From Pseudanabaena sp. lw0831 (GTDB lineage: Bacteria > Cyanobacteriota > Cyanobacteriia > Pseudanabaenales > Pseudanabaenaceae): a stretch of DNA of 64,000 nt. Made by a program: the position numbers and the translations under genes. Below the pieces are notes generated by a model, which saw only the letters and a list, made by a program, of their open reading frames with translations, had not been told where the DNA came from and searched no databases. The stretch spans positions 1-64,000 of the forward strand of contig NZ_BBJB01000051.1 of assembly GCF_016584665.1 (NCBI RefSeq). The letters are read 5' to 3'. Positions 1 to 64,000 of the stretch are shown here, one piece after another. Positions within the stretch are counted from its first letter, which is position 1; each line of letters opens with the position of its first letter.

Positions 1-137
1 GTTGAGATCTTAGGCTCATTAGTACATGCCGAGATTGCGATCGCGCCTACTAGTGAGAGTAAAAACAGAACTAAAAACGCTTTGGTTTTAATTACAGTTT
101 GAAATAATTTTTTAACGAGAGAAAAGAGATAAGACAT
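1..137 (-). CDS. Lipoprotein, N-terminal part only (runs off the window)
   Basis: The minus strand opens with ATG at 137 and stays open to the window edge for 45 codons. The peptide has basic residues (VKK, KTK), a hydrophobic stretch around residues 21-35 and a lipobox-like ISAC with Cys38, as expected for a type II signal peptide of an exported lipoprotein. The mature domain lies outside the window, so no function can be given. Only the signal peptide supports the call. Confidence 0.55.
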   Translation of the reverse strand, partial: MSYLFSLVKKLFQTVIKTKAFLVLFLLSLVGAIAISACTNEPKIS

Positions 138-279
138 GAAGATAGCTAATGGTGAAAAAGGGTAATTAAAAAACTAGGTAATGCTATTAATTTGCAATAA
201 GTGATCTACAAATATTAGAACATAAAAATTGCAAATAATTATCAATAAGTGTTTCAGTTAATAAAAAATTTGAGTATCT

Positions 280-1296
280 TTAACTAGTAACCACCTCAAA
301 TAGCCCCATACAGCCAGCATCAGCGATCGTATCTTGGTGCGGATGAAACATGTATTTACCCGTAAATCGATACGTCAACTCCAGAATATGTCGCTCGGCA
401 GTCCCCATTGTGATCACATCACTCTCCTCGCTTGGAGACATGCTGCGCCCAGTACGATAAACCTGAAACATATTGGCATGGACATGAAAGGTAGCTACTG
501 GGTCATACTCAATCATATTAAGGACATACAACCTCAATAACTGATTTTGCTGGACTGCGATCGGTTGCTGCATATAAAAGTGGGGAAGCCCATTAAAGGC
601 ATACATCTCATTACGCCCATCTCCATTCGTGTCATAGCCAGCCATGATTAAAACAATCTCATCCGCAGGTGGTCGAGGCGTAGGCGGATCGATGATGAAC
701 ATGCCGTACAGACCTTTACCGATATGCCGTGCCACTGGTTCGATATGACAGTGATAGAGATGAACTCCATAGGGCATCGCATCAAACTCATAGATAGTCG
801 CAGCACCATTACGAATTGGTTTAACTCCATCCATTTCCGAAGGATGTTCGCCATGAAAGTGCAATGAATGAGAATGCCCTCCTCTATTAGCAAAAGCAAT
901 TCGCACCCGATCGCCTTCTGTTGCTCTGAGGGTTGGGCCAGGCACGCGATCGTTTACATTCCAAGTAATAAAGTCAGTCGCCGCATCCAATTTTACGGTC
1001 TTACTTTGCGCCGTTAGCTGAAACTCTCGTACTGTGCGACCATTTTCTTGGGTAACTTTTCCATAATCAAATTCTCGTAGGGTAGCGATCGGGTCAAGTC
1101 CACTTACTTTGATTCTTTCCTGCGATGCTTCAGTAAGTTTCATCGGCGGAATCACAATTTTTTTTGGCGGATTGCTTGAAGATTTATCCTGTTCGCTATT
1201 GCGATTTGAGATAATTGGACTACAAGCGATCGCGCCGCCTATTAATCCCATCCCCCCAAGACCCAACTCTAATATTTTTCTGCGTTGCCGATCCAT
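280..1296 (-). CDS. Two-domain multicopper oxidase, Tat-type signal
   Basis: Secreted copper oxidase of 338 residues. The N-terminus has a twin-arginine-like motif (RQRRKIL) and a possible lipobox (GAIAC, Cys25). All four HxH pairs of a trinuclear copper cluster are visible: H146/H148, H182/H184, H271/H273 and H318/H320. Type 1 copper ligands sit in domain 1 (H143, C183, H191, M199); domain 2 lacks them, which fits the two-domain laccase/nitrite-reductase-like group rather than three-domain laccases. The substrate (phenols, metal ions, other) cannot be told from sequence. It stands alone in its orientation, with about 240 bp of AT-rich DNA upstream. Confidence 0.85.
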   Translation of the reverse strand: MDRQRRKILELGLGGMGLIGGAIACSPIISNRNSEQDKSSSNPPKKIVIPPMKLTEASQERIKVSGLDPIATLREFDYGKVTQENGRTVREFQLTAQSKTVKLDAATDFITWNVNDRVPGPTLRATEGDRVRIAFANRGGHSHSLHFHGEHPSEMDGVKPIRNGAATIYEFDAMPYGVHLYHCHIEPVARHIGKGLYGMFIIDPPTPRPPADEIVLIMAGYDTNGDGRNEMYAFNGLPHFYMQQPIAVQQNQLLRLYVLNMIEYDPVATFHVHANMFQVYRTGRSMSPSEESDVITMGTAERHILELTYRFTGKYMFHPHQDTIADAGCMGLFEVVTS

Positions 1297-1535
1297 TAAC
1301 TGTAACTACTTGCAATTGATTCCTATTTATCTTAGCGAACTTTACTATACTTTTGACTTATGAAGTTACGCCACTTTGACATTGTCAGTTTCAAGCTAAT
1401 TGCGATCACGACTTTTTTGTTCAATCTCAAGATAATGAGACACGCTATTAGACCTGTAAGTGGACTATATTTCTTGCTTTGAGACTCAATAAATACCAAT
1501 CAATTCAATTGTCAAATCAAATACCTTAAAAAACT

Positions 1536-2087
1536 ATGGATAATCGTTGGATTCAACTTTTGGGGGGAATCACATTTTTGATTCTGTATCTATTTTTCTC
1601 AGCCAAGACAGAAATGGGAACTAAGTTATTTATGAACCAAAATAGCGATCGCCTAGCAGAAATTATTAACTTTCTGCAAATTTCAGACAAACTAGCCACA
1701 GCAGGACAGCCAACAGCCAAGCAATTTCGATCAATTGCTGATGCTGGTTATGAAACAGTAATTAATTTGGCTTTACCTACTTCTGACGGAGCGATCGCTA
1801 ATGAAGCACAACTAGTTCAATCTTTCGGAATGGAATATATTGCCATTCCTGTAAATTGGGAAACTCCAACGATGGCGGATTTAGACGAATTTCTACAAGC
1901 AATGGAACAACGCCAACGGCAAAAAATCTTTGTCCATTGTGCTAAGAATATGCGCGTTTCTGCCTTTGTCTATCTGTATCGTCGCTTGCATCTCAATTGC
2001 GATCGCGAACAAGCGATCGCGGATTTACATAAAATTTGGCAGCCCAACGAGACTTGGCAAAAATTTATTGATGCAAAACTAACTTAA
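1536..2087 (+). CDS. Membrane-anchored tyrosine-phosphatase-like protein (DUF442 type)
   Basis: A 183-residue protein. Residues about 8-25 form a hydrophobic anchor. The rest resembles the beta-lactamase-hydrolase-like phosphatase family (DUF442): a GQPTAKQF segment near the domain start and a Cys-based phosphatase loop HCAKNMR (HCxxxxR) near residue 132. Cys and Arg of the loop are both present, so it should be catalytically competent. The substrate is unknown. Single gene; a weak hairpin followed by a T-run lies just downstream. Confidence 0.75.
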   Translation: MDNRWIQLLGGITFLILYLFFSAKTEMGTKLFMNQNSDRLAEIINFLQISDKLATAGQPTAKQFRSIADAGYETVINLALPTSDGAIANEAQLVQSFGMEYIAIPVNWETPTMADLDEFLQAMEQRQRQKIFVHCAKNMRVSAFVYLYRRLHLNCDREQAIADLHKIWQPNETWQKFIDAKLT

Positions 2088-2095
2088 ATCTAAAG

Positions 2096-2130
2096 CTGAT
2101 GCTGTCCACTTCGCGAGCATTAGTTTTTTC
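2096..2130 (+). terminator. Weak intrinsic terminator after the phosphatase gene
   Basis: Arms CTGATGCT (2096-2103) and AGCATTAG (2116-2123) can pair (one G-T), followed directly by six T. Confidence 0.45.
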
Positions 2131-2148
2131 AATGTCGTAACTTTTGTG

Positions 2149-2646
2149 TCAACTAGGATCGCAGCGTATTTCAATCAGAAATCCATCGGGGTCATAAAAA
2201 TAAATGCCTCTACCAGTAGGACGAGTAACAGGTTCACCCTCAATTTGGACTTGATGCGATCGCAATACCGCCACCGCTTGCTCAAAAAGTTCTGGAGCAA
2301 TATCAAAGGCTAGATGATTAGCACGAGTAAATTGCTGCTGCGGATCAAGATCGGGTGGCGTAAGTTCAGGTTCCCAAAACAAATCGAGAACAGTGCCATC
2401 GGGAGTTCTAAAATTCGCAACTTTGCCTGCTGCTACTAGATTAACTAAAGTACTAGGAACCTCATCACCAACAAGTTGATGCAGTCCCAAAATGTTGCCA
2501 TAAAAATTACAAGAAACCTGCATGTCCCGCACATTCAGAGCAATGTGATGCACTCGTCGTAAAGCTCCATTTGCGATCGCCGTTTGCATAGATAGCGTAG
2601 TTGAACTATTTGACGACATAAAATTAGTTCTAGCTAGGTTTACCAA
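2149..2646 (-). CDS. VOC (glyoxalase/bleomycin-resistance) family protein
   Basis: A 165-residue protein with one vicinal-oxygen-chelate domain from about residue 30. It starts with VHHIALNVRDM and ends with YFYDPDGFLIEIRCDP, a typical VOC strand pair with a His near the start and the closing Glu that usually bind metal. HLAFDI in the middle supplies another likely ligand. Members include dioxygenases, isomerases and antibiotic-binding proteins, so the reaction is open. An alternative ATG exists at residue 10. A long hairpin lies upstream at 2672-2730. Confidence 0.8.
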   Translation of the reverse strand: MVNLARTNFMSSNSSTTLSMQTAIANGALRRVHHIALNVRDMQVSCNFYGNILGLHQLVGDEVPSTLVNLVAAGKVANFRTPDGTVLDLFWEPELTPPDLDPQQQFTRANHLAFDIAPELFEQAVAVLRSHQVQIEGEPVTRPTGRGIYFYDPDGFLIEIRCDPS

Positions 2647-2671
2647 TAGATTAAGACGATTTATCTACTCT

Positions 2672-2730
2672 ATAGCAATAAAGATAGAAGTTGCCGTGCA
2701 AAGCACGGCAACTTTTATCTTTATTGCTAT
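2672..2730. repeat. Long hairpin, 28-bp arms, loop AAA
   Basis: Arms 2672-2699 and 2703-2730 pair along 28 bp with a single G-T; the apex is GCAAAGC. It lies upstream of the VOC gene and downstream of the DUF29 gene on the same strand, so it may terminate the latter. Member of the three-base-loop hairpin family of this window. Confidence 0.85.
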
Positions 2731-2818
2731 CAGGAAAATTTAAGTTTACAGAGCGATCGCAATTACAATCAAAAGCCAACCACATCACTTTCACAACATT
2801 GGCTGAATAACATTTACT

Positions 2819-3271
2819 TTAGTCAAACTCTTTAGCAATATCTTCGGGAAAATTTAAATCCAAAATTTGTTCAATCGTATAAGGACATTCTTGAGGCAAA
2901 CTTTTAGCATCCAGAGGAGTTTCAAGCACCACTATATACAAAGCCGCCTCATAACTATCTTTAATTATTTCTCTAAGCTTATTTTTGAGGCTAGGGCTAT
3001 CCCTCAAGATCCAGTGAACCTCTCGACGTTCGCTGTCAATTGTCACTTGCCAAATTTTACTATGCTCTTTTGGCAGTAAATGCCACTTTAGCAAATGACC
3101 AAGCAAAACATTAAAGTGAGTCCTTAACTCTCTACTTTCTTGTCTCCCCAAAGATTCAATCTCTTTAGCTAGATTTTTTGAGTCAAGCCCATCAACTTCA
3201 CATGCTCGTAATTTTTCAGACTGCTCTAGTGTCCAACGATAAAAATCTGACTCATACAGACCCATTGCCAT
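2819..3271 (-). CDS. DUF29 family protein
   Basis: A 150-residue protein with the DUF29 pattern: YESDFYRWTLEQ at the N-terminus, LAKEIESLGRQE in the first third, then LLGHLLKWH. The family is very common in cyanobacteria, often near mobile or toxin-antitoxin genes, and has no proven function. There is no signal peptide, so it should be cytoplasmic. Confidence 0.85.
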   Translation of the reverse strand: MAMGLYESDFYRWTLEQSEKLRACEVDGLDSKNLAKEIESLGRQESRELRTHFNVLLGHLLKWHLLPKEHSKIWQVTIDSERREVHWILRDSPSLKNKLREIIKDSYEAALYIVVLETPLDAKSLPQECPYTIEQILDLNFPEDIAKEFD

Positions 3272-3407
3272 ATACCTTTGCCTTAAGCTTTTTCTATTTT
3301 CCTCTAGAACTATTCAAACATGAATCTAAAATCCACTAAAGCTAAATCTCAATCACTAGTTATTCTGTAGCGATTTTAGGCTCCAAATCTAACTATAAAT
3401 AGTAGTT

Positions 3408-3491
3408 AGCTTACGAATTTACATAAAAGCTCTAAGCTTGCGTAAATATCCATTATCGTAAGCTAGGCGGCATACCTTAAATTCGTAAGCT
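3408..3491. repeat. Inverted repeat AGCTTACGAATTTA with internal partial copies
   Basis: The 397-bp gap between the DUF29 gene and the next lipoprotein holds perfect 14-bp arms at 3408-3421 and 3478-3491. Two further partial copies (AGCTTGCGTAAAT near 3434 and ATCGTAAGCT near 3455) lie between them. It could be an operator cluster or a small repeat element. I see no gene in the rest of the gap. Confidence 0.6.
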
Positions 3492-3668
3492 TATTTTGGT
3501 TAGTTTATTTTGAGGTTGAATCATGCCTACGTGTAAAACACATCAGCAATCGCTTGTAAAGATGAATTTATTTTCTGAAACTATTGCCAATTATGCCTTT
3601 AAGCATTAGCGTAACCTTCTGTAAGGATGTACCCCAAGCTCTAACCAAAAACAAACCATTAAGTGAAT

Positions 3669-4304
3669 ATGAAAAAATATCTTTCTTTTGTAGTTAGTTT
3701 AATTTTATTTACTGTAAGTGCCTGTACCCCATCTAAAAGCGAACCCGCAAGCTCAAGCAAGTCAGCATCTCCAAGTAATTCATCTGATAAAGCTAAAGAT
3801 GGAGAACTCAAGACAGATTCTAAATCTGAACCAGCAGCAACAGGTTGGCAAGATTACAGTTCAGGTACAGGGAAATTCAGCGTACAAATGCCAAATAAAC
3901 CACAAGAGCTATCTCAAGAACAGAAAACTGATGTTGGTGAAGTCAAGATAAATATGGTGCTGTCTGAGTCTAATACCTCAGCCTATATGGTTGGATATAA
4001 TGACTATCCCGCAAAATTCACTGATTCTGAGATCCCAATAAGGGTAACTCAAGCTGTCAAAGGTTTTGTTACTGGTAGCATTAAAGGTGAAATCAAATCT
4101 TCTAAAGAGTTTAAGCTTGGCGAAACTCCATGCATAGATTTTGAGGGTAGTGGCAAGATTCAATCAACTGATGCATCAGCGAAAGGGCGAATTTGTATTG
4201 CAGACAATATTCGTCTTTATCAAGTAGTTGTAGTAGCTCCTTCAGACAAGTTCTCAAATGCTGATGCCGATCGCTTTATTGCCTCATTTAAAATCAATAA
4301 GTGA
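3669..4304 (+). CDS. Secreted lipoprotein of unknown function
   Basis: Residues 1-19 form a lipoprotein signal (KK, hydrophobic core, lipobox VSAC). A Ser/Lys/Ala-rich low-complexity linker follows, then a globular domain of about 150 residues beginning WQDYSSGTGKFSVQMP. The domain looks like the small beta-rich extracytoplasmic domains common in cyanobacterial lipoproteins, but I do not recognise a named family. ATG at 3669 was preferred over a GTG two codons upstream because it opens directly into MKKYL. A hairpin terminator follows within 10 bp. Confidence 0.75.
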   Translation: MKKYLSFVVSLILFTVSACTPSKSEPASSSKSASPSNSSDKAKDGELKTDSKSEPAATGWQDYSSGTGKFSVQMPNKPQELSQEQKTDVGEVKINMVLSESNTSAYMVGYNDYPAKFTDSEIPIRVTQAVKGFVTGSIKGEIKSSKEFKLGETPCIDFEGSGKIQSTDASAKGRICIADNIRLYQVVVVAPSDKFSNADADRFIASFKINK

Positions 4305-4311
4305 TGAAGCT

Positions 4312-4370
4312 AAGATATAAAAAACAAAGAAAGAGTTGCGGAGCAACTCTTTCTTTGTTTTTTATATCTT
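4312..4370. terminator. Bidirectional hairpin terminator, 28-bp perfect arms
   Basis: Arms 4312-4339 and 4343-4370 are perfectly complementary with loop GGA; the outer arms are AT-rich. It lies between two convergent genes, so it can end transcription from both sides. Confidence 0.85.
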
Positions 4371-4383
4371 CAATTAGCTTGTA

Positions 4384-5133
4384 TTATTTGGCTGGAGGAG
4401 TTTGAGTGAGACTCGCTTGTCCTGGGAGGAGATTGTCAATAACTGTTTGAGTGGGTAGTGGCGCATCAAAGCTTCGCAATAATTCACTGGTTTTAGAAAT
4501 TTCTTTCCACTCATTGAGAGTCAAACGACGCACAACTGGAGGTGTTGTAGAGTTAGGTTTAACAATTATTTCTTCACCTGTCAATAAAATAATTTCATTT
4601 GATTGATTGGCTAACTTAACCACCACCGTTCCTTCCCAAGAGAAAAACCTAATACCCTTGTTGATGTCTTTAGGAATTTCGACAAAGGCTGTTGTCCCAC
4701 GAATTGCGGCCGTGGCATAGGCTGTAGATATTTCAGTTGGAACTTTTAAGCCAGGTTTCACCCAAGTGATCATCTTGCCCTCTGTAAGATTAAGTCGATT
4801 GTTGGGTTTAATCTGTACACTCGAGTTACCACCAATCCGAAATCCTATTCCATTATCGAATTCAATTTGAGTTTTCCCCTTTCCTTGGGTACGCACTGTA
4901 TCAGCTACATGTAAACCCATGCCAACTTTAGCATCAGTTTCTTTGGTGTCTGTCTTTGATAATACTGACACAGGCTTTTCTTCAACCAGTGATACTTTTG
5001 CGATCGCTTGTTCTTGAACCACTATGGGCTTAGGCGTAGCATTAGTTACAGGAGCAGTCGGTATAGCAGTGGGTTGAGATTCACAACTAAATAGCGCGAT
5101 CGCCATAGCAGTCATTAACAAAGAACGTTTCAT
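4384..5133 (-). CDS. FecR-domain lipoprotein
   Basis: A 249-residue protein with a lipoprotein signal (MKRSLLMTAMAIALFSC) and a FecR domain at about residues 70-195. Typical features are LHVADTVRTQGKGKTQIEF, then GGNSSVQI and a line beginning AAIRGTTAFVEI. In classic systems FecR is an anti-sigma sensor, but cyanobacterial proteins of this shape usually stand alone with no ECF sigma factor, as here. A role in ligand sensing or envelope scaffolding is inference. Confidence 0.8.
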   Translation of the reverse strand: MKRSLLMTAMAIALFSCESQPTAIPTAPVTNATPKPIVVQEQAIAKVSLVEEKPVSVLSKTDTKETDAKVGMGLHVADTVRTQGKGKTQIEFDNGIGFRIGGNSSVQIKPNNRLNLTEGKMITWVKPGLKVPTEISTAYATAAIRGTTAFVEIPKDINKGIRFFSWEGTVVVKLANQSNEIILLTGEEIIVKPNSTTPPVVRRLTLNEWKEISKTSELLRSFDAPLPTQTVIDNLLPGQASLTQTPPAK

Positions 5134-5261
5134 GAGAACATCTCATCTAAAATTTAGAATTTATTCTAAATAGATGTTTGCATAGTCACAAAAACTAGGC
5201 AAGTGTATTTTATGCTTAATGTCAAAATCTTTACTTTGTATACACTTGATTGATTTTAAAT

Positions 5262-5471
5262 TCAAATCTCTATTTCGATTTTGCCTGAGCCATTGCAAAA
5301 TGCGCAATTTTCTTCGCGTTGAATTTCGCCAGAGCAATCACGGATTGATATATAGCCTTTACCTTCGCAGTGACGACAAGTCTTGGTTGATAGAGTAGTA
5401 GATAAAAGGCGATCGCCTTTTGTATTTATTTGCATAATTTTTGGCGTGTCACATTTGAGGTCGATTATCAT
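5262..5471 (-). CDS. Small protein with two CxxCxGxG zinc motifs
   Basis: A 69-residue protein whose second half has CRHCEGKG and CAFCNGSG, the zinc-binding repeats of the DnaJ cysteine-rich domain. One pair of motifs is enough for one zinc centre. Free-standing versions of this module are common in bacteria and are thought to act in protein interactions; no specific role can be given. Its start overlaps the C-terminal part of the interrupted membrane-protein gene by 23 bp, so the two were once co-transcribed. Confidence 0.7.
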   Translation of the reverse strand: MIIDLKCDTPKIMQINTKGDRLLSTTLSTKTCRHCEGKGYISIRDCSGEIQREENCAFCNGSGKIEIEI

Positions 5472-5769
5472 AATCAGGATTGTGGTTATTCGATATATAG
5501 GTAACTATTAAGAACAGAAGCCCAAATAATCCAGCTCCAAAAATTAATCCTTGAGACAATGGCGAGTTAAAGGTATATAGCGGATGATTTTCTAGCCTCT
5601 TGTGCAATCCAGCATGAACAATCAAAAATATCGCAAATACAATTCTTGACCATTCTTTAACCCTAGTGTTTTCGTTAAAGCCTAACCAAAAAATGATTGC
5701 GAAGAATGGGACATGGATAGCAATAAAAGAAGTTGCAGCTATTTGCTCTGGCAAACTGTTCAATATATA
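5449..5769 (-). pseudogene. C-terminal part of a small membrane protein split by the Tn3 element
   Basis: The reading frame runs from the transposon edge to the stop at 5449 and encodes three or four hydrophobic helices (IAIHVPFFAIIFWLGF, SRIVFAIFLIVHAGL, LIFGAGLFGLLFLIV). Its only in-frame start is a TTG at 5763, beside the insertion. Removing the transposon and one ATATA copy joins it in frame to the piece at 10471-10562, giving HLLYILNSLPEQ across the junction. The joined protein looks like DUF6713-type small membrane proteins (family name from memory). No known function. Confidence 0.85.
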
Positions 5770-5807
5770 GGCATGTAATCAGGATACGTGTAAAACAGTG
5801 CCACGAA
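5770..5807 (+). repeat. Left terminal inverted repeat of the Tn3 element
   Basis: Positions 5779-5807 match the right end at 29 of 29 bases. The outer nine bases (GGCATGTAA) differ from the right end's GGGGTATAG except for a few positions. ATATA precedes it. Confidence 0.85.
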
Positions 5808-5819
5808 ACGCTGAAGCAT

Positions 5820-8801
5820 TTACTGAGAAGGCTCTTGAACGATCTCAATTGGCAAGCTAACTGCCAGATCCAAAGGTTCGGGAATAGTCGTCAGATCGAC
5901 AACATAGTCGCCATAACGCTTTAAATGTCTAGTCAGATAAGGACTCAAAGTAGAGAGTAACACGCGGTCAACCTTATGACCCTCATCAACCAAACTCCGT
6001 ACCGCAGCAGAAATATCCACAGTATTCTGAAAAATCACCGCACTGGCAACTAAGTCGAGATACTTGAGCCGCTTCTCTTGTTCTTCAGGATCGTGGTCTG
6101 TAAGTACCCCCTGCTTACCAAAAAATAACCAGTCCAGAAAATTGTGATAGCCTTCGACAATATTGGTGCAAGCTGTAATCTCCTGACGTAAAGCGCGGTC
6201 GGAAATATATTGCAGCAAAAACAACGTTCTAACTACCTGTCCCAAGGCTTGAAAAGTCTGGTACAGGCGATTCTTGCGACTATTACCCCCTAATCTTCGC
6301 AAGATCGTTGAAGGCATCAACTTACCCGCCTGAATGGACAAAGTTACACGAATTAAATCCTGCCAATGAGTCTGAATCAACTTCCAATCCACCACATCCG
6401 TAAATAACGGATCGATGTATTTATACACAGCCTCTGGACTGGGACGAAAGAACTTATAATCCTGCCAATTGCGAATCCGAGGCATCAGCTTGATTCCCAA
6501 TAGATAGGACAAAGCAAAGACAGTCAATGATTGACCTTGAGTATCTGCATGTAAGGTATCTGGTTGAATATCGGAACTGTTCTTCAGTAACCCATCCAAG
6601 ATATACACTGCCTCCCATACTCCACAGGTAATAAAGTGGGTGAACAGCGCAATGTAAGTATCTGAGACATGATGGTAAGCAATCCCACCATAACCGCCAT
6701 AGCGGATATGGTACTCTGACATCAAACTGTTTTCATGGATCTGAAACTTGCTTCCATCAGCGGCGGCGCGTTTCCCCGTTCCCCAACACTTGGGCAACGG
6801 GAGTAAATTGTAAGCATTAATCAACTCCCGTATTGCTGCTTCGATTTGGCTGGTTTGAATATGTAGTCGATTGATACGCGACAACATCTGTCCGTTAATC
6901 AGTCCGCGTGTATGACGTGCTGTTTGATAGGGACCAAGGTTACACCCATAACCAAACACAGCCAGAATATATCGCTCAGTGGGTTGGTCTATTTTAGCCT
7001 CAGAGCCTGAAGCTAATCCAAAATGCCGCGTCCAGTTGAGCCAATGTTCCACATTGCACAGGATATCCAATACGCTCCGCTCTGGCAAACGTTCCCAAAT
7101 CTTAGCTTCGAGTTCATCGGCACCAGACGGTTTCACTTCTGCTACCAAACGTTTAAGGACGGGTGCTCCAACTTCGTTAATGGTAATCTGACTGCCATCT
7201 TGACAGATCTGGTCAACTGTCTGTGCCACCTCTGTTAATTGCTGTTTTAAAGCAGCCACAAAGGACTCAGCGGTTACTGGTAAACCGCTTTGCATTCCAT
7301 AACTTGCCAAGTCGTGTTCACATTCTTCCCATGAAAGTAACTGTTCGCGAAAGTCGGCGTATTGCTCGGAACCAGCGACAGAGATATCTCCTGTCTTCAA
7401 CTCAGCCGCTAAATAGGTGAAGATGCACACTTCCAGATGAACTCTCGACAGTACTTGCTCTTCCCCACGCTGTTCCACCACCAATCGTCTCCACCGCTCA
7501 CTGATGAAACTCAAATCGAGATCGTCGCTGGGTAAATATTTACTGCGCCGCTGTTCTTGCTTCAACACAAACGCCAAAGCTACAGGTAACGATTGATCTT
7601 GAGAGGTCGATTGAAGCTCCAAAGATCTGACCAATTCAAATAGCAACGGACGATAACGACTGAAAAAATGCCGAATTAATGGTAAATAATTATCGCTGTT
7701 GTAAGTCGTAATTGCCTGACAGCGTTCGAGTAGCTCGGCGGAACCACCATGAGACTGTAGTAGGGCTTGCACTTGATTTCCGAATGTTTGTTCGTCAGGA
7801 TGATCGACAGATACCTCTAAAATCTCCGCTAACACCCCTAGCATCACTTCAGTTTGCTTGAGATGTTGTTCTCTGAGTTCCACCAACCGTTGGCGGGCAA
7901 GGTAGTGAATTTTCCGCATCCGCTTGAGAAACAGATCGACCAAATAATCTCTGGTTTTAACTTGCGCCCGATAGAGCAAACACACCAGTAAAGCGTTTCG
8001 TTTATTAGTTTTGATATCTCGAAAATCCGAAATGTCCAGCGCTTTAGCTTGAGCAGCAAAAGATTGAATCTTACTCTTAGCAATCCCCGCTAACAACCGT
8101 TGGGCATTGCCAAAAGACATCAACTTGTCAAATTTAGATTGCAACTGAATGATGTGGGAAAGTCTAACACTCTTGGGCGGAGATTTGAGTAAATTGAGGG
8201 TGACCTGACCTTCGACGGGTTGAGACAAGAGTAGCTCGTCTAAAAAAGTCTGCTCCGCAGGAGTTAACTTTGATGCCACCTGTTGAAATAATCTGTGATT
8301 GGTAATCGACCGTACATTGCCAGCTAGTCGATCTAAGGTACTAAACGCTGGTAACTCATAGCTTTCTTTGACCAATTCCTCAATCGCCACATTAATTAAA
8401 TCGGCGTTACGATCCATCGTTGTCGCCGCCGTTGCGATAGCAATAGCGATATGTTGACGTGCGCCAGCATCAAAGATTTTAACTTTCAGAAAAGTCCGAA
8501 TCGCTGTTTCATATCGACGTTGCGATCGCAGGGGGGCAATGGCATCAACTGAACTGTTTAGATTCAATAGTTTCCGTAAATGCTCAATGAGTGCGGTTGG
8601 AATTGATGCCCCATCTGGAAAGTACCCTAGTCGTTGAAAAGCTTTCAGAGATATCAACAAGCGAAATCGACCTTCTTTACTGGCGGTTTGGACACGAGCA
8701 AAAGCTAGCTCGGATTCAGTTGGGGTATAGAGTTCGACTAATTCTTTGAGATTCGGGAGAGATTTAAAACGAGGATAGGCGGTGCGTTCGATTGCGGTCA
8801 T
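5820..8801 (-). CDS. tnpA: Tn3-family transposase TnpA
   Basis: A 993-residue DDE transposase, the normal full length for Tn3. The N-terminal DUF4158-type region is followed by the catalytic core: D682 in AADGSKFQ, D753 in HADTQGQS and E883 in NIVEGYHNFLDW, then the conserved EEQEKRLKYLDL tail. Spacing matches the family, and the frame is intact, so the enzyme is probably active. It catalyses replicative transposition, giving a cointegrate that needs a resolvase. Its stop codon lies 12 bp inside the left inverted repeat. Confidence 0.96.
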   Translation of the reverse strand: MTAIERTAYPRFKSLPNLKELVELYTPTESELAFARVQTASKEGRFRLLISLKAFQRLGYFPDGASIPTALIEHLRKLLNLNSSVDAIAPLRSQRRYETAIRTFLKVKIFDAGARQHIAIAIATAATTMDRNADLINVAIEELVKESYELPAFSTLDRLAGNVRSITNHRLFQQVASKLTPAEQTFLDELLLSQPVEGQVTLNLLKSPPKSVRLSHIIQLQSKFDKLMSFGNAQRLLAGIAKSKIQSFAAQAKALDISDFRDIKTNKRNALLVCLLYRAQVKTRDYLVDLFLKRMRKIHYLARQRLVELREQHLKQTEVMLGVLAEILEVSVDHPDEQTFGNQVQALLQSHGGSAELLERCQAITTYNSDNYLPLIRHFFSRYRPLLFELVRSLELQSTSQDQSLPVALAFVLKQEQRRSKYLPSDDLDLSFISERWRRLVVEQRGEEQVLSRVHLEVCIFTYLAAELKTGDISVAGSEQYADFREQLLSWEECEHDLASYGMQSGLPVTAESFVAALKQQLTEVAQTVDQICQDGSQITINEVGAPVLKRLVAEVKPSGADELEAKIWERLPERSVLDILCNVEHWLNWTRHFGLASGSEAKIDQPTERYILAVFGYGCNLGPYQTARHTRGLINGQMLSRINRLHIQTSQIEAAIRELINAYNLLPLPKCWGTGKRAAADGSKFQIHENSLMSEYHIRYGGYGGIAYHHVSDTYIALFTHFITCGVWEAVYILDGLLKNSSDIQPDTLHADTQGQSLTVFALSYLLGIKLMPRIRNWQDYKFFRPSPEAVYKYIDPLFTDVVDWKLIQTHWQDLIRVTLSIQAGKLMPSTILRRLGGNSRKNRLYQTFQALGQVVRTLFLLQYISDRALRQEITACTNIVEGYHNFLDWLFFGKQGVLTDHDPEEQEKRLKYLDLVASAVIFQNTVDISAAVRSLVDEGHKVDRVLLSTLSPYLTRHLKRYGDYVVDLTTIPEPLDLAVSLPIEIVQEPSQ

Positions 8802-8864
8802 TAAATTAGGCGATTACCGCCGATTTTCGGTAACACAAACGGTAATTAGCGTTAGGCTCATTTT

Positions 8865-8896
8865 CCTAGTTGAGAGTATTAATTATACTCCTAGTT
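8865..8896. other. Candidate internal resolution site core
   Basis: Between tnpA and the recombinase gene, a palindrome (GAGTAT at 8874-8879 with ATACTC at 8885-8890, 5-bp centre) is flanked by the direct repeat CCTAGTT at 8865-8871 and 8890-8896. The layout of core inverted repeat plus direct repeats resembles the resolution sites of TnpI-type tyrosine recombinases. The assignment is inference from position and symmetry. Confidence 0.4.
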
Positions 8897-8933
8897 TAAA
8901 CCACTTGTAGATTGATAAGGTGCTTGACAATTC

Positions 8934-9845
8934 TCAGAACACTCGAAATTCATCATCCAATTTTAGTAACTTGTTTAAAGCTGTTTGAGCAGCAAGTTCA
9001 GCCCGCTCAGAAGTAACTTTTTGGTATCGCAAAGTGGTCTGAATATTTTGGTGTCCCATCAATGCTCGTAGTTCTTCAATCCCGATTAATCCGACTCGTT
9101 CTGTCGCAAAAGTATGCCGCAGATCGTGAAGGCGAATACCTGCTATTAAGGGGAAAGGATCTATCAAGTCTCGCCATCGCTGATGAATATTTGGATAACT
9201 CAATCGAACCACTGTCTTACTGAGTCGGTGTTGAGCTGTCCACAGAGCTGGATGCCCTTGGTGTCGGTAGTATTTGAGGTATTTCTCTAGCAATAGGGCT
9301 GCATCCTCACTGTAGAAGCACCAGCGGGTCTTATTGCCTTTCCCAACGACCTGAAACCTTTGCCCTTGCAGATCTAGATCTTCTAGATTTAAAGCTAAGA
9401 GTTCGGCAATTCTTGCTCCACTGCGGTGTAAAAGTCGTACTACAGCATTCAGGCGACAATCGGGTGTAATCGCCTCATACATTTGTTGGAGTTGGGTGGT
9501 ACTCAGATAACGGATGACACGATCTGAGGTATGTTCGCCTTTACTAAAATCTGGCTTACGTCGTCGTAAATGAGCAATTGGATTGACTCTGATATATCCT
9601 TGTTCGACAGCAAAGTTTAGGAGGGCTTGAACGATGGATTGATGTCGGTGGTGAGTTGTATAGGCTAGATGGGTCAAGCCGTTGAGATACTCTTCTATTG
9701 CTGCACGACCCAGAATCTCAATTGGATATCGTCCATACTTTTGTAGTAGCGGAATCAGTGTCAGTTCGTAAGACTTTTGGGTGGCGATACTCAGTCCAGG
9801 ACGCTCTAAAAATTGAGTAGTAACTGTTGCTAAAGTCAGCGACAT
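8934..9845 (-). CDS. Tyrosine recombinase, probable cointegrate resolvase of the Tn3 element
   Basis: A 303-residue phage-integrase-family protein. Residues 1-95 form a SAM-like core-binding domain; the catalytic domain carries R145 (GARIAE), a Lys in the beta hairpin (GKGNK), H240 and R243 (HDLRH), H265 (MGHQ) and nucleophile Y274. All catalytic residues are present. Most Tn3 elements use a serine resolvase; a tyrosine enzyme here parallels the TnpI of Tn4430-like elements. GGAGG sits upstream of the ATG. Likely substrate is a site inside the element, perhaps at 8865-8896. Confidence 0.9.
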   Translation of the reverse strand: MSLTLATVTTQFLERPGLSIATQKSYELTLIPLLQKYGRYPIEILGRAAIEEYLNGLTHLAYTTHHRHQSIVQALLNFAVEQGYIRVNPIAHLRRRKPDFSKGEHTSDRVIRYLSTTQLQQMYEAITPDCRLNAVVRLLHRSGARIAELLALNLEDLDLQGQRFQVVGKGNKTRWCFYSEDAALLLEKYLKYYRHQGHPALWTAQHRLSKTVVRLSYPNIHQRWRDLIDPFPLIAGIRLHDLRHTFATERVGLIGIEELRALMGHQNIQTTLRYQKVTSERAELAAQTALNKLLKLDDEFRVF

Positions 9846-9927
9846 ATACTACCTCCATCAGTCTAAAATCAAGGATAAGATTATTTTAAAAGTATATTTC
9901 TTTATTGATACTTTAATCTAGACTTAT

Positions 9928-10398
9928 ATGCAGCTTCTTGATTCTTTACTTGCACCTAATGCTGATGAATCACTCGGTCAATATCTTCGACGGCTTAGAC
10001 TACACAGAGGTTTGAGTCAAGCTGATGTGGTCGAGCTTGCAGGTATTCATTTGCAAAGCTTGGGTAAAATCGAACGAGGGAGAACGCTTAAACTCAATCA
10101 CAAAACTTGTAGTGGGTTGGCTTATGCTCTTAATGTTCCGAAAGAGTATCTCGAATCGGTTGGCAGAGGTGTTGCCGTGGATTTCCCATCTGCGCTCAAG
10201 TTTTGTCCGAGTTGCTGGACTGTAGGAATGGCTCCTGAGTCGATGTGGCTGGATTTAAGAGCGAAGTGTTGTTTTCTCTGCGGGATGGAGTTACGTCATC
10301 GCTGTGTTGGCTGTCAGGAGCCGATTACTTCCCTGAAGCATCGTTTCTGCCCTTTTTGTGGGACATCTTATCAATCTTCTTCACCCTTAAAAGTTTGA
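9928..10398 (+). CDS. XRE-type DNA-binding protein with C-terminal zinc ribbons
   Basis: A 156-residue protein. Residues 15-75 form a Cro/C1 helix-turn-helix (LSQADVVELAGIHLQSLGKIERG). The C-terminal half has four CxxC knuckles (C93/C96, C115/C118, C126/C129, C141/C144), enough for two zinc ribbons. It is divergent from the recombinase, with 82 bp between starts, a position typical of a regulator. Control of recombinase and transposase is inference. The HTH plus double zinc ribbon is not a standard Tn3 passenger that I know. Confidence 0.8.
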   Translation: MQLLDSLLAPNADESLGQYLRRLRLHRGLSQADVVELAGIHLQSLGKIERGRTLKLNHKTCSGLAYALNVPKEYLESVGRGVAVDFPSALKFCPSCWTVGMAPESMWLDLRAKCCFLCGMELRHRCVGCQEPITSLKHRFCPFCGTSYQSSSPLKV

Positions 10399-10432
10399 TA
10401 GCTGAAAGCAATCACAGTGAGGATTTCAGGGC

Positions 10433-10470
10433 TTCGTGGCACTGTTTTACACGTATCCTGACTATACCCC
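10433..10470 (-). repeat. Right terminal inverted repeat of the Tn3 element
   Basis: Read on the minus strand it begins GGGGTATAGTCAGGATACGT, matching the Tn3 consensus GGGG-N5-TCAG. ATATA follows at 10471-10475. Confidence 0.93.
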
Positions 10471-10562
10471 ATATAAAGCAAATGCCACTCAGATTGGGTT
10501 ACAGCATCTAGCTCATGGGTGAAGAGTGTCGCTAAACCTAAATTAAAAAGCAGATTTTTCAT
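10471..10562 (-). pseudogene. N-terminal part of the membrane protein split by the Tn3 element
   Basis: ATG at 10562 opens a frame (MKNLLFNLGLATLFTHELDA...) that runs 30 codons to the target-site duplication and is then diverted into transposon sequence. Joined to the downstream half across one ATATA copy it is in frame. It lies 24 bp after the toxin gene, so it was probably the third gene of that operon. Confidence 0.85.
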
Positions 10563-10585
10563 ATTAGCGTACCCATTTAGCTCCA

Positions 10586-10846
10586 TTAATCTTGATAATG
10601 AAACCGACAAGCGACTATCAAAATGCTCTCCTCTAAGACCTCATAAACTATGCGATGTTCAGTGGTTATTCTGCGTGACCAATAGCCCGACAGATTAGCT
10701 TTTAATGGTTCAGGCTTCCCTATCCCATCAAAAGGATTCCTTTGAATATCTTTAATCAAGATATTGATTCTTTTTAAGATTTTCTTGTCAGTATCCTGAA
10801 ACCACAAATAGTCATCCCAAGCAGCTTCTGTAAATGTAAGTTTCAT
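10586..10846 (-). CDS. yoeB: YoeB/Txe-type ribosome-dependent mRNA interferase toxin
   Basis: An 86-residue protein with the Txe/YoeB pattern: MKLTFTEAAWDDYLWFQ at the start, then LIKDIQRNPFDGIGKPEPL, and the catalytic C-terminal GYWSRRITTEHRIVYEV. The Glu, Arg and His of that segment match YoeB catalytic residues, so it should be active. It cleaves mRNA on the ribosome when its antitoxin is lost. Its ATG overlaps the antitoxin stop by 4 bp, giving translational coupling. Confidence 0.92.
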   Translation of the reverse strand: MKLTFTEAAWDDYLWFQDTDKKILKRINILIKDIQRNPFDGIGKPEPLKANLSGYWSRRITTEHRIVYEVLEESILIVACRFHYQD

Positions 10847-11097
10847 TCTTCAATTAAATCTCTCTCAAAAACTTTACCTGTTTTTGCTGATTGAATCGAA
10901 TCGAGCAGATGTTTGGCATTAACTGGATTGGATAGTAAATATAATGTTTCTTGCCAAGCTGAAAATTCATCTAGCGAAATTAGAACAGCTTTTTTACCCT
11001 TATCATTACAAAGAATTGTTGGTTGCACGTCTGCTATAACGCGATCAATTAAACCATCTAAGTCATGACTTGCTTGCTGGGTTGTCATTGCATCCAT
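10843..11097 (-). CDS. YefM/Phd-type antitoxin
   Basis: An 84-residue protein with the Phd/YefM fold pattern: MTTQQASHDLDGLIDRV, then a central CNDKGKKAVLISLDEFSAW strand-helix and a charged C-terminal tail that would wrap the toxin. AGGAGG seven bases upstream supports ATG 11097 as start. It neutralises the downstream YoeB and normally represses the operon. Confidence 0.9.
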   Translation of the reverse strand: MDAMTTQQASHDLDGLIDRVIADVQPTILCNDKGKKAVLISLDEFSAWQETLYLLSNPVNAKHLLDSIQSAKTGKVFERDLIEE

Positions 11098-11170
11098 TTT
11101 ATCCTCCTTAGTAAACTAGTGACTCAAGTAAAGAATCACAATGCCTTAATTTGGTTTATTTGCTATTGTA

Positions 11171-11308
11171 GGCACTGGTTCCGCGCTATGAGATTGTTCG
11201 GCTAAAATCCTTTCTTGACAAGGGTTTTAGCCATTTTAAGGTCAAATCGTCGAAACCTAGACATAAAAAGGGCTTCAGAGCTTTTTCTCATAGTGCGGAA
11301 CCAGTGCC
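11171..11308. mobile_element. 138-bp MITE with 22-bp inverted ends and 8-bp target duplication
   Basis: Ends GGCACTGGTTCCGCGCTATG(AG) at 11171-11192 and the complement at 11287-11308 differ at one position. CTATTGTA flanks both sides (11163-11170 and 11309-11316). There is no internal gene. The 8-bp duplication and GG terminus would fit a non-autonomous relative of an ISL3-like element, but the parent is not visible here. Confidence 0.88.
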
Positions 11309-11319
11309 CTATTGTAATT

Positions 11320-11844
11320 CTATGGCTTAATAATTTTTACAATATTATCTTGGATTTCCTTTATGTTTTCTTCTAGTTTATTCATTAAATTCCAAAACTT
11401 TGAAAATTGTTGTTGCTTATCCTCAAGAGACTTACTTGTATAGCTGTTTAACATAACCACTCCAAGTTCTTCCCCGAAAATATTCTTTGTAATTACTAGT
11501 TTACTGTGAACATCTTTTAAGCTGGGAAAATAAAGGTTAATAAGCATATCTAGCTTAATTAGAGGTGGTATTTTATTTAATTCGTGTGATTCAATTGATT
11601 TGATTTCAACGTTATTAAAAATCTTATTGGAAACTTGATTTAAAGTTAAATTGTAATAATCTTTTCTTATTTCATGTAATATGACATAGATTTCTTCTAG
11701 ATTTTTTCTCTCTCTATCTTCTTTGGACAATCTTTCTGTTTTTCTCTGGTTAAGCAAAGAATTTCCAAAAGCTCCTAATAAACTTAAGAATCCACCACAT
11801 AGTGAAGAAATTACTGGAACCCAAATTGATATTTCTTGTGCCAT
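11320..11844 (-). CDS. Hypothetical protein with one N-terminal membrane helix
   Basis: A 174-residue protein: one transmembrane helix at about residues 8-28 (WVPVISSLCGGFLSLLGAFG), then a charged alpha-helical body with Lys/Glu-rich stretches that could form a coiled coil at the C-terminus (EDKQQQFSKFWNLMNKLEEN). I recognise no family. It follows the ParA gene by 6 bp on the same strand, so the two are co-transcribed and may act together at the membrane. AT-rich codon use is typical of accessory DNA. Confidence 0.6.
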   Translation of the reverse strand: MAQEISIWVPVISSLCGGFLSLLGAFGNSLLNQRKTERLSKEDRERKNLEEIYVILHEIRKDYYNLTLNQVSNKIFNNVEIKSIESHELNKIPPLIKLDMLINLYFPSLKDVHSKLVITKNIFGEELGVVMLNSYTSKSLEDKQQQFSKFWNLMNKLEENIKEIQDNIVKIIKP

Positions 11845-11850
11845 TGCCTT

Positions 11851-12813
11851 TTATTCTAAATCAACTAAACTTAGTCTTGAGGTTTGTTCTTTCTTGCCGA
11901 GGGAGACTTCTAGCTTTTTCAAAAGCTCGACTGTGACCTCAGCAAAAGCTTTTGCGCCGCCTGAATTGGGGTTAGCTAAGGAAGCAGGGATGAAATTATC
12001 TACAGCTTTAGCGATGTTTACATCATTGGGAATCTTCGTTTTAAAAATCTTGGCACTGCTAAAATCCGCAGCTACTCGATCCATCACTTTTTGGTAATAT
12101 CTGCTTAGGGTAAAGCCTGCCGACATACTAAACACGATTCCTAAGAGTTGAATATTAATCGAGTTATCTTCTCTATATACTTCACGCAATCTCTCAATGC
12201 GTCTTTCTAATAACTGAATACCTACTACCGATAGTGGCTCAGGTCTTGCTGGCATTAGGTAATAATCGCTTGCCACAATGCTGCTCCGAGTGATCAAGTT
12301 ATACCCAGGGGCGCAATCGAGAATAATGAAATCATACGTTTTAAGGGCTGGAGCAAGAATACCTTTGATTAAGGTCTGCTCGAACCTGCTCCAAGTCTGC
12401 TGAAAGGTTTGTTTCTCGTCGTACAGCAGCGATCGGTTATAGAGCATTTCGGAAACTAGAAATTCATCGTATAGATCAATATCACCAACTAATAGATCGA
12501 GACCTTGCACTTTGCAAACATGGGGAATTACGAGATCTTTGATTTGGTAGACTTTTTCTTCTGGATCATTAACCTGTACTCCATAACGCGCGATTGCTTG
12601 ACTGACCAGATTTCGCAATGTGCGGTTTTCTTTACGGCACTTAGCAAACTCGGCGGGTGAAATCATGCTGAGTGTGGCGCTAATTTGGGTATCTAAATCT
12701 ACAACTAAAACCTTTTTGCGATGGATTTTAGCCAAGCAGGTGGCAATATTGACAGTTAAGGTGGTTTTTCCTACCCCACCTTTCATATTGACCGTTGCAA
12801 TCACTTTACCCAT
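11851..12813 (-). CDS. ParA/Soj-family ATPase
   Basis: A 320-residue protein with the deviant Walker A motif KGGVGKTT at residues 12-19, the second motif VLVVDLDTQ, and Walker B FIILDCAPG. These define the ParA/MinD superfamily of ATPases that position DNA or protein complexes. No ParB is adjacent; the only partner is a small membrane protein 6 bp downstream. Cargo is therefore unknown: a plasmid-derived partition gene or a positioning ATPase for a membrane complex are both possible. Confidence 0.88.
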   Translation of the reverse strand: MGKVIATVNMKGGVGKTTLTVNIATCLAKIHRKKVLVVDLDTQISATLSMISPAEFAKCRKENRTLRNLVSQAIARYGVQVNDPEEKVYQIKDLVIPHVCKVQGLDLLVGDIDLYDEFLVSEMLYNRSLLYDEKQTFQQTWSRFEQTLIKGILAPALKTYDFIILDCAPGYNLITRSSIVASDYYLMPARPEPLSVVGIQLLERRIERLREVYREDNSINIQLLGIVFSMSAGFTLSRYYQKVMDRVAADFSSAKIFKTKIPNDVNIAKAVDNFIPASLANPNSGGAKAFAEVTVELLKKLEVSLGKKEQTSRLSLVDLE

Positions 12814-12986
12814 TGTTTAAATACCCAGTTTAAATATCCAATTAAATACCGACAAAATAAAATTCTTAGGTGAGTCTCTTTGAGGCGATTATCCTAAATC
12901 ATTTTTTGTCAGTTAACAATACACCATTGAACTACCAAGTCATCTTTAATTATAAAAAGTAGATGAAATGTTGGGGATTGCCTTTT

Positions 12987-13541
12987 TTAATTGAGATTTG
13001 GATTGACGACATGTCCTCTAGTGGGGTCAGGGATAAATAAGCCGAGGCGCAGCGATCGCAATACTACTTCCCAGACCTCGCGCATTTGTTCTTCGCCTTC
13101 TGTCCAATAGTCAAATGTAAATAGGACTTGGACATTGCCCCCGATACCGATCAGGATGCGGGAAGTTGCTTCTCTCTTCTCCGTAGCATCGATATATCGC
13201 AAATCTGTCCAGACTAGTTTCATGCCATCTCGATTAGCACTAGTAATTTTGCTCTTGGTGAGAATTTCGCGATCGTCATCATCGAGGACTTGTTGCAAGG
13301 CTTGTTTGAGCGGAAAGGTATTCCAGTCATGGGGAGGCAAACGATTAAAGGACATTTCTAATGCACCTGTATCGTCGGTTGGTTCAAAATCGTGGAAGCT
13401 AACGGACTTTTCTTTAAACTTAACGATCCAATCCTTGGGGAAATCAAACCGCACCGCGCCGCGATCTGCAACAAATATTTTGTATCCTTCTTCCGACTCC
13501 CAGCCATGATCGCTGCGTAAAGTTAGGTCTTTTTTTCTCAT
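12987..13541 (-). CDS. Conserved hypothetical protein
   Basis: A 184-residue soluble protein, Asp/Glu-rich, with no signal peptide or membrane helix. The visible core is beta-rich (GAVRFDFPKDWIVKF, ISSA-like strands, LVWTDLRYIDA) and ends with an acidic helix (EEQMREVWEVVLRSLRLG). This arrangement resembles small ligand-binding beta sheets that back onto one long helix, but I cannot name the family. Confidence 0.6.
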   Translation of the reverse strand: MRKKDLTLRSDHGWESEEGYKIFVADRGAVRFDFPKDWIVKFKEKSVSFHDFEPTDDTGALEMSFNRLPPHDWNTFPLKQALQQVLDDDDREILTKSKITSANRDGMKLVWTDLRYIDATEKREATSRILIGIGGNVQVLFTFDYWTEGEEQMREVWEVVLRSLRLGLFIPDPTRGHVVNPNLN

Positions 13542-13603
13542 GATTTTAACTAGTGTGTAAAAACTACAGTCATTGTAAGTAAAACATGTGGGTATTGCCC
13601 ACT

Positions 13604-14278
13604 CTACTGTGGTGATAAGGCTGGTAAAACAAAGGCGATCGCAATGCCACTTATAACTAATATTTCAACAATGAATAGAGTTTTGCTAGAAGGCTTAAGC
13701 TTAAAACTCTTAAACCAAGACTTTGGCATATCTTCAGCGTGAATTGTCCAGTTATAGATTGATAACAATAGTGGTAATCCACCAACTTTAGCGCTCATCA
13801 ACAGATGCATTACTATACCAACAATCATTAATAACCATGCAATCAGATGTCCTATGTACCAAGCATGATTTAATTCTTCGCTAGGTAACCATTCTTCCTT
13901 CATCATCCGTCCTGTAATAACAGCAAAGGTAGCGGATAGAAGCATGATCGTATTTGTAAGACGCTGTAGAGATACCCACCAAATCGGTTTGTTAAAGTCT
14001 TTAAGCTGAATGAGGGATTGAGCCTGAACTAAGCGCCTTGAGCCTATATGAAAGCAATATAAAGCAAAAATCGGTAAGAGAACCAAAAATGTTAAAGAGA
14101 TCGTGCCGTGAATACCTTGAGTATTGGGAACTATTGGTAAGTTAAGAGTGCCAAACCTCTTGTCAAAACGGTCATAGACCATAAAGCCTGTAATCAATGC
14201 AGCAAAAACAAGTAAGGCGATCGCACTATGCAACAACCTTAGTAAAACAGGCTGATAGGGAGAAATTGGAGATTTCAT
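13604..14278 (-). CDS. Cytochrome b561-like membrane protein
   Basis: A 224-residue integral membrane protein with four or five helices. Paired histidines suited to haem are H17 in LLRLLHSAI, H53 in QGIHGT, and two in AWYIGHLIAWLLMIVGIVMHL. This fits the bacterial b561/Ni-Fe-hydrogenase b-type cytochrome family, which passes electrons across or along the membrane. The redox partner is not nearby. A role in quinone or thylakoid electron flow is only a guess. Confidence 0.75.
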   Translation of the reverse strand: MKSPISPYQPVLLRLLHSAIALLVFAALITGFMVYDRFDKRFGTLNLPIVPNTQGIHGTISLTFLVLLPIFALYCFHIGSRRLVQAQSLIQLKDFNKPIWWVSLQRLTNTIMLLSATFAVITGRMMKEEWLPSEELNHAWYIGHLIAWLLMIVGIVMHLLMSAKVGGLPLLLSIYNWTIHAEDMPKSWFKSFKLKPSSKTLFIVEILVISGIAIAFVLPALSPQ

Positions 14279-14341
14279 CTTTTTTCTATACTTGTCGAAC
14301 TAAAGCTAATATAGGATTAAAATCGCTTTAGGGGTAATTAA

Positions 14342-14527
14342 ATGCTGAAGTCTGCTATGTATTTTGCGATGTTTGTCGGTGCGATCGTGATCGCATTGTG
14401 GGTATCGCGTGAGGCGAACTACTTTTTTAGTAATTTACTTTCTTGGATTAGATATAATTGGCTACCAGCATTAGGACTTGTATTTTTAGGGATACTCTCC
14501 TACAAAGTAGTTAGCAGTAAATCATGA
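14342..14527 (+). CDS. Small two-helix membrane protein
   Basis: A 61-residue protein with helices at about residues 5-22 and 42-55 and few charges. It ends 6 bp before the recombinase-like gene and is on the same strand, so both are probably made from one transcript. No family recognised. Confidence 0.55.
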   Translation: MLKSAMYFAMFVGAIVIALWVSREANYFFSNLLSWIRYNWLPALGLVFLGILSYKVVSSKS

Positions 14528-14533
14528 TGCAAC

Positions 14534-16102
14534 ATGATCGATATTGAAATAGATAGTTTAGAGCGAATTCTCACGGCTTGCGATCGCAACACATTGGCAG
14601 GTCAGCGCGATTACTCAATTTTGCGATTATTAATCGAGAATTCGCTAAAGCGACAACAGGTTACAGCGATTAGTATTTGCGATTTTGACTTTAAGACGCG
14701 ATCGCTACTGATTCAAAAGCGCTATAAACGTCAAGATCGGCAAAATCAAACAGAAATTATTAGTCTCAGTTTGGACACATCCACAGCATTACAAGACTGG
14801 CTGAATTTGATTCATATCAGCAATGAGAATGGGTTAGAAGATTCTCAAGCGCCATTATTTATATCACTAGATCGTGCTAATTATGGACATCGTCTGACGG
14901 GAACAGCTATATATGGGATTGTCAAACGAGCAGCGGTTAGTGCAGATGTTAATTGTGCGATTGCCCCAGAACAGTTGAGATTTAGTCAAGAAAAACATGC
15001 ATTATCTCAAGACTATGAGACACGAAAAAGGACTATAATTGAGGCTAACAAGTCTCGGTTGAGACTCGCTAGTGTATCCAAATTAGAAAACGAGAATCAA
15101 AGAGAGACTCAGATAGAGATTAATAAGTCTCAAATAAGAGTAGATGATCAATTAACAAATTCCGATAATATTCCCTATGCACTTGCGGAATTTAGTCCTG
15201 ATATATTAACGGCACTCCTTTCTGACAAACGGAGTCTTAATACTAGACGAGCCTACGAAAAAGACTTGAGATATTTTTTCCTTGCAGCCTATGGGCAGAA
15301 GCCCACTGAGGCAGTAATTGCTCAATTTCTTCAATTGAATAGATTTGAGGCGATCGCGATCGCTTTGCGATACAAATCAGACCTAATTGCTAGAGGCCTA
15401 AAGGAATCAACTATAAATCGGCGGTTATCAGCGCTTAAGTCCTTAGTAAACTTCGCAGCCAAATTAGGAAAATGCAATTGGAATCTTGATGATGTCCAAA
15501 CTGAGACAGTCCAAACCTATCGCGATACGACTGGGCTTAAGCCTGAAGGTATTCGCACCATGTTACTTAGCATCAAACGTGACACCACCAAAGGAAAACG
15601 CGATTTCGCAATTTTGCGACTACTTTGGGACAATGCTTTGCGTCGCAATGAAGTGGTCAGCGCGAATATCGGTGATTTTGACTATGAAGCGCGATCGCTG
15701 CAAATTTTAGGTAAAGGACGTGGCTCTCAAAAGAGTCTCATTAGTCTTAATACTGGAACAGCTAGCGCAATTCAAGACTGGCTATCTTGCTTTGAGACAA
15801 AGAATCCAACTCAGCCATTATTCCACTCCCTAGATCTAGCTAATCGCGCACACAGACTGACTGGGACGGCTATTTACCAAATTGTTAGTCAGATTGCACG
15901 AACATCTGGAATTTCTAAACATATGTCCCCGCATCGCATTCGTCACTCTGCGATTACCGCAGCGCTAGATGCGACTAATGGCAATGTGCGTAAAGTACAA
16001 AAATTATCGCGACACAAGAAACTCGACACCCTCATGATCTACGACGACAATCGCACCAATATGCAAGGTGAAGTATCGAGTTTGTTAGGAGATTTGATAT
16101 AA
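14534..16102 (+). CDS. Tyrosine recombinase with an extra, decayed N-terminal catalytic domain
   Basis: A 522-residue protein. Residues 215-320 form a SAM-like core-binding domain and 330-522 an intact catalytic domain: R370, K394, H467, R470, H494 and Y503. Residues 1-155 repeat the catalytic domain: DYSILRLLIENSLK aligns with DFAILRLLWDNALR and HRLTGTAIYGIV with HRLTGTAIYQIV. In the copy R370 is replaced by K39, E373 by Q42 and H467 by E146, and the Tyr region is missing. The order pseudo-catalytic, core-binding, catalytic is unusual. Role unknown; no adjacent attachment site or cargo seen. Confidence 0.85.
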   Translation: MIDIEIDSLERILTACDRNTLAGQRDYSILRLLIENSLKRQQVTAISICDFDFKTRSLLIQKRYKRQDRQNQTEIISLSLDTSTALQDWLNLIHISNENGLEDSQAPLFISLDRANYGHRLTGTAIYGIVKRAAVSADVNCAIAPEQLRFSQEKHALSQDYETRKRTIIEANKSRLRLASVSKLENENQRETQIEINKSQIRVDDQLTNSDNIPYALAEFSPDILTALLSDKRSLNTRRAYEKDLRYFFLAAYGQKPTEAVIAQFLQLNRFEAIAIALRYKSDLIARGLKESTINRRLSALKSLVNFAAKLGKCNWNLDDVQTETVQTYRDTTGLKPEGIRTMLLSIKRDTTKGKRDFAILRLLWDNALRRNEVVSANIGDFDYEARSLQILGKGRGSQKSLISLNTGTASAIQDWLSCFETKNPTQPLFHSLDLANRAHRLTGTAIYQIVSQIARTSGISKHMSPHRIRHSAITAALDATNGNVRKVQKLSRHKKLDTLMIYDDNRTNMQGEVSSLLGDLI

Positions 16103-16140
16103 CCCAAAAGAGAGTTGCGCCGCAACTCTCTTTTGGGTTT
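16101..16140 (+). terminator. Hairpin terminator overlapping the recombinase stop
   Basis: AACCCAAAAGAGAGTTG pairs with CAACTCTCTTTTGGGTT around CGCCG; the left arm begins inside the stop codon. It carries the recurrent AACCCAAAAGAGAG outer arm. Confidence 0.85.
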
Positions 16141-16239
16141 TAGATTGAGGTGCTCATTCGCATTGTATTAATGCTATCTGTATCAACTCCCAAAAACAAA
16201 GTAATATTACATACGGTCTTCGTCTAGAGATGTATAAAT

Positions 16240-17184
16240 ATGATGCGAATACTGGCCTTGGTTCCTGGTGGAACTGGCGATCAGTTACTATTTTTCCCGA
16301 CATTGGATACTCTTAAACAACAGTATCCCAAGGCCGAGATTGATGTGGTAGTCGAACCACGGGCAATGGCAGCTTATCGCGTTTGCCAATCTGTGAACCG
16401 AGTCCTCAAGTTTGATTTCAAAGATCGCAACTCGTTAGCAGATTTTGGCAACTTACTCGGAACCATTCGCGATCGCGAATATGATGCAGCGATCGTTACG
16501 CAGCCTAGCTTTTCGATTAATATCTTGTTATGGTTAAGCGGTATTCCCAAGCGAATATCCTTTGCAGGGCAGGGTGACTTCTTGCTGACAGATATTATTA
16601 CCGCCGATCCTCAAGAATATGCAGCAGCCCAAAAACATAACTTGTTGATGGCGATCAATATCCAGAAGTTATGTCCACCGATTAAGGTTACGCTCCCCAA
16701 AAATGATTTGGACTGGGCGGCAAGCGAGCAAAAGCGTCTCGGCATTCAGCAAAGTGGTTTTATCCTGCTGAATTGTGGCGCTTATGCTAACTATCCTGCG
16801 GAGAGCTGGGCGATCATCGCGATCGATATTCAAGCTAAACTCCCCAATTTGCCAATCGTGGCGATCGATAGTGTCAACAATGCTGATTTGCTGAAGCAAT
16901 TAACTGCTAAAGTCCCAAATCTCATAATTACTAGTCCGACTGATATCGGCAAACTGACCGCATTTATTGCCTCAGCGAATCTATTTATTTGTGCCGAAGG
17001 TGACGCAATGCAATTAGGTGTTGCAGTTGGCACGGCCTTAGTGGCGATTTTAGGAGCAAATACTCCTGCTGGATCATTGCTACCGCTTAACGAAAAACGC
17101 ATCAAATATGTGCAAGCGATCGCAGGTCAATCGCTTAAAGCGATCTCACCGCAGACAGTCCTATCCAAAATCTGGGAAGGATAA
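16240..17184 (+). CDS. Glycosyltransferase family 9 (heptosyltransferase-like)
   Basis: A 314-residue soluble GT-B protein. The start RILALVPGGTGDQLLFFPTLDTL is the GT9 N-terminal nucleotide-sugar fold, with the GD at the position of the ADP-heptose transferase GD motif. The C-terminal half has FICAEGDAMQLGVAVGTALVAILG, the donor-binding loop (normally DTGxxHLAAA) in altered form. Such proteins add sugars to lipopolysaccharide core or other glycans. The altered donor loop means heptose should not be assumed. Confidence 0.8.
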   Translation: MMRILALVPGGTGDQLLFFPTLDTLKQQYPKAEIDVVVEPRAMAAYRVCQSVNRVLKFDFKDRNSLADFGNLLGTIRDREYDAAIVTQPSFSINILLWLSGIPKRISFAGQGDFLLTDIITADPQEYAAAQKHNLLMAINIQKLCPPIKVTLPKNDLDWAASEQKRLGIQQSGFILLNCGAYANYPAESWAIIAIDIQAKLPNLPIVAIDSVNNADLLKQLTAKVPNLIITSPTDIGKLTAFIASANLFICAEGDAMQLGVAVGTALVAILGANTPAGSLLPLNEKRIKYVQAIAGQSLKAISPQTVLSKIWEG

Positions 17185-17189
17185 GTTAC

Positions 17190-17230
17190 TTTTAGGGTTT
17201 TCAGAGCCGCAGGCTCTGAAAACCCTAAAA
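17190..17230. terminator. Hairpin terminator, 19-bp arms, loop GCA
   Basis: Arms 17190-17208 and 17212-17230 are perfect. It separates two convergent genes and can serve both. Confidence 0.85.
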
Positions 17231-17243
17231 TCGGTTTTGTGTA

Positions 17244-17924
17244 TTAACGCTTAGCATTTTCCCAAAGAGCGCCATCAAACTTGGCGGCATGAAGATCGGT
17301 ATTTCTTAAATCTGCTTCTTTGAGCTTAGAGCCACTAAAGTCTGTTTTTCTCAAAACTGCACCACTAAGATTAGCATTAGTTAAATTTGCCCCACTTAAG
17401 ATTGCCCCACTTAACTCAGTCTCGCACAATGAAGCATTACTCAAATTTGCACCATTAAGATTTGCCCCACTCATATTTGCATCGCTAAGATCGGCATTAG
17501 TTAAATCTGCCCCACTAAAATTCACCCCCATTAAATTCGCATTGCGTAACACTGCCCCACTCAAGTTTGCCCCACTGAGGTTTGTGAGGCTGAGATTGAC
17601 TGAACTGAGATTAGCCAAACTTAAATTTGTGCCACTAAGGTTAGTCATGCAGAGTGTGACATTCTGAAATGTTGCAAAGCTAAGGTTTGCGCCACTGAGA
17701 TTTGCCAACGTGAGATTGGCTTCCCGCAAATTTGCGCCGATGAGATTAGCACCGCCCAAATTCGCCAAACTTAAATCCGCATAGCTAAAGTTAGCTTTAC
17801 TAACTTCGGCATAGGCTAGGTTTGCTTCGATAAGATCGATTTGTAAGCGATGTTCTTGCGATCGCCACATATTCCAACTACTTACCCCTTTTTGCAGTTG
17901 GATCAGATGTTCTTTATTTGCCAC
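17244..17924 (-). CDS. Pentapeptide-repeat protein
   Basis: A 226-residue protein made of about 35 tandem A(N/D)LxX pentapeptides from residue 30 onward (for example ANLSGANLSFATF). This builds a right-handed quadrilateral beta helix. Residues 1-30 are a non-repeat cap. Pentapeptide proteins are abundant in cyanobacteria; a few mimic DNA or bind gyrase, most are of unknown role. No membrane helix or signal is visible. Confidence 0.92.
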   Translation of the reverse strand: MANKEHLIQLQKGVSSWNMWRSQEHRLQIDLIEANLAYAEVSKANFSYADLSLANLGGANLIGANLREANLTLANLSGANLSFATFQNVTLCMTNLSGTNLSLANLSSVNLSLTNLSGANLSGAVLRNANLMGVNFSGADLTNADLSDANMSGANLNGANLSNASLCETELSGAILSGANLTNANLSGAVLRKTDFSGSKLKEADLRNTDLHAAKFDGALWENAKR

Positions 17925-18142
17925 GATCTTGACTCCGTTATCAATACGGCGTTATATGGAAATTTATTTAGAGAATTTTGATTTTTTACCCAATAATTAA
18001 GAATATTACAGCCTTTTGTAAGCAAAATTTTTTGCTCTAGTCATGACAATTCGCAACATATAGTGGTATATCTCAACTATGACAAGTTGGTCAGCAAAGA
18101 GATGATCAAAATAGCAGCTCTAAAGGCAATGGGTTTAACAAC

Positions 18143-19042
18143 ATGAAACCGTTAAGACTTAGCAGCAGATTCTCGTGGGCTATTGCCACCAATTATGTCG
18201 CTAATAGTATTTTTCTAACTTGCATTGCCTTAACTAACAGTCTAGGCAATGCATCAACAGCGATCGCTCAGCCTGTAAGCTCTACGCTAACCTGTCAACA
18301 ACTAACTAATCGCCGTTACGTCGTCATACTGGATCGCCCAGCTAACCGGTTACCTCAGTTGCCAGAATTTCTTGCAATTGCCGCAGTACCCTGTGATTAT
18401 CTCAATACTTCCATGACTTTTTTTGGTGGGTTTGATAATGTCCAGTCTTCTACATTTCGAGCAAATCAATTACGAGCATTAGGACTAGATGCAGTTGTAC
18501 ATTCCTTCTCAACAAAAGTAAATGATATTCCTGCTAATTTACAAGCTGCCGTAGTCTTGGTGGAACTTAGCAAAGAACCAAATATGGCAATTCAACAGGT
18601 GCAAACTCTATCTGGAAAGAATGCAGTTTTAGCAACATTTAATAATCGTTCGGTACTTTTAGCAGCGCCACTATCAAGTCAACAGAGCGCCAGTGCGATC
18701 GCTACAAAACTCCGAGGTCAAGGACTAGCTGCACAAGTAATTGGGGCATCACTGATTGCTTCGCCGATGACAACAAATACCACTAGTTCTATCCCCACAA
18801 ATTCAGTCCCAACTTCCACAACAAACCCCACTTCTACTGCTACGATTTATCGCGTCTTAGTTCCCAATACAAATGCTAATACTTTAAAACAGATACGTGA
18901 ACTTGCCCCCGATGCTTTTGTGACTATTTTCAAAAGTAAATCTTATATACAAGTGCGGACTTATACTAATCGTAGTAACGCCCACCGTGAGCGAGATCGC
19001 TTAAATGCTCGCTTTGCAGGCACGATTTTGATTCAAGATTAA
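18143..19042 (+). CDS. Secreted SPOR-like repeat protein
   Basis: A 299-residue protein with an N-terminal hydrophobic signal (about residues 12-45, ending near AIAQP). Three units of about 75 residues follow, each shaped like a SPOR domain, with alternating strand and helix and paired arginine/asparagine. The last is YRVLVPNTNANTLKQIRELA to the C-terminus and is preceded by a Thr/Ser/Pro linker. SPOR domains bind denuded peptidoglycan at septa; a cell-wall role is inference from the fold guess. Confidence 0.6.
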   Translation: MKPLRLSSRFSWAIATNYVANSIFLTCIALTNSLGNASTAIAQPVSSTLTCQQLTNRRYVVILDRPANRLPQLPEFLAIAAVPCDYLNTSMTFFGGFDNVQSSTFRANQLRALGLDAVVHSFSTKVNDIPANLQAAVVLVELSKEPNMAIQQVQTLSGKNAVLATFNNRSVLLAAPLSSQQSASAIATKLRGQGLAAQVIGASLIASPMTTNTTSSIPTNSVPTSTTNPTSTATIYRVLVPNTNANTLKQIRELAPDAFVTIFKSKSYIQVRTYTNRSNAHRERDRLNARFAGTILIQD

Positions 19043-19059
19043 AGCTCAAGATTAAACCT

Positions 19060-19812
19060 ATGGCATCTGGTTCCAAGTCTTTAATTAATGCTGATTTGCC
19101 AGCCTACACTGTGCGTGTGAGCGATCGCGCCAAATCTGTACGTCTTTCGCTTTCTGTAGAAGCTGGTTTAGAAGTCGTTATCCCTGTTGATTACGATCGC
19201 CAAAAAGTTCCTGAACTCGTCCAAACAAAGCGCGATTGGATTGTTCGCAATCAACTCAAGCTCGATCAGCGTGAAGCTTTTTTTCAGTCACAGGCTCCCC
19301 ATGAGTTACCTGACAGCATCAATTTGCGATCGCTAGGTGAAGAATGGCAGATAGAATATCGTAACTCTCCTACGAAATCAAGAGCGATCGCAATCCAAGA
19401 AAAGAAATCTGAGCTAAAGCTAGTCGTAAATGGCAATATTGCTGATGTTGAAGCTTGTAAATTTTTTCTGAAGCAATGGCTAATGCAAAAGGCGGAAAAA
19501 CATTTGTTTAGTTGGTTACGCAAAGTCAGCATTCGCGCTAATTTACCCTATCGTACTACGGCAGTGCGTAGCCAAAAGACTTTATGGGGTAGCTGCTCAG
19601 GCAACCGCAACATCAGCCTCAACTACAAACTACTATTCCTCGAAACCAATGTGGTTGAATATGTGCTGATTCATGAGCTTTGCCACACAGTCCACATGAA
19701 TCATTCAGATAAGTTTTGGAAATTAGTTTGTAAGTTTGAGCCAAATTACAAAATATTAGATAAATCTCTTAACCAAGCATGGCAAGTTATCCCAGCATGG
19801 CTTGACTTTTGA
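19060..19812 (+). CDS. YgjP-type (M48-like) zinc metallopeptidase domain protein
   Basis: A 250-residue protein with the YgjP/DUF45 signature: WGSCSGNRNISLNYKLLF followed by HELCH (H205, E206, H209) and a third ligand H215 (HExxHx5H). It has no signal peptide, so it is cytoplasmic. YgjP proteins are predicted metal-dependent hydrolases, often linked to type I restriction loci; none is present here. The start lies 17 bp after the SPOR-like gene, so the two may form an operon. Confidence 0.88.
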   Translation: MASGSKSLINADLPAYTVRVSDRAKSVRLSLSVEAGLEVVIPVDYDRQKVPELVQTKRDWIVRNQLKLDQREAFFQSQAPHELPDSINLRSLGEEWQIEYRNSPTKSRAIAIQEKKSELKLVVNGNIADVEACKFFLKQWLMQKAEKHLFSWLRKVSIRANLPYRTTAVRSQKTLWGSCSGNRNISLNYKLLFLETNVVEYVLIHELCHTVHMNHSDKFWKLVCKFEPNYKILDKSLNQAWQVIPAWLDF

Positions 19813-19816
19813 GTGA

Positions 19817-19956
19817 GGTTCGGGAGCCTATAGCAACGCAAGAGATATCTAGGACAAATCAAAACCCAAAAGATGAGTGGCGGCGCGAAGCGCCGCCACT
19901 CATCTTTTGGGTTTTATGTCCTAAGCAAAACTTACATTGCTATAGCATCCCAACCT
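19817..19956. repeat. Three-tier composite hairpin element (~140 bp)
   Basis: The core has 26-bp perfect arms (19861-19886, 19890-19915, loop GAA, apex GCGAAGC). A second tier pairs TAGGACA (19850-19856) with TGTCCTA (19917-19923). A third pairs CTATAGCAA (19828-19836) with TTGCTATAG (19937-19945) and extends outward imperfectly. The string TAGGACAAA.TCAAAACCC recurs at 60062. Terminator activity for the upstream gene is likely. Confidence 0.85.
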
Positions 19957-20240
19957 TACTCAAATCTCTTCAAAATATTTTTTAAAATTGCTGAAATTTT
20001 AAGTCTCATCCTTTAGGGAGATTTTCTATCTATTTACTATTTATTAGCTTGTGACAGTAATACTTGCTTGAATGTATCACCACATAAGTAAATAGGGGAT
20101 TTAGTACATGCTTTAAATTGTTATTTAAACAAGGTTGATGTGAGCGAACTCACAATACATCAGTGAATTGAGTCTATGGTTGTCTCTAAGTTAAGCTCTA
20201 TACTGTCATGTTGAAATTGACAAGTGTGAGGTATGCATTT

Positions 20241-21983
20241 ATGACTGAAACAAAACCAAATTTACTACCAATTATTGGTGGTGCGGCTGTAGTGGTTGCA
20301 GGGGGTATAGGTGCTTATTTTTTCTTAAATAAGCCCAATATTCTGCCTACAGGTAGTAGTACTGCGGGAACACTTGCGATTGTGCCAAAACGGTCATTGA
20401 TGGCAATTTCTATGTCAACCGACAGTGCAGCCCTGTCAAAAATAGAGCAGTTCCTGTCACCAGAAACTAGAAAGCTTTACGACAAGGCGATCGCTGATGC
20501 AAAGAAAGGGTTTGCTTCGAGTGATTTTGACTACGAAAAAGATGTAAAGCCTTGGATCGGCAAAAGTGTAACTATCGCCATTTTGCCTTCTGGAAAAACT
20601 GCCAGCCTATTACCTAGCAAATCACAAGAGGTCATTCAAAATCGCTATGTTCCTATGAGCGATACAGGCTCGATTCAGTTTGTTCAGGACAAAGTTACTC
20701 CGAAAGCCAAGACAGAACCAAATGGACTGATCGTAATTGAAGTTAAAGACAAAGCTGGAGCTGAGAAGTTTTTGACTGACAAGGTGAAAGCCAAAGCAGG
20801 TGGCAAAGAAACCAAATCTGATTATAAAGGCGTATCAATCACCCAATATGGTGAAGGTGCTAAAGCGGGCAAAACTGCCATGGTTGGGGATTACCTCGTC
20901 CTCAGTGCTAACGAACAAGACGTTAAAATGGCGATCGACACCTTTAAAGGTGACGCTTCGTTAGCAAGTGCCGCAAGTGCCGACGATCTTAAGATCCAAA
21001 ATCCAGTTATCCAATTTTATATCCCTAACTTTGGTGGATCGATTGTTGAGCTAGCAGCATTAAACCCTGAAGCAGAGACAATTCCCCCACAGACTCTGGC
21101 TCAGTTGAAACAGATTAAATCTGTGAATATGGGATTTGGCATTGATGATGCAGGCATTCGCTTTAAAGCAACTGGCAAGTTTGATCCTGCCGCCATTGCT
21201 GCACTCAAGAACTCGCCAAATAAGGTTATGAGTCAAATTCCTGCCCAAGCATTTATGGTAACCACTGGGTTTAATATCAAGAATTCATGGGAGCAATTTG
21301 TCAAGTCAGCCGATAATACACCTGAAGTCAAGAAGGGAATTGATGACATCAGAACCCAACTGAAGTCTTCCCCCTTGGCGATCGACCTTGATAAGGATAT
21401 CTTTGGCTGGATGGATGGCGAATATGCTTTCACTGCTGTATCTGGAAAACCAGAAGGAATTTTGGCACAATCCCAAGGGCTTGCACCTCTATTAATGCTG
21501 CAAACCACAAACCGTGCTGCTGCTGAATCCTTGTTTAAGAAACTAGATGATTTTGCGTCTAAGAATGGCGCAACGGTAGCTAAAAAAGATGTCGGCGGAG
21601 TATCAGTTACAGAATGGTCGGCGGCTGGAGCTGGCGCGATCGTTTCTCATGGCTGGAGCCAACAGGACACCCTCTTTATTACTGCATCTCCCATAGTGTC
21701 TCTCTTCGTTCCGAAGCCTGCAATTGCGATCGATGCTGATCCTACCTTCAAGTCAGTAATTAGCACTCTACCTACTAACAATGTTGGCTACTTCTATATT
21801 GATGCCGATCGCGCTTGGAGCATTTTCCAAACTTTCATCCCCCCTGCTGAGAAAGCAAAAACTCCTCCTGAGGCAAAAGCTTTGATTGAATCTATCCGTG
21901 GCTTAGCTGGAACTGCGGTTTATCCTAACGCAGACACTGCTGAAGTCGAAGTAATCTTGGCGCTAAAAAAAGGCGGTAAGTAA
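20241..21983 (+). CDS. DUF3352 membrane-anchored protein
   Basis: A 580-residue protein. An N-terminal helix (IIGGAAVVVAGGIGAYFFL, about residues 10-28) anchors it; the rest is the DUF3352 domain (LAIVPKRSLMAISMSTDSAA, then KPWIGKSVTIAILPS). The family is widespread in cyanobacteria and Myxococcota and has no proven function. ATG at 20241 was chosen over an upstream ATG at 20208 because MTETKPNLLPIIGG gives the usual short N-terminus before the helix. No gene is seen in the 280 bp between the composite hairpin and this start. Confidence 0.85.
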   Translation: MTETKPNLLPIIGGAAVVVAGGIGAYFFLNKPNILPTGSSTAGTLAIVPKRSLMAISMSTDSAALSKIEQFLSPETRKLYDKAIADAKKGFASSDFDYEKDVKPWIGKSVTIAILPSGKTASLLPSKSQEVIQNRYVPMSDTGSIQFVQDKVTPKAKTEPNGLIVIEVKDKAGAEKFLTDKVKAKAGGKETKSDYKGVSITQYGEGAKAGKTAMVGDYLVLSANEQDVKMAIDTFKGDASLASAASADDLKIQNPVIQFYIPNFGGSIVELAALNPEAETIPPQTLAQLKQIKSVNMGFGIDDAGIRFKATGKFDPAAIAALKNSPNKVMSQIPAQAFMVTTGFNIKNSWEQFVKSADNTPEVKKGIDDIRTQLKSSPLAIDLDKDIFGWMDGEYAFTAVSGKPEGILAQSQGLAPLLMLQTTNRAAAESLFKKLDDFASKNGATVAKKDVGGVSVTEWSAAGAGAIVSHGWSQQDTLFITASPIVSLFVPKPAIAIDADPTFKSVISTLPTNNVGYFYIDADRAWSIFQTFIPPAEKAKTPPEAKALIESIRGLAGTAVYPNADTAEVEVILALKKGGK

Positions 21984-22006
21984 ATAAAGCGATCGCGCTT
22001 TCTTCA

Positions 22007-22060
22007 CGACAAAAAAAACGTAGGGGTAATTCATGAATTACCCCTACGTTTTTTTTGTCG
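22007..22060. repeat. Perfect 54-bp palindrome with core GTAGGGGTAATTCATGAATT
   Basis: The sequence equals its own reverse complement over 54 bp (CGACAAAAAAAACG outer arms). Its 28-bp core differs by one symmetric base pair from the core at 24696-24723. It lies between convergent genes and has T-runs for termination in both directions. Confidence 0.9.
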
Positions 22061-22094
22061 CACTCAACTGAAAACCGCTATAGGGCATCTTTTT

Positions 22095-22475
22095 TTATTG
22101 CTGTTCTAAATATCTTTTGCCCCAAAAATGCATCGCATCTAATACTGGCTGTAAGGTTTTGCCCAATGGCGTTAGAGAATACTCTACTTTTGGTGGGACT
22201 TGCGTATAGACTTCGCGATGTATTAGCCCATCACGTTCCATTTCTCGCAATTGCTGAGTCAGCATTTTTTGAGTAATGCCATGTAAGCTACGATGTAATT
22301 CGCCAAAACGCCTCGTACCATTAAAAAGTTCGTGCAAAATTAAAACTTTCCACCTTCCGCCGATCGCATCAAGAGTAGCCTCGACAGGACAGCTAAGGCG
22401 ATCGCTCTGGTAGGCAGCGCTACAGTCTATATCAGGTAAGGGATTAATGATAAAAGTATCAGAATATTTTTCCAT
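22095..22475 (-). CDS. HxlR-family transcriptional regulator
   Basis: A 126-residue winged-helix protein with the HxlR signature CPVEATLDAIGGRWKVLILHE, then RRFGELHRSL and ITQKMLTQQLREME. The single Cys before PVE is the redox or ligand-sensing residue in several relatives. It is divergent from the CDGSH/pirin pair, and repeats in the shared promoter region make it their likely regulator. Confidence 0.93.
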   Translation of the reverse strand: MEKYSDTFIINPLPDIDCSAAYQSDRLSCPVEATLDAIGGRWKVLILHELFNGTRRFGELHRSLHGITQKMLTQQLREMERDGLIHREVYTQVPPKVEYSLTPLGKTLQPVLDAMHFWGKRYLEQQ

Positions 22476-22487
22476 AGTATCTTTTTG

Positions 22488-22533
22488 GTATGTACCTTAC
22501 AAAAAAGTGCATACTTTACTAAGAGAGTGCATA
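22488..22533. promoter_or_regulatory. Candidate HxlR operator
   Basis: GTATGTAC (22488-22495) and GTGCATAC (22507-22514) form an inverted repeat (7 of 8); GTGCATA recurs at 22527-22533. All lie in the 104-bp space between the regulator and the CDGSH gene. Confidence 0.5.
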
Positions 22534-22579
22534 GCAATTATATTTGATTTGTCAGTAACCAACGCATTTGGAAAAAATA

Positions 22580-22816
22580 ATGAGCGAGCCTAAGATTGTT
22601 GACAAGAAACCTGTTGTCTTGGAACTGGAACCCAAAACTTATTACTGGTGCACCTGCGGTGAATCTACCAATCAACCTTATTGTAACGGCGCACATAAAG
22701 GGACAGGTTTTACACCTCTTGCCTTTGAAGTGACAGAAACCAAGAAAGTTGCTCTTTGTCTATGTAAACACACAGGTAATGCCCCATTCTGTGACGGTGC
22801 ACATACAAAGCTTTAA
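22580..22816 (+). CDS. Double CDGSH iron-sulfur protein
   Basis: A 78-residue protein with two CDGSH [2Fe-2S] motifs: CTCGESTNQPYCNGAH and CLCKHTGNAPFCDGAH, each giving three Cys and one His. The tandem form is typical of bacterial CDGSH proteins, used in redox sensing or iron-sulfur exchange. ATG 22580 was preferred over an upstream TTG. It is the first gene after the HxlR operator and is followed by pirin. Confidence 0.92.
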   Translation: MSEPKIVDKKPVVLELEPKTYYWCTCGESTNQPYCNGAHKGTGFTPLAFEVTETKKVALCLCKHTGNAPFCDGAHTKL

Positions 22817-22821
22817 GTCAG

Positions 22822-22850
22822 GATTTGCAGTGCCTTTGGCACTGCAAATC
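22822..22850. terminator. Short hairpin between CDGSH and pirin, 13-bp arms, loop TTT
   Basis: GATTTGCAGTGCC pairs perfectly with GGCACTGCAAATC. It may attenuate read-through into pirin. Confidence 0.7.
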
Positions 22851-22878
22851 ATTCAAACAATTACTCAGGGAAAAAAAT

Positions 22879-23577
22879 ATGCTTACTATTCGTAAATCAG
22901 AAGAAAGAGGTCATGCTAATCACGGATGGCTCGATAGTTATCACACCTTCTCCTTTGCTAACTATTACGATCCGCAACATATGGCTTTTCGCTCATTGCG
23001 GGTAATTAATCAAGATCAGATTGCTGGTGGTAAAGGATTTGGAACCCATCCCCATCGCGATATGGAAATTATTACCTATATGCTGGATGGCGCTTTAGAG
23101 CATAAGGACAGCATGGGAAATGGTTCAGTTATTAATGTTGGCGATGTCCAAAGAATGAGCGCAGGCACTGGCATTACCCATAGTGAGTTTAATCCTTCGG
23201 CAACGGAAGCTGCTCATTTATTGCAAATATGGATTTTGCCAAATCAAGAAAACGTAAAGCCAAGCTATGAACAAATCTCTTTCTCACGGGAGGAAAAGCT
23301 TAACCATTTGCGGTTGATTGCTTCTCCTGATGGGCGCGATCGCTCAGTCACTATTCATCAAGATGCCTATATTTATGCTTCCATTCTCGAAGATGGTGCT
23401 GAGGTGACGCATACCGTTAATCAAAATCGCTATGCATGGATACAGGTCGCAAGCGGCTCTGTGTTAGTAGGCGATCGCTTGTTAAATACTGGTGATGCTA
23501 TTTCTAGCGATCAGATTGGCGATTTGCAATTGATAGGTAAAGGTAACGCCGAAATTCTAGTCTTTGATTTGGCTTAA
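22879..23577 (+). CDS. Pirin family protein
   Basis: A 233-residue bicupin. The N-terminal cupin has the pirin pattern HTFSFANYYDPQHMAF and the metal site GTHPHRDMEIITY plus HKDSMGNG and the later TGITHSEFN, giving three His and one Glu for iron. Bacterial pirins act as quercetin 2,3-dioxygenases or as redox-sensitive partners. ATG 22879 follows TCAGGGA and starts the conserved MLTIRKSEERG. Co-regulation with the CDGSH protein suggests a redox-stress response. Confidence 0.93.
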   Translation: MLTIRKSEERGHANHGWLDSYHTFSFANYYDPQHMAFRSLRVINQDQIAGGKGFGTHPHRDMEIITYMLDGALEHKDSMGNGSVINVGDVQRMSAGTGITHSEFNPSATEAAHLLQIWILPNQENVKPSYEQISFSREEKLNHLRLIASPDGRDRSVTIHQDAYIYASILEDGAEVTHTVNQNRYAWIQVASGSVLVGDRLLNTGDAISSDQIGDLQLIGKGNAEILVFDLA

Positions 23578-23598
23578 TTTCCTCTAAAGTTTAACCCA

Positions 23599-23635
23599 AA
23601 AGAGAGTGGCGGAGCTTTGCGCCGCCACTCTCTTT
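23599..23635. terminator. Hairpin between pirin and vanW-like genes
   Basis: Arms 23599-23612 and 23622-23635 pair (AAAGAGAGTGGCGG type); preceded by AACCC like other members. The right arm overlaps the vanW-like stop codon. Confidence 0.75.
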
Positions 23636-24425
23636 AAGACTTTATGCATGGCTGATAAAGGCTAACAGCCTCATAATCACGCTGCCACGTAGATGATTGC
23701 TCTAATTCGCTTTTGATATAGCGCGAAGTGGCGATAATCCAGCCTGATAGATATTGAGAATCTGGTGGATGTAGCTGCTCAACTATTTGCGATTCTACCC
23801 TTACCTGCCAAGGTTTTGGTGCATTACCCCAAAGACTAGATTCAACTTTGCCTTCCTTTTCTAATACTTGAAAGCGCAATTGTAAAGGAATTTGGCTGTG
23901 ATTGCGAATGATTAAATCCTTATATCCATTAGCTACCGCCGCATCTTGTCCTAACTCATAAAATCTTGATTCTCCATAGGCATCGATACTATGGCAATGC
24001 CGTTCTAAAATCTCGCATCCTGCATAAAGTAAAGTATTAAAAATATTAGTAGCAATTAGACACAAACCTCCACCCACATCAGTTATCACCTGACCACGGA
24101 TAAATACTGGAGCTTCCCGAAACCCATTAGTTTTAGTCGGTTCACCTATGCGATCGCTAAAGCTAAAAATCTTTTGTGGGGCAATGTTAAGGCAGTTGAG
24201 TTTTTGAGCAGCAAGTTGCAAGTTCCAAATCCGATTAGCCCGAATTTCTGGTGTACCACGATCGGGGATCGGAGTAATGAACTCAGTCCATTTGTGCAAG
24301 TAGCGATCGCTATGATCGGGATTTTGCTGATTAGCATAATGGAATGGATATCCTTTGACTAAAGCTTTTGCATATTTAAGACTATTACGGATCGGCTTCT
24401 TGAAATCTTGCCAGATTTGGTTCAT
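23634..24425 (-). CDS. VanW family protein
   Basis: A 263-residue protein with the VanW core: IAPQKIFSFSDRIGEPTKTN, then GQVITDVGGGLCLIATNIFN, and HCHSIDAYGES. VanW is named from vancomycin-resistance operons but its own activity is unknown. It is common in Firmicutes and sporadic in cyanobacteria. No signal peptide is apparent. It lies near the murG gene, on the opposite strand, with hairpins and a small MITE between them. Confidence 0.9.
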   Translation of the reverse strand: MNQIWQDFKKPIRNSLKYAKALVKGYPFHYANQQNPDHSDRYLHKWTEFITPIPDRGTPEIRANRIWNLQLAAQKLNCLNIAPQKIFSFSDRIGEPTKTNGFREAPVFIRGQVITDVGGGLCLIATNIFNTLLYAGCEILERHCHSIDAYGESRFYELGQDAAVANGYKDLIIRNHSQIPLQLRFQVLEKEGKVESSLWGNAPKPWQVRVESQIVEQLHPPDSQYLSGWIIATSRYIKSELEQSSTWQRDYEAVSLYQPCIKS

Positions 24426-24481
24426 AACTCTTGAAATTTGAGCTTTTATTTCCTTAATTAATTTTCACATGAAACCTATCC

Positions 24482-24530
24482 AAAGCTAAAAATAGAGACG
24501 GCGCAAAACGCCGTCTCTATTTTTAGCTTT
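24482..24530. repeat. Hairpin, 22-bp perfect arms, loop CAAAA
   Basis: Arms 24482-24503 and 24509-24530. First of three inverted-repeat structures in the 380-bp gap between vanW-like and murG; the gap holds no gene. Confidence 0.85.
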
Positions 24531-24547
24531 TATAATATAGACATTAC

Positions 24548-24592
24548 CCAAAGATTGTGAGGCGGCGCGAAGCGCCGCCTCACAATCTTTGG
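24548..24592. repeat. Hairpin, 21-bp perfect arms, loop GAA
   Basis: CCAAAGATTGTGAGGCGGCGC pairs with its complement at 24572-24592; apex GCGAAGC. A decayed relative with the same TGTGAGGCG arm is at 54081-54109. Confidence 0.85.
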
Positions 24593-24670
24593 ACTTTACA
24601 GCGCTATGCGCTGCTGTGTATTGGAAAATTGCCATGAGATCGCTACAATACTTGCAATGAATAATTCAGT

Positions 24671-24763
24671 TAGGACTTATTCAAAAGAACGAAATGTAGG
24701 GGCAATTCATGAATTGCCCCTACGATGAAATGCGGATTTCAAGCCATTTTTGCGTAAGTCCTA
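24671..24763. mobile_element. 93-bp MITE-like element with 5-bp duplication TCAGT
   Basis: Ends TAGGACTTA (24671-24679) and TAAGTCCTA (24755-24763) are inverted. TCAGT flanks both sides (24666-24670, 24764-24768). Inside is a perfect 28-bp palindrome GTAGGGGCAATT... (24696-24723), matching the one at 22007-22060. Confidence 0.8.
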
Positions 24764-24806
24764 TCAGTATTCTCAATAGTCAAATATCTAGAGCCAATAA
24801 ATACCT

Positions 24807-25907
24807 GTGGGCGTAACTAATCAGAAATTAGCAAAGAAACCTAAAATTGTACTGACTGGCGGCGGTACTGCTGGTCATGTTAGCCCAAATCTTGCCTTAA
24901 TTCCTAGTCTTGAAGCCGATGGCTGGGAAATTGTATATATTGGCTCTAATCATGGGCTTGAGAAACAACTGGTTGCCGAAGCTGGTATTCCCTATCACGG
25001 TATTTCGTCTGGAAAACTGCGACGTTACTTTTCTTGGCAGAACTTCATTGATCCTTTTAAAGTAATTAAAGGCATATTTGATGCTTATTTTGCGATCGCC
25101 AAAATCAAGCCCAAAGTTGTTTTTTCTAAGGGTGGCTTTGTCACTGTCCCCGTTATTTTTGCTAGTTGGCTGCAACGGATTCCTGTAATTATCCACGAGT
25201 CAGACTTTTCCTCAGGTCTAGCCAATCGCCTATCAATTCCTTTTGCAACTAAAGTCTGTGTTACATTTCCTGAGACTGCTAAGCATTTGGCGAAGTACGC
25301 TGCAAAGGTAAAACATACTGGCTTACCAATTCGCCCCGATATTCTCCAAGGGAATGTAGAGAAGGGAAGATCATTCTGTGGATTTAATGCCGATTTGCCA
25401 GTTCTATTTGTGGTTGGGGGCAGTACAGGCTCTGCGAAAATCAATCAAGCTGTCCGTTCAGTTTTAGATGCTCTTACGCAAAACTATCAAGTTGTTCATG
25501 CCTGTGGTAAAGGGAATCTAGACAGTAATCTTAAAGAACATCAGCGCTATCAGCAATTTGAATATTTAGGAACTGAACTTGCGGATATTTTAGCGATCGC
25601 GGATTTAGTTGTGTCGCGGTCTGGAGCAAATGCCGTATTTGAATTTTTGACTTTGCGAAAACCGAATTTGCTTATTCCTCTATCAAAATTATCCAGCCGT
25701 GGCGATCAGATTCTCAATGCCAAGTCTTTTCAAGCTCGTGGCTATAGTGCCGTTCTGTTTGAAGAAGATTTGACTAGTGAAAGCTTATTAGCGGCGATCG
25801 CAGATCTTAATATGCGTCGTGATGAATATATTCAGAATATGAACAAGAGCGAAGATGCTAATGCGATCGCGCAAATTGTCTCTTTGATTAAAGAATTCAG
25901 ATATTAA
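24807..25907 (+). CDS. murG: MurG, UDP-GlcNAc:lipid I N-acetylglucosaminyltransferase
   Basis: A 366-residue GT-B enzyme that converts lipid I to lipid II at the inner face of the membrane. Seen: TGGGTAGHVSPNLAL glycine loop near residue 20, FSKGGFVTVPV, HESDFSSGLANR and the donor-site line ADLVVSRSGANAVFEFL. The GTG start at 24807 has no obvious alternative close by. The sequence resembles Firmicute MurG more than usual cyanobacterial forms, so it may be a second, acquired copy; this needs a whole-genome check. Confidence 0.88.
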   Translation: MGVTNQKLAKKPKIVLTGGGTAGHVSPNLALIPSLEADGWEIVYIGSNHGLEKQLVAEAGIPYHGISSGKLRRYFSWQNFIDPFKVIKGIFDAYFAIAKIKPKVVFSKGGFVTVPVIFASWLQRIPVIIHESDFSSGLANRLSIPFATKVCVTFPETAKHLAKYAAKVKHTGLPIRPDILQGNVEKGRSFCGFNADLPVLFVVGGSTGSAKINQAVRSVLDALTQNYQVVHACGKGNLDSNLKEHQRYQQFEYLGTELADILAIADLVVSRSGANAVFEFLTLRKPNLLIPLSKLSSRGDQILNAKSFQARGYSAVLFEEDLTSESLLAAIADLNMRRDEYIQNMNKSEDANAIAQIVSLIKEFRY

Positions 25908-25913
25908 ATCAGA

Positions 25914-25946
25914 CATTAAAATTGTGGCGAAGCCACAATTTTAATG
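25914..25946. terminator. Hairpin terminator, 15-bp perfect arms, loop GAA
   Basis: CATTAAAATTGTGGC pairs with its complement; apex GCGAAGC. It sits between convergent murG and the cyclase gene. Confidence 0.85.
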
Positions 25947-25950
25947 CTGT

Positions 25951-27930
25951 TTACTCACGGCGGGTTGGTAACTGACCTTTTTTGAGGATGTCGATCACCG
26001 CAGTATGTCGCTTAAGATCGTTGTGGACTTGATCGTAAATTTCGCGATCACTACCTTTCAAACCAATCACACCATAGAGCCTTACATTGCCAACCCTACC
26101 TTTGAGCGCATGTTCACCAAAATCAACAACATCGATCTCATCCTTGACAATTTCGTAAAGCGAACCAGTAATTACAATATCTGTCTCAAGTTCCTTAGTC
26201 ATCCCTTCGACACGACTTGCCACGTTAACCGTATCACCGATTACCGCATATTCGAGACGGCGCGAGGAGCCAATATTGCCAACCGTTACTTCTCCGTAAT
26301 TAATGCCTATCCCATTTGAGAACGGGATTTTATTTTCAGTTTGCCACACCTTACGAAGTTCCATTAGGGCAAATCGCATATTTAGAGCCGCATGGATCGC
26401 ATTCATTGCATCGGCTTTCTCTCCCCGCGAGACAGGTGAGCCAAATTCAGCCATAATTGCATCGCCGATAAATTTATCAATTGTGCCTTGATATTCCAAA
26501 ATTGCGTCCACCATGCCGCCAAGATAAGTATTTAGTTGTTGGATTAGCAATTTCGCAGGAAGACGACTAGAAAGCGTAGTAAAGCCGCGAATATCTGAAA
26601 AGAGAACCGCAGCTTTAATTGTCCGTCCTTCCAATAGATCGCGAAAACTTTCGGGCTGGTTGACAATTTCTTCCACAATTGGCGCGGCGACATAACGCTC
26701 TAGGGTGCGCCGCAGCAAGATCTTGTCGATTTGGGCTGCAATAGAGCCTGTAGTTAAAAGTGCTATTCCATTTAAACTAATTGCGATCGCAGGAATTGCC
26801 ACTGGCAAAATCGTACTCGTGTAAATAAAGCTGACATATCCAATTCCAAACCAAGCGATCGCAATGATAAAAGCCGTTAATATCTGGGTAGTTGGACGCT
26901 TAAATCTGCATAGGATAACACCTGATATACCGACAAACAGCAGCGTAAAGATACCTTGCTGCATTGGATTAGCAAATAACCCAGCCATGCTTTTGCCTTG
27001 CATGAGCGTAGCGATCGCATTGGCGTGGATTTCCACCCCTGCCATTCTACCCATCGCTGAGTTTTGAATATCTTGTTTTGATGCAGCCGTTGCCCCAATC
27101 AGAACAATTTTATCTTTAAAAAATTTACCGCCTTGAAGTTGTTCGCTATTCCAATTGTATGGATCGATCACATAATAGAAGGGAATCTGTTGCTGAGCAT
27201 TTGTCCATGTATCTGCGCCACCAAAAAAATAAATTCCATCGCCCTTGGGCTTGGGATAACTAATCTTCGATACATTCAGACTTGAAGCGGCGAAAGTTGG
27301 CACAATCGGTAAACCACTATCTGCGGGCGGCTGCACCCCTAAACGATGAATACTATCAGTCACTTCAGGGCGAAAATTAATGAGTCCTAATGTATTTGGT
27401 TTTAATTGAAAAACCCCTTCAGGTGAGGCAAGCTGCATAATATTCGCTTCACCAATTTGCGTAAATTCATAACTAGCGGCAAATACTGCTCGCTCGCCAT
27501 ATTTAGCGATCGCTGCTTGGAATTTGCCATCATCAGCAGCCCCATGATCTCCAGGTGTCACGAATAAAATATCGAAGGAAACTACCTTAGCGCCAGCTTT
27601 AACTAGCTTTTCTAGCACTTGGGCATAGACTACACGTTTCCATGTGGTTGTGCGAAAGGGTTCTAAAAAGGGACGAGTTTTGGGATCATAAAATCCCCCT
27701 TGGCTTAATGAGAGATCATCGATCGCCAAAATCACAATATCTTTAGGCGGAGCAATCGGGCCACGCCAGTTAAAAAATGCTGATTGGGTCTGTCGTTCGA
27801 GACTTTGGACTTCATTTAGCTCCAAGCCCGTCGCGATCGCACTCAAAGCCGCGATCGCACCAATCAATGCATAGCCAATAAATTTGGGACTTGATAATGC
27901 TTTGAATTTCTTTTTAATATTGGCTTTCAT
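25951..27930 (-). CDS. CHASE2-domain class III adenylate/guanylate cyclase
   Basis: A 659-residue membrane receptor. One helix near the N-terminus (about residue 15-35) is followed by an extracytoplasmic CHASE2 sensor (about 40-330), three closely spaced helices (about 335-405) and a class III cyclase domain (about 440-620). The catalytic line VLFSDIRGFTTLSSRL carries the first metal Asp and IDKFIGDAIMAEFG the second; RRLEYAVIGDTVNVASR supplies the transition-state Asn/Arg. It should make cAMP (or cGMP) in response to an external cue. Confidence 0.93.
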   Translation of the reverse strand: MKANIKKKFKALSSPKFIGYALIGAIAALSAIATGLELNEVQSLERQTQSAFFNWRGPIAPPKDIVILAIDDLSLSQGGFYDPKTRPFLEPFRTTTWKRVVYAQVLEKLVKAGAKVVSFDILFVTPGDHGAADDGKFQAAIAKYGERAVFAASYEFTQIGEANIMQLASPEGVFQLKPNTLGLINFRPEVTDSIHRLGVQPPADSGLPIVPTFAASSLNVSKISYPKPKGDGIYFFGGADTWTNAQQQIPFYYVIDPYNWNSEQLQGGKFFKDKIVLIGATAASKQDIQNSAMGRMAGVEIHANAIATLMQGKSMAGLFANPMQQGIFTLLFVGISGVILCRFKRPTTQILTAFIIAIAWFGIGYVSFIYTSTILPVAIPAIAISLNGIALLTTGSIAAQIDKILLRRTLERYVAAPIVEEIVNQPESFRDLLEGRTIKAAVLFSDIRGFTTLSSRLPAKLLIQQLNTYLGGMVDAILEYQGTIDKFIGDAIMAEFGSPVSRGEKADAMNAIHAALNMRFALMELRKVWQTENKIPFSNGIGINYGEVTVGNIGSSRRLEYAVIGDTVNVASRVEGMTKELETDIVITGSLYEIVKDEIDVVDFGEHALKGRVGNVRLYGVIGLKGSDREIYDQVHNDLKRHTAVIDILKKGQLPTRRE

Positions 27931-28075
27931 TACATTTTTTCGATGTGCTCAATCAAAATTTTATACCAATTTTTAAAATCGCTAAAATATTCACAGATTT
28001 GAGATCGCCTTTCAGCCAAAACGCTTACACTAAATTTCTTGTACAATTAAAAGCGATCGCGATCGGCAAAGAAAT

Positions 28076-29239
28076 ATGAAACTTAAAAGAGTCTCTATCA
28101 AAGGTCTAAATAATAAAGTTGATTGTGATTTTGAATTTCACAATGACATAAATGTTGTCACTGGCATCAATGGCTGTGGAAAAACAACATTACTAAAAAT
28201 GCTTTGGTATGCAATTTCAGGAAATATCGAGCGTCTTGTATCTGAAATAAGTTTTGAATCATTTAACTTAGAAACAAGCTGTTTTAACCTATCTCTAAAC
28301 AGTAAAGATACTGTTGTTGAGTGGGAATATAATGGCAATGAGATTAAAAAAAATGGTCTTATTAATTTAGATTCATATAGTTCAGCACAAGAAATTGCAC
28401 CATTGCAATCACTGATAATAGAAAGTAATACATCATCTCTTTTCTTCCCAACTTTTAGAAGGATTGAGGGAGGATATTTAATGGCGAATTTTCAAACTAG
28501 TGGACGCATTGCAAAACCATTGCAATCTCTTAGCCCTCCTTTTAGAAGTGCATTTCCTTTAACAGTTAGCATATTACAGAGTGAAAGGAATAGTGATAAG
28601 GTAAGTATAAAAAGCGAATTTGATAAATTGTCCAAAAGTTTAAGTATTGCAGCACATAAATTTATATGTTCTATCTCAACTTACGATCTTGGTTTGTTAC
28701 TAGTTTCACGTTATGCTCATGCATCAGAAAAAACTAATGAGGAGTTTCTTAGATTTAGTACTTTAATGAGTAATCAAATCGAAGGTATTAAGTCTGATAT
28801 TCAAAGTGATCAACAAGAAGCTCTGACTATTCTCACTAAACTACAGCAAGCGAATAATGCTGTTAATAGTAAGCGTGATGAACTTCTTAAACCTTTTAAG
28901 ATTCTATCTGAACTAGTGATCAAAGTTTTACGCTATAAAGGTATTAAGCTTGATGACTTTGTCATTGGAGAGTCAACCGATGCAATTGATTCAAGATTGT
29001 TGTCGGCTGGTGAACAACAAATGCTGAGTTTCCTTTGCTATAACGCATTTTATGAAGACTCGGTAATATTCATTGATGAGCCTGAGTTGAGTCTACATGC
29101 AGATTGGCAGCGTAGATTATTCGCTAATTTGATGAAGCAACAGTCAAGTAATCAGTTTATTGTAGCCACACATTCTCCTTTCATTTACTCTAAGTACTCT
29201 GACAAGGAAATTATACTTTCTGAGGAGAAAGGTGAATGA
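28076..29239 (+). CDS. AAA/ABC-type ATPase of a PARIS-like defence pair (AriA-like)
   Basis: A 387-residue SMC/ABC-like ATPase. Walker A GINGCGKTT lies at residues 30-38, the signature LSAGEQQ near 315, Walker B VIFIDEPELSLHADWQ just after, and the switch THSPF near 365. This AAA_21-type layout pairs with a DUF4435 protein in the next gene, the composition of the PARIS anti-phage system (AriA plus AriB). The protein is at the short end for AriA. HIP1 is absent from both genes, which supports transfer. OLD-type nucleases are an alternative, but no TOPRIM is fused here. Confidence 0.75.
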   Translation: MKLKRVSIKGLNNKVDCDFEFHNDINVVTGINGCGKTTLLKMLWYAISGNIERLVSEISFESFNLETSCFNLSLNSKDTVVEWEYNGNEIKKNGLINLDSYSSAQEIAPLQSLIIESNTSSLFFPTFRRIEGGYLMANFQTSGRIAKPLQSLSPPFRSAFPLTVSILQSERNSDKVSIKSEFDKLSKSLSIAAHKFICSISTYDLGLLLVSRYAHASEKTNEEFLRFSTLMSNQIEGIKSDIQSDQQEALTILTKLQQANNAVNSKRDELLKPFKILSELVIKVLRYKGIKLDDFVIGESTDAIDSRLLSAGEQQMLSFLCYNAFYEDSVIFIDEPELSLHADWQRRLFANLMKQQSSNQFIVATHSPFIYSKYSDKEIILSEEKGE

Positions 29240-29988
29240 GTAAAGGTAAAGAACTTTCTGAACAAGAAATTGTAGATACCCTAAAAGAAACAAAATCGCT
29301 TCTAACAGTTTTAGTTGAAGGTAAAGATGATGCTTCAGTATACAGATATTTAGAGGATCAAATTAACGATCTAATTGATATTGATGATGTTGACGTTCTT
29401 ATATGTGGCGGAAGACCTAAGCTCCTCAATGTTTTTGAAAGAAGACATGAATTTAAAAATACGAAAACTGTATTTCTCGCAGACAAAGATATGTGGTTCT
29501 TTGTTGGTGTACCTAGAGAATACGAAAAAATAGTATTTACGGATGGATATTCAATAGAAAACGATCTCTATATCGAACCAAATTTCAATAGATTTTTGGA
29601 TAAAGGTGATGTGAAAAAATTTGATAATTTGATTATAGAGCTATCAACTTGGTTTGCATTTGAAGTCAATAGATATAAAGAAACTGGTGATTCTCAATGC
29701 GATATCCATGTAGACATAATATGTCCTAACAACACTCTATGTCCTGACTTTAAGCAAAGAATAAATTTTGTTAATCCCTCTCAAGAGGATGTAGATTTTA
29801 TTTATCATCAGTACATTAGAGCATTACGCGGAAAAAATTTATTTCAAGCTCTATTAAGATTTCTGACACGTAGAACTTCAAATTATAGTCAAGCCAATCT
29901 TCTTGAGCTTGGAGCAAGGGTGCTTGCTAACCCGCGCATGGACATACTGGTTAAAAGCATTGTTGATAGATTTCAAGAATATGGCTGA
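29236..29988 (+). CDS. DUF4435 TOPRIM-like effector of a PARIS-like pair (AriB-like)
   Basis: A 250-residue protein starting inside the ATPase stop (ATGA overlap), so the two are translationally coupled. The N-terminus has the TOPRIM glutamate line VLVEGKDDASVYRYL (E28) and the aspartate pair FLADKD (D83, D85), as in DUF4435. In PARIS the partner ATPase holds AriB until a phage trigger frees it to cut a host target. That function is known for relatives and inferred here. Confidence 0.75.
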   Translation: MSKGKELSEQEIVDTLKETKSLLTVLVEGKDDASVYRYLEDQINDLIDIDDVDVLICGGRPKLLNVFERRHEFKNTKTVFLADKDMWFFVGVPREYEKIVFTDGYSIENDLYIEPNFNRFLDKGDVKKFDNLIIELSTWFAFEVNRYKETGDSQCDIHVDIICPNNTLCPDFKQRINFVNPSQEDVDFIYHQYIRALRGKNLFQALLRFLTRRTSNYSQANLLELGARVLANPRMDILVKSIVDRFQEYG

Positions 29989-30066
29989 GTGGTTAACTAT
30001 GCATTAAATAAACACACTGATTTCAAAATCGCAAACCTCTTAAACAATATTTAGCATTTTCCCAAC

Positions 30067-30975
30067 ATGACCATTTTTGAAGTTTCTGTTCCTGCGACTA
30101 CAGGAAACCTTGGACCTGGATTTGATTGCCTCGGTGCAGCTCTCTCGCTTTATAACCGTTTTGAATTCTCTCTAGCCGATCGCTTAACAATCACCGCATC
30201 GGGTGAAGGCGCAGACAAGGTAGAGCGGGACGAGACAAACCTTGTGTATCAGGGTATTGCTAAGTTTTATCAGCATATCGATCGCAAAATTCCTGCGATC
30301 TCATTTCACACTGATACAGCCATCCCACTATCGCGAGGTTTGGGCAGTTCGGCAACCGCGATTGTCGGCGGTATTTTTGGGGCGAACCTGTTAGCTGGTT
30401 CGCCGCTCGATCGCATGGAGTTATTGGACTTAGCGATCGCGATGGAAGGACATCCTGACAATGTGGCTCCTGCGATGCTAGGCGGATGTCAACTGATGGC
30501 TTCAAATCAAGCAGGTGGCTTGGAATTTTGTGATTTGCAATGGCATCAAGATATTGCGATCGCAGTTGCAATTCCTGACTTTGAGCTATCGACTGCTGAG
30601 GCACGCAAGGTTTTGCCGAAACAATTTTCGATGCATGATGCAGTTTTCAACGCTTCCCATTTAGCATTGCTAACTCATGGGATTCAGACAGGGAATGCTA
30701 GTTGGCTTAAAGCAGGACTACAGGATCGCTTACATCAGCCCTATCGCCAAAGCTTGATTACAGGCATGGCAGATGTGCAAGCAGCCGCGATCGCAGCAGG
30801 AGCCTATGGCATGGTGATCAGTGGCGCAGGCCCAACACTACTTTCTTTAGCCCCAATGAGTACAATAGAATCAGTCGCCCAAGCAATGAAACAAGCATGG
30901 CAAGCAATTGGTGTAACGGCTATCACTAAATGTCTTCCGATCGCAAAAGATGGTACAACATTCAAAACTCGTTAG
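30067..30975 (+). CDS. thrB: Homoserine kinase
   Basis: A 302-residue GHMP kinase that phosphorylates homoserine in threonine synthesis. Seen: VPATTGNLGPGFDCLGAAL at the N-terminus, the GHMP ATP loop PLSRGLGSSATAIVGG near residue 90, and the C-terminal MVISGAGPTLLSL motif. Length is normal. It stands alone with a hairpin terminator just after the stop. Confidence 0.96.
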   Translation: MTIFEVSVPATTGNLGPGFDCLGAALSLYNRFEFSLADRLTITASGEGADKVERDETNLVYQGIAKFYQHIDRKIPAISFHTDTAIPLSRGLGSSATAIVGGIFGANLLAGSPLDRMELLDLAIAMEGHPDNVAPAMLGGCQLMASNQAGGLEFCDLQWHQDIAIAVAIPDFELSTAEARKVLPKQFSMHDAVFNASHLALLTHGIQTGNASWLKAGLQDRLHQPYRQSLITGMADVQAAAIAAGAYGMVISGAGPTLLSLAPMSTIESVAQAMKQAWQAIGVTAITKCLPIAKDGTTFKTR

Positions 30976-30991
30976 ATTTTGCGTGCAAACC

Positions 30992-31052
30992 CGAACCAAT
31001 AGATTTTTTAAAAGTGTTGCTTCACAACACTTTTAAAAAATCTATTGGTTCG
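30992..31052. terminator. Hairpin terminator, 28-bp perfect arms, loop CTTCA
   Basis: CGAACCAATAGATTTTTTAA... (30992-31019) pairs with 31025-31052. It follows thrB by 16 bp. Confidence 0.88.
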
Positions 31053-31096
31053 CTTGATCAAAAATTGCTATATTTGACCGACACTGTAGGAAACAT

Positions 31097-31384
31097 ATGT
31101 CTAAATTTCAATTTTTACTAATCTCTGCACTGATTTCCTCAGTGGTGCTGCTATTTGTTGGCAGTCGTGACGGAAATCCTTTTGACTCAGTATTCCCGAT
31201 CGCGGTGGTGATTGGCTTAGCGATCGTTGCTCAGAAGTATTTGTCTGAAAAAGTTTGGAGTCGCTTTGCGCGTTGGGTAAATGAGACGACAGGACGCAAA
31301 GTTTTTTATGTGCGATCGCCTCGTCAAAAAGTTGCCCCAGAACGCAAACTATTGCCACCTTCTAAGCTCAATCGCCTCAAATAA
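31097..31384 (+). CDS. Small conserved membrane protein
   Basis: A 95-residue protein with two hydrophobic helices (about 5-22 and 32-48) and a basic C-terminal tail (RSPRQKVAPERKLLPPSK) that probably faces the cytoplasm. I do not recognise the family. Flanked on both sides by hairpins, so it is likely a single-gene unit. Confidence 0.6.
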   Translation: MSKFQFLLISALISSVVLLFVGSRDGNPFDSVFPIAVVIGLAIVAQKYLSEKVWSRFARWVNETTGRKVFYVRSPRQKVAPERKLLPPSKLNRLK

Positions 31385-31412
31385 ATTTTTGCGCCTAGGG
31401 CGCGATTTAATA

Positions 31413-31465
31413 AAGAACCAGTTTCTTGTGGCGCGGCTTCGCCGCGCCACAAGAAACTGGTTCTT
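31413..31465. terminator. Hairpin terminator, 25-bp perfect arms, loop TTC
   Basis: AAGAACCAGTTTCTTGTGGC... pairs with 31441-31465; apex GCTTCGC. CTGGTTCTT recurs after the hairpin at 33492-33526. Confidence 0.88.
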
Positions 31466-31507
31466 CCCCTTGTATATTTGCATTTGCTAATAGCATAATC
31501 TTTGATC

Positions 31508-32515
31508 ATGACCAGCAGTTCCATTCCTAGTTATCAGAATCTTCATCATCCTTTACGAGTTGGCATAGTTGGCTCTGGCTTTGTTGCCAAGTTACGCACC
31601 GAAATCTTCAGTCAAGATCCACGCATTGTCCTGACAGCGATCGCAGGCAACCTCGAAAAAGCACAAGCAATTGCCCAAGAATTTGCGATCGCCAATGTGT
31701 ATCAATATTGGTCAGAACTAGTCATGCGTCCTGATATTGACCTCGTTGTGGTTTGTAATGTTAATCGAGACCATGCGGCGGTCGTTGGGCAAGCTTTGCG
31801 ATCGGGAAAGCATGTGATTGTGGAATATCCTCTATCATTTAGTCTCCCTGAAGCTGAGGGATTGGTAAAACTTGCCCAGCAACAGAACTTAATGCTGCAT
31901 GTCGAACATATTGAGCTATTAGGCGGTGTGCATCAATTAGTGATGGAACATTTAGCTAAAGTTGGCACTCCATTCTATGCGAGATATTCCACTAAAAGTC
32001 CACAGCGTCCCGCTCCAGACAAATGGACATACAAGCCAGATTTGTTTGGATTTCCGTTAACAGCAGCAGTTTCACGCCTCAATCGGATCATCGTTCTTTT
32101 CGGAAAGGTGAAGTCTGTCTCTTGTCAGTTACGCTATAGTGGCGACAATTTGCCGCGTCATTTTACTTCCTGTGTCTGTAATGCCCAACTTCAGTTTGAG
32201 AATGGAGTTATTGCCGATGTCAGCTATAGTAAAGGCGAAAACTTTTGGCAGCCAGAGCGGATTATGGAGTTACAAGGTAGTGACGGAGCGCTGATTTTTT
32301 CTGGAGATCAGGGGAAATTAATTACGGCGGATGGAACATTGGAGCTTGACGCAGGGACGACCAGAGGTTTGTTTAAGAAAGATACCGAAAACGTTCTTTT
32401 GCATCTGTTTACAGGTAAGCCGCTTTATACCAGCCATGAGAGTATTTTGCATTCCCTTACAGTTGCCAATGCTGCGGAAAAGTCAGCGATCGCAAATCAA
32501 ACAGTCACTCTATAA
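31508..32515 (+). CDS. bvdR: Biliverdin reductase (Gfo/Idh/MocA fold)
   Basis: A 335-residue NAD(P)H-dependent reductase matching cyanobacterial BvdR. The Rossmann start is RVGIVGSGFVAKLR; diagnostic lines are HVEHIELLGGVHQLV, FYARYSTKS, FGFPLTAAVSRLNR and RGLFKKDTENVL. BvdR reduces biliverdin IX-alpha to bilirubin and is needed for normal phycobilisome assembly in Synechocystis, which fits the cpc genes in the same window. ATG 31508 was preferred to a TTG two codons upstream. Confidence 0.9.
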   Translation: MTSSSIPSYQNLHHPLRVGIVGSGFVAKLRTEIFSQDPRIVLTAIAGNLEKAQAIAQEFAIANVYQYWSELVMRPDIDLVVVCNVNRDHAAVVGQALRSGKHVIVEYPLSFSLPEAEGLVKLAQQQNLMLHVEHIELLGGVHQLVMEHLAKVGTPFYARYSTKSPQRPAPDKWTYKPDLFGFPLTAAVSRLNRIIVLFGKVKSVSCQLRYSGDNLPRHFTSCVCNAQLQFENGVIADVSYSKGENFWQPERIMELQGSDGALIFSGDQGKLITADGTLELDAGTTRGLFKKDTENVLLHLFTGKPLYTSHESILHSLTVANAAEKSAIANQTVTL

Positions 32516-32516
32516 C

Positions 32517-32559
32517 CAGAAAGCAAAAAGGGGTGCTTCGCGCCCCTTTTTGCTTTCTG
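32517..32559. terminator. Hairpin terminator, 20-bp arms, loop TTC
   Basis: CAGAAAGCAAAAAGGGGTGC pairs with 32540-32559 (one G-T). It follows the bvdR stop directly. Confidence 0.88.
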
Positions 32560-32652
32560 AGTTTAATTTTTAAGAATTTCAACGTTTTGCAGCGATCGCC
32601 TTGTAATTAAGCTTTACTCAAGATATAGCAACTTTATTCAAAATCTAAAAAT

Positions 32653-33486
32653 ATGTATCAACAAGTGTTATTGGCTGTAGATGGTTCGGGGCGATCGCGC
32701 GAAATGATGAATATGCTGCTAGCCCTGCCTAGTATGCAAACTTTACAAATTAACGTACTGCATGTAATCCCCAACTCAACTAACTCGGAAGCGGTTACAG
32801 AATATCGCATTGCGGGTGAAAAGATTGTCGAAAGAGAAGTAAAAAGTTTGCGTTTGACATCAGGTAATACTACCGTATCGATGCTCAAAGAAGGCGAACC
32901 CAAAGATATTGTGTGCAAAGTAGCTGAAGATCTGAAGCCCGACTTAATGATCATGGGATCTCGTGGTATGGGTCGATTGCAAGCAATTTTGGCAAACTCA
33001 GTCAGTCAGTATGTTTTTCAATTGTCTGACGCACCAATGTTGCTGATCAAAGACGATGTGTACATCAAAACCATTCGTAGTGTCATGGTTTCCGTCGATG
33101 GCTCAGCTTCATCTAACAACTGCCTTGATCTTGCCACTAAAATCGTCAGCGGTGCGAAGGATGTGGAAATCTTCTTGGTAAGGGTGGTTAAGCGCAAGGA
33201 AGATGCCAATGTCAACACCGATCCTGTCTTAGTTGAAGCTAGCGCCAAACTCAAACGGATGAATATTCCATCACGCTCCTTTATTAGTTCTGGTGACATT
33301 GGCAAAGAAATCTGCAAACTTGCTGACGAGTCTAATACTAGTCTCTTGATGATTGGCTCCCCCGATCGCCGCCCTTCGATCGCCCGTAGTTTACCCGATC
33401 TTGATCGCTTGTTAGGTTCCTCAGTATCTGACTATGTGCGCGTTAATGCCACAGTCCCAGTGTTGCTAACTCGCACCATAGAGTAA
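32653..33486 (+). CDS. Tandem universal stress protein
   Basis: A 277-residue protein of two UspA domains (1-135 and 140-277). Domain 1 has the ATP-binding line GSRGMGRLQAILANSVSQYV (G2xG9xG-S type). In domain 2 it reads GSPDRRPSIARSLP then LLGSSVSDYV and is partly altered, so only the first may bind nucleotide. Tandem USPs respond to stress and nutrient limits; specific role unknown. Confidence 0.92.
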   Translation: MYQQVLLAVDGSGRSREMMNMLLALPSMQTLQINVLHVIPNSTNSEAVTEYRIAGEKIVEREVKSLRLTSGNTTVSMLKEGEPKDIVCKVAEDLKPDLMIMGSRGMGRLQAILANSVSQYVFQLSDAPMLLIKDDVYIKTIRSVMVSVDGSASSNNCLDLATKIVSGAKDVEIFLVRVVKRKEDANVNTDPVLVEASAKLKRMNIPSRSFISSGDIGKEICKLADESNTSLLMIGSPDRRPSIARSLPDLDRLLGSSVSDYVRVNATVPVLLTRTIE

Positions 33487-33491
33487 CCAAA

Positions 33492-33526
33492 TTTTTTGTA
33501 GCGCGGCTTCGCCGCTCTACAAAAAA
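33492..33526. terminator. Hairpin terminator, 16-bp arms, loop TTC
   Basis: TTTTTTGTAGCGCGGC pairs with GCCGCTCTACAAAAAA (one mismatch). ACTGGTTCTT just after it matches the outer arm of the 31413 hairpin. Confidence 0.8.
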
Positions 33527-33536
33527 CTGGTTCTTT

Positions 33537-33575
33537 AAAAAGGAAATCGACCGCTACGCGGTCGATTTCCTTTTT
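33537..33575. terminator. Second hairpin, 18-bp perfect arms, loop TAC, T8 tail
   Basis: AAAAAGGAAATCGACCGC pairs with 33558-33575, followed by more T. Stacked 11 bp after the previous hairpin. Confidence 0.88.
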
Positions 33576-33737
33576 TTTGGTTTAGTCAAGATGTTCAGTA
33601 AAATGTCTGATGCTACGAATTGATGATTTGGGTTACGGTTGAGCAAGTTTTTCAGGCTCTGATTGATATATGTCATTGTTCTCATTACGATCGCAGATCA
33701 ATTATTCGCCCTCAAAATTTAGTGATAAATAAAATTG

Positions 33738-35342
33738 ATGAGCGCAACAAACAATGCCAAACAGTCACAAGTTAATCTTGTTGCCGCATTCCAAGCAGCA
33801 CAAGATATTGCACGAGAGTTAAATGTTGACAAGTTAGTCGATCTGAGCCTTTCCGTATTACTAATACTATCGGAGACCCAGACTGGGGCGGTCATTTTAG
33901 TGGACAGTAAAGAATTGGAGATTGCTGCCATGATCTCTGAGCGATCTCCAAGCTTCGTAATGGGTCAGAGAGTGCCTCTTACATGTGCCGAGCCTTCTAG
34001 TTTGCCAATGTTGATGGTGCGCTATACCTTAGACAATCGCGTAGAAACAATCTGGAATCAAGATAATCCCGATCCACATTTTGCTGATGATCCCTATTGG
34101 TTGACACATTGCCCTCATGCAGGGCTATGTATACCTCTATGCGAGGCAGGTGAATTGCTAGGAGCAATTTATTTAGAGGATAACGGTAGTAAAAAACTAC
34201 AACAAACTGAGTACTTACAAGTCTTGCGATCGCTATGCCAACAAATAGCAATTTCACTTGTGCGATCGCGTGAATTATCAAGTATTACCCAGCGCAAAGA
34301 ATTTGAAGAAGCTTTACAGCGCAGTAACTCACTTTTAAAGGCTCAGCGTGAAACCTCATTTGATGGGGTTTTGGCAGTGGACGAGCAAGGTCGTATTGTT
34401 AGCTATAACAATCAATTTTGTGAATTATGGCAAATTCCTGATTCAGTTCTGCAATCTGTGGAGTATGGAGGATTACTCAGCCTTTTGCAACATCATCTTC
34501 AATTACCCGATGGATTGGTTGAGGCTCTTGAAAATGCCTATGATTCTCCTGAGAAGTATACTCAACGAGAGATTTACCTTGCAGATCGTCGCGTGATTGA
34601 TTGCTATTCAGGACAAGTACATTCTCCTGAAGGCAAGTTTTATGGGATGGTGTGGTATTTTCGCGATGTGACGGAACGTATTTGCATATTACAAGAACTC
34701 CGCGCCGAACAAGAGCGTTCTGAGCGTTTATTGCTGAATATGTTGCCTGAAAAGATTGCTAAAAAGCTCAAGCATAGTCGAGCCTCAATGGCGGATGGGT
34801 TTGAGGAAGTATCAGTTTTATTTGCAGATATTGTTGGCTTCACTGAACTGTCTAGTCACATGTCACCTGTACAACTTGTCGGTCTGCTCAATCGGATTTT
34901 TTCGATGTTTGATAGTTTATGCGATCGCTACAAACTCGAAAAAATCAAAACCATTGGTGATGCCTATATGGTGGTGAGTGGATTGCCCGATCCAAGAGCC
35001 GATCATGCTGCTGCGATCGCCAGTATGGCTCTGGATATGCAAAAGGCTATCTCTCAAGTTAAGTCACGGGAAGGCATCCAAATCTCGATGCGGATTGGTA
35101 TTAATTCAGGACCTGTAATTGCTGGTGTGATTGGGACAAAGAAATTTATTTACGATCTATGGGGTGATACTGTCAACGTCGCTAGTCGGATGGAATCATT
35201 GGGATCGCCGAAGGCAATTCAGGTTACGGAAGAGACATACTCCCGTTTACGCGATCAATTTAATTTTGAACAGCGCGGCATGATTCCTGTCAAAGGGAAA
35301 GGCGAAATGATGACCTATTGGCTAGTTGGCAAAGTGAATTAA
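33738..35342 (+). CDS. GAF-PAS class III adenylate/guanylate cyclase
   Basis: A 534-residue cytoplasmic protein. A GAF domain (about 12-170) includes CPHAGLCIPLCEAGELLGAI with two Cys that could attach or sense a ligand; a PAS domain follows (about 195-310, SFDGVLAVDEQGRIVSYN). A linker helix ERSERLLLNMLPEKIAKKL is characteristic of cyclases of this type. The catalytic domain (about 345-530) has SVLFADIVGFTELSSH, IKTIGDAYMVVSG and DLWGDTVNVASRMES with metal Asp and Asn/Arg intact. Signal unknown. ATG 33738 preferred to TTG 33735. Confidence 0.93.
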   Translation: MSATNNAKQSQVNLVAAFQAAQDIARELNVDKLVDLSLSVLLILSETQTGAVILVDSKELEIAAMISERSPSFVMGQRVPLTCAEPSSLPMLMVRYTLDNRVETIWNQDNPDPHFADDPYWLTHCPHAGLCIPLCEAGELLGAIYLEDNGSKKLQQTEYLQVLRSLCQQIAISLVRSRELSSITQRKEFEEALQRSNSLLKAQRETSFDGVLAVDEQGRIVSYNNQFCELWQIPDSVLQSVEYGGLLSLLQHHLQLPDGLVEALENAYDSPEKYTQREIYLADRRVIDCYSGQVHSPEGKFYGMVWYFRDVTERICILQELRAEQERSERLLLNMLPEKIAKKLKHSRASMADGFEEVSVLFADIVGFTELSSHMSPVQLVGLLNRIFSMFDSLCDRYKLEKIKTIGDAYMVVSGLPDPRADHAAAIASMALDMQKAISQVKSREGIQISMRIGINSGPVIAGVIGTKKFIYDLWGDTVNVASRMESLGSPKAIQVTEETYSRLRDQFNFEQRGMIPVKGKGEMMTYWLVGKVN

Positions 35343-35376
35343 AAAATGGGCGGCTGGCAAAGACCCCTTTTTTTGC

Positions 35377-36600
35377 TTATGGATGTAATAGCCATGCTCT
35401 CTGAATCGGCTGGACGATCGCCTGTACTAGTGACGATAACCGCGCAATATCCTGCAAACCTTGCTCTGTCTGGACATTAATTCCCTGCTTATAAATGCTA
35501 TAGCCCTTAGTCCGTGAGACTCTGATACCACAGTAGTATTTAGGTTCTAGACCTTGAGAAATCAATTTCTCGCGCCAACTATCGAGGCTCTCTTGCTGCT
35601 GAATGTCATCCAAATGCGAAATATCCGTAGCTCGAAATAAATCACGATCTAAAAAGCGGCGGCATAAATCCGCAAGCGTGCGATCGCTACTATCGCGCCA
35701 TCGATGCATGTGATAGGCAAAAACTATGTCATCGGAAGCAAAATATTCTTCACAAGTCAGAGATTGAGGCTCTTTGGTTAGCCAAGCCATCATCGTGCGA
35801 TCGCTAAATATTTGATCTTGGACACCCATCCCGATTAAGACTTTGGCTCTGCGAAAAATTCTCTCTAATAAAAATCTTGCCGCCAAATTTTTTGGATGAT
35901 TATAGACCTGCAAATACATAAAGTAGCGCACCGTCAAATAATGCTCGATCGCCACCATTCCCTTACGACCAATTACTAAGTTTTGAGAAATTGGATCAAA
36001 ACGCAGTGCCAGTAAAATCCGATCAAGATCCAACTGCCCATATTTAGCACCCGTGAAATAACTATCTCGTTCCAAATAATCAAGGCGATCGCAATCAATT
36101 TGACTAGAAATTAGCTGATAGATAAATGGCACAGAATATTTCTTCGTAAATACTCGTTCTAAATCTGCAATTAACTCGGTTGAGAAGCTATTCAGAACCT
36201 CAGCAATTTGGCTGAACTTTAGCAATCGCAAAGTCCATATTTCATGATTACTCCCAAAAACTTCTTCCGATGCGTGGCTATAGGGGCCATGTCCAAGGTC
36301 ATGAAGTAGAGCCGCTACTAATACCAATGTCCGATGGATTGATAGGTAAGGATATTTAGTGGCGATAGTGTCGAAAGCACGACGGGTCAAAGCCATTACA
36401 CCTAGAGAATGTGTGAATCGCGAACCTTCAGCCCCATGAAATGTAAAGTAAGCAATATCCAGTTGACGAATCCGTCTCAATCGCTGAAATTCAGGTGTAT
36501 CAATCAATTGAATCAATAAAGCTTCAGTGCGATCGTTACTATCAAGAGTGATCGCGCCGTGAATTGGATCGTTATAAGTACGTGACTTGCCAAAGAGCAT
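35377..36600 (-). CDS. HD-domain phosphohydrolase (SAMHD/dGTPase-like)
   Basis: A 407-residue protein with DPIHGAITL at the N-terminus, RLRRIRQLDIAYFTF, SRFTHSLGVMALTRRAF and the metal site AALLHDLGHGPYSHASE, then SQIDCDRLDYLERDS. This is the HD/SAMHD1-like class; close relatives are dNTP triphosphohydrolases or act on related nucleotides. All H...HD...D ligands are visible. ATG 36600 (MLFGKSRTYNDP) was chosen over an upstream in-frame start that would add unconserved residues. Convergent with the cyclase gene. Confidence 0.88.
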   Translation of the reverse strand: MLFGKSRTYNDPIHGAITLDSNDRTEALLIQLIDTPEFQRLRRIRQLDIAYFTFHGAEGSRFTHSLGVMALTRRAFDTIATKYPYLSIHRTLVLVAALLHDLGHGPYSHASEEVFGSNHEIWTLRLLKFSQIAEVLNSFSTELIADLERVFTKKYSVPFIYQLISSQIDCDRLDYLERDSYFTGAKYGQLDLDRILLALRFDPISQNLVIGRKGMVAIEHYLTVRYFMYLQVYNHPKNLAARFLLERIFRRAKVLIGMGVQDQIFSDRTMMAWLTKEPQSLTCEEYFASDDIVFAYHMHRWRDSSDRTLADLCRRFLDRDLFRATDISHLDDIQQQESLDSWREKLISQGLEPKYYCGIRVSRTKGYSIYKQGINVQTEQGLQDIARLSSLVQAIVQPIQRAWLLHP

Positions 36601-36782
36601 AAAATTAAATGGGCTGTGATACAAATCACATTGCACCGACTACAGATATCATAAGTTAATAACAAGGGATATGCTCTATGGGCTGAGCGATCGCTGATTT
36701 CTTGATTGATCAAAGCATTTTAAGAAATTAGTACAGAAATAAATAGTTGCTACTTACAGCTTATTTGTACGAGCTAGGTAGT

Positions 36783-37607
36783 ATGAAAAATACGATGAAT
36801 TACGGTAGTTTTGTTTCTATTGCACAGTTAACCGATATTCATTTATTTGAAGATATCGAAAGTTCTTTGGTGGGTGTTCAAACGGAATCTTCTTTTCAAG
36901 AAGTTCTAGTTGATGTTAAAAGAACCTTACCACGGATTGATTTGTTGCTTTTGACGGGGGACTTAACTCAAGATGGTACTGCTGCATCCTACGATCGCTT
37001 GCGCCGATCGCTTGATAAGTTTGGTATTCATTCCTATTGTTTAGCAGGTAATCATGATGATTTGCCCTTAATGCAAAGTCACCTACCTAGCGAATACGTT
37101 CATCTAAGCCGATCCCTAGATGTCGGGAAATGGAGGATTTTATTACTTAGCTCCGTCGTCGTTGGCGCAGTACATGGATACTTAGCAGAATCAGAATTAT
37201 TATGGCTAGAAGATATGCTAAGTGCTTATCCTGATCGCCCGACCTTAATCGCCTTTCATCATCCTGCTGTACCATTAGGCTCTCAATGGATCGATGGGAT
37301 TTGCTTAGAAAATCAAGATCAGTTTTGGGAAATCTGCGATCGCCATCCACAAATAAAAGTCGTCTTGAATGGACATGCTCATCAAGAATTTGATCAAATT
37401 TATGAAACGCCTCATAATTCAGTCCGCTGTCTGGTGACTCCTTCAACCTGTATCCAGTTTCAGCCCCAAAACCACAAGTTCCAAATCGATAGTCAGCCCC
37501 CTGGATTTCGTCATTTGCGACTTTATCCTAATGGAGTAATGGAAACAGAAGTCCATCGCCTCAAGGTTGGTAGCTTCCATCCTGATCTTGCTGCGATCGG
37601 TTATTAA
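36783..37607 (+). CDS. CpdA-like metallophosphoesterase
   Basis: A 274-residue calcineurin-like phosphoesterase. Metal motifs are QLTDIHLF, LLLTGDLTQDG, LAGNHDD, FHHP and LNGHAHQEFD, all in order and intact. Relatives include the 3',5'-cAMP phosphodiesterase CpdA. Two class III cyclases lie within 12 kb, so cAMP turnover is plausible; neighbourhood alone does not prove the substrate. ATG 36783 was chosen because the upstream TTG is weak. Confidence 0.87.
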   Translation: MKNTMNYGSFVSIAQLTDIHLFEDIESSLVGVQTESSFQEVLVDVKRTLPRIDLLLLTGDLTQDGTAASYDRLRRSLDKFGIHSYCLAGNHDDLPLMQSHLPSEYVHLSRSLDVGKWRILLLSSVVVGAVHGYLAESELLWLEDMLSAYPDRPTLIAFHHPAVPLGSQWIDGICLENQDQFWEICDRHPQIKVVLNGHAHQEFDQIYETPHNSVRCLVTPSTCIQFQPQNHKFQIDSQPPGFRHLRLYPNGVMETEVHRLKVGSFHPDLAAIGY

Positions 37608-37668
37608 AACCCAATAATTTTGTTAAGAGTGTTGCAAAGCAACACTCTTAACAAAATTATTGGGTTTT
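37606..37668. terminator. Hairpin terminator, 30-bp perfect arms, loop AAA
   Basis: The longest perfect arms in the window (37606-37635, 37639-37668), apex GCAAAGC, outer AAAACCCAATA. The left arm touches the phosphoesterase stop. Confidence 0.9.
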
Positions 37669-37688
37669 ATTTCAGCACAAAGCGCTGT

Positions 37689-37718
37689 AGGATAAAAAAT
37701 CGCTAGATTTTTTATCCT
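37689..37718 (+). promoter_or_regulatory. Hairpin in the proB leader
   Basis: AGGATAAAAAAT (37689-37700) pairs perfectly with ATTTTTTATCCT (37707-37718), loop CGCTAG, ending 11 bp before the proB ATG. It would cover the ribosome-binding region if transcribed, or mark a promoter element. Confidence 0.55.
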
Positions 37719-37729
37719 AACTTTTACAA

Positions 37730-38863
37730 ATGCAACCGCAAATCATTGTTATTAAAATTGGCACATCTAGTCTTAGTCATCCCGAATCAGGGGATTTGCA
37801 ACTAGCAACGATCGCCAAATTAGTTGAAGCGATCGTGCATTTGCGGCGGGAGGGACATAGTGTTGTCTTAGTATCTTCAGGAGCTGTGGGAATTGGATGC
37901 GGGAGGCTTGGGCTGAAACAGCGTCCCCGCAAAATCTCTAAAAAGCAAGCCGTTGCGGCTGTGGGACAGGGACGATTAATTAGGATTTACGATGACTTTT
38001 TTGGCTCGTTACAACAGCCTGTTGCTCAAGTTTTATTAACCCGAGGAAATCTGATCCAGCGGCAGCATTACATGAATGTCCATGCAACTTTCCATGAGTT
38101 GCTAGAGATGGGGGTTGTACCGATAGTGAATGAGAATGATACGGTTGCTGTTGATGAGTTGAAGTTTGGTGATAATGATACGCTTTCAGCATTGGTTGCA
38201 AGTCTGGTTGAGGCGGACTGGTTATTTCTATTGACCGATGTCGATCGCTTATATACCGACGACCCTCGTCAAAATCCTGATGCAAAGCCAATTGAATTTG
38301 TAGAATATTCAGAACTACAAGAACTTAGGCAAGCGATCGGTGAAAAGCAGGCTCTAGGCGCACAGGGTGGTGGGACGCAATGGGGAACTGGTGGTATGAC
38401 CACAAAGCTTGATGCGGCACGAATTGCCTCAGCAGCAGGAGTTCGTACAGTAATCACGCGAGGGGCTTTCCCCGATCGCCTGTCAGCAATTCTCCGTGGC
38501 GAGAACTTTGGCACACAATTTGCGGCTCAACCCAAAACGGTTAATGCGCGTAAACGGTGGATCGCCTATGGCATGGTTCCTCTAGGCAAGCTGTTTTTAG
38601 ATGATGGGGCTGTGACTGCGGTTATTCGCAAAGGGCGATCGCTATTACCTGCGGGAATCACCCAAGTCGATGGCAAGTTTGAAGCTAATGAGTCTGTGAG
38701 TCTGTGCGATCGTGATGGTAAAGAGATTGCCAGAGGCATATCAAATTACAGTAGTAGTGACATTCTTCGCATTCTCGGCTCCCAATCAGAAGATATTCCT
38801 AAATTACTCGGCTTTGACGGCGAAGAAACTGTAATTCATCGTGATAACTTAGTAAGCCTTTAA
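37730..38863 (+). CDS. proB: Glutamate 5-kinase with PUA domain
   Basis: A 377-residue enzyme for the first step of proline synthesis, phosphorylating glutamate. The amino-acid kinase domain has [25 protein letters not shown], then [20 protein letters not shown] and [16 protein letters not shown]-terminal PUA domain (about 280-377) is present, as in full-length bacterial ProB. Proline feedback sites are expected in the kinase domain. Single gene flanked by hairpins. Confidence 0.96.
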
Positions 38864-38906
38864 AAGCGAAGGTAGGGTGGGCAATGCCCACCCTACCTTC
38901 GCTTTT
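38862..38906. terminator. Hairpin terminator, 21-bp perfect arms, loop AAT
   Basis: AAAAGCGAAGGTAGGGTGGGC pairs with 38886-38906. It starts in the proB stop and separates it from convergent bioY. Confidence 0.9.
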
Positions 38907-38920
38907 AGAATTGCTAGATG

Positions 38921-39490
38921 TTAGTAAAACAATAATTTTCGGGAAATTGTGGCGATCACAATAGTGGCGCACACAACTAAAAACTGACCTGATAAAACTT
39001 GGACAGAATATTGCCAAAATGAAGTTTGAATCGCCATAAAGTTTGGTATTTGAATTGCAATTAAATAGACTATGCCGATCAGGTGAATTGCTATTAATCC
39101 ACCAAAACAACTGATTGCCATCTGCGCTAAACTTGGTGGTCTCAAAAAAGCTAGAAATCCACAAAGCCATCCACCAAACACGAATCCAAGCAAATATCCA
39201 AAAGCGGGAGATCTAAGGTAGCTTAAGCCACCACCTTGATAAAATACGCCAAATCCGCTTAAGCCCAAAGTAATATAAGTGATCTGCGATAAGAGTGCAG
39301 CGTAGCGTCCACCGAGGCAACCTGTGAGGAGAACAGCACCAATTTGCATAGTGACACTGATCGATTCGATCGCAACATTATTTCCCAGACCTGTGAGGGA
39401 TGGCAGGAGCATGGATGGTTGAATGAACGTACTAGCAATTGTCAGCAACAGTCCAGACAATGCCCACATTAGCTGTAACGGTTTTGGCAC
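38921..39490 (-). CDS. bioY: BioY biotin transporter, substrate-binding S component
   Basis: About 189 residues with six hydrophobic segments. BioY features are LQLMWALSGLLLTI, the conserved AVLLTGCLGGRYAALLSQ and TYITLGLSGFGVF lines and the GGLSYLRSPAFGYLLGF motif. BioY binds biotin in the membrane, alone or with an ECF ATPase module, which is absent here. The frame extends upstream into a hairpin at 39551-39583, which is unlikely to be coding; GTG at 39490 or ATG at 39469 are the plausible starts. Confidence 0.85.
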   Translation of the reverse strand: MPKPLQLMWALSGLLLTIASTFIQPSMLLPSLTGLGNNVAIESISVTMQIGAVLLTGCLGGRYAALLSQITYITLGLSGFGVFYQGGGLSYLRSPAFGYLLGFVFGGWLCGFLAFLRPPSLAQMAISCFGGLIAIHLIGIVYLIAIQIPNFMAIQTSFWQYSVQVLSGQFLVVCATIVIATISRKLLFY

Positions 39491-39550
39491 AAGTGTCTCA
39501 GTCAGAAAAATAGATGCAATATAGAATCGTACATGAATTATGACCCAAAA

Positions 39551-39583
39551 GATGAGATGCGGCGCTTCGCGCCGCATCTCATC
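39551..39583. repeat. Hairpin, 15-bp perfect arms, loop TTC, truncated outer arm
   Basis: GATGAGATGCGGCGC pairs with 39569-39583; apex GCTTCGC. The left flank GACCCAAAA keeps the family's AACCCAAAA outer arm but the matching right arm is replaced by the next hairpin. Confidence 0.85.
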
Positions 39584-39640
39584 ACGTCTAAATAATTAGT
39601 GGTGCGCGGCAAAGCCGCGCACCACTAATTATTTAGACGT
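39584..39640. repeat. Hairpin, 27-bp perfect arms, loop AAA
   Basis: ACGTCTAAATAATTAGTGGT... (39584-39610) pairs with 39614-39640; apex GCAAAGC. The right arm contains the stop of the downstream-oriented VOC gene. Confidence 0.88.
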
Positions 39641-40020
39641 GATTGGACAATTTCGAGCATGTTGCCATCAGGATCGCTTAAAAACAAAATTCTTTGTCCC
39701 CAAGGTGTCAAAGTTGGCGGTGAAATGATATCTACTAAAATATTTGTCTGCCGATCGCATATTTGTTGATAAACCTGATCGAGATCATCAACTGTCATCG
39801 ACAGTAAAAATGGATTGCCACTAATAATCTGCTCGCCGCGATCACCAAATAATTTTGGTAACCAACTGCGATCGTAAATCCCAATTTTTAGCTTGCCGCT
39901 ATATCCTTCCGCGCCATCAGGTTTAGCAGGTTTCTCAAAGCTAAAGCCCAAAATATCACGATAAAAAATTAGCGATCGCGCTACATCTGAAACAAATAGA
40001 GCAATATAATCTATTTCCAT
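39625..40020 (-). CDS. VOC family protein
   Basis: A 131-residue single VOC domain: MEIDYIALFVSDVARSLIFY at the start, FLLSMTVDDLDQVYQQI in the middle and FLSDPDGNMLEIVQ at the end, with the closing metal Glu. The opening position has Asp-Tyr rather than the usual His, so metal binding may be altered. ATG 40020 was chosen; the frame continues upstream only into a hairpin. Reaction unknown. Confidence 0.82.
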   Translation of the reverse strand: MEIDYIALFVSDVARSLIFYRDILGFSFEKPAKPDGAEGYSGKLKIGIYDRSWLPKLFGDRGEQIISGNPFLLSMTVDDLDQVYQQICDRQTNILVDIISPPTLTPWGQRILFLSDPDGNMLEIVQSRLNN

Positions 40021-40027
40021 AAATCTA

Positions 40028-40068
40028 AAAGCATAAATGGCGGTGCGAAGCACCGCCATTTATGCTTT
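40028..40068. terminator. Hairpin terminator, 19-bp perfect arms, loop GAA
   Basis: AAAGCATAAATGGCGGTGC pairs with 40050-40068; apex GCGAAGC. The right arm overlaps the last bases of trpD, upstream on this strand. Confidence 0.88.
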
Positions 40069-41113
40069 ACTGCAAGAATTTTACCAATGCTTCTGCTTTT
40101 GACCATGCTGCACCACTTTTAAGGATTTCTGAGGCAAGGCTCACACTTTCTGCCCAAGTACTAGCAGCACCGCCAATTCTTAGGGCTAAGCCACTATTTA
40201 GAGCGACACAATCAGTTTGAGCTTTGCTGCCTTTGCCTTGCAAAACTGTACGTAAAATATCCGCGTTTTCTTGAACATTGCCACCCTTCAGACTCTCAAG
40301 TGGCGCAGAAGTTAATCCTAACTCTTGAGGAGAGATCGCTTCTTCAGTCACAATACCGTCACGCAAAAATGAAATATCAGTAAGATCGCCTAAACCTGCC
40401 TCATCCATTCCTTCTCGGCTATGTAATACTACAGCTTGCTGGCGATCAAGCAACCGTAAAGCTTCAGCGACAGTATGCGTTAAGGGCTTATTATAAACTC
40501 CTAAAACTTGAGCTGTAGGATGGAGCGGGTTGACTAAAGGCCCAATCAAGTTAAATACCGTGCGAACACCTAAGCTGCGTCGGATTGCTCCGACCGCTTT
40601 CATCGCAGGATGCCAACTTGGTGCAAACAGAAAGGTAATCCCCACCGCAGGCAAAGCTTCGTAAATCTTTTCCGTTGAAGTACTAAGGTGAATACCGATC
40701 GCTTCTAAAACATCCGCCGAACCAGAGCGACTAGAAACCGCCCGATTGCCATGTTTCGCCACAGGAATTCCCGCCGCCGCCACCACAAAAGCAACGGAAG
40801 TAGAAATATTAAAAGTCGAAGCGCCATCACCCCCAGTGCCACAGGTGTCAATCAAAGGCTTAGTGCGATCGACAATATGACCAAATTGATCTTTAAGTTT
40901 TTGCCCTTCGCTTTGAGATTGCAACACATTTGCCATGGCAGCTAATTCAGAAGCCTCGATCCCTTTAAATTGCAAAGCCGTCAAGATTGCCCCTGACAAC
41001 TCTGGTGCGATCGCTCCTTCTAACCAACCATGCATCAGTGCTGTAGCCTGTTCGCTCATTAGGGTTTGTCTATCCATAAGCTGCTTTAGCAGTTGAGACC
41101 AATTCTGTTCCAT
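40067..41113 (-). CDS. trpD: Anthranilate phosphoribosyltransferase
   Basis: A 348-residue enzyme that joins anthranilate to PRPP in tryptophan synthesis. Seen: [18 protein letters not shown] (PRPP loop), [20 protein letters not shown] and [15 protein letters not shown], with [11 protein letters not shown] later. ATG 41113 (MEQNWSQLL) fits the usual N-terminus better than the ATG 19 codons upstream. Not in a trp cluster, as is common in cyanobacteria. Confidence 0.95.
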
Positions 41114-41203
41114 AATCTCTTCTATATGACGCTGTGTATTGCTTACAAGGATACAATGCTTTGCGTTCAAACCCGAACAAAAAAAACAAAAATCGCTGAT
41201 ACG

Positions 41204-43342
41204 TTACACTGCCTTATTCTTTCTGTCAAATAGAACTACAAAAGTTTGGACAATCAACTTGAGATCGTACCAAATACTCCAATTTTTACGATATTCAATA
41301 TCGTAATTTACTACCTCGCCAAAAGTTCTCACATTAGAGCGTCCATTCACTTGCCACACGCCAGTAATTCCTGGTCTCACATCTAGACGATTCCATTCTG
41401 TATACCGTTCATCATGATATTCAACTTCTAATTCATAGGAGTTAATCTCATCAAAGGTGGGAGGACGAGTTCCGACTAAACTCATATCCCCGACCAAAAC
41501 ATTCCAAAATTGTGGAAATTCATCAAGACTGGTTTTTCTTAAGAATTTACCAATTTTGGTTACGCGTGGATCATCAGCATTCTTAAAGAATTTGCCACTT
41601 ACAGTCGTATCATCTCCATCAGCAATTGGAACGTTTGAACTTGCCTCAATCTGATTGTCAACTTTTATTTTAAGCTGCTCAGCATTCTGGACCATTGATC
41701 TAAATTTCCAAATTCGGAATGGCTTGCTCAATAGACCACAACGGATTTGTCCAAACAAAACATTACCTTTGCTTTCAACCATAATCGCGATCGCGATCGG
41801 AACAAATAAGACAGCAGTAAAACTTAAGCCAATTAGTGAGCCAACTATATCTATTAGCCTTTTAATAGGGTTGCGAACTGAAGGATGCACAGGTACACTA
41901 GGATCGATGTCGATAAAAGGGAAAAGAAATTTTAGGATTGGATAAAAGATCCTGAGAACAGGGATTTTCTTGAGTAATTGCTGTGTCCGAAATAGCAGCA
42001 AACCAGACATCGTAATATTTTTAACTTTAGTCCTTTGGATTGAATTAGAAAATCGAAAAGTATTGCTGGTTGGCTCAGTTATAAATAAATTACTAAGAGA
42101 AGATAGTCCAATCAAATCCCCAACAGCTTCACTAACACTCCACAAAGCCAATTTAGTTTTATTGGCTGTAGCCATCCTGAGACAGTTGGTTAAAGCTCCT
42201 AAGCCAGCACTATCTATAACTGTAGTATGACTCATATCGATCACAATCTTCTTATAGGATTCGTCAGTATTGCAAAGAGTTTGAAAATCAATCAAAAATT
42301 CTCTGGCTGTAGAAAACACCAATCTTTCGGGACTAAAGATGAATGCAATCTCATCAAAAGTGACAATTGAAGCTTGTTTGTAATCTCTATTTTGAGTTAT
42401 TTCATTATTACTTCCATCACTAACAGGAATGTAAACAGACTTAGAATATCGACTTGCGATCGCCCTACTTCTGACGACAATTAGGTCAAGCACATTTAGT
42501 TTCATTAATATCCATGCTGGCAAACCTATATCTTGAAAGCGAGTCTTTGATTCTATAAAAACAACTTTACTACCGCAAACCCACCTTGCAATAAGTAGAT
42601 AAGGAAGAGAAAATCCTGAGCCTGTACAAACAACTAGATCTGGTTTTTGACGAGGCACAACCCTAAAGGCTAGAACTACATTACGGATAAAATTTGCGAA
42701 GTTGTCTTTTACAGGAGCATATCCCCAATACCGAATAACATTCTCAATCTCTCTTTCGGTGGTATTCGTCCGTACAGATATCCATGAGCGATCGCTATAG
42801 TTTTCCCAAAAACTTTTGAGGCTTTGCATATATCGAAAATATCCACCCGCAGCACAGACAAGCATTAATTTCTGTGATGGATATCGATCTTTTAAATATT
42901 CACACAATTGAGTCTCATCAACTTTAGGAATTACTGTAGCTGTCTGTTGTAACTTGAGGAATTTGACTAAATCGCCTGGGGATCTAGCGATCGCCACCCC
43001 TTTGTGCTCAAATTCATCAGCAACTTCCATTTGACGATTATCAATATATTCTCTAAATCTATGTAACCGTGGCACTAGAACGTACGGCGTATCTTTATCT
43101 TCTAATAGTAGAGCCGTATTTTCATCGCAATGACTAATAATTAAACTGGCTCGATCAACAAAGTTCAAAAAATCTTGCTCAGATAAATTTCGATAAGCTG
43201 TAGAGCCATCAGGTAAATGCGTTGAAAAACCGTATTGGACTAATACCTCTTCATTAATTAGTTGGTACTTGATTAACAACTCTATCCAATGCATTAGAGC
43301 GTTAAATTGGTATTGTTCTGTCCCAACTGTGATTAAAAGCAT
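41204..43342 (-). CDS. Four-domain fusion: Alg13-like, Alg14-like, STAS, polyprenyl-phosphate sugar transferase
   Basis: A 712-residue protein. Residues 1-135 (MLLITVGTEQYQFNALMHWI) resemble Alg13/EpsF-like GT28 halves; 155-315 (LMLVCAAGGYFRYMQSL, VVCTGSGFSLPYLL) resemble Alg14; 325-425 is a STAS domain with VIDSAGLGAL (S378 the usual phosphorylation site); 493-712 is a WbaP/WcaJ-type initiating transferase with a membrane helix at about 498-521, KFRSM, the D607-E608 dyad in SLDEFPQ, and PGITGVWQV. One chain could load a sugar phosphate on polyprenyl phosphate and add the second sugar, with STAS regulation. That reading is inference; each domain call is from visible motifs. Confidence 0.85.
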   Translation of the reverse strand: MLLITVGTEQYQFNALMHWIELLIKYQLINEEVLVQYGFSTHLPDGSTAYRNLSEQDFLNFVDRASLIISHCDENTALLLEDKDTPYVLVPRLHRFREYIDNRQMEVADEFEHKGVAIARSPGDLVKFLKLQQTATVIPKVDETQLCEYLKDRYPSQKLMLVCAAGGYFRYMQSLKSFWENYSDRSWISVRTNTTEREIENVIRYWGYAPVKDNFANFIRNVVLAFRVVPRQKPDLVVCTGSGFSLPYLLIARWVCGSKVVFIESKTRFQDIGLPAWILMKLNVLDLIVVRSRAIASRYSKSVYIPVSDGSNNEITQNRDYKQASIVTFDEIAFIFSPERLVFSTAREFLIDFQTLCNTDESYKKIVIDMSHTTVIDSAGLGALTNCLRMATANKTKLALWSVSEAVGDLIGLSSLSNLFITEPTSNTFRFSNSIQRTKVKNITMSGLLLFRTQQLLKKIPVLRIFYPILKFLFPFIDIDPSVPVHPSVRNPIKRLIDIVGSLIGLSFTAVLFVPIAIAIMVESKGNVLFGQIRCGLLSKPFRIWKFRSMVQNAEQLKIKVDNQIEASSNVPIADGDDTTVSGKFFKNADDPRVTKIGKFLRKTSLDEFPQFWNVLVGDMSLVGTRPPTFDEINSYELEVEYHDERYTEWNRLDVRPGITGVWQVNGRSNVRTFGEVVNYDIEYRKNWSIWYDLKLIVQTFVVLFDRKNKAV

Positions 43343-43489
43343 GTCTCAAGCCTTATTACATCAAAACTAAACAATTTCTAGGATATCTAGTATTTTATGC
43401 CTAGAGAATTATAGTAACGTTAAAGTTGACTAGCTGAGTCTATCAAAGATTACAATAACAAATAAAATCATTGTAAAAACATCAAATTT

Positions 43490-43774
43490 ATGACAAAAGC
43501 AATTTGGAATGGTGCTGTCCTTGCGGAAAGCGATCGCTGTGAAGTCGTGGATGGCAACCAGTATTTTCCTGCCGATGCTTTGAATATGGAATATTTCAAG
43601 CCTAGCAATACGCATACAACTTGCGGCTGGAAAGGGGAAGCGAGCTATTACAATGTCGAAGTTAATGGCGAAACGAACAAAGATGCAGCTTGGTACTATC
43701 CTGAGCCAAAGGATGCGGCAAAACAGATTAAAGGTCATATTGCATTTTGGCGTGGTGTAAAAGTTCAACCATAG
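43490..43774 (+). CDS. DUF427 family protein
   Basis: A 94-residue protein covering the whole DUF427 fold: AIWNGAVLAESDRCEVVDGN, YFPADALNMEYF and the conserved CGWKGEASYYNV and GHIAFWRGVKV lines. Small beta barrel of unknown function, cytoplasmic. Single gene with a hairpin terminator after it. Confidence 0.92.
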   Translation: MTKAIWNGAVLAESDRCEVVDGNQYFPADALNMEYFKPSNTHTTCGWKGEASYYNVEVNGETNKDAAWYYPEPKDAAKQIKGHIAFWRGVKVQP

Positions 43775-43783
43775 TCCAACCAT

Positions 43784-43818
43784 AAATAAAAAGCCGCGCA
43801 AAGCGCGGCTTTTTATTT
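43784..43818. terminator. Hairpin terminator, 16-bp perfect arms, loop AAA
   Basis: AAATAAAAAGCCGCGC pairs with 43803-43818; apex GCAAAGC. A second GC-rich inverted repeat (ACCCCG...CGGGGT, about 43884-43907) follows before the PilB-like stop. Confidence 0.85.
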
Positions 43819-43915
43819 CAAACTAAGAGGGTAAATACCCCACCGCTCTGCGGTGTGAGTAAATTCTAGTAAAAAAGAATTTGATACCCCGTCCGCTTGC
43901 GGCGGGGTTATTCAT

Positions 43916-45610
43916 TTATGAGTTTATTGCCTTGATATGGGCTTGGCGGAAAATGGGAGAATTGACTCGGTATATAGCGCTACGGGGTAAGACCCGCAAA
44001 ATTTCTTCGGTTGTGGTTATGCCAGCGTTGAGTTTATCGATCGCAGCTAGTCGAAATGAATTGAAGTCAATCTCATTAAGATAACGATTCATTTGGGTGA
44101 TCGTGCCTTCATAAATCATTTGGCGAAAAGCATCATCAATATCGATCAATTCGACCACAGCTTCGCGTCCAATATAACCTGTAAAAAAGCATTTTTCACA
44201 ACCTTTACCTTTACGCCAACGACTGGGATCGATATCTTCGCGATCAAGTCTGAGAGATTGCAGCTCTGACAAAGTGGGATGATGGGGTGCTGAGCAATGA
44301 GGGCAGTTTTTACGAATTAGACGCTGAGCGACCACACCCAATAAAGCATCGCTAATTAATCCCGGATCTGGTCCTAGATCTTTGAGTCTGGGGATCGCAC
44401 TAGCAGCATCGTTGGTGTGCATTGTCGATAGGACTAAATGTCCTGTTAAAGCAGCTCTCACCACGGTTTCAGCGGTTTCAGGATCGCGGACTTCGCCCAC
44501 CATCACAATATCAGGGTCTTGACGTAAAATTGCACGTAATCCAGCAGCAAAAGTCATGCCTGCGGGTTCACAGACTTGGGTTTGGGTGATATTTGGCAAG
44601 ATATATTCGACAGGATCTTCAACGGTGATCACGTTGACATGTTCTTGGGCGATCGCCTGCAAACTTGTATAAAGGGTACTAGTTTTGCCTGAACCCGTTG
44701 GGCCAGTCATGATGATCAGTCCTTGGGGCTGTCGTAACCAACTGTCGTAAATTTTCAGAGTGCGATCGCTAAATCCTAAATTTTCTAAATGATTCGAGAA
44801 AGGATTGTCGCGAGGCAAAAGCCTAATTACTGCTTTTTCACCGCAGACACAGGGCAATGTGCTCACTCGCATATCGAGATTAAGATGCAGACTCTCATCG
44901 CTGGTATATTCTTTGCCAATGCGACCATCTTGAGGACGACGACTATCGGCGATATCCATGTCGGACATCACTTTCAGGGCGACAATAATTTTGCGGCTAA
45001 TTTCGAGGGGCAAGGTTTTGATATCGCGCAAAATGCCATCAATACGAAAGCGGACTCGTAAACCAGTGGGAGTTGGCTCTAGATGAATGTCACTTGCCCG
45101 ATGTTGCAAAGCGATCGACATTAAGGCATTAATCCGACGGGTTTGATCGACAGCTTGAGACAAATAAAGATCCGTAGCTTCGACAATATCAACTTGCTCA
45201 GTTTCCCCCGTAAGCGGATTGATCGACTGCGCCGAATGGATCTCGTTAGGATTAGGAATATTTTGGCGGCGAAACCATGTGCGATAACTAGTCGTTGTAA
45301 TCTTGATCGTTTTGATATCAGTCAAGGTGCGATCGCTGATCAACTTAATGTGTTCATCAGTTAAAGGCTTGGGACTACCAATATAAAAACAGTTGCGCCA
45401 TAGCAATAGCGGAATTACTGGCGGCAAGATGCTGCGATCTTCAAATTCTCGAAAAAACCGGTGCGTGAGATCTTGGTCAAGCCAAGATAAATGAACATTG
45501 CCTTCAATATCTACTAAAAACCGCAATGCTTCTTCGCAGGTCGCGATGTTGCCATGGCGCAGTCTTTTCCAGACTGATTCCCCTACTGAATGCCCCGATG
45601 TTTCATTCAT
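43916..45610 (-). CDS. GspE/PilB-type secretion or type IV pilus ATPase
   Basis: A 564-residue ATPase. An N-terminal domain is followed by the conserved RASDIHLEPTPTGLRVRFRIDG line, Walker A GPTGSGKTST at about 303-312, Asp box TVEDPVEYILP, Walker B DPDIVMVGEVRD and the His box TGHLVLSTMHTND. Two CxxC pairs (CPHC, CEKC) form the C-terminal zinc site of GspE/PilB. It would power pilus extension or pseudopilus assembly. No pilC or pilT is adjacent, so it may be a second pilB-like copy. Confidence 0.92.
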   Translation of the reverse strand: MNETSGHSVGESVWKRLRHGNIATCEEALRFLVDIEGNVHLSWLDQDLTHRFFREFEDRSILPPVIPLLLWRNCFYIGSPKPLTDEHIKLISDRTLTDIKTIKITTTSYRTWFRRQNIPNPNEIHSAQSINPLTGETEQVDIVEATDLYLSQAVDQTRRINALMSIALQHRASDIHLEPTPTGLRVRFRIDGILRDIKTLPLEISRKIIVALKVMSDMDIADSRRPQDGRIGKEYTSDESLHLNLDMRVSTLPCVCGEKAVIRLLPRDNPFSNHLENLGFSDRTLKIYDSWLRQPQGLIIMTGPTGSGKTSTLYTSLQAIAQEHVNVITVEDPVEYILPNITQTQVCEPAGMTFAAGLRAILRQDPDIVMVGEVRDPETAETVVRAALTGHLVLSTMHTNDAASAIPRLKDLGPDPGLISDALLGVVAQRLIRKNCPHCSAPHHPTLSELQSLRLDREDIDPSRWRKGKGCEKCFFTGYIGREAVVELIDIDDAFRQMIYEGTITQMNRYLNEIDFNSFRLAAIDKLNAGITTTEEILRVLPRSAIYRVNSPIFRQAHIKAINS

Positions 45611-45660
45611 GTTTTGTAAGCCCTACGTCAGAACTTGCACATAATCTTTCGTTAAATGAT

Positions 45661-45697
45661 TAGAGGTAATACATATCACAGAGACGTATTACCTCTA
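45661..45697. terminator. Hairpin in the gap upstream of the PilB-like gene
   Basis: TAGAGGTAATAC pairs with GTATTACCTCTA, loop of 13. It lies between the PilB-like start and the end of the PCP_red gene on the same strand. Nothing else is seen in this 214-bp gap. Confidence 0.55.
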
Positions 45698-45824
45698 TTT
45701 CCATTATGAAACCAATTAGTCAATGACGGTGAAAACCAAAAGATTGGTTTTGTTGAAAGCCATCCTACATAGAGCTTTCCAACAAAAAAGTTTCTATAAT
45801 GAGAATTACTGGAGGTACATTCTC

Positions 45825-46013
45825 TCAATTCATTTGATCATATTTTTTATTGAACATCTTTTTTGCTTGGTCATAAACATCAACAGTGATTGGTGAGAAA
45901 TTATTGTCTTGAGCATATTTCTCGATTTTTTTACGGGCAAAAGGACGAACAAAGAAAGGAATATCTTTAAGCTTAGCTTCGGCTTCGGAAGTCCATACAA
46001 TCTTTTCACTCAT
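45825..46013 (-). CDS. PCP_red domain small protein
   Basis: A 62-residue protein matching the C-terminal domain of light-independent protochlorophyllide reductase subunit B: VWTSEAEAKLKDIPFFVRPFARKK in two parts, then a helix ending in AKKMFNKK. Stand-alone copies are common in cyanobacteria and have no proven role. It lacks the catalytic part of ChlB, so it is not an enzyme by itself. Confidence 0.85.
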   Translation of the reverse strand: MSEKIVWTSEAEAKLKDIPFFVRPFARKKIEKYAQDNNFSPITVDVYDQAKKMFNKKYDQMN

Positions 46014-46092
46014 TGCTTTTTAGGTTTTATTTGTATTTCTTGTTTTGCTTATTGCTTTACAAATTTTAGCCTAGCGACCGCCACTCGTACAG

Positions 46093-46632
46093 CTACTGCC
46101 AAGTTGTTAAAAGCTCTAAAGCTTCATCACACCAATCGATCCAGCCTTGCTCAAAGTTGATCCCTCGGCGGAGTGTTAAATAGGCAAAACGAGACTCTTT
46201 GGGGCAATCTTGAGGTGAACTAAAAAAGTTGCGCTCGATCGCTAGATAAGTTTCTAGTTGCTGCTGATGCAGTTGGCGATGGTGGTTGATCTTTTGGGCG
46301 ATCGCATCTTCGGGAATCAGATAACCAGCATAGATTTTAAGTAAAAACTCATCTTTTACGGTTGCAACTTCGCTAGATTGCAGCAACCATGTTTTCAGGT
46401 GCGCTAGCCCCGTATCAGAAACAGAGAATATTTTTTTGTCTGGTCTGCCATCTTGCGAGATCGCTTCAGCAATGATCGAGTTTTGCTGCTCTAGTTTGGT
46501 TAACTCACGATAAATCTGCTGGTGTGTGGCTTGCCAGAAAAAACCTACCGTGCCATCAAACTGTTTGGCGAGATCATAACCACTTTTCGGCTCGCAAATC
46601 AATGAAACCAAGATAGCGTAAGCAAGGGACAT
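46093..46632 (-). CDS. PadR-family transcriptional repressor
   Basis: A 179-residue PadR of the long (Vir) type: winged helix LAYAILVSLICEPKSGYDLAKQF, then ATHQQIYRELTKLEQQNSI, and a C-terminal helical dimerisation domain (Vir_act_alpha_C). It is divergent from the dehydratase-like gene, and the shared promoter has a large palindrome, so it should repress both directions until a ligand binds. Confidence 0.92.
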   Translation of the reverse strand: MSLAYAILVSLICEPKSGYDLAKQFDGTVGFFWQATHQQIYRELTKLEQQNSIIAEAISQDGRPDKKIFSVSDTGLAHLKTWLLQSSEVATVKDEFLLKIYAGYLIPEDAIAQKINHHRQLHQQQLETYLAIERNFFSSPQDCPKESRFAYLTLRRGINFEQGWIDWCDEALELLTTWQ

Positions 46633-46659
46633 ATTTTTGAAAATTAACTAGACTTGAGG

Positions 46660-46733
46660 TTGACATATGCACTTAGTTGAGTATATATTATCTCCTATAT
46701 TCAATTAAGTGCATATTATCTTAGTTGAATATA
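46660..46733 (+). promoter_or_regulatory. Promoter with overlapping PadR operator
   Basis: TTGACA (46660-46665) and TATATT (46684-46689) form a sigma-70-like promoter with 18-bp spacing. A palindrome overlies it: ATATGCACTTAGTTGAGTAT (46665-46684) against ATATTCAATTAAGTGCATAT (46697-46716). A third half-site CTTAGTTGAATATA lies at 46720-46733. Confidence 0.65.
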
Positions 46734-46768
46734 GGAAACCAAACTAGCTATCGATAGGAGACGAAATC

Positions 46769-47788
46769 ATGGACGCTTCTCAACAAGAGTTTCAAGTTGT
46801 TTTTGGGACAGGGACTTTAGGTAAGGCGATCGCCCAGCAACTTGTCGCACAAGGAAAGCAAGTACGGATGGTAAGTCGTAGTAATCGAGAGGATTTGCCT
46901 CAAGGTGTGGAATTGGTGCGCGGTGATGCTGCCGATCCACGCTTCACCCAGAAAGTTTGCCAAGGTGCAGAAGTGATTTATCACTGTGCGGGACCAAAGT
47001 ACAATTTCAAAGCTTGGGTAAAAGAGTTTCCTCCCTTGCAACAAGGTATTCTCGCAGGCGCGATCTCTAGTGGCGCAAAGCTGATTTACGGCGATAGTCT
47101 CTATGGCTATGGCAAGGTCAAGGAACCAATGCGCGAAGATATGCCCTATGCCGCAACGACAAATAAGGGTAAGATCCGCGCTCAACTTGCGGAAACCTTG
47201 ATGACTGCTCATCGCGCAGGAAAAGCACAGGTAGCGATCGCTAGATCCTCTGATTTCTATGGTGAAGGCGTTCTCAATTCTGTATTTGGCGATCGTGTGT
47301 TTATTCCTGCTTTGCAAGGCAAGCCTGCTGAAGCGATCGGTAACTTAGATCTGCCACACACCTATACTTACATCGTTGACTTTGCTAGAGCCATGATCAT
47401 TTTGGGCGAGCGAGAGGAAGCGATCGGGCAAGTCTGGCATGTTCCCAACGCGCCGACAATTTCCACAAGAGAGATGCTGAATATTCTTTTTGAAGAATTG
47501 GAACTACCACCAAAAATGAATGGCATGGGCAAATTGATGATGCGAATTGGTGGACTCTTCATTCCTGAGGCTGCCGAATCGGTGGAGATGATGTATCAAT
47601 TTGAGAATCCATTTGTTGTTGACAGTTCTAAGTTTGTTGAAGCTTTTGGTGATATTGCCACACCTCATCGCCAAGCAATTCGTAATACAATTGCTTGGTA
47701 TCGTCAACATCTTCAAGCTCAAGACAGTTTAAAAACGGATTTTAGAATGTATGAACAGCCAAATCTCAGAACTAATTCACAAGCATAA
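46769..47788 (+). CDS. NAD(P)-dependent epimerase/dehydratase-like (extended SDR)
   Basis: A 339-residue Rossmann protein. The nucleotide loop is VVFGTGTLGKAIAQQL near residue 10, VEVIYHCAG-type strand follows, and the YxxxK is replaced by an atypical GKIRAQLAE after a DSLYGYG segment. This is the atypical SDR branch found in stress-linked oxidoreductases. It is the first gene under the PadR operator, so its substrate or product may be the PadR ligand. Its end overlaps the next gene by 38 bp. Confidence 0.85.
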   Translation: MDASQQEFQVVFGTGTLGKAIAQQLVAQGKQVRMVSRSNREDLPQGVELVRGDAADPRFTQKVCQGAEVIYHCAGPKYNFKAWVKEFPPLQQGILAGAISSGAKLIYGDSLYGYGKVKEPMREDMPYAATTNKGKIRAQLAETLMTAHRAGKAQVAIARSSDFYGEGVLNSVFGDRVFIPALQGKPAEAIGNLDLPHTYTYIVDFARAMIILGEREEAIGQVWHVPNAPTISTREMLNILFEELELPPKMNGMGKLMMRIGGLFIPEAAESVEMMYQFENPFVVDSSKFVEAFGDIATPHRQAIRNTIAWYRQHLQAQDSLKTDFRMYEQPNLRTNSQA

Positions 47789-48611
47789 TTTGGGAATGTT
47801 TGCGGATATTATCGAATCAGCAATCAGTCCTGCTATTCATGCCTCCAAAATTGATTCCCAAGAAAGCGTAGTTGGTGCTTCTCGCATTGGTGGATTACCT
47901 GATGTTCCTGCTGATTTTCAGTGGGCTCAGTGGAATGGTCAGCCCTTGTGCTTCTTAGCTCAGATTAACTGTCATGATTTACAAAAGTTCTCTGCTGCTA
48001 AGAATTTGCCTGATTCTGGAATCCTTTATTTTTTCTACGATGCGATCGAACAACCTTGGGGTTTCGATCCAACTGATCGGGGAAGCTCGGCAATTATTTA
48101 CCATCCTTCTACCGAAGATCTTACCCCATCTTTATTGCCAGAAAATGCTGATATTGACAATGACTGGTTGTTCCCATCCTATCCCATCCAATTCCGTGAA
48201 GTCTTATCTCTTCCTAGCTATGATTCTTTAGCATTCGAGCAATTGGCTATTCCTAAAGATAGCGTGGATGATTATGTCAATCTCATTGAAGATGTAAAGG
48301 AATTGATAGCAGCGAATGAACCAATGCATCAAATGTTTGGGCATTCCGCTAACATTCAAGGAGATATGCAATTAGAATGTCAACTTACTTTCCATGGTCT
48401 TTACTGTGGTGATGCGAGTGGATATAACGATGCGATCGCAAAAGATTTGGAGGCTGGTGCTTCTGATTGGTTGTTGCTGCTCCAGTTAGACTCTGACGAC
48501 GATCTGGAGATGATGTGGGGCGATATGGGAATGCTTTATTTCTGGATTCGAGAATCCTCACTCCAATCAAAACGATTTGATGAAGTATGCACTATTCTTC
48601 AATGTTCTTGA
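47751..48611 (+). CDS. DUF1963 (YwqG-like) protein
   Basis: A 286-residue protein with the YwqG fold lines: SRIGGLPDVPADFQWAQWNG, LCFLAQINCHDL, then LPDSGILYFFYD and C-terminal LLLQLDSDDDLEMMWGDMG then LYFWI. It is commonly found in bacteria with immunity or unknown roles. It overlaps the SDR gene by 38 bp in another frame, so the pair is translationally coupled. Confidence 0.88.
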   Translation: MNSQISELIHKHNLGMFADIIESAISPAIHASKIDSQESVVGASRIGGLPDVPADFQWAQWNGQPLCFLAQINCHDLQKFSAAKNLPDSGILYFFYDAIEQPWGFDPTDRGSSAIIYHPSTEDLTPSLLPENADIDNDWLFPSYPIQFREVLSLPSYDSLAFEQLAIPKDSVDDYVNLIEDVKELIAANEPMHQMFGHSANIQGDMQLECQLTFHGLYCGDASGYNDAIAKDLEAGASDWLLLLQLDSDDDLEMMWGDMGMLYFWIRESSLQSKRFDEVCTILQCS

Positions 48612-48646
48612 ACTAAAACTAATTTGATGAACAAAGCGAGTGTCCT

Positions 48647-49105
48647 ATGACTATCATCGATCCCAATCAAGTACCCAATCGCACAGGCAGTAACTATCCC
48701 GATCGCTTCAAACCCGTAGTCGCAGGGCGTGAGAAAAAACGTCTCGGTGAGGCATCAGGGTTAAAGAACTTTGGAGTGAACTTGACCACGCTTCCACCGA
48801 AATCGCGATCGGCGCTCCGTCATTGGCACACCAAACAAGACGAGTTCATCTATGTTCTTTCAGGAGAATTAACCCTGATTACTGATGAAGGAGAAGCGCT
48901 TTTGTCAGCAGGGCAAGCGGCGGGATTCCCTGCGGGTGAGCCAGACGGGCATTGTCTTTATAATCATTCCGATGAAGTTGCGACTTATCTGGAAATTGGC
49001 GATCGCACTCCCAACGATCAAGGACATTATCCCGATGATGATCTTGTAGCGAAAGCAAATGAAGATGGATGGCAATTTACCCATAAAGATGGCACATCTT
49101 ATTGA
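48647..49105 (+). CDS. Cupin-domain protein
   Basis: A 152-residue single cupin. Metal-binding lines are RHWHTKQDEFIYVLSGE (two His, one Glu) and DGHCLYNHSDE (third His). Cupins of this size are often isomerases or sensors; the substrate is unknown. It follows the DUF1963 gene by 35 bp on the same strand and may belong to the same operon. Confidence 0.88.
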   Translation: MTIIDPNQVPNRTGSNYPDRFKPVVAGREKKRLGEASGLKNFGVNLTTLPPKSRSALRHWHTKQDEFIYVLSGELTLITDEGEALLSAGQAAGFPAGEPDGHCLYNHSDEVATYLEIGDRTPNDQGHYPDDDLVAKANEDGWQFTHKDGTSY

Positions 49106-49160
49106 GTATAAGTATTCATTCATATGATTTTGCAATCAAACATCTGTTGAGAATAGTTTA

Positions 49161-49541
49161 ATGAACGTGCTCTATTTTCCATATTTTGTCAATATTGTAA
49201 TTTTAGTTCCCATCGCCATCGGGACTCTATTTAACATCTTTCCAGTTGCTGGTGGTCATTTTGCGGAAAGCGAAGGTTGGAGATCGCTTGTTGGCTCATT
49301 ATGGACTGCTATTTTAATAGGTTCTATATTAGGACTCTTTCACCCAATCGCATTCAGTCCGCTTCTACTAGTCCAAGTTGTCTACAAAGCTCTGTGGCTG
49401 ATGGTTTACATTGCTCCAAGACTAATTTACGGCGATCCGAATCACGAGATTCATTGGGCGATCTCAATTATCTTCGCTTTCATCGTAGTGCTATATCCTT
49501 TGGTCATTCCTTGGAATTACCTCTTTAAGTTATCAGCATAG
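49161..49541 (+). CDS. Four-helix membrane protein
   Basis: A 126-residue protein with four hydrophobic segments (about 5-27, 44-62, 66-86 and 98-118). I recognise no family with certainty. It closes the PadR-side gene run and is followed by a hairpin. Confidence 0.6.
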   Translation: MNVLYFPYFVNIVILVPIAIGTLFNIFPVAGGHFAESEGWRSLVGSLWTAILIGSILGLFHPIAFSPLLLVQVVYKALWLMVYIAPRLIYGDPNHEIHWAISIIFAFIVVLYPLVIPWNYLFKLSA

Positions 49542-49588
49542 AAGCATTTTTAAGTATTTTGAAATTGTTTCTCGTCCTAAAAACAGTA

Positions 49589-49625
49589 GTTAGTATGTGC
49601 GACGCTTCGCGCCGCACATACTAAC
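49589..49625. terminator. Hairpin terminator, 17-bp arms, loop TTC
   Basis: GTTAGTATGTGCGACGC pairs with 49609-49625 (one mismatch); apex GCTTCGC. Confidence 0.85.
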
Positions 49626-49664
49626 CCTAAAAACAAACTATTTAGCAATTATATTGAGGGAATT

Positions 49665-51089
49665 ATGACTGTAACTATTGCAAAATCAGCATCTTGGGCA
49701 AAGGTGATCGCTAAACCAGCGACAGAGTTTCCCCTTACCCAAATCTCGACTATTTCAGGGACGATTCCCGAAAACCTCAAAGGCTCTCTTTATCGCAATG
49801 GTCCTGGAAGATTGGAGCGTGGAGGTATCCAAGTTGGACATTGGTTTGATGGCGATGGCGCAATTCTTGCTGTGCATTTTGCTGAAGGACAGGCTCGTGC
49901 TACTTATCGATATGTCCAAACCAAAGGATATTTGGAAGAAGAACGTGCCGATAAATTGATTTACGGAAATTATGGTATGACCGCCACAGGTTCATGGTGG
50001 CAACGTTTCGGTAAGGCTTCTAAGAATGTGGCAAATACTTCTGTAATTGCTCTCTCTGACAAGCTGCTTACTTTGTGGGAGGGAGGATTGCCTCATGCTT
50101 TAGATTTGGAAACTCTGGAAACTTACGGTTTAGAGAATCTCGAAGGTTTAGAGAACCATTTGCCCTATTCCGCTCACCCTAAGCGAGATCCAAAGACTGG
50201 CGAGATTTTCAATTTTGGAGTTTCCTATGGCAAGAATGCGACTTTAAATATTTATCGTAGCGATCGCAATGGCAAGCTGATCAAAAAGAGTCAGACAAAT
50301 CTTCAAGGATTATCGATGGTGCATGACTTTGTAATGGCAGGTGATTATCTGATTTTCTGTGTGCCACCACTACGGATGAATGTATTTCCTGTATTGCTAA
50401 ATCTCCAAAGCTATAGTGAATCCTTGCAATGGAAGCCCCAAGAAGGAACGGAGATTTTAGTGTTTAATCGCCACAATCTTGAATTGGTCAGTCGCAGCAA
50501 AGCCGAACCTTGGTTTCAGTGGCATTTTGGCAATGGCTACAGCGATCGCGATGGCAATCTTGTCTTTGATTTAGTGTGCTATCCAGACTTTGCGACCAAT
50601 CAATATCTCAAAGAAGTTGCTTCGGGTAAAACGAAAACCGTTGCCAAGGGAACTCTCTGGCAAATGCGCCTCAACCCAACCACAGGCGAATTTCTGGAGT
50701 CTTCGCAATTATGCGATCGCGGTTGTGATTTTCCTAGTGTCGCGCCTTCACAAGTTGGGCAAAACTCTCGCTATACTTATCTCTCTGTGCATCGCCCCAA
50801 TGCAGTCATTAATCAAGAAATATTTGGTGCGATCGCACGTTATGACTACCAAACTCATACTCTCACCGAAGCCAATCTCGGTACAAATCGCTATCCGATG
50901 GAGCCAATTTTCGCGCCTGATCTATCCAATCCTGATACTGGTTGGGTGATCACCGTTGTGTTTGATGGCGATCGCGAATGTTCAGAAGTATGGGTATTTG
51001 ATAGCGATCGTATAGATGGCGAACCAGTTTGTCGTTTATCTCTACCCAGTATTGTACCGATGGGTTTTCATGGGACTTGGCGATCGTAA
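49665..51089 (+). CDS. Carotenoid cleavage oxygenase (RPE65/ACO family)
   Basis: A 474-residue seven-bladed propeller oxygenase. Iron ligands H171, H220, H287 and H469 align with the four ligands of Synechocystis apocarotenal oxygenase, and GSLYRNGPGRLERGG and HWFDGDGAI are the usual N-terminal lines. It should cleave a (apo)carotenoid double bond, giving retinal or another apocarotenal. Whether its substrate is a C40 carotenoid or an apocarotenal is not shown by sequence. Confidence 0.93.
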   Translation: MTVTIAKSASWAKVIAKPATEFPLTQISTISGTIPENLKGSLYRNGPGRLERGGIQVGHWFDGDGAILAVHFAEGQARATYRYVQTKGYLEEERADKLIYGNYGMTATGSWWQRFGKASKNVANTSVIALSDKLLTLWEGGLPHALDLETLETYGLENLEGLENHLPYSAHPKRDPKTGEIFNFGVSYGKNATLNIYRSDRNGKLIKKSQTNLQGLSMVHDFVMAGDYLIFCVPPLRMNVFPVLLNLQSYSESLQWKPQEGTEILVFNRHNLELVSRSKAEPWFQWHFGNGYSDRDGNLVFDLVCYPDFATNQYLKEVASGKTKTVAKGTLWQMRLNPTTGEFLESSQLCDRGCDFPSVAPSQVGQNSRYTYLSVHRPNAVINQEIFGAIARYDYQTHTLTEANLGTNRYPMEPIFAPDLSNPDTGWVITVVFDGDRECSEVWVFDSDRIDGEPVCRLSLPSIVPMGFHGTWRS

Positions 51090-51101
51090 TCATTTTTACA
51101 G

Positions 51102-51123
51102 ACAAGGGGCTTAAGCCCCTTGT
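51102..51123. terminator. Perfect 22-bp palindrome ACAAGGGGCTTAAGCCCCTT(GT)
   Basis: Lies between the convergent carotenoid-oxygenase gene and the toxin pseudogene; it contains the toxin's TAA. Confidence 0.75.
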
Positions 51124-51484
51124 TCGGAGTTTCTTATGGAAGATAAAATATTGAATATTTCATTTGAGCCAATGTCATCTCGATCCGACTTGGAATAGAT
51201 CGTCAACAAAAGCACGCTGATTGGTGACTCAACTTGATAAATCAAGCGATAACCAGCACTTTTGCCTTTTTGAATATTGCTATTTTTAACCCTGACTTTG
51301 ATAACAATGTAGTCTTCTCCTAAACCAGCAATGCGATCGCCAACAAAATTCCCAGTTTCAATTTGCTCAAGTACGATCTTGATATCTTTGCGGATACTAC
51401 GATATATCTCTTGGATAAAGAGTAAAGACTATTCTCAAATTCATCAGCAAATCTAATAAAGATCTGATTATTTTCATTCGGCAT
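51111..51484 (-). pseudogene. RelE/ParE-type toxin gene with a frameshift
   Basis: From ATG 51484 the frame reads QIFIRFADEFENSLYSLSKR, then shifts near 51401-51406 where an ATAT run appears expanded. Deleting one AT restores KRYRSIRKDIKIVLEQIETG and a normal toxin C-terminus (NSNIQKGKSAGYRLIYQV, IYSKSDRDDIGSNEIF). The start overlaps the antitoxin stop by 11 bp. As read, the toxin is truncated after about 45 residues, so the pair is probably inactive unless the shift is a sequencing artefact. Confidence 0.8.
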
Positions 51485-51728
51485 CGATTCTATTCCACAG
51501 TTCAGAAATTGGTCTAGTCTGTCCTGCTTTAGCTTGTTGAAAAGCCCTTTTTAAACTGGCTTTAATCTCTTCAATAGAAGTGTTATCAGGATCATCGGCT
51601 AATTCTTGTATTGGTTCAGGAAATAGCACAATGACACGAACACGAATAGAAACATCAACATTGATCGGCTGATCTAGCAATAAATGCCCTTGTCGATCAA
51701 TAGTACCTGCGACTTCTACTGCTCTCAT
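51474..51728 (-). CDS. Antitoxin of a RelE/ParE-type pair
   Basis: An 84-residue protein with an N-terminal beta hairpin (VEVAGTIDRQGHLLLDQPI) and a helical, Gln/Lys-rich C-terminus (IEEIKASLKRAFQQAKAGQT). Cyanobacterial antitoxins of this shape usually precede ParE/RelE toxins, as here. It remains intact although its toxin frame is broken. Confidence 0.75.
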   Translation of the reverse strand: MRAVEVAGTIDRQGHLLLDQPINVDVSIRVRVIVLFPEPIQELADDPDNTSIEEIKASLKRAFQQAKAGQTRPISELWNRIDAE

Positions 51729-51920
51729 TTAGATTCCCTCATTTTAATGAAAATATAACACAAAGCTTTTAAACCTAATCCTAAGACATTATATTAAACA
51801 AGGTGTTTAAGCCTTTTACCCGTCCTAATATTAAAGGCGATCGCTATAATTGGTATAAAATCATTTCTGTTAGATTTACTTGTTATTTGAAAATCTAACA
51901 AATTTTTTTTATATTAAGCG

Positions 51921-52340
51921 ATGCCACCAAGGTTACAAGTCAAAACTGATGATTGCTCTCCCCTAGGGCTATATGTTCTTCAATATTTAGAAGAGCAAGA
52001 CATTAGTATGAATCACCTTGCCGAATTAACAGGCGTACCACAACCAAGACTCAGAGGAGCTTGCTTTAAAGGAACATGTCCAACTCCTGAGACTCTTAGG
52101 AAGTTGGCAAAAATAATGGGTAAGCATCATTTAGAGCTGTACACCTTGGCATATCAGGGCAGGATCGAGCAGGCTCCTGAAGATGTCGATGACAACTTGC
52201 TAGATATTTTAATCAGGCAAATGTTGGAAACATCACGCGAGTTCAATCTTGCCATGCCCAAAGTTCAGCCTTCCAAAGCAAAAATCCGTAAAGCATTAAT
52301 AGAGCTAGGTTTTAGAGAAAAACGCGAAGAGATTCTCTAA
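51921..52340 (+). CDS. XRE-family DNA-binding protein
   Basis: A 139-residue protein with a Cro/C1 helix-turn-helix at about residues 15-72 (LGLYVLQYLEEQDISMNHLA, then GVPQPRLRGACFKGTCPTP). The C-terminal half is helical and basic. It probably regulates transcription; target unknown. Its orientation is opposite to the toxin-antitoxin pair, with 192 bp between. Confidence 0.8.
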   Translation: MPPRLQVKTDDCSPLGLYVLQYLEEQDISMNHLAELTGVPQPRLRGACFKGTCPTPETLRKLAKIMGKHHLELYTLAYQGRIEQAPEDVDDNLLDILIRQMLETSREFNLAMPKVQPSKAKIRKALIELGFREKREEIL

Positions 52341-52351
52341 GAACCATAGTC

Positions 52352-52410
52352 CCAAAAAGCATAAAATCATAGGTGAAGCGAAATTTCATCTATGATTTTA
52401 TGCTTTTTGG
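52352..52410. terminator. Hairpin terminator, 21-bp perfect arms
   Basis: CCAAAAAGCATAAAATCATAG pairs with 52390-52410; a smaller GTGAA...TTCAT pairing fills part of the 17-base loop. Confidence 0.82.
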
Positions 52411-52486
52411 TGAGAAAAATAATACGTAAGCAAAAGTTTTTTTGCATATAGAATATGCTGATATTAAAGCTCAAACAGCAATCTAA

Positions 52487-54016
52487 ATGCAGAATTCACT
52501 AAAAATCAAACTGGTTTCAGGCTCCCATCTTATTACCTTTATCAGCCTTTCTTTAGGATTTAGTGGGTTATTGTTTGGAGCCTCAGCTTGGAATGTCTTT
52601 TCCACATATCAAGCTTTTGACAAAGCGATCGCTAACCAATTTAAATTACAAAATTTGAGCAACCAAATTATTTACTACGATGAAGTGCTAACTATGTCAG
52701 CGCGAATGTACGCTGGGACAGGCGAGCCGAAATGGGAATCTCGTTACAATCAGGTTGTGCCGCAGTTAGAAATCACGCTCAAGCAAATTATCGAACAAAC
52801 TCCAAATACTTATAATGCAAATGCCAAAAAGACTGATGAGGCTAATCTAAAGCTTGTTGATTTGGAGACCAAATCGTTTGAATTAGTTCGTCAAGGCAAA
52901 ACTTCAGAGGCAATGCAGATTTTATCGGGGACTGAGTATGAATCTCTAAAACAAATCTACTCCGATGGCATATTAACAACTCGAAATGCGATATCACTGG
53001 AAACTGAAAACAGCCTCACCCGCTATCGCCAGTTTTTGTTTCAATCTTTGTTGCTTGCAGGATTGAGTTTGCCGATTTTATTAGTAACAGCCACGATCAT
53101 TATTTTGCGAGTTAAGGGGTTTGTACAGGAGCGCAACCAAGCCCAACTTTCTTTACAAGAGTTAAATCAACAACTAGAAACTCGAGTTGAAAAAAGAACC
53201 AAAGATCTAAAGTCAGCTAACTCTAAAATCACCTATTTGAACGAGCAGTTGCAGGAAGAAAACCTGCGAATGAGTTCTGAACTGAATGTGACTCGGCGAT
53301 TACAACAGATGATGCTCCCGCTGGATGAAGAACTGGAAACTATTAAGGAGCTTGATATAGCAGGATTTATGGAACCATCAAATGAAGTTGGTGGGGACTA
53401 TTACGATGTTTTACATCACAATGGGCGAGTCAAAATTGGGATTGGAGATGTCACTGGACATGGTTTAGAAAGTGGTGTTTTGATGATCATGGCTCAAACG
53501 GCAGTGCTGACTATGAGCGTTTTACAGGAAAAAGATCCTATTCGGGTTCTTAAAGCTTTGAACACTGTATTGTATGAAAATGTTACGAGGATGAATTCCG
53601 ACAAAAATATGACGCTTCTGTTACTTGATTATTTTCAAGGAAACCTGAGTTTAGTCGGACAACATGAAGAGGTAATAGTAGTCAGAGCGGATGGGACAGT
53701 AGAGCGCATCGATACCAATGATTTGGGGTTTCCGCTTGGATTAGAGGCTGATATTAGTTCATTTATTATGCAAGCTCAAATCAATCTTAACCCCGAAGAT
53801 ATTGTCGTACTCTATACGGATGGTATCACTGAGGCAGAAAATCCAAATCGCCAGTTTTATGGGCTAGAACGTTTATGTCAGCTTGTTCAAAATCATCGCC
53901 AAGAATCTGCTCAGTCAATTTGTGAAGCTATTATTCAGAATCTCAAGAATTTTATCGGTTTAAGTAGAGTTTATGACGATATAACACTCCTCGTGATCAA
54001 ACAGCTTCAATACTAA
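52487..54016 (+). CDS. Membrane receptor with RsbU-like PP2C phosphatase output
   Basis: A 509-residue protein. Two helices (about 13-35 and 180-205) bracket an extracytoplasmic four-helix sensor. A coiled coil (about 215-275) leads to a SpoIIE/PP2C domain with NEVGGDYYDV, GIGDVTGHGLESGVLMIM and VVLYTDGITEAENP, the metal-binding aspartates of RsbU-type phosphatases. Such proteins dephosphorylate anti-anti-sigma (STAS) partners. The only STAS domain in the window is in the 41204-43342 fusion; a link is speculation. Confidence 0.92.
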   Translation: MQNSLKIKLVSGSHLITFISLSLGFSGLLFGASAWNVFSTYQAFDKAIANQFKLQNLSNQIIYYDEVLTMSARMYAGTGEPKWESRYNQVVPQLEITLKQIIEQTPNTYNANAKKTDEANLKLVDLETKSFELVRQGKTSEAMQILSGTEYESLKQIYSDGILTTRNAISLETENSLTRYRQFLFQSLLLAGLSLPILLVTATIIILRVKGFVQERNQAQLSLQELNQQLETRVEKRTKDLKSANSKITYLNEQLQEENLRMSSELNVTRRLQQMMLPLDEELETIKELDIAGFMEPSNEVGGDYYDVLHHNGRVKIGIGDVTGHGLESGVLMIMAQTAVLTMSVLQEKDPIRVLKALNTVLYENVTRMNSDKNMTLLLLDYFQGNLSLVGQHEEVIVVRADGTVERIDTNDLGFPLGLEADISSFIMQAQINLNPEDIVVLYTDGITEAENPNRQFYGLERLCQLVQNHRQESAQSICEAIIQNLKNFIGLSRVYDDITLLVIKQLQY

Positions 54017-54024
54017 GCTTTATC

Positions 54025-54077
54025 AAAACCCAAGAGAGAGGTGCAGCGCAAAGCTCTGCACCTCTCTCTTGGGTTTT
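54025..54077. terminator. Hairpin terminator, 22-bp perfect arms
   Basis: AAAACCCAAGAGAGAGGTGC(AG) pairs with 54056-54077. Outer arm is the recurrent AAAACCCAA; it follows the phosphatase gene. Confidence 0.88.
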
Positions 54078-54080
54078 ATT

Positions 54081-54109
54081 TGTGAGGCGATGCGAAACAC
54101 CGCCTCACA
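54081..54109. repeat. Decayed hairpin TGTGAGGCG...CGCCTCACA
   Basis: Same arm as the 24548-24592 hairpin, with mutations toward the apex that break two pairs. It ends just before the cpcF stop. Confidence 0.7.
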
Positions 54110-54112
54110 AAC

Positions 54113-54979
54113 TTAATTGCGCGGATTATCTTTTGAGGATTTTTGCCCGATCGCAGATGCTAAGTCCTGAAAACGTCGCGGATCGCCTTCGCCGACTGAA
54201 CTAAGCCGCTCTTCACGCTTGATTTCATAGAGGTGATTGAGAATATTTTGCCAATCATCAGATGTTAGAGGTGATTCTTTTTCTTTAACCGCTGCGCCTT
54301 TTTTAACAATATCCAAATTATTTGGATAAATCTGTTGGAAACTTTGTTGTAAATTCTGCTGAGCAAGCCAAGCACGAGCACGAATCGCCAGAACCTCGTC
54401 GTTACATCCCATCAAATTAAATTGCACTTGAATTTCCGATCGCCATGTCGGATGTCTATTCGCGATCGTAATTGCCAAAGATTCCAAACCTACCACCGCC
54501 GCATAGCGCACGACCCATTCTTCATCTTGCTGGGCGACAAACAACAACGCATCTAAAGCTTCTTCCTGTGCCATCTCACGGAGTTCATCAGGAAACCAAT
54601 GCCATTTCATCATCCCCAATCCTTTGACTGCGGCGCGGCGGACACTCATCGCAAAGTCGGCAGTCGCCACACCAAGCAAAGTTATCAAACCTCTCGGATC
54701 GCCAATGCCAGCTAAAGCGCGGATCGCCCACGATCGCGCTGTGTAGTTATGCATATCCAATAGCTCAAGCAAAGCAGGAACAGCAGGATCTCCTAACTTG
54801 ATCAATCCATCCACCGAAGCGACAGCAGCACCAGGATTGTTATAGCTTAGCGCCTCAATCAAAATGGGGATAGCACCTTCTAATTGAGCATCCGCTAGGT
54901 TTTGGACTGCTTCAAGTAAAAGCTTAGAAGAATCTGCTTCTTCTACAGCCTGTATTAGTTGAGAAAGGCGATCAGTCAT
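54113..54979 (-). CDS. cpcF: Phycocyanin alpha bilin lyase subunit CpcF
   Basis: A 288-residue HEAT-repeat protein. Repeats include SYNNPGAAVASVDGLIKLGD and YTARSWAIRALAGIGDPRGL, then FAMSVRRAAVKGLGMMKW, all typical of CpcF. With CpcE it attaches phycocyanobilin to Cys84 of CpcA. It is the last gene of cpcBAEF on this strand, with a small hairpin between it and cpcE. Confidence 0.92.
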   Translation of the reverse strand: MTDRLSQLIQAVEEADSSKLLLEAVQNLADAQLEGAIPILIEALSYNNPGAAVASVDGLIKLGDPAVPALLELLDMHNYTARSWAIRALAGIGDPRGLITLLGVATADFAMSVRRAAVKGLGMMKWHWFPDELREMAQEEALDALLFVAQQDEEWVVRYAAVVGLESLAITIANRHPTWRSEIQVQFNLMGCNDEVLAIRARAWLAQQNLQQSFQQIYPNNLDIVKKGAAVKEKESPLTSDDWQNILNHLYEIKREERLSSVGEGDPRRFQDLASAIGQKSSKDNPRN

Positions 54980-54987
54980 AGGTTTAA

Positions 54988-55020
54988 AAAGTAGAGAAGC
55001 GCTTTGCGCTTCTCTACTTT
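54988..55020. terminator. Hairpin between cpcE and cpcF, 15-bp perfect arms, loop TTT
   Basis: AAAGTAGAGAAGCGC pairs with 55006-55020; the right arm touches the cpcE stop. It may lower cpcF expression relative to cpcE. Confidence 0.82.
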
Positions 55021-55834
55021 ACAATAAATCATCCATCAGTGCCATGACTCTCACTGCGCCTTCTGTAAGTGCTGGCGGTATCGCAAGAGGAATTTGTTTT
55101 TCTAATAATCCTTTCAGACAAATTAGTTTGAGGCTATTCTCGGCAAGCGTATCGCCGATCGCTTCCGCCGCCGACAAATAACCGATCGCTCCCAAATCTG
55201 ACAGAACTGTGCGGCGCAGTTGTAGGTCGTCATTCGATAGGGCGATGATTAGGCGATCGCCATATTGATTAGCAACCTCTGGCTCCGAAAGTTGATACAT
55301 CGCTCTTGCCGCCGCATATTGCACCTTAGGAATCGGATGCTCCAAAAAAGGCAAAATATCAGGAATTGCTTCTACCGCTCTTAATGTTCCTAATGCTTCC
55401 AGAAAAGCGTCATAGGGATGTTCTGGTTCTGCGTCAGAACTAACTTGGAAATTAGGATTTTTGATTAACTCGAATATATATGGTATGCAGGAATCATCGC
55501 CCAACATTTCTAACGATTGAGCTGCTGCTTCACGCACATAAAAGTCACTGCATTCTAACGACTTGATTAATGCTGGTACTGCCCTGCGATCGCCCAGTTT
55601 CCCCAAAGCTCTTGCCGCGTTGCGCCGTAATGGATACCCTCCCGCCTCAGTGCGATCGGCTTCATCAGCCAAAGCTAAAATCAACAGATCGATCGCTTCT
55701 GGCAAATTTACCCGAAAACGACCTAACCACCAAGCCGCATAAACTCGCAATCCCAAGTCTTCACTCTGGAGATTGATGAGCGCCTGTTCGATTGTTAATT
55801 GATTATCATCTGGAATGCCAGATTCTTCATTCAT
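55019..55834 (-). CDS. cpcE: Phycocyanin alpha bilin lyase subunit CpcE
   Basis: A 271-residue HEAT-repeat protein with the CpcE lines LTIEQALINLQSEDLGLRVY, AAWWLGRF, EADRTEAGGYPLRRNAARAL and SDFYVREAAAQSLEMLGDD. Partner of CpcF in attaching phycocyanobilin to CpcA. PecE is similar, but the adjacent genes are cpcA and cpcB. ATG 55834 was preferred over a GTG 10 codons upstream that runs into repeat DNA. Confidence 0.92.
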   Translation of the reverse strand: MNEESGIPDDNQLTIEQALINLQSEDLGLRVYAAWWLGRFRVNLPEAIDLLILALADEADRTEAGGYPLRRNAARALGKLGDRRAVPALIKSLECSDFYVREAAAQSLEMLGDDSCIPYIFELIKNPNFQVSSDAEPEHPYDAFLEALGTLRAVEAIPDILPFLEHPIPKVQYAAARAMYQLSEPEVANQYGDRLIIALSNDDLQLRRTVLSDLGAIGYLSAAEAIGDTLAENSLKLICLKGLLEKQIPLAIPPALTEGAVRVMALMDDLL

Positions 55835-55867
55835 AGTTTTATTTTGACAGCTATCGTTAGTCACTAA

Positions 55868-56133
55868 AGATCCCCCTCAATCCCCCTTATAAAGGGGGAA
55901 GAAGATAATTTTAATTCTCCCCCCTTTATAAGCCACCGTGTACACACAAGTTTCTCTGTCTACGTTTCAATGTGTTAAGCCCCCTAAATCCCCCAATGCT
56001 GGGGGACTTTGAAAGACTAGAATTTTCTTGTCCCTCCAGAATTGGGGGCTAGGGGGCGATCAATTGTTGACTCGACTAGTTTTTATGACTTGTGTGTACA
56101 CGGTAACTTTATAAGGGGGGCTGGGGGGGATCT
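55868..56133. repeat. Outer C/G-rich inverted-repeat element, interrupted by a second element
   Basis: AGATCCCCCTCAATCCCCC (from 55868) faces CTGGGGGGGATCT (to 56133). This resembles the dispersed GATCCCCCTNAATCCCCCTT repeats common in cyanobacteria. The 410-bp cpcA-cpcE gap is made mostly of this composite and has no gene. Confidence 0.8.
55933..56106. mobile_element. 174-bp inner element with 17-bp inverted ends and 9-bp duplication
   Basis: ACCGTGTACACACAAGT (55935-55951) is inverted at 56088-56104. CTTTATAAG flanks the insert at 55924-55932 and 56107-56115. Inside is another C/G-rich inverted repeat (GCCCCCTAAATCCCCC against GGGGGCTAGGGGGC). No coding capacity. Confidence 0.8.
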
Positions 56134-56195
56134 ATACCCTAAAACGTAAATAGAATAACTTGCTTGTAAAGGTTAGCGCAAAACGCTGTACCTAA

Positions 56196-56233
56196 AAAGC
56201 AAAAAGCACCCCCGAAGAGGTGCTTTTTGCTTT
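56196..56233 (-). terminator. Terminator hairpin after cpcA
   Basis: AAAGCAAAAAGCACC pairs with GGTGCTTTTTGCTTT (56219-56233), loop CCCGAAGA. It lies 11 bp beyond the cpcA stop and would leave cpcEF expressed from read-through. Confidence 0.85.
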
Positions 56234-56244
56234 AAAGCGAAAAA

Positions 56245-56733
56245 TTAGCTAAGTGCATTGATTGCATAGTCAATGTAGGAGTTAGCTTCAACAGCTGAGT
56301 CTCCAGACAAACCATGATTAGCCTTAACATACTTAAGAGCTTCAACATACCAGCTAGGAGAAAGATCGAAGGTGCGGTTGATTTCAGCGATACCAGCAAC
56401 CAAGTAGTCATCCATTGGACCTGTGCCACCAACTACGCAGCAGTATGTAACCATACGGATGTAGTAGCCGATGTCACGTACACACTTGTCTTTGCCAGTT
56501 TGGCTAGAAGCATAGTTAGCACCAGTCATGGAGGTGGTGTAAGGGAACTTGCTGTATACAGCGTTAGCAGCGCCAGAAGCCAAAGATTCAGCCTTTTCGC
56601 TCAAAGCCTTAGCAGCAGCTAGACCAGAGGTAGCTTGACGGAAACGACCGAAAGCAACTTGGGTTTCGGTGGTGCTGAGGAAACGACCTTGAGAATCGGC
56701 GGCGGATACTGCTTCGGTTAAAGGGGTTTTCAT
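56245..56733 (-). CDS. cpcA: C-phycocyanin alpha subunit
   Basis: A 162-residue phycobiliprotein of normal length. Cys84 in [11 protein letters not shown] binds phycocyanobilin, and the C-terminal [11 protein letters not shown] is the phycocyanin alpha ending. It pairs with CpcB into trimers and hexamers of the phycobilisome rod. It follows cpcB by 151 bp. Attachment at Cys84 is done by CpcEF, encoded just downstream. Confidence 0.98.
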
Positions 56734-56884
56734 TGTGAGATGTTCTCCAAAATAATCTTGTTAAGGTAAATACGATCTGATGAAAAATTCATTAATTCAG
56801 TCAGAAAGAAATGGAATCAATCAAAAAACTTAAATTATTCAGTCTTTAGTCCAGTCTATAAAAGTCAAGACTAAGGAAATAAAA

Positions 56885-57403
56885 CTAAGCAACAGCAGCA
56901 GCAGCCTTATCGAAGTAGCTACCGATTTCACTCATAAGAGCGGAACAATCGCCACGGGTTACGCCGTTAGGATCGTTAGCGATCGCGATCGCAGCATCCT
57001 TCATTTTGCCGATACCAACAGCAACTGAAGAACCAGGAGTACCAAGCGCCAAGTAGGTTTCTTTCAAACCATTGAGGCAACGATCTTCCAAGATGCTTGC
57101 ATCGCCAGAATAGATAGCGTAGGTAACATAGCGCAATACGATTTCCATGTCGCGCAAGCAAGCTGCCATACGACGGCTGGTGTAAGCATTTCCACCAGGA
57201 GCGATCAAAGCAGGCTGTTCAGCGAACAAAGCGCGAGCAGCATTAGCAACGATTGCAGAAGAGTTGCTGGTGATGCGGTTTACAGCGTCCAAGCGTTTGC
57301 TGCCATCGGCAACCATTGCACTTAGAGCATCAATTTGAGAAGCACTGATATAAGCGCCTCTGGAATCAGCTTGGGATACTACCTTTGCAAATGCGTCGTA
57401 CAT
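56885..57403 (-). CDS. cpcB: C-phycocyanin beta subunit
   Basis: A 172-residue phycobiliprotein. Chromophore sites are C82 (MAACLRDME) and C153 (GDCSALM); N72 is the methylated Asn in PGGNAYT. The sequence [17 protein letters not shown] separates it from PecB. A GGAG box precedes the ATG. First gene of cpcBAEF; linker genes cpcC/D are not in this window. Confidence 0.98.
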
Positions 57404-57960
57404 AATACTGTTATCTCCAGTTTTGTAATTATCTTTTATTTTTTATGTCATCCTCAAACTGATTAAAGTCTGATGGATGATTGACCGATCCAAGCGTTAT
57501 TCTGATGTTTATTTCAGAAAACCTTAGAAAAATCTTTGTTTTAAATAGTTGGAAAAACTCACTCGATTTAGATAAACACTTGTGGTTTTATCAATCTCGC
57601 GCAGTTCAATTTCCTACCTATTTGTTTATACTATGTCGTTGGATCATTTTTTATTACAGATTGTCACAATTTATAAAGGGTTATTTCAATATCTCTTTTT
57701 TATCTCTTTTTTTTAATCGCGAGCAGCAGTCAAATCGATATCAAAAACCTAGAAAGTATTGGCGATAACTTGCTCTGGAAAAGCCTTATAGCTTTTTAAA
57801 CTTAAATGGCATTATGCTGATCGCATTTAGCTAAAGTTATTTGTGCTTAGGGCAAAGGATATACACACCATGAAAGAAAACCTTTTGCCTTAATGCTTCT
57901 AAGCTTTGTTGTATAGCAAGTAGCAATTGCTTACGCTTTGCAAGCCGCATCGCCAAATCG
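57404..57960 (-). promoter_or_regulatory. Upstream region of the cpc operon, no gene seen
   Basis: 557 bp of AT-rich DNA between cpcB and a pseudogene. It should contain the cpc promoter and a long leader. A GATTGTCACAATTTATAAAG segment near 57659 is a possible control site, but I could not assign it to a known light-response box. A plus-strand frame at 57481-57768 begins with TTG and has poor coding character. Confidence 0.4.
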
Positions 57961-58281
57961 CTATGGTGTGCTAACCAATCGCAAAGGCATAATTCTTTCT
58001 AAAACTTGTTCTGCCGATAACAATCGGGTAATGCGTACCTGTGCGATCGCAGGCTTACTATCACTAGACTCACTACTGCTTGGTAATTCTTCTGGGATCA
58101 CTTCTATAGCTTAGATCACCTCTTCAACTTTATAGAGAAGCATTTCCTCTTTTTCGTCAACAAGGTAAACGCCAATGGGAATAATTATGGGCTTGCGTCG
58201 CCATGCCATATCATTCCATAGTCCCGAGACCTCCCATACTCTTCTTAGTTGCCAACCTTGAGACAGAAAAAAATACTTCAT
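57961..58281 (-). pseudogene. Small cyanobacterial conserved gene broken by an in-frame stop
   Basis: ATG 58281 opens 56 codons (MKYFFLSQGWQLRRVWEVSG ... YKVEEVI) to a TAA at 58111-58113. The same frame continues for 48 more codons (AIEVIPEELPSSSES ... LLSAEQVLERIMPLRL) to TAG at 57961. The first part resembles a small cyanobacterial family (MKYFYLTEGW, AWRRKP). Either a recent nonsense mutation or a 56-residue short form. Confidence 0.55.
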
Positions 58282-58341
58282 TCGAGACTCTCTCTGTTTA
58301 CAATATTATTCTTCAAATTTCTCTCTTGGCGACAACTAACT

Positions 58342-58396
58342 ATAGCTAAAAAAGAAAGAGGCGGTGCTTTGCACCGCCTCTTTCTTTTTTAGCTAT
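58342..58396. terminator. Hairpin terminator, 26-bp perfect arms, loop TTT
   Basis: ATAGCTAAAAAAGAAAGAGG... pairs with 58371-58396; apex GCTTTGC. It follows the glyQ stop on the minus strand. Confidence 0.9.
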
Positions 58397-58418
58397 GTTC
58401 CAATTTGCGCTCTAACTT

Positions 58419-59333
58419 TTAAATGGGTAGTGCTAACTCAGCCCCCAAAGGAAAGCCTAGTGCTTCCCTTTGAGCGTAATAGAGCTTGGCAACTTGACGC
58501 GCTAAGTTACGAATCCGTCCGATGTAACGTACCCGCTCAGTCACCGAAATTACACCCCTAGCATCTAACAAATTAAAGGAATGTGAACATTTCAAAACAT
58601 AATCAAAGGCTGGTAATACAAGTTCAGCTTCTAATAAATGTCCTGCTTCTTTCTCGTATTGTAAGAACAATTCAAAGAGCAAATCTGAATCCTGTGGCTT
58701 GCCGCCAAAGTTACCAAAGTTGTAGCCACTATGCTCGACTTCGCCTTGGTGGTGTACTTGTCCATACTTGATGTCGCCTAGCTGTGGGTGAGATCGCCAT
58801 ACAATGTCGTAGATCGAATCCACCCCTTGCAAGTACATGACTAGACGCTCTAGTCCATAGGTGATTTCCGCAGAAACGGGGCGACAGTCTAAGCCGCCAA
58901 CCTGTTGAAAGTAGGTGAATTGGGTGACTTCCATTCCGTCTAGCCAAACTTCCCAACCAACACCCCATGCGCCGAGGGTCGGTGATTCCCAATCATCTTC
59001 GACAAAACGTACATCATGATCGGCAGGATCGATACCGAGATGTTTAAGGCTGTTTAGATATAGATCCAGCACGTCATCGGGCGATGGTTTAAGAATTACC
59101 TGAAATTGATAATAATGTTGCAGGCGGTTAGGATTTTGTCCATAGCGTCCATCGGTGGGGCGGCGGCATGGCTCAACATAGGCAACGCTCCAAGGCTCAG
59201 GGCCGATTGCTCTCAAAAATGTATGCGGACTCATCGTGCCAGCGCCCTTCTCGATGTCGTAGGGTTGAGCAATCAAACATCCGCGATCGCTCCAATATTT
59301 TTGCAACGCCAAAATAACCGACTGAAAATCCAT
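58419..59333 (-). CDS. glyQ: Glycyl-tRNA synthetase alpha subunit
   Basis: A 304-residue class II synthetase subunit for the alpha2-beta2 enzyme. Seen: [53 protein letters not shown] (motif 2), and [19 protein letters not shown] with [14 protein letters not shown] (motif 3). The beta subunit gene glyS is not in the window. Confidence 0.97.
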
Positions 59334-59430
59334 GCTGTACTAGGCAATAATACTTTAGACTTTTATCCTATCAGCGATCGTGTCGAAAATCCCCTAAATT
59401 CAGGGCTTTACAGCAAATTCTCGTTATGAA

Positions 59431-59461
59431 GGGTTTGCACCGCCGCAGGCGGTGCAAACCC
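59431..59461. terminator. Hairpin, 14-bp perfect arms, loop GCA
   Basis: GGGTTTGCACCGCC pairs with 59448-59461. Downstream of purE and upstream of glyQ on the minus strand. Confidence 0.85.
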
Positions 59462-59503
59462 CAAGATTGGGTTGCGCTGAAAATTACAAGCCGCGCAAAT
59501 ACA

Positions 59504-60025
59504 TCACATTTGTTGCAAATATTTTTCGCTTCCTAATTCGTCAAGTTTATCTTGCTTTTCCATCACCATATCCGCTAAAGATTTTCGATAGGCACATACC
59601 TTTTGCAGAAGATCAGAGTTGTGACTAGCTAGAATCTGGACTGCTAACAGCCCTGCATTATCAGCATTGCCGATCGCAACTGTCGCCACAGGGATTCCCT
59701 TAGGCATTTGCACAATTGAATAGAGAGAGTCAACACCGCTAAGTTGTCGAGTAGAAACTGGTACACCGATTACAGGCAAAGGGGACAGCGCCGCAACCAT
59801 ACCTGGTAAATGTGCAGCACCACCAGCTCCCGCAATAATTACTTTAATGCCGCGAGTATGGGCTGTTTTGGCAAATTCCACCATTCTTTCGGGTGTGCGG
59901 TGAGCAGAAATAATCGCAACTTCATGGGAAATATCAAATTGTTGGCAAATTGCGATCGCGCCTTGCATGGTAGGTAAGTCAGAGTCGCTGCCCATGATGA
60001 TGCTAACTTGTGGCTGATTTTGCAT
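59504..60025 (-). CDS. purE: N5-carboxyaminoimidazole ribonucleotide mutase
   Basis: A 173-residue class I PurE that moves the carboxyl group to give CAIR in purine synthesis. Seen: SIIMGSDSDLPTMQ, EVAIISAHRTPERMVEF, IAGAGGAAHLPGMVAALSPL and PVIGVPVSTRQLSGVDSLY. The active-site His and Ser are present. Not fused to purK. Confidence 0.97.
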   Translation of the reverse strand: MQNQPQVSIIMGSDSDLPTMQGAIAICQQFDISHEVAIISAHRTPERMVEFAKTAHTRGIKVIIAGAGGAAHLPGMVAALSPLPVIGVPVSTRQLSGVDSLYSIVQMPKGIPVATVAIGNADNAGLLAVQILASHNSDLLQKVCAYRKSLADMVMEKQDKLDELGSEKYLQQM

Positions 60026-60075
60026 GTTTTAGATTTTTTATATAGCTATAGCCACTTATGTTAGGACAAAATCAA

Positions 60076-60124
60076 AACCCCAAAGAGAGTTGCGGCGCAA
60101 AGCGCCGCAACTCTCTTTGGGGTT
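60076..60124. terminator. Hairpin, 23-bp perfect arms, loop AAA, with shared TAGGACAAA flank
   Basis: AACCCCAAAGAGAGTTGCGG... pairs with 60102-60124. TAGGACAAAATCAAAACCC just before it matches the left flank of the 19861 hairpin, but the right-hand partner is missing. Confidence 0.9.
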
Positions 60125-60132
60125 AAAAGACT

Positions 60133-60157
60133 AGTGGCGGCGCAAAGCGCTGTCACT
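60133..60157. repeat. Short imperfect hairpin, loop AAA
   Basis: AGTGGCGGCGC against GCGCTGTCACT with two G-T pairs; apex GCAAAGC. Lies just before the smc stop. Confidence 0.7.
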
Positions 60158-60165
60158 CGCTTACA

Positions 60166-63100
60166 TCAACTCGATCGCAGTTCTAAGCCTAAAACTTGAG
60201 TATGCTCTCCACGCGCTTGAGTTACGCCGATAGTGCGTTCTGAAGCTTCGATCATCGGGCGGCGGAGGCTGACGACGATAAATTGAGCGAGGTTGGCTTG
60301 CTTCCGCACCATTTTTGAGAGGCGCTCCACATTAGAACCATCAAGGAACATATCGACCTCATCGAAAGCGTAGAAAGGCGAAGGGCGATAGCGTTGCAGT
60401 GCAAAGATAAAGCTGAGAGCTGTGAGAGATTTTTCACCTCCAGACATCGATGAGAGATTCTGTACTTGCTTGCCTTTAGGGTGAGCAACAAGGGTTAAGC
60501 CGCCACTGAGAGGCGCGTTGGGATTTTCGAGTTGCAAATAACCGTCACCATCGGAGAGTTCGGTAAAGATTTCTTTGAAATGTCCGTTGACTGCATCAAA
60601 GGCTTGCATGAAGGCCCGTTGACGCAGAGTGGTGAAATTCTCAATGCGGATTAAGAGTTCGGTGCGTTCTTGGTTGAGAGTTTCTAGACGACTACTGAGT
60701 TCGTCGAGACGTTGTGATGTGGCTTCGTACTCTGCGATCGCCATCATATTGACGGGTTCCATTGACTGAATCCGCTTGAGTAAACGGCGTTGCTCTAGTT
60801 GCAACTGCTCAAGGGTCATGGTTTCGGGAACTTCAGGGACAATGTCAGGAAGCTCAATTTGGGCAAGTTGCTCTGTAAATTGAGCTATTTGCTGTTCCAG
60901 TTCGGTTTGGCGTTCGCGATTTTTTTGTAGCTGCCATTCTTGTTGTTGCAGTTGTTGTTGTTGAGCGCGAAGCGACCGCTCACAGGCATCACGTTCTTGT
61001 TTTGCCGCGCCGATGGTTTGCTCGAGCACATCAAGACGAGCTTGATAGGAGACGATCGCAGCTTCAGTTTGTTTAAGTTGATGCTGAATTTGCGAAGTGC
61101 TATTCATCAGCTCCACTTGAGTGCCTCGCAGTTCTTGCAAGCGAATTTGGCGCTGCGCCATTTTCTCTAAGGCGAGCTTATGTTTGTTCTCTAATTCGCC
61201 TAGTTGTTGCTTGGCGGTGCGCAGTTCGATTTCCGCACTATTTAGCAGTGCTTCTTGACCTTGCAATGCATCTTGCGCTTGCAGCCAACGTGTATGAGTT
61301 CCCGATTTTTCTAGTTCTGTAAGTTCGGCTCGCTTGACTAGCAGCTTCGCTTCTAGTTCGGCAATATTGCCATCAAGAGTGCTCAATTGTGATTGACCGA
61401 TTTCGATCGCAGCACGGGTTTGCTGAATTTGATCTTGCAGACGAGTGCGATCGCGGCTATTGCGTTCGATTTGTTCGTAGATGCGATCGCGCTTGAGTTG
61501 GGATTCACGATGAGTAGTTCTTGCAGATTGTAATTGTTCTTCAAACTTAGCAATACCAGTTAATCCGCCGCGCAAACGGTGATTTAGGCTGGCTAGCATC
61601 TGGTCGATTTCTAAGAGGCGATCGCGCAGTTGTTTTGTTTCTGAAGATTCCGCAGGTTTGGCATTGCCGAAATGGAGACTACCGTGCAGAGGAGCGCTTC
61701 CACCTGTCATTGCCCCAGATGTTTCGAGGATTTCACCTTCTAGTGTTACCATGCGATGCTTGCCGATGTGGAACCTCGCTTGAGTGAGGTTCTCGAATAC
61801 GAGAGTATTGCCAAACACAAAGGAGAAGACATCTTGATAGCGATCTTCGTAGGTGACAAGATTAAAGGCATAGTCGATCGCGCCTAGTCTTTGGGCTTCT
61901 GTGCGTGAAGGAAACTTAGCCGCATTTAGCTTATTCAACGGTAGGAATGTGGCGCGTCCTGCTCTCTCGCGTTTGAGCAAGGCGATCGCTTCCGATGCAA
62001 CTTCATCGTTATCCACAACCAGATTGCCTAAGCGTCCACCCGCACAGATTTCTAGAGCTAATTGATAACGAGGCTCAACTAATCCTAACTGAGCGACCAA
62101 GCCATACACACCTGACATATTTGCTTCGATCACGACCTGTGAAGCTCTGGTTCCTTGGACTTCACGACTTGCTTGGACTTGAGCTTCGAGTTTGTCAAGT
62201 TGTCGCGTTTTGATTCGCTGCTCCTGAGAAATGCGATCGATAGTTTCGTTCTGAAGTTGTACTTCTAATTGCGCTTCTGCAAGATTTTTGGCTAAGGTTT
62301 GCACCAAAGCCTCAGCGCCACTGACTTCCGCTTCTTGCAGCCGCAAAGCATCTTCGAGAGACTGATTGGATAGCATATCAACGGCATAACGCCCTTCTCC
62401 AGCCAGAATTTCTTTCAATTCCTTTTCTTGCGATTCCAATTGGAGCGATCGCTGATTGAGGACTTCGCGAATTCTAGTTTGCTCTTGCTTTTGCGGATCG
62501 AGCGAAGCTTGAGCACTATCAACATCTTGACGTAATTGCGTTTGCTGACGTACCCATTCCGAGGAAGCTGATGCGATCGCTTGCACTTCCTTACGATATT
62601 GCGAAACAATCGATGACTGCTGATCGCGAGCTTTTTCAGTGGTAGCTGCTGATTCCTCCTTAAATTGCTTTTGTGATTCTAATTCTTCCGATTCACGCAA
62701 GAGGTGATCAATTTCCTCTTGGGTACTGACAATATGATTTTGATTATTTTGGTAAGAACTAGTCAGAGACTGCTGCTGACGTTGCAATCCGCGCAGTTCT
62801 GCCTGTTGTCCAGACAAGTTACTAGAAACCGAGAGATATTCTTCTTCACCGAGAGTATGGACGCGATCGCTAAGTTCGTTAAGCTGCACTGTGCCTGTCT
62901 CGATTACCTGCGAGAGTTCTGCCAAGGACTTCTCAATATTGCCGCATTGTTCGCGATTATTAACTAATTCAACATTACGAAGTGATTGCTGATAAGTAAT
63001 CTCTCGCTGTTGCAGCACCGCCTCCGATGCTTCCATGCGTTCATATTCCAACCGCAACGCCTTATATTTTTCTGCCTTAACGCGATCGCTCTTGAGCTTC

Positions 63101-63762
63101 TCTTTATTGGCAATCAGTTCCTGCTCAACAATCCGAAATCGCTCTTCTTGAGCTTTAACATCATCTAATTTATCTTTGGCTGTTGAGATTTTGCGATCGA
63201 ACTCGCCTACACCTGCTAATTCATCAATAATTTCTCGCCGCTCCCGCGAATTCATCGAGATGATGCCCGTAACATCCCCCTGCAATACGACGTTATAGCC
63301 TTCAGGATAAATACGGAACTTCGCTAATTGTTCATGCAATTCGCTCAAATTACATGGCGTTCCATTGATGTAATAAGTAGATGTATAAGTCCCCTGCGTG
63401 GTAACGCGCAATTTCCGCATCACCGTCCATTCGCCAATAGTCTGTCCTTCCGCCGAAGGAATCTCCACCCCTTCACTTTGCAAAGCCGCCATTTCTGCTT
63501 CTTCGAGGGCAAAGGTCACGGTGACGATCGCTTCGACCATCCGTCCCTTCTTGCTGTGGGCTTGGTTAACTAAATCTGGCAAGCGATCGGCGCGCATCCC
63601 CTTAGAACCTGCTAGCCCCAGTGCAAATAGCAGTGCATCGAGAATATTCGACTTACCCGAACCATTTGGCCCTGAAACCACCGTAAACCCAGTCATTAGT
63701 GGGATTGATACAGTCGAGCCAAAGGATTTAAATCTGGTTAGTTCTACATTTTTAATGTACAT
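60166..63762 (-). CDS. smc: Chromosome segregation ATPase SMC
   Basis: A 1198-residue full-length SMC. The N-terminal ATPase head has Walker A GPNGSGKSN at about 32-40; two long coiled coils flank a hinge (about 520-680, GVYGLVAQLGLVEPRYQLAL at its start). The C-terminal head has the signature LSSMSGGEKSLTALSF and Walker B FYAFDEVDMFLDGSN. It compacts and aligns the chromosome with ScpA/ScpB, which are not in this window. Confidence 0.98.
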   Translation of the reverse strand: MYIKNVELTRFKSFGSTVSIPLMTGFTVVSGPNGSGKSNILDALLFALGLAGSKGMRADRLPDLVNQAHSKKGRMVEAIVTVTFALEEAEMAALQSEGVEIPSAEGQTIGEWTVMRKLRVTTQGTYTSTYYINGTPCNLSELHEQLAKFRIYPEGYNVVLQGDVTGIISMNSRERREIIDELAGVGEFDRKISTAKDKLDDVKAQEERFRIVEQELIANKEKLKSDRVKAEKYKALRLEYERMEASEAVLQQREITYQQSLRNVELVNNREQCGNIEKSLAELSQVIETGTVQLNELSDRVHTLGEEEYLSVSSNLSGQQAELRGLQRQQQSLTSSYQNNQNHIVSTQEEIDHLLRESEELESQKQFKEESAATTEKARDQQSSIVSQYRKEVQAIASASSEWVRQQTQLRQDVDSAQASLDPQKQEQTRIREVLNQRSLQLESQEKELKEILAGEGRYAVDMLSNQSLEDALRLQEAEVSGAEALVQTLAKNLAEAQLEVQLQNETIDRISQEQRIKTRQLDKLEAQVQASREVQGTRASQVVIEANMSGVYGLVAQLGLVEPRYQLALEICAGGRLGNLVVDNDEVASEAIALLKRERAGRATFLPLNKLNAAKFPSRTEAQRLGAIDYAFNLVTYEDRYQDVFSFVFGNTLVFENLTQARFHIGKHRMVTLEGEILETSGAMTGGSAPLHGSLHFGNAKPAESSETKQLRDRLLEIDQMLASLNHRLRGGLTGIAKFEEQLQSARTTHRESQLKRDRIYEQIERNSRDRTRLQDQIQQTRAAIEIGQSQLSTLDGNIAELEAKLLVKRAELTELEKSGTHTRWLQAQDALQGQEALLNSAEIELRTAKQQLGELENKHKLALEKMAQRQIRLQELRGTQVELMNSTSQIQHQLKQTEAAIVSYQARLDVLEQTIGAAKQERDACERSLRAQQQQLQQQEWQLQKNRERQTELEQQIAQFTEQLAQIELPDIVPEVPETMTLEQLQLEQRRLLKRIQSMEPVNMMAIAEYEATSQRLDELSSRLETLNQERTELLIRIENFTTLRQRAFMQAFDAVNGHFKEIFTELSDGDGYLQLENPNAPLSGGLTLVAHPKGKQVQNLSSMSGGEKSLTALSFIFALQRYRPSPFYAFDEVDMFLDGSNVERLSKMVRKQANLAQFIVVSLRRPMIEASERTIGVTQARGEHTQVLGLELRSS

Positions 63763-64000
63763 ATTCGATATACGCAGTGGCGATTTGGGGGCATACCAAG
63801 CAAAAAATTAGCACAGCAATTTTTTTGCTTTCTCTAGAATGTCAGTTTTTGACAGCACGAAAGTGCAAATACGTTATCACATCTTGTCAAAAATGGCATA
63901 GGTATCTCAAGATTTTTTTGTGCGTACATGCGATCGCCTCAATATCTGCCCTAGAGGCTTTGGCGCTTATTTACAGATTTACCAATAGGAAAACTGCCCC
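63763..64000. other. Upstream region of smc, no gene seen
   Basis: 238 bp of non-coding DNA with one HIP1 site and a TTTTTGACAGC / CTTGTCAAAAA inverted pair (about 63845-63894). No start codon with a convincing frame was found before the window ends. Confidence 0.4.

Follow-up and report, generated by a model that had tools for sequence, protein, structure and literature searches.

The stretch of Pseudanabaena sp. lw0831 DNA that was analysed (64,000 nucleotides, hereafter the window) contains on its reverse strand a gene whose product joins two half-domains of a GT28-type transferase, a STAS domain and an initiating sugar-phosphate transferase (PGT). Proteins with the last two domains on one chain are referred to as STAS::PGT; A, B and O denote the groups of fused proteins described below. 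The features of the locus are as follows.

41204..43342, reverse strand: four-domain protein, a clade A fusion; complete reading frame of 712 aa with ATG start and no internal stops
42923..43342, reverse strand: Alg13/PssE-like half of a GT28-type transferase, residues 1–140 (sub-threshold in Pfam; NCBIfam PssE, 5.1e-14; aligned with separate Alg13 genes)
43112..43132, reverse strand: altered glycine loop HCDENTA, residues 71–77 (alignment; clade B and split Alg13 genes with an Alg14 neighbour have GEG or GQG)
42413..42895, reverse strand: Alg14/PssD-like half, residues 150–310 (Pfam, 3.7e-9; N-terminal half of MurG, Z 14.8)
42839..42847, reverse strand: GGY at the site of the acceptor motif GGH, residues 166–168 (alignment)
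42053..42385, reverse strand: STAS domain, residues 320–430 (Pfam, 5e-10; TM1442, Z 16.7; RsbV, Z 16.4)
42209..42211, reverse strand: S378, predicted phospho-acceptor position within D-S-A-G (alignment)
41888..42046, reverse strand: linker with helices, residues 433–485 (helices predicted within 433–478; dN/dS 0.02–0.09 where computable)
41228..41863, reverse strand: monotopic PGT (Bac_transf), the initiating sugar-1-phosphate transferase, residues 494–705 (Pfam and structure match)
41519..41524, reverse strand: intact Asp-Glu pair of the PGT, D607-E608 (alignment)
40067..41170, reverse strand: neighbour with both TrpD domains, found beside 13 of the 17 other clade A fusions; outside the system
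52487..54016, forward strand: SpoIIE-type, RsbU-like phosphatase named in the preliminary description; place near the fusion not conserved

Pfam assigned Bac_transf to residues 494–705 (E = 1.7e-63), STAS to 330–426 and Alg14 to 216–305, all above the curated cut-offs, whereas Glyco_tran_28_C/Alg13 (residues 1–125, E = 0.002) reached 18.6 of the 22 bits needed and was under the cut-off in the window protein. NCBIfam supported both halves with PssE (Alg13-like) and PssD (Alg14-like, 3.4e-17), each under its equivalog cut-off, and the paralogue from the same genome exceeded the Alg13 cut-off (Pfam, 4.2e-12). An AlphaFold model of the window protein (mean pLDDT 81.4, pTM 0.65) was subjected to structure comparison, with Foldseek also run, revealing likeness of residues 484–707 to WbaP (Z 19.3) and PglC (Z 18.6), of residues 320–426 to TM1442 and the RsbV chain of RsbV/RsbW, and of residues 157–307 to the N-terminal half of MurG; the PGT, STAS and Alg14 parts of the predicted structure thus match known folds. 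From the Pfam, NCBIfam and AlphaFold matches, therefore, the order Alg13-Alg14-STAS-PGT proposed in the preliminary description is right. Judged by domain homology, the Alg13 and Alg14 parts are of GT28 type by descent. A helix is predicted at residues 492–523; a re-entrant membrane helix and a catalytic Asp-Glu pair are features of monotopic phosphoglycosyl transferases. The linker between the STAS and PGT domains is strongly conserved in clade A.

All three genomes of the genus among 386 genomes of the phylum carried the fusion, with two copies in the focal genome and in genome G344 and one full copy in G280. The second copy of the focal genome is on a different contig and is 46% identical over residues 1–434. 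A scan of a genome collection yielded 57 loci. The four-domain order was found in Pseudanabaena and close cyanobacteria, in Oscillatoria sp. PCC 10802, O. princeps, Leptolyngbya FACHB-36, UBA11370, Oscillatoria sp. Prado101 and CRU_2_3, and the first three domains were present in Stenomitos frigidus. As the same order recurs in many independent assemblies and a second copy lies on another contig of the same genome, an assembly artefact or a fusion unique to this species was ruled out; uniqueness to this assembly had been named as a possible objection at the outset.

The fusions comprise two Pseudanabaena paralogues, A (including the window copy) and B, and an Oscillatoria/Leptolyngbya group, O. 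In a tree of 79 rows based on the Alg13, Alg14 and STAS columns, which came from a quick search and contains long branches, the 42 distinct fusions (41 of them four-domain) formed one clade with an SH-aLRT value of 100. Clade A (18 rows, L197 being omitted as a repeat of L038) and clade B (17 rows) each had a value of 100, and group O (7 rows), with 27, was unsupported as a clade; the stem branch of clade A is long (0.7). Included in the 42 are L222, which lacks the fourth domain and stops close to a contig end, L220 and L215, which are truncated at contig ends, and L221, in which the Alg13 part is split over two frames. Counted by the prefix of the loci, 12 assemblies contained both A and B, four only A and three only B, and a direct search found both in six of the seven named genomes. 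One of the assemblies with only B also yielded L244, a partial match to residues 1–93 without a domain-bearing reading frame, which was excluded from all counts.

As a separate protein, STAS::PGT is widespread: outside the focal genus, 85 genomes yielded 95 full-length genes, not counting L147, in which STAS and PGT are in two frames. In some cyanobacteria the gene order is Alg14, Alg13, STAS::PGT, HATPase kinase and STAS, followed in several Nostoc-type loci by a receiver-SpoIIE gene, and one such split locus (L041) is adjoined by Poly_export, flippase, GT2 and pyruvyl transferase genes. L054, an Alg13-STAS-PGT protein, is an intermediate. The window protein is thus a one-clade fusion of genes that adjoin each other elsewhere. 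Within 3 kb of STAS::PGT, an Alg13 gene was present in 14 of 95 cases, both Alg genes in 11 and a stand-alone STAS gene in nine; a SpoIIE gene was present within 5 kb in seven. These counts are low and a kinase gene is missing from the 3 kb around 56 of the 95 genes, so that loci holding the full cassette are in the minority.

Two successive steps of repeat-unit assembly had been proposed for the window protein. The alignment revealed Tyr in place of the Alg14 histidine and HCDEN in place of HCGEG in the Alg13 loop, and all 18 clade A rows have changes in both motifs. The histidine was absent throughout clade A (Tyr in 17, Ala in one) and present in 17/17 clade B and 7/7 group O rows, and the GEG loop was distributed identically (0/18, 17/17 and 7/7). 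The first loop glycine and the histidine were lost together in all 18, the second glycine was kept in five, and the final position of the triplet was variable (N, S, A, D, G, V); the Asp-Glu pair of the PGT was kept in 18/18. Group O is the mirror image: next to its complete Alg13 and Alg14 motifs, the PGT pair was lost in all five scorable rows, and four of the seven genomes hold an additional, separate full-length STAS::PGT with the pair kept in each. Among split Alg13 genes, the loop was kept in all 38 that adjoin an Alg14 gene (two of these pairs repeating a genome), the GGH motif being kept in 37 of those 38 neighbours, and it was lost in all three without one (L047, L049, L054). An Agl24 H14A variant was inactive, and the equivalent change also inactivates MurG (PMC8993221). 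From these residues, the Alg13-Alg14 part of clade A, including the window copy, has very probably lost catalysis, by which the window copy would be an initiating transferase only, and the proposed two steps are not supported for it. For clade B, where all motifs are kept, a two-step enzyme is plausible.

Selection on the clade A proteins was estimated by comparing the window copy with nine relatives, a spurious opposite-frame reading of L206 (24% identity) being left out. The dN/dS values were 0.05–0.11 for Alg13, 0.10–0.15 for Alg14, 0.03–0.09 for STAS and 0.04–0.08 for the PGT, and every computable domain value was at or below 0.152, with many dS values near or past saturation and several pairs not computable (−1). 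The low values imply purifying selection and hence maintenance of the changed clade A halves. As clade A and group O have lost opposite catalytic halves, fused chains of this kind may be able to retain enzyme modules that appear dead, selection on these having been measured for clade A only.

The STAS domain with serine at the phospho-acceptor position, likewise part of the preliminary description, was borne out by the fold matches and by S378 directly following D377 in the D-S-A-G motif. Outside the fusions, all 112 STAS::PGT rows had serine after Asp; this set includes two repeats (L223 = L042, L225 = L046), L054 and one row without letters at the PGT pair. Position 378 in clade A is Ser in 12, Gly in five and Thr in one of the 18 rows, so that Ser or Thr is present in 13, and the phospho-acceptor position of group O is Ser in four of seven. 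Given Gly and Thr in clade A and the incomplete retention of Ser in group O, phospho-control may have been lost or relaxed in the fused proteins.

A gene for an RsbW-like HATPase was present within 3 kb at 39 of 95 STAS::PGT loci versus 0 of 40 PGT loci without STAS (Fisher p 6e-8, kinship ignored), the control being a selected subset of such rows from 33 genomes. The linked HATPase gene was downstream on the same strand in 37 of the 39 cases and overlapped or lay within 100 bp in 29. Linkage differed by family, with 34 of 45 genes outside family f7 and 5 of 50 inside it having the neighbour (45 of 50 without). The best PDB match of the HATPase profile was RsbW (4.9e-12), followed by SpoIIAB (0.002). 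Among 58 HATPase hits, 50 fitted our N-box pattern, 48 the G1 and 31 the G2 pattern; as the patterns fit only part of the hits, some may not be active kinases.

The focal genome has two RsbW-like kinase genes, one on contig C95 and one on C74 next to a gene for a receiver-SpoIIE phosphatase; kinase homologues were also present in 12 of 12 relatives searched. Neither of the two genes is beside the fusion in the focal genome. With the variable phospho-acceptor position and the unlinked kinase genes, the window copy may have a weakened switch. Of five relatives searched for the gene of the enzyme at 52487, suggested earlier to switch the protein, G393 alone carried a close homologue near its fusion, at a distance of ~7.4 kb; in the other four the best matches were weak or lay at a great distance or on a different contig, so that conserved linkage to the fusion was ruled out. 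The general idea of STAS control over an initiating transferase gains support from the serine found in every STAS::PGT row outside the fusions and from the kinase linkage in relatives, and the choice of this phosphatase is not; the C95 and C74 kinase genes are better candidates for the switch. The usual neighbours of clade A fusions are genes for a T2SSE ATPase, a DUF427 protein and TrpD, which we take to be anthranilate phosphoribosyltransferase. This neighbourhood is largely conserved, and the idea that clade A is consistently linked to a polysaccharide operon was rejected. The clade B copy of the focal genome adjoins a Poly_export gene.

We consider it probable that the protein is a fused polysaccharide-initiation cassette with a STAS::PGT core under an Rsb-type switch and, in clade A, a non-catalytic Alg13-Alg14 part. 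The working core would be the STAS domain joined to the monotopic PGT, the latter loading a sugar-1-phosphate onto the lipid carrier. STAS would most likely serve as substrate and docking site of the partner switch, in which an RsbW/SpoIIAB-like kinase would phosphorylate the serine and a receiver-SpoIIE phosphatase would take the phosphate off again, and the state of STAS would set PGT activity or assembly. The Alg13-Alg14 part, whose key motifs remain in clade B and group O, would first have served to add the next sugar and would be kept in clade A as a structural or regulatory module.

The fate of the two transferase halves could be read in other ways. A bifunctional enzyme that makes a lipid-PP-sugar, adds a second sugar and is switched by the phosphatase at 52487 would agree with the presence of all four domains, with the split genes lying together in polysaccharide loci and with the intact motifs of clade B; given the histidine and GEG changes in all of clade A, the inactive Agl24 H14A (PMC8993221) and the presence of such a phosphatase near the fusion in a single relative out of five, we regard it as very improbable for the window protein. 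If clade A instead had a changed acceptor or donor and transferred sugar through non-canonical residues, purifying selection on both halves and the second loop glycine kept in 5/18 would be accounted for, and archaeal homologues from pseudomurein makers likewise have no such histidine (PMC8993221). This reading is improbable: with the first loop glycine and the histidine jointly lost in 18/18 and the last triplet position variable, the chemistry looks relaxed. That the clade A genes are functionless, decaying relics, as the loss of two catalytic motifs, the long stem branch and the partial match L244 might indicate, is extremely improbable; a frame of 708–730 aa is kept in 18 genomes, the PGT pair is intact, the neighbourhood is largely conserved, and decay without function was rejected on the low dN/dS values (computable values from nine relatives, several dS being saturated).

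A further alternative concerns the STAS domain, which could be a structural or docking domain for dimerisation or membrane placement, the adjacent HATPase and STAS genes controlling transcription of polysaccharide genes. STAS domains of SulP-type transporters serve other roles, in stability and function (PMC8256260), the serine is replaced in some rows of clade A and group O, and family f7 is mostly without a kinase neighbour. Against this stand the serine in every STAS::PGT row outside the fusions, and a kinase gene that overlaps or closely follows in 29 of the 39 linked cases and is absent from all 40 STAS-less loci; we therefore hold a purely structural STAS to be unlikely and prefer the direct switch on the STAS::PGT core.

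STAS fused to a glycosyltransferase was already known: all4160 of Anabaena sp. PCC 7120 is described in a review as a glycosyltransferase that carries STAS at its N-terminus (PMC8256260), and heterocyst envelope polysaccharide synthesis depends on it (PMC4390870). The likeness of all4160 to STAS::PGT is by description, in which Alg13/Alg14 are not mentioned. A second counterpart is XssP, the priming glycosyltransferase of synechan in Synechocystis sp. PCC 6803 (pSYSM), whose deletion abolished bloom formation and suppressed EPS accumulation (PMC8205485); the main text of that paper does not mention STAS. The Synechocystis STAS::PGT gene is probably xssP, as it adjoins NACHT, response-regulator and sensor genes. 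The presumed XssP protein carries STAS (PF01740, 1.7e-9, D-S-A-A) and Bac_transf on one chain and is 51.6% identical to Nostoc-type STAS::PGT over 95% of it; unlike the fusion it has no Alg13/Alg14, and no RsbW-type kinase is named among the annotated neighbours shown. In plasmids, at least 45 records among the matches listed reached a query cover of 80% or more; the best five, at 95%, were all from Synechocystis, and the one record examined among the other 40, from Burkholderia, had CoA_binding_3 and no STAS.

Several split loci resemble the RsbU/RsbV/RsbW-type switches, including HmpUWV of Nostoc and SypA/SypE of Vibrio, in encoding together a STAS with serine, a HATPase and a SpoIIE protein, but in STAS::PGT the STAS is covalently joined to the enzyme. 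The SiaABCD and HsbA/BgrV systems also control an enzyme through the phosphorylation state of a STAS or STAS-like protein, as with SiaC, which switches SiaD (PMC8457831); there, the enzyme is a diguanylate cyclase and the proteins are separate. In Myxococcus xanthus, EpsW controls the initiating PGT EpsZ post-translationally as a small regulatory protein (PMC12802240); it differs in being a response regulator acting on a large monoPGT, and STAS is absent from the main text of that paper.

How bacteria decide to start a polysaccharide on a shared lipid carrier is incompletely understood, a point raised for PGT pathways (PMC12802240). Tentatively, we see it as possible, though short of probable, that across cyanobacteria an Rsb-type kinase and phosphatase act directly, without a sigma factor, on the STAS domain of the polysaccharide-initiating enzyme, including those for the heterocyst envelope and synechan, and that, among the fusions, one group lost the activity of the glycosyltransferase half and another that of the initiating half, with the inactive parts retained as non-catalytic modules. 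If true, this would place a phospho-switch on the first committed step of surface polysaccharide synthesis, and STAS outputs of the HmpV/SypA type may target initiating transferases. The targets of HmpV and SypA have been described as unknown or undefined (PMC8256260, PMC6495340, PMC10120452), and STAS::PGT provides a concrete candidate class. In the literature searched, which leaves out most subscription papers, neither a link of an RsbW-type kinase to STAS::PGT nor the regulatory logic of such a direct pairing was found in print. STAS::PGT proteins with the serine kept and a kinase gene nearby make direct phospho-control testable.

By sequence, the two half-domains are those of PssD/PssE, EpsE/EpsF, Alg14/Alg13 and MurG, the Alg14 half having the MurG fold; the clade A fusion differs from all of these in having lost the catalytic motifs. 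Compared with MurG, the Alg13-Alg14 order of the fusion is reversed, and a reversed fusion has also been recorded in Entamoeba (PMC8993221).

The surroundings of the clade A fusions, compared between the window and 17 other clade A loci, were found to be largely conserved and of a non-polysaccharide nature. The order is T2SSE ATPase gene, DUF427 gene on the opposite strand, fusion and then TrpD, a neighbour with both anthranilate phosphoribosyltransferase domains, with the following positions in the window:

43916-45610, minus strand: T2SSE (type II/IV secretion) ATPase gene
43490-43774, plus strand: DUF427 gene, opposite to the fusion
40067-41170, minus strand: TrpD gene

At the other clade A loci, T2SSE was present in 14/17, DUF427 in 16/17 and TrpD in 13/17; among the loci scored, the sequences of L038 and L191 start near the fusion, and L196 gave no T2SSE match despite 4 kb upstream of the fusion. 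Elsewhere in the window, a carotenoid oxygenase-like gene of RPE65 type is located at 49665-51089 (plus strand).

A T2SSE paralogue is close to the fusion in two of the 17 clade B loci, one of these in the focal genome, a pattern that would fit a joint duplication of the two genes:

L039:11599-13245: clade B-associated T2SSE paralogue
L243:808-2451: clade B-associated T2SSE paralogue

At L244, a fragment with 66% identity to window residues 1-93 was revealed, and no domain-bearing ORF was found there; the same assembly also has an intact clade B copy (L203). L244 thus looks like a clade A-like copy that is either broken or cut off.

The Asp-Glu pair of the PGT domain is replaced by Glu-Gln in two fusions:

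L216, L217 (4001-6001): Oscillatoria-type fusions

Their PGT appears dead and the Alg13/Alg14 part intact, which is the reverse of the pattern in the window copy.

Outside the fusions, family f7 comprises a recurrent STAS::PGT protein without kinase neighbour (e.g., L075:7408-8457), exactly 349 aa long in 30 of the 45 unlinked f7 genes and possibly representing the all4160 lineage. In genome G175 (L147:7253-8283), STAS and PGT of one STAS::PGT occupy two separate reading frames, reflecting either a frameshift or a true split. A STAS domain is also present in the product of a Synechocystis 6803 gene:

L277:9995-10948 (pSYSM): sugar transferase gene, taken to be xssP

XssP is described as the priming transferase of synechan (PMC8205485), in a paper whose main text does not contain the word STAS.

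Candidate regulators of the fusions are the receiver-SpoIIE and RsbW-like kinase products encoded on contig C74 of the focal genome:

L059:216-2043: receiver-SpoIIE phosphatase gene, divergent from the RsbW-like kinase gene

Judged by coordinates, a similar phosphatase/kinase pair is present in G393:C16 and G395:C17.
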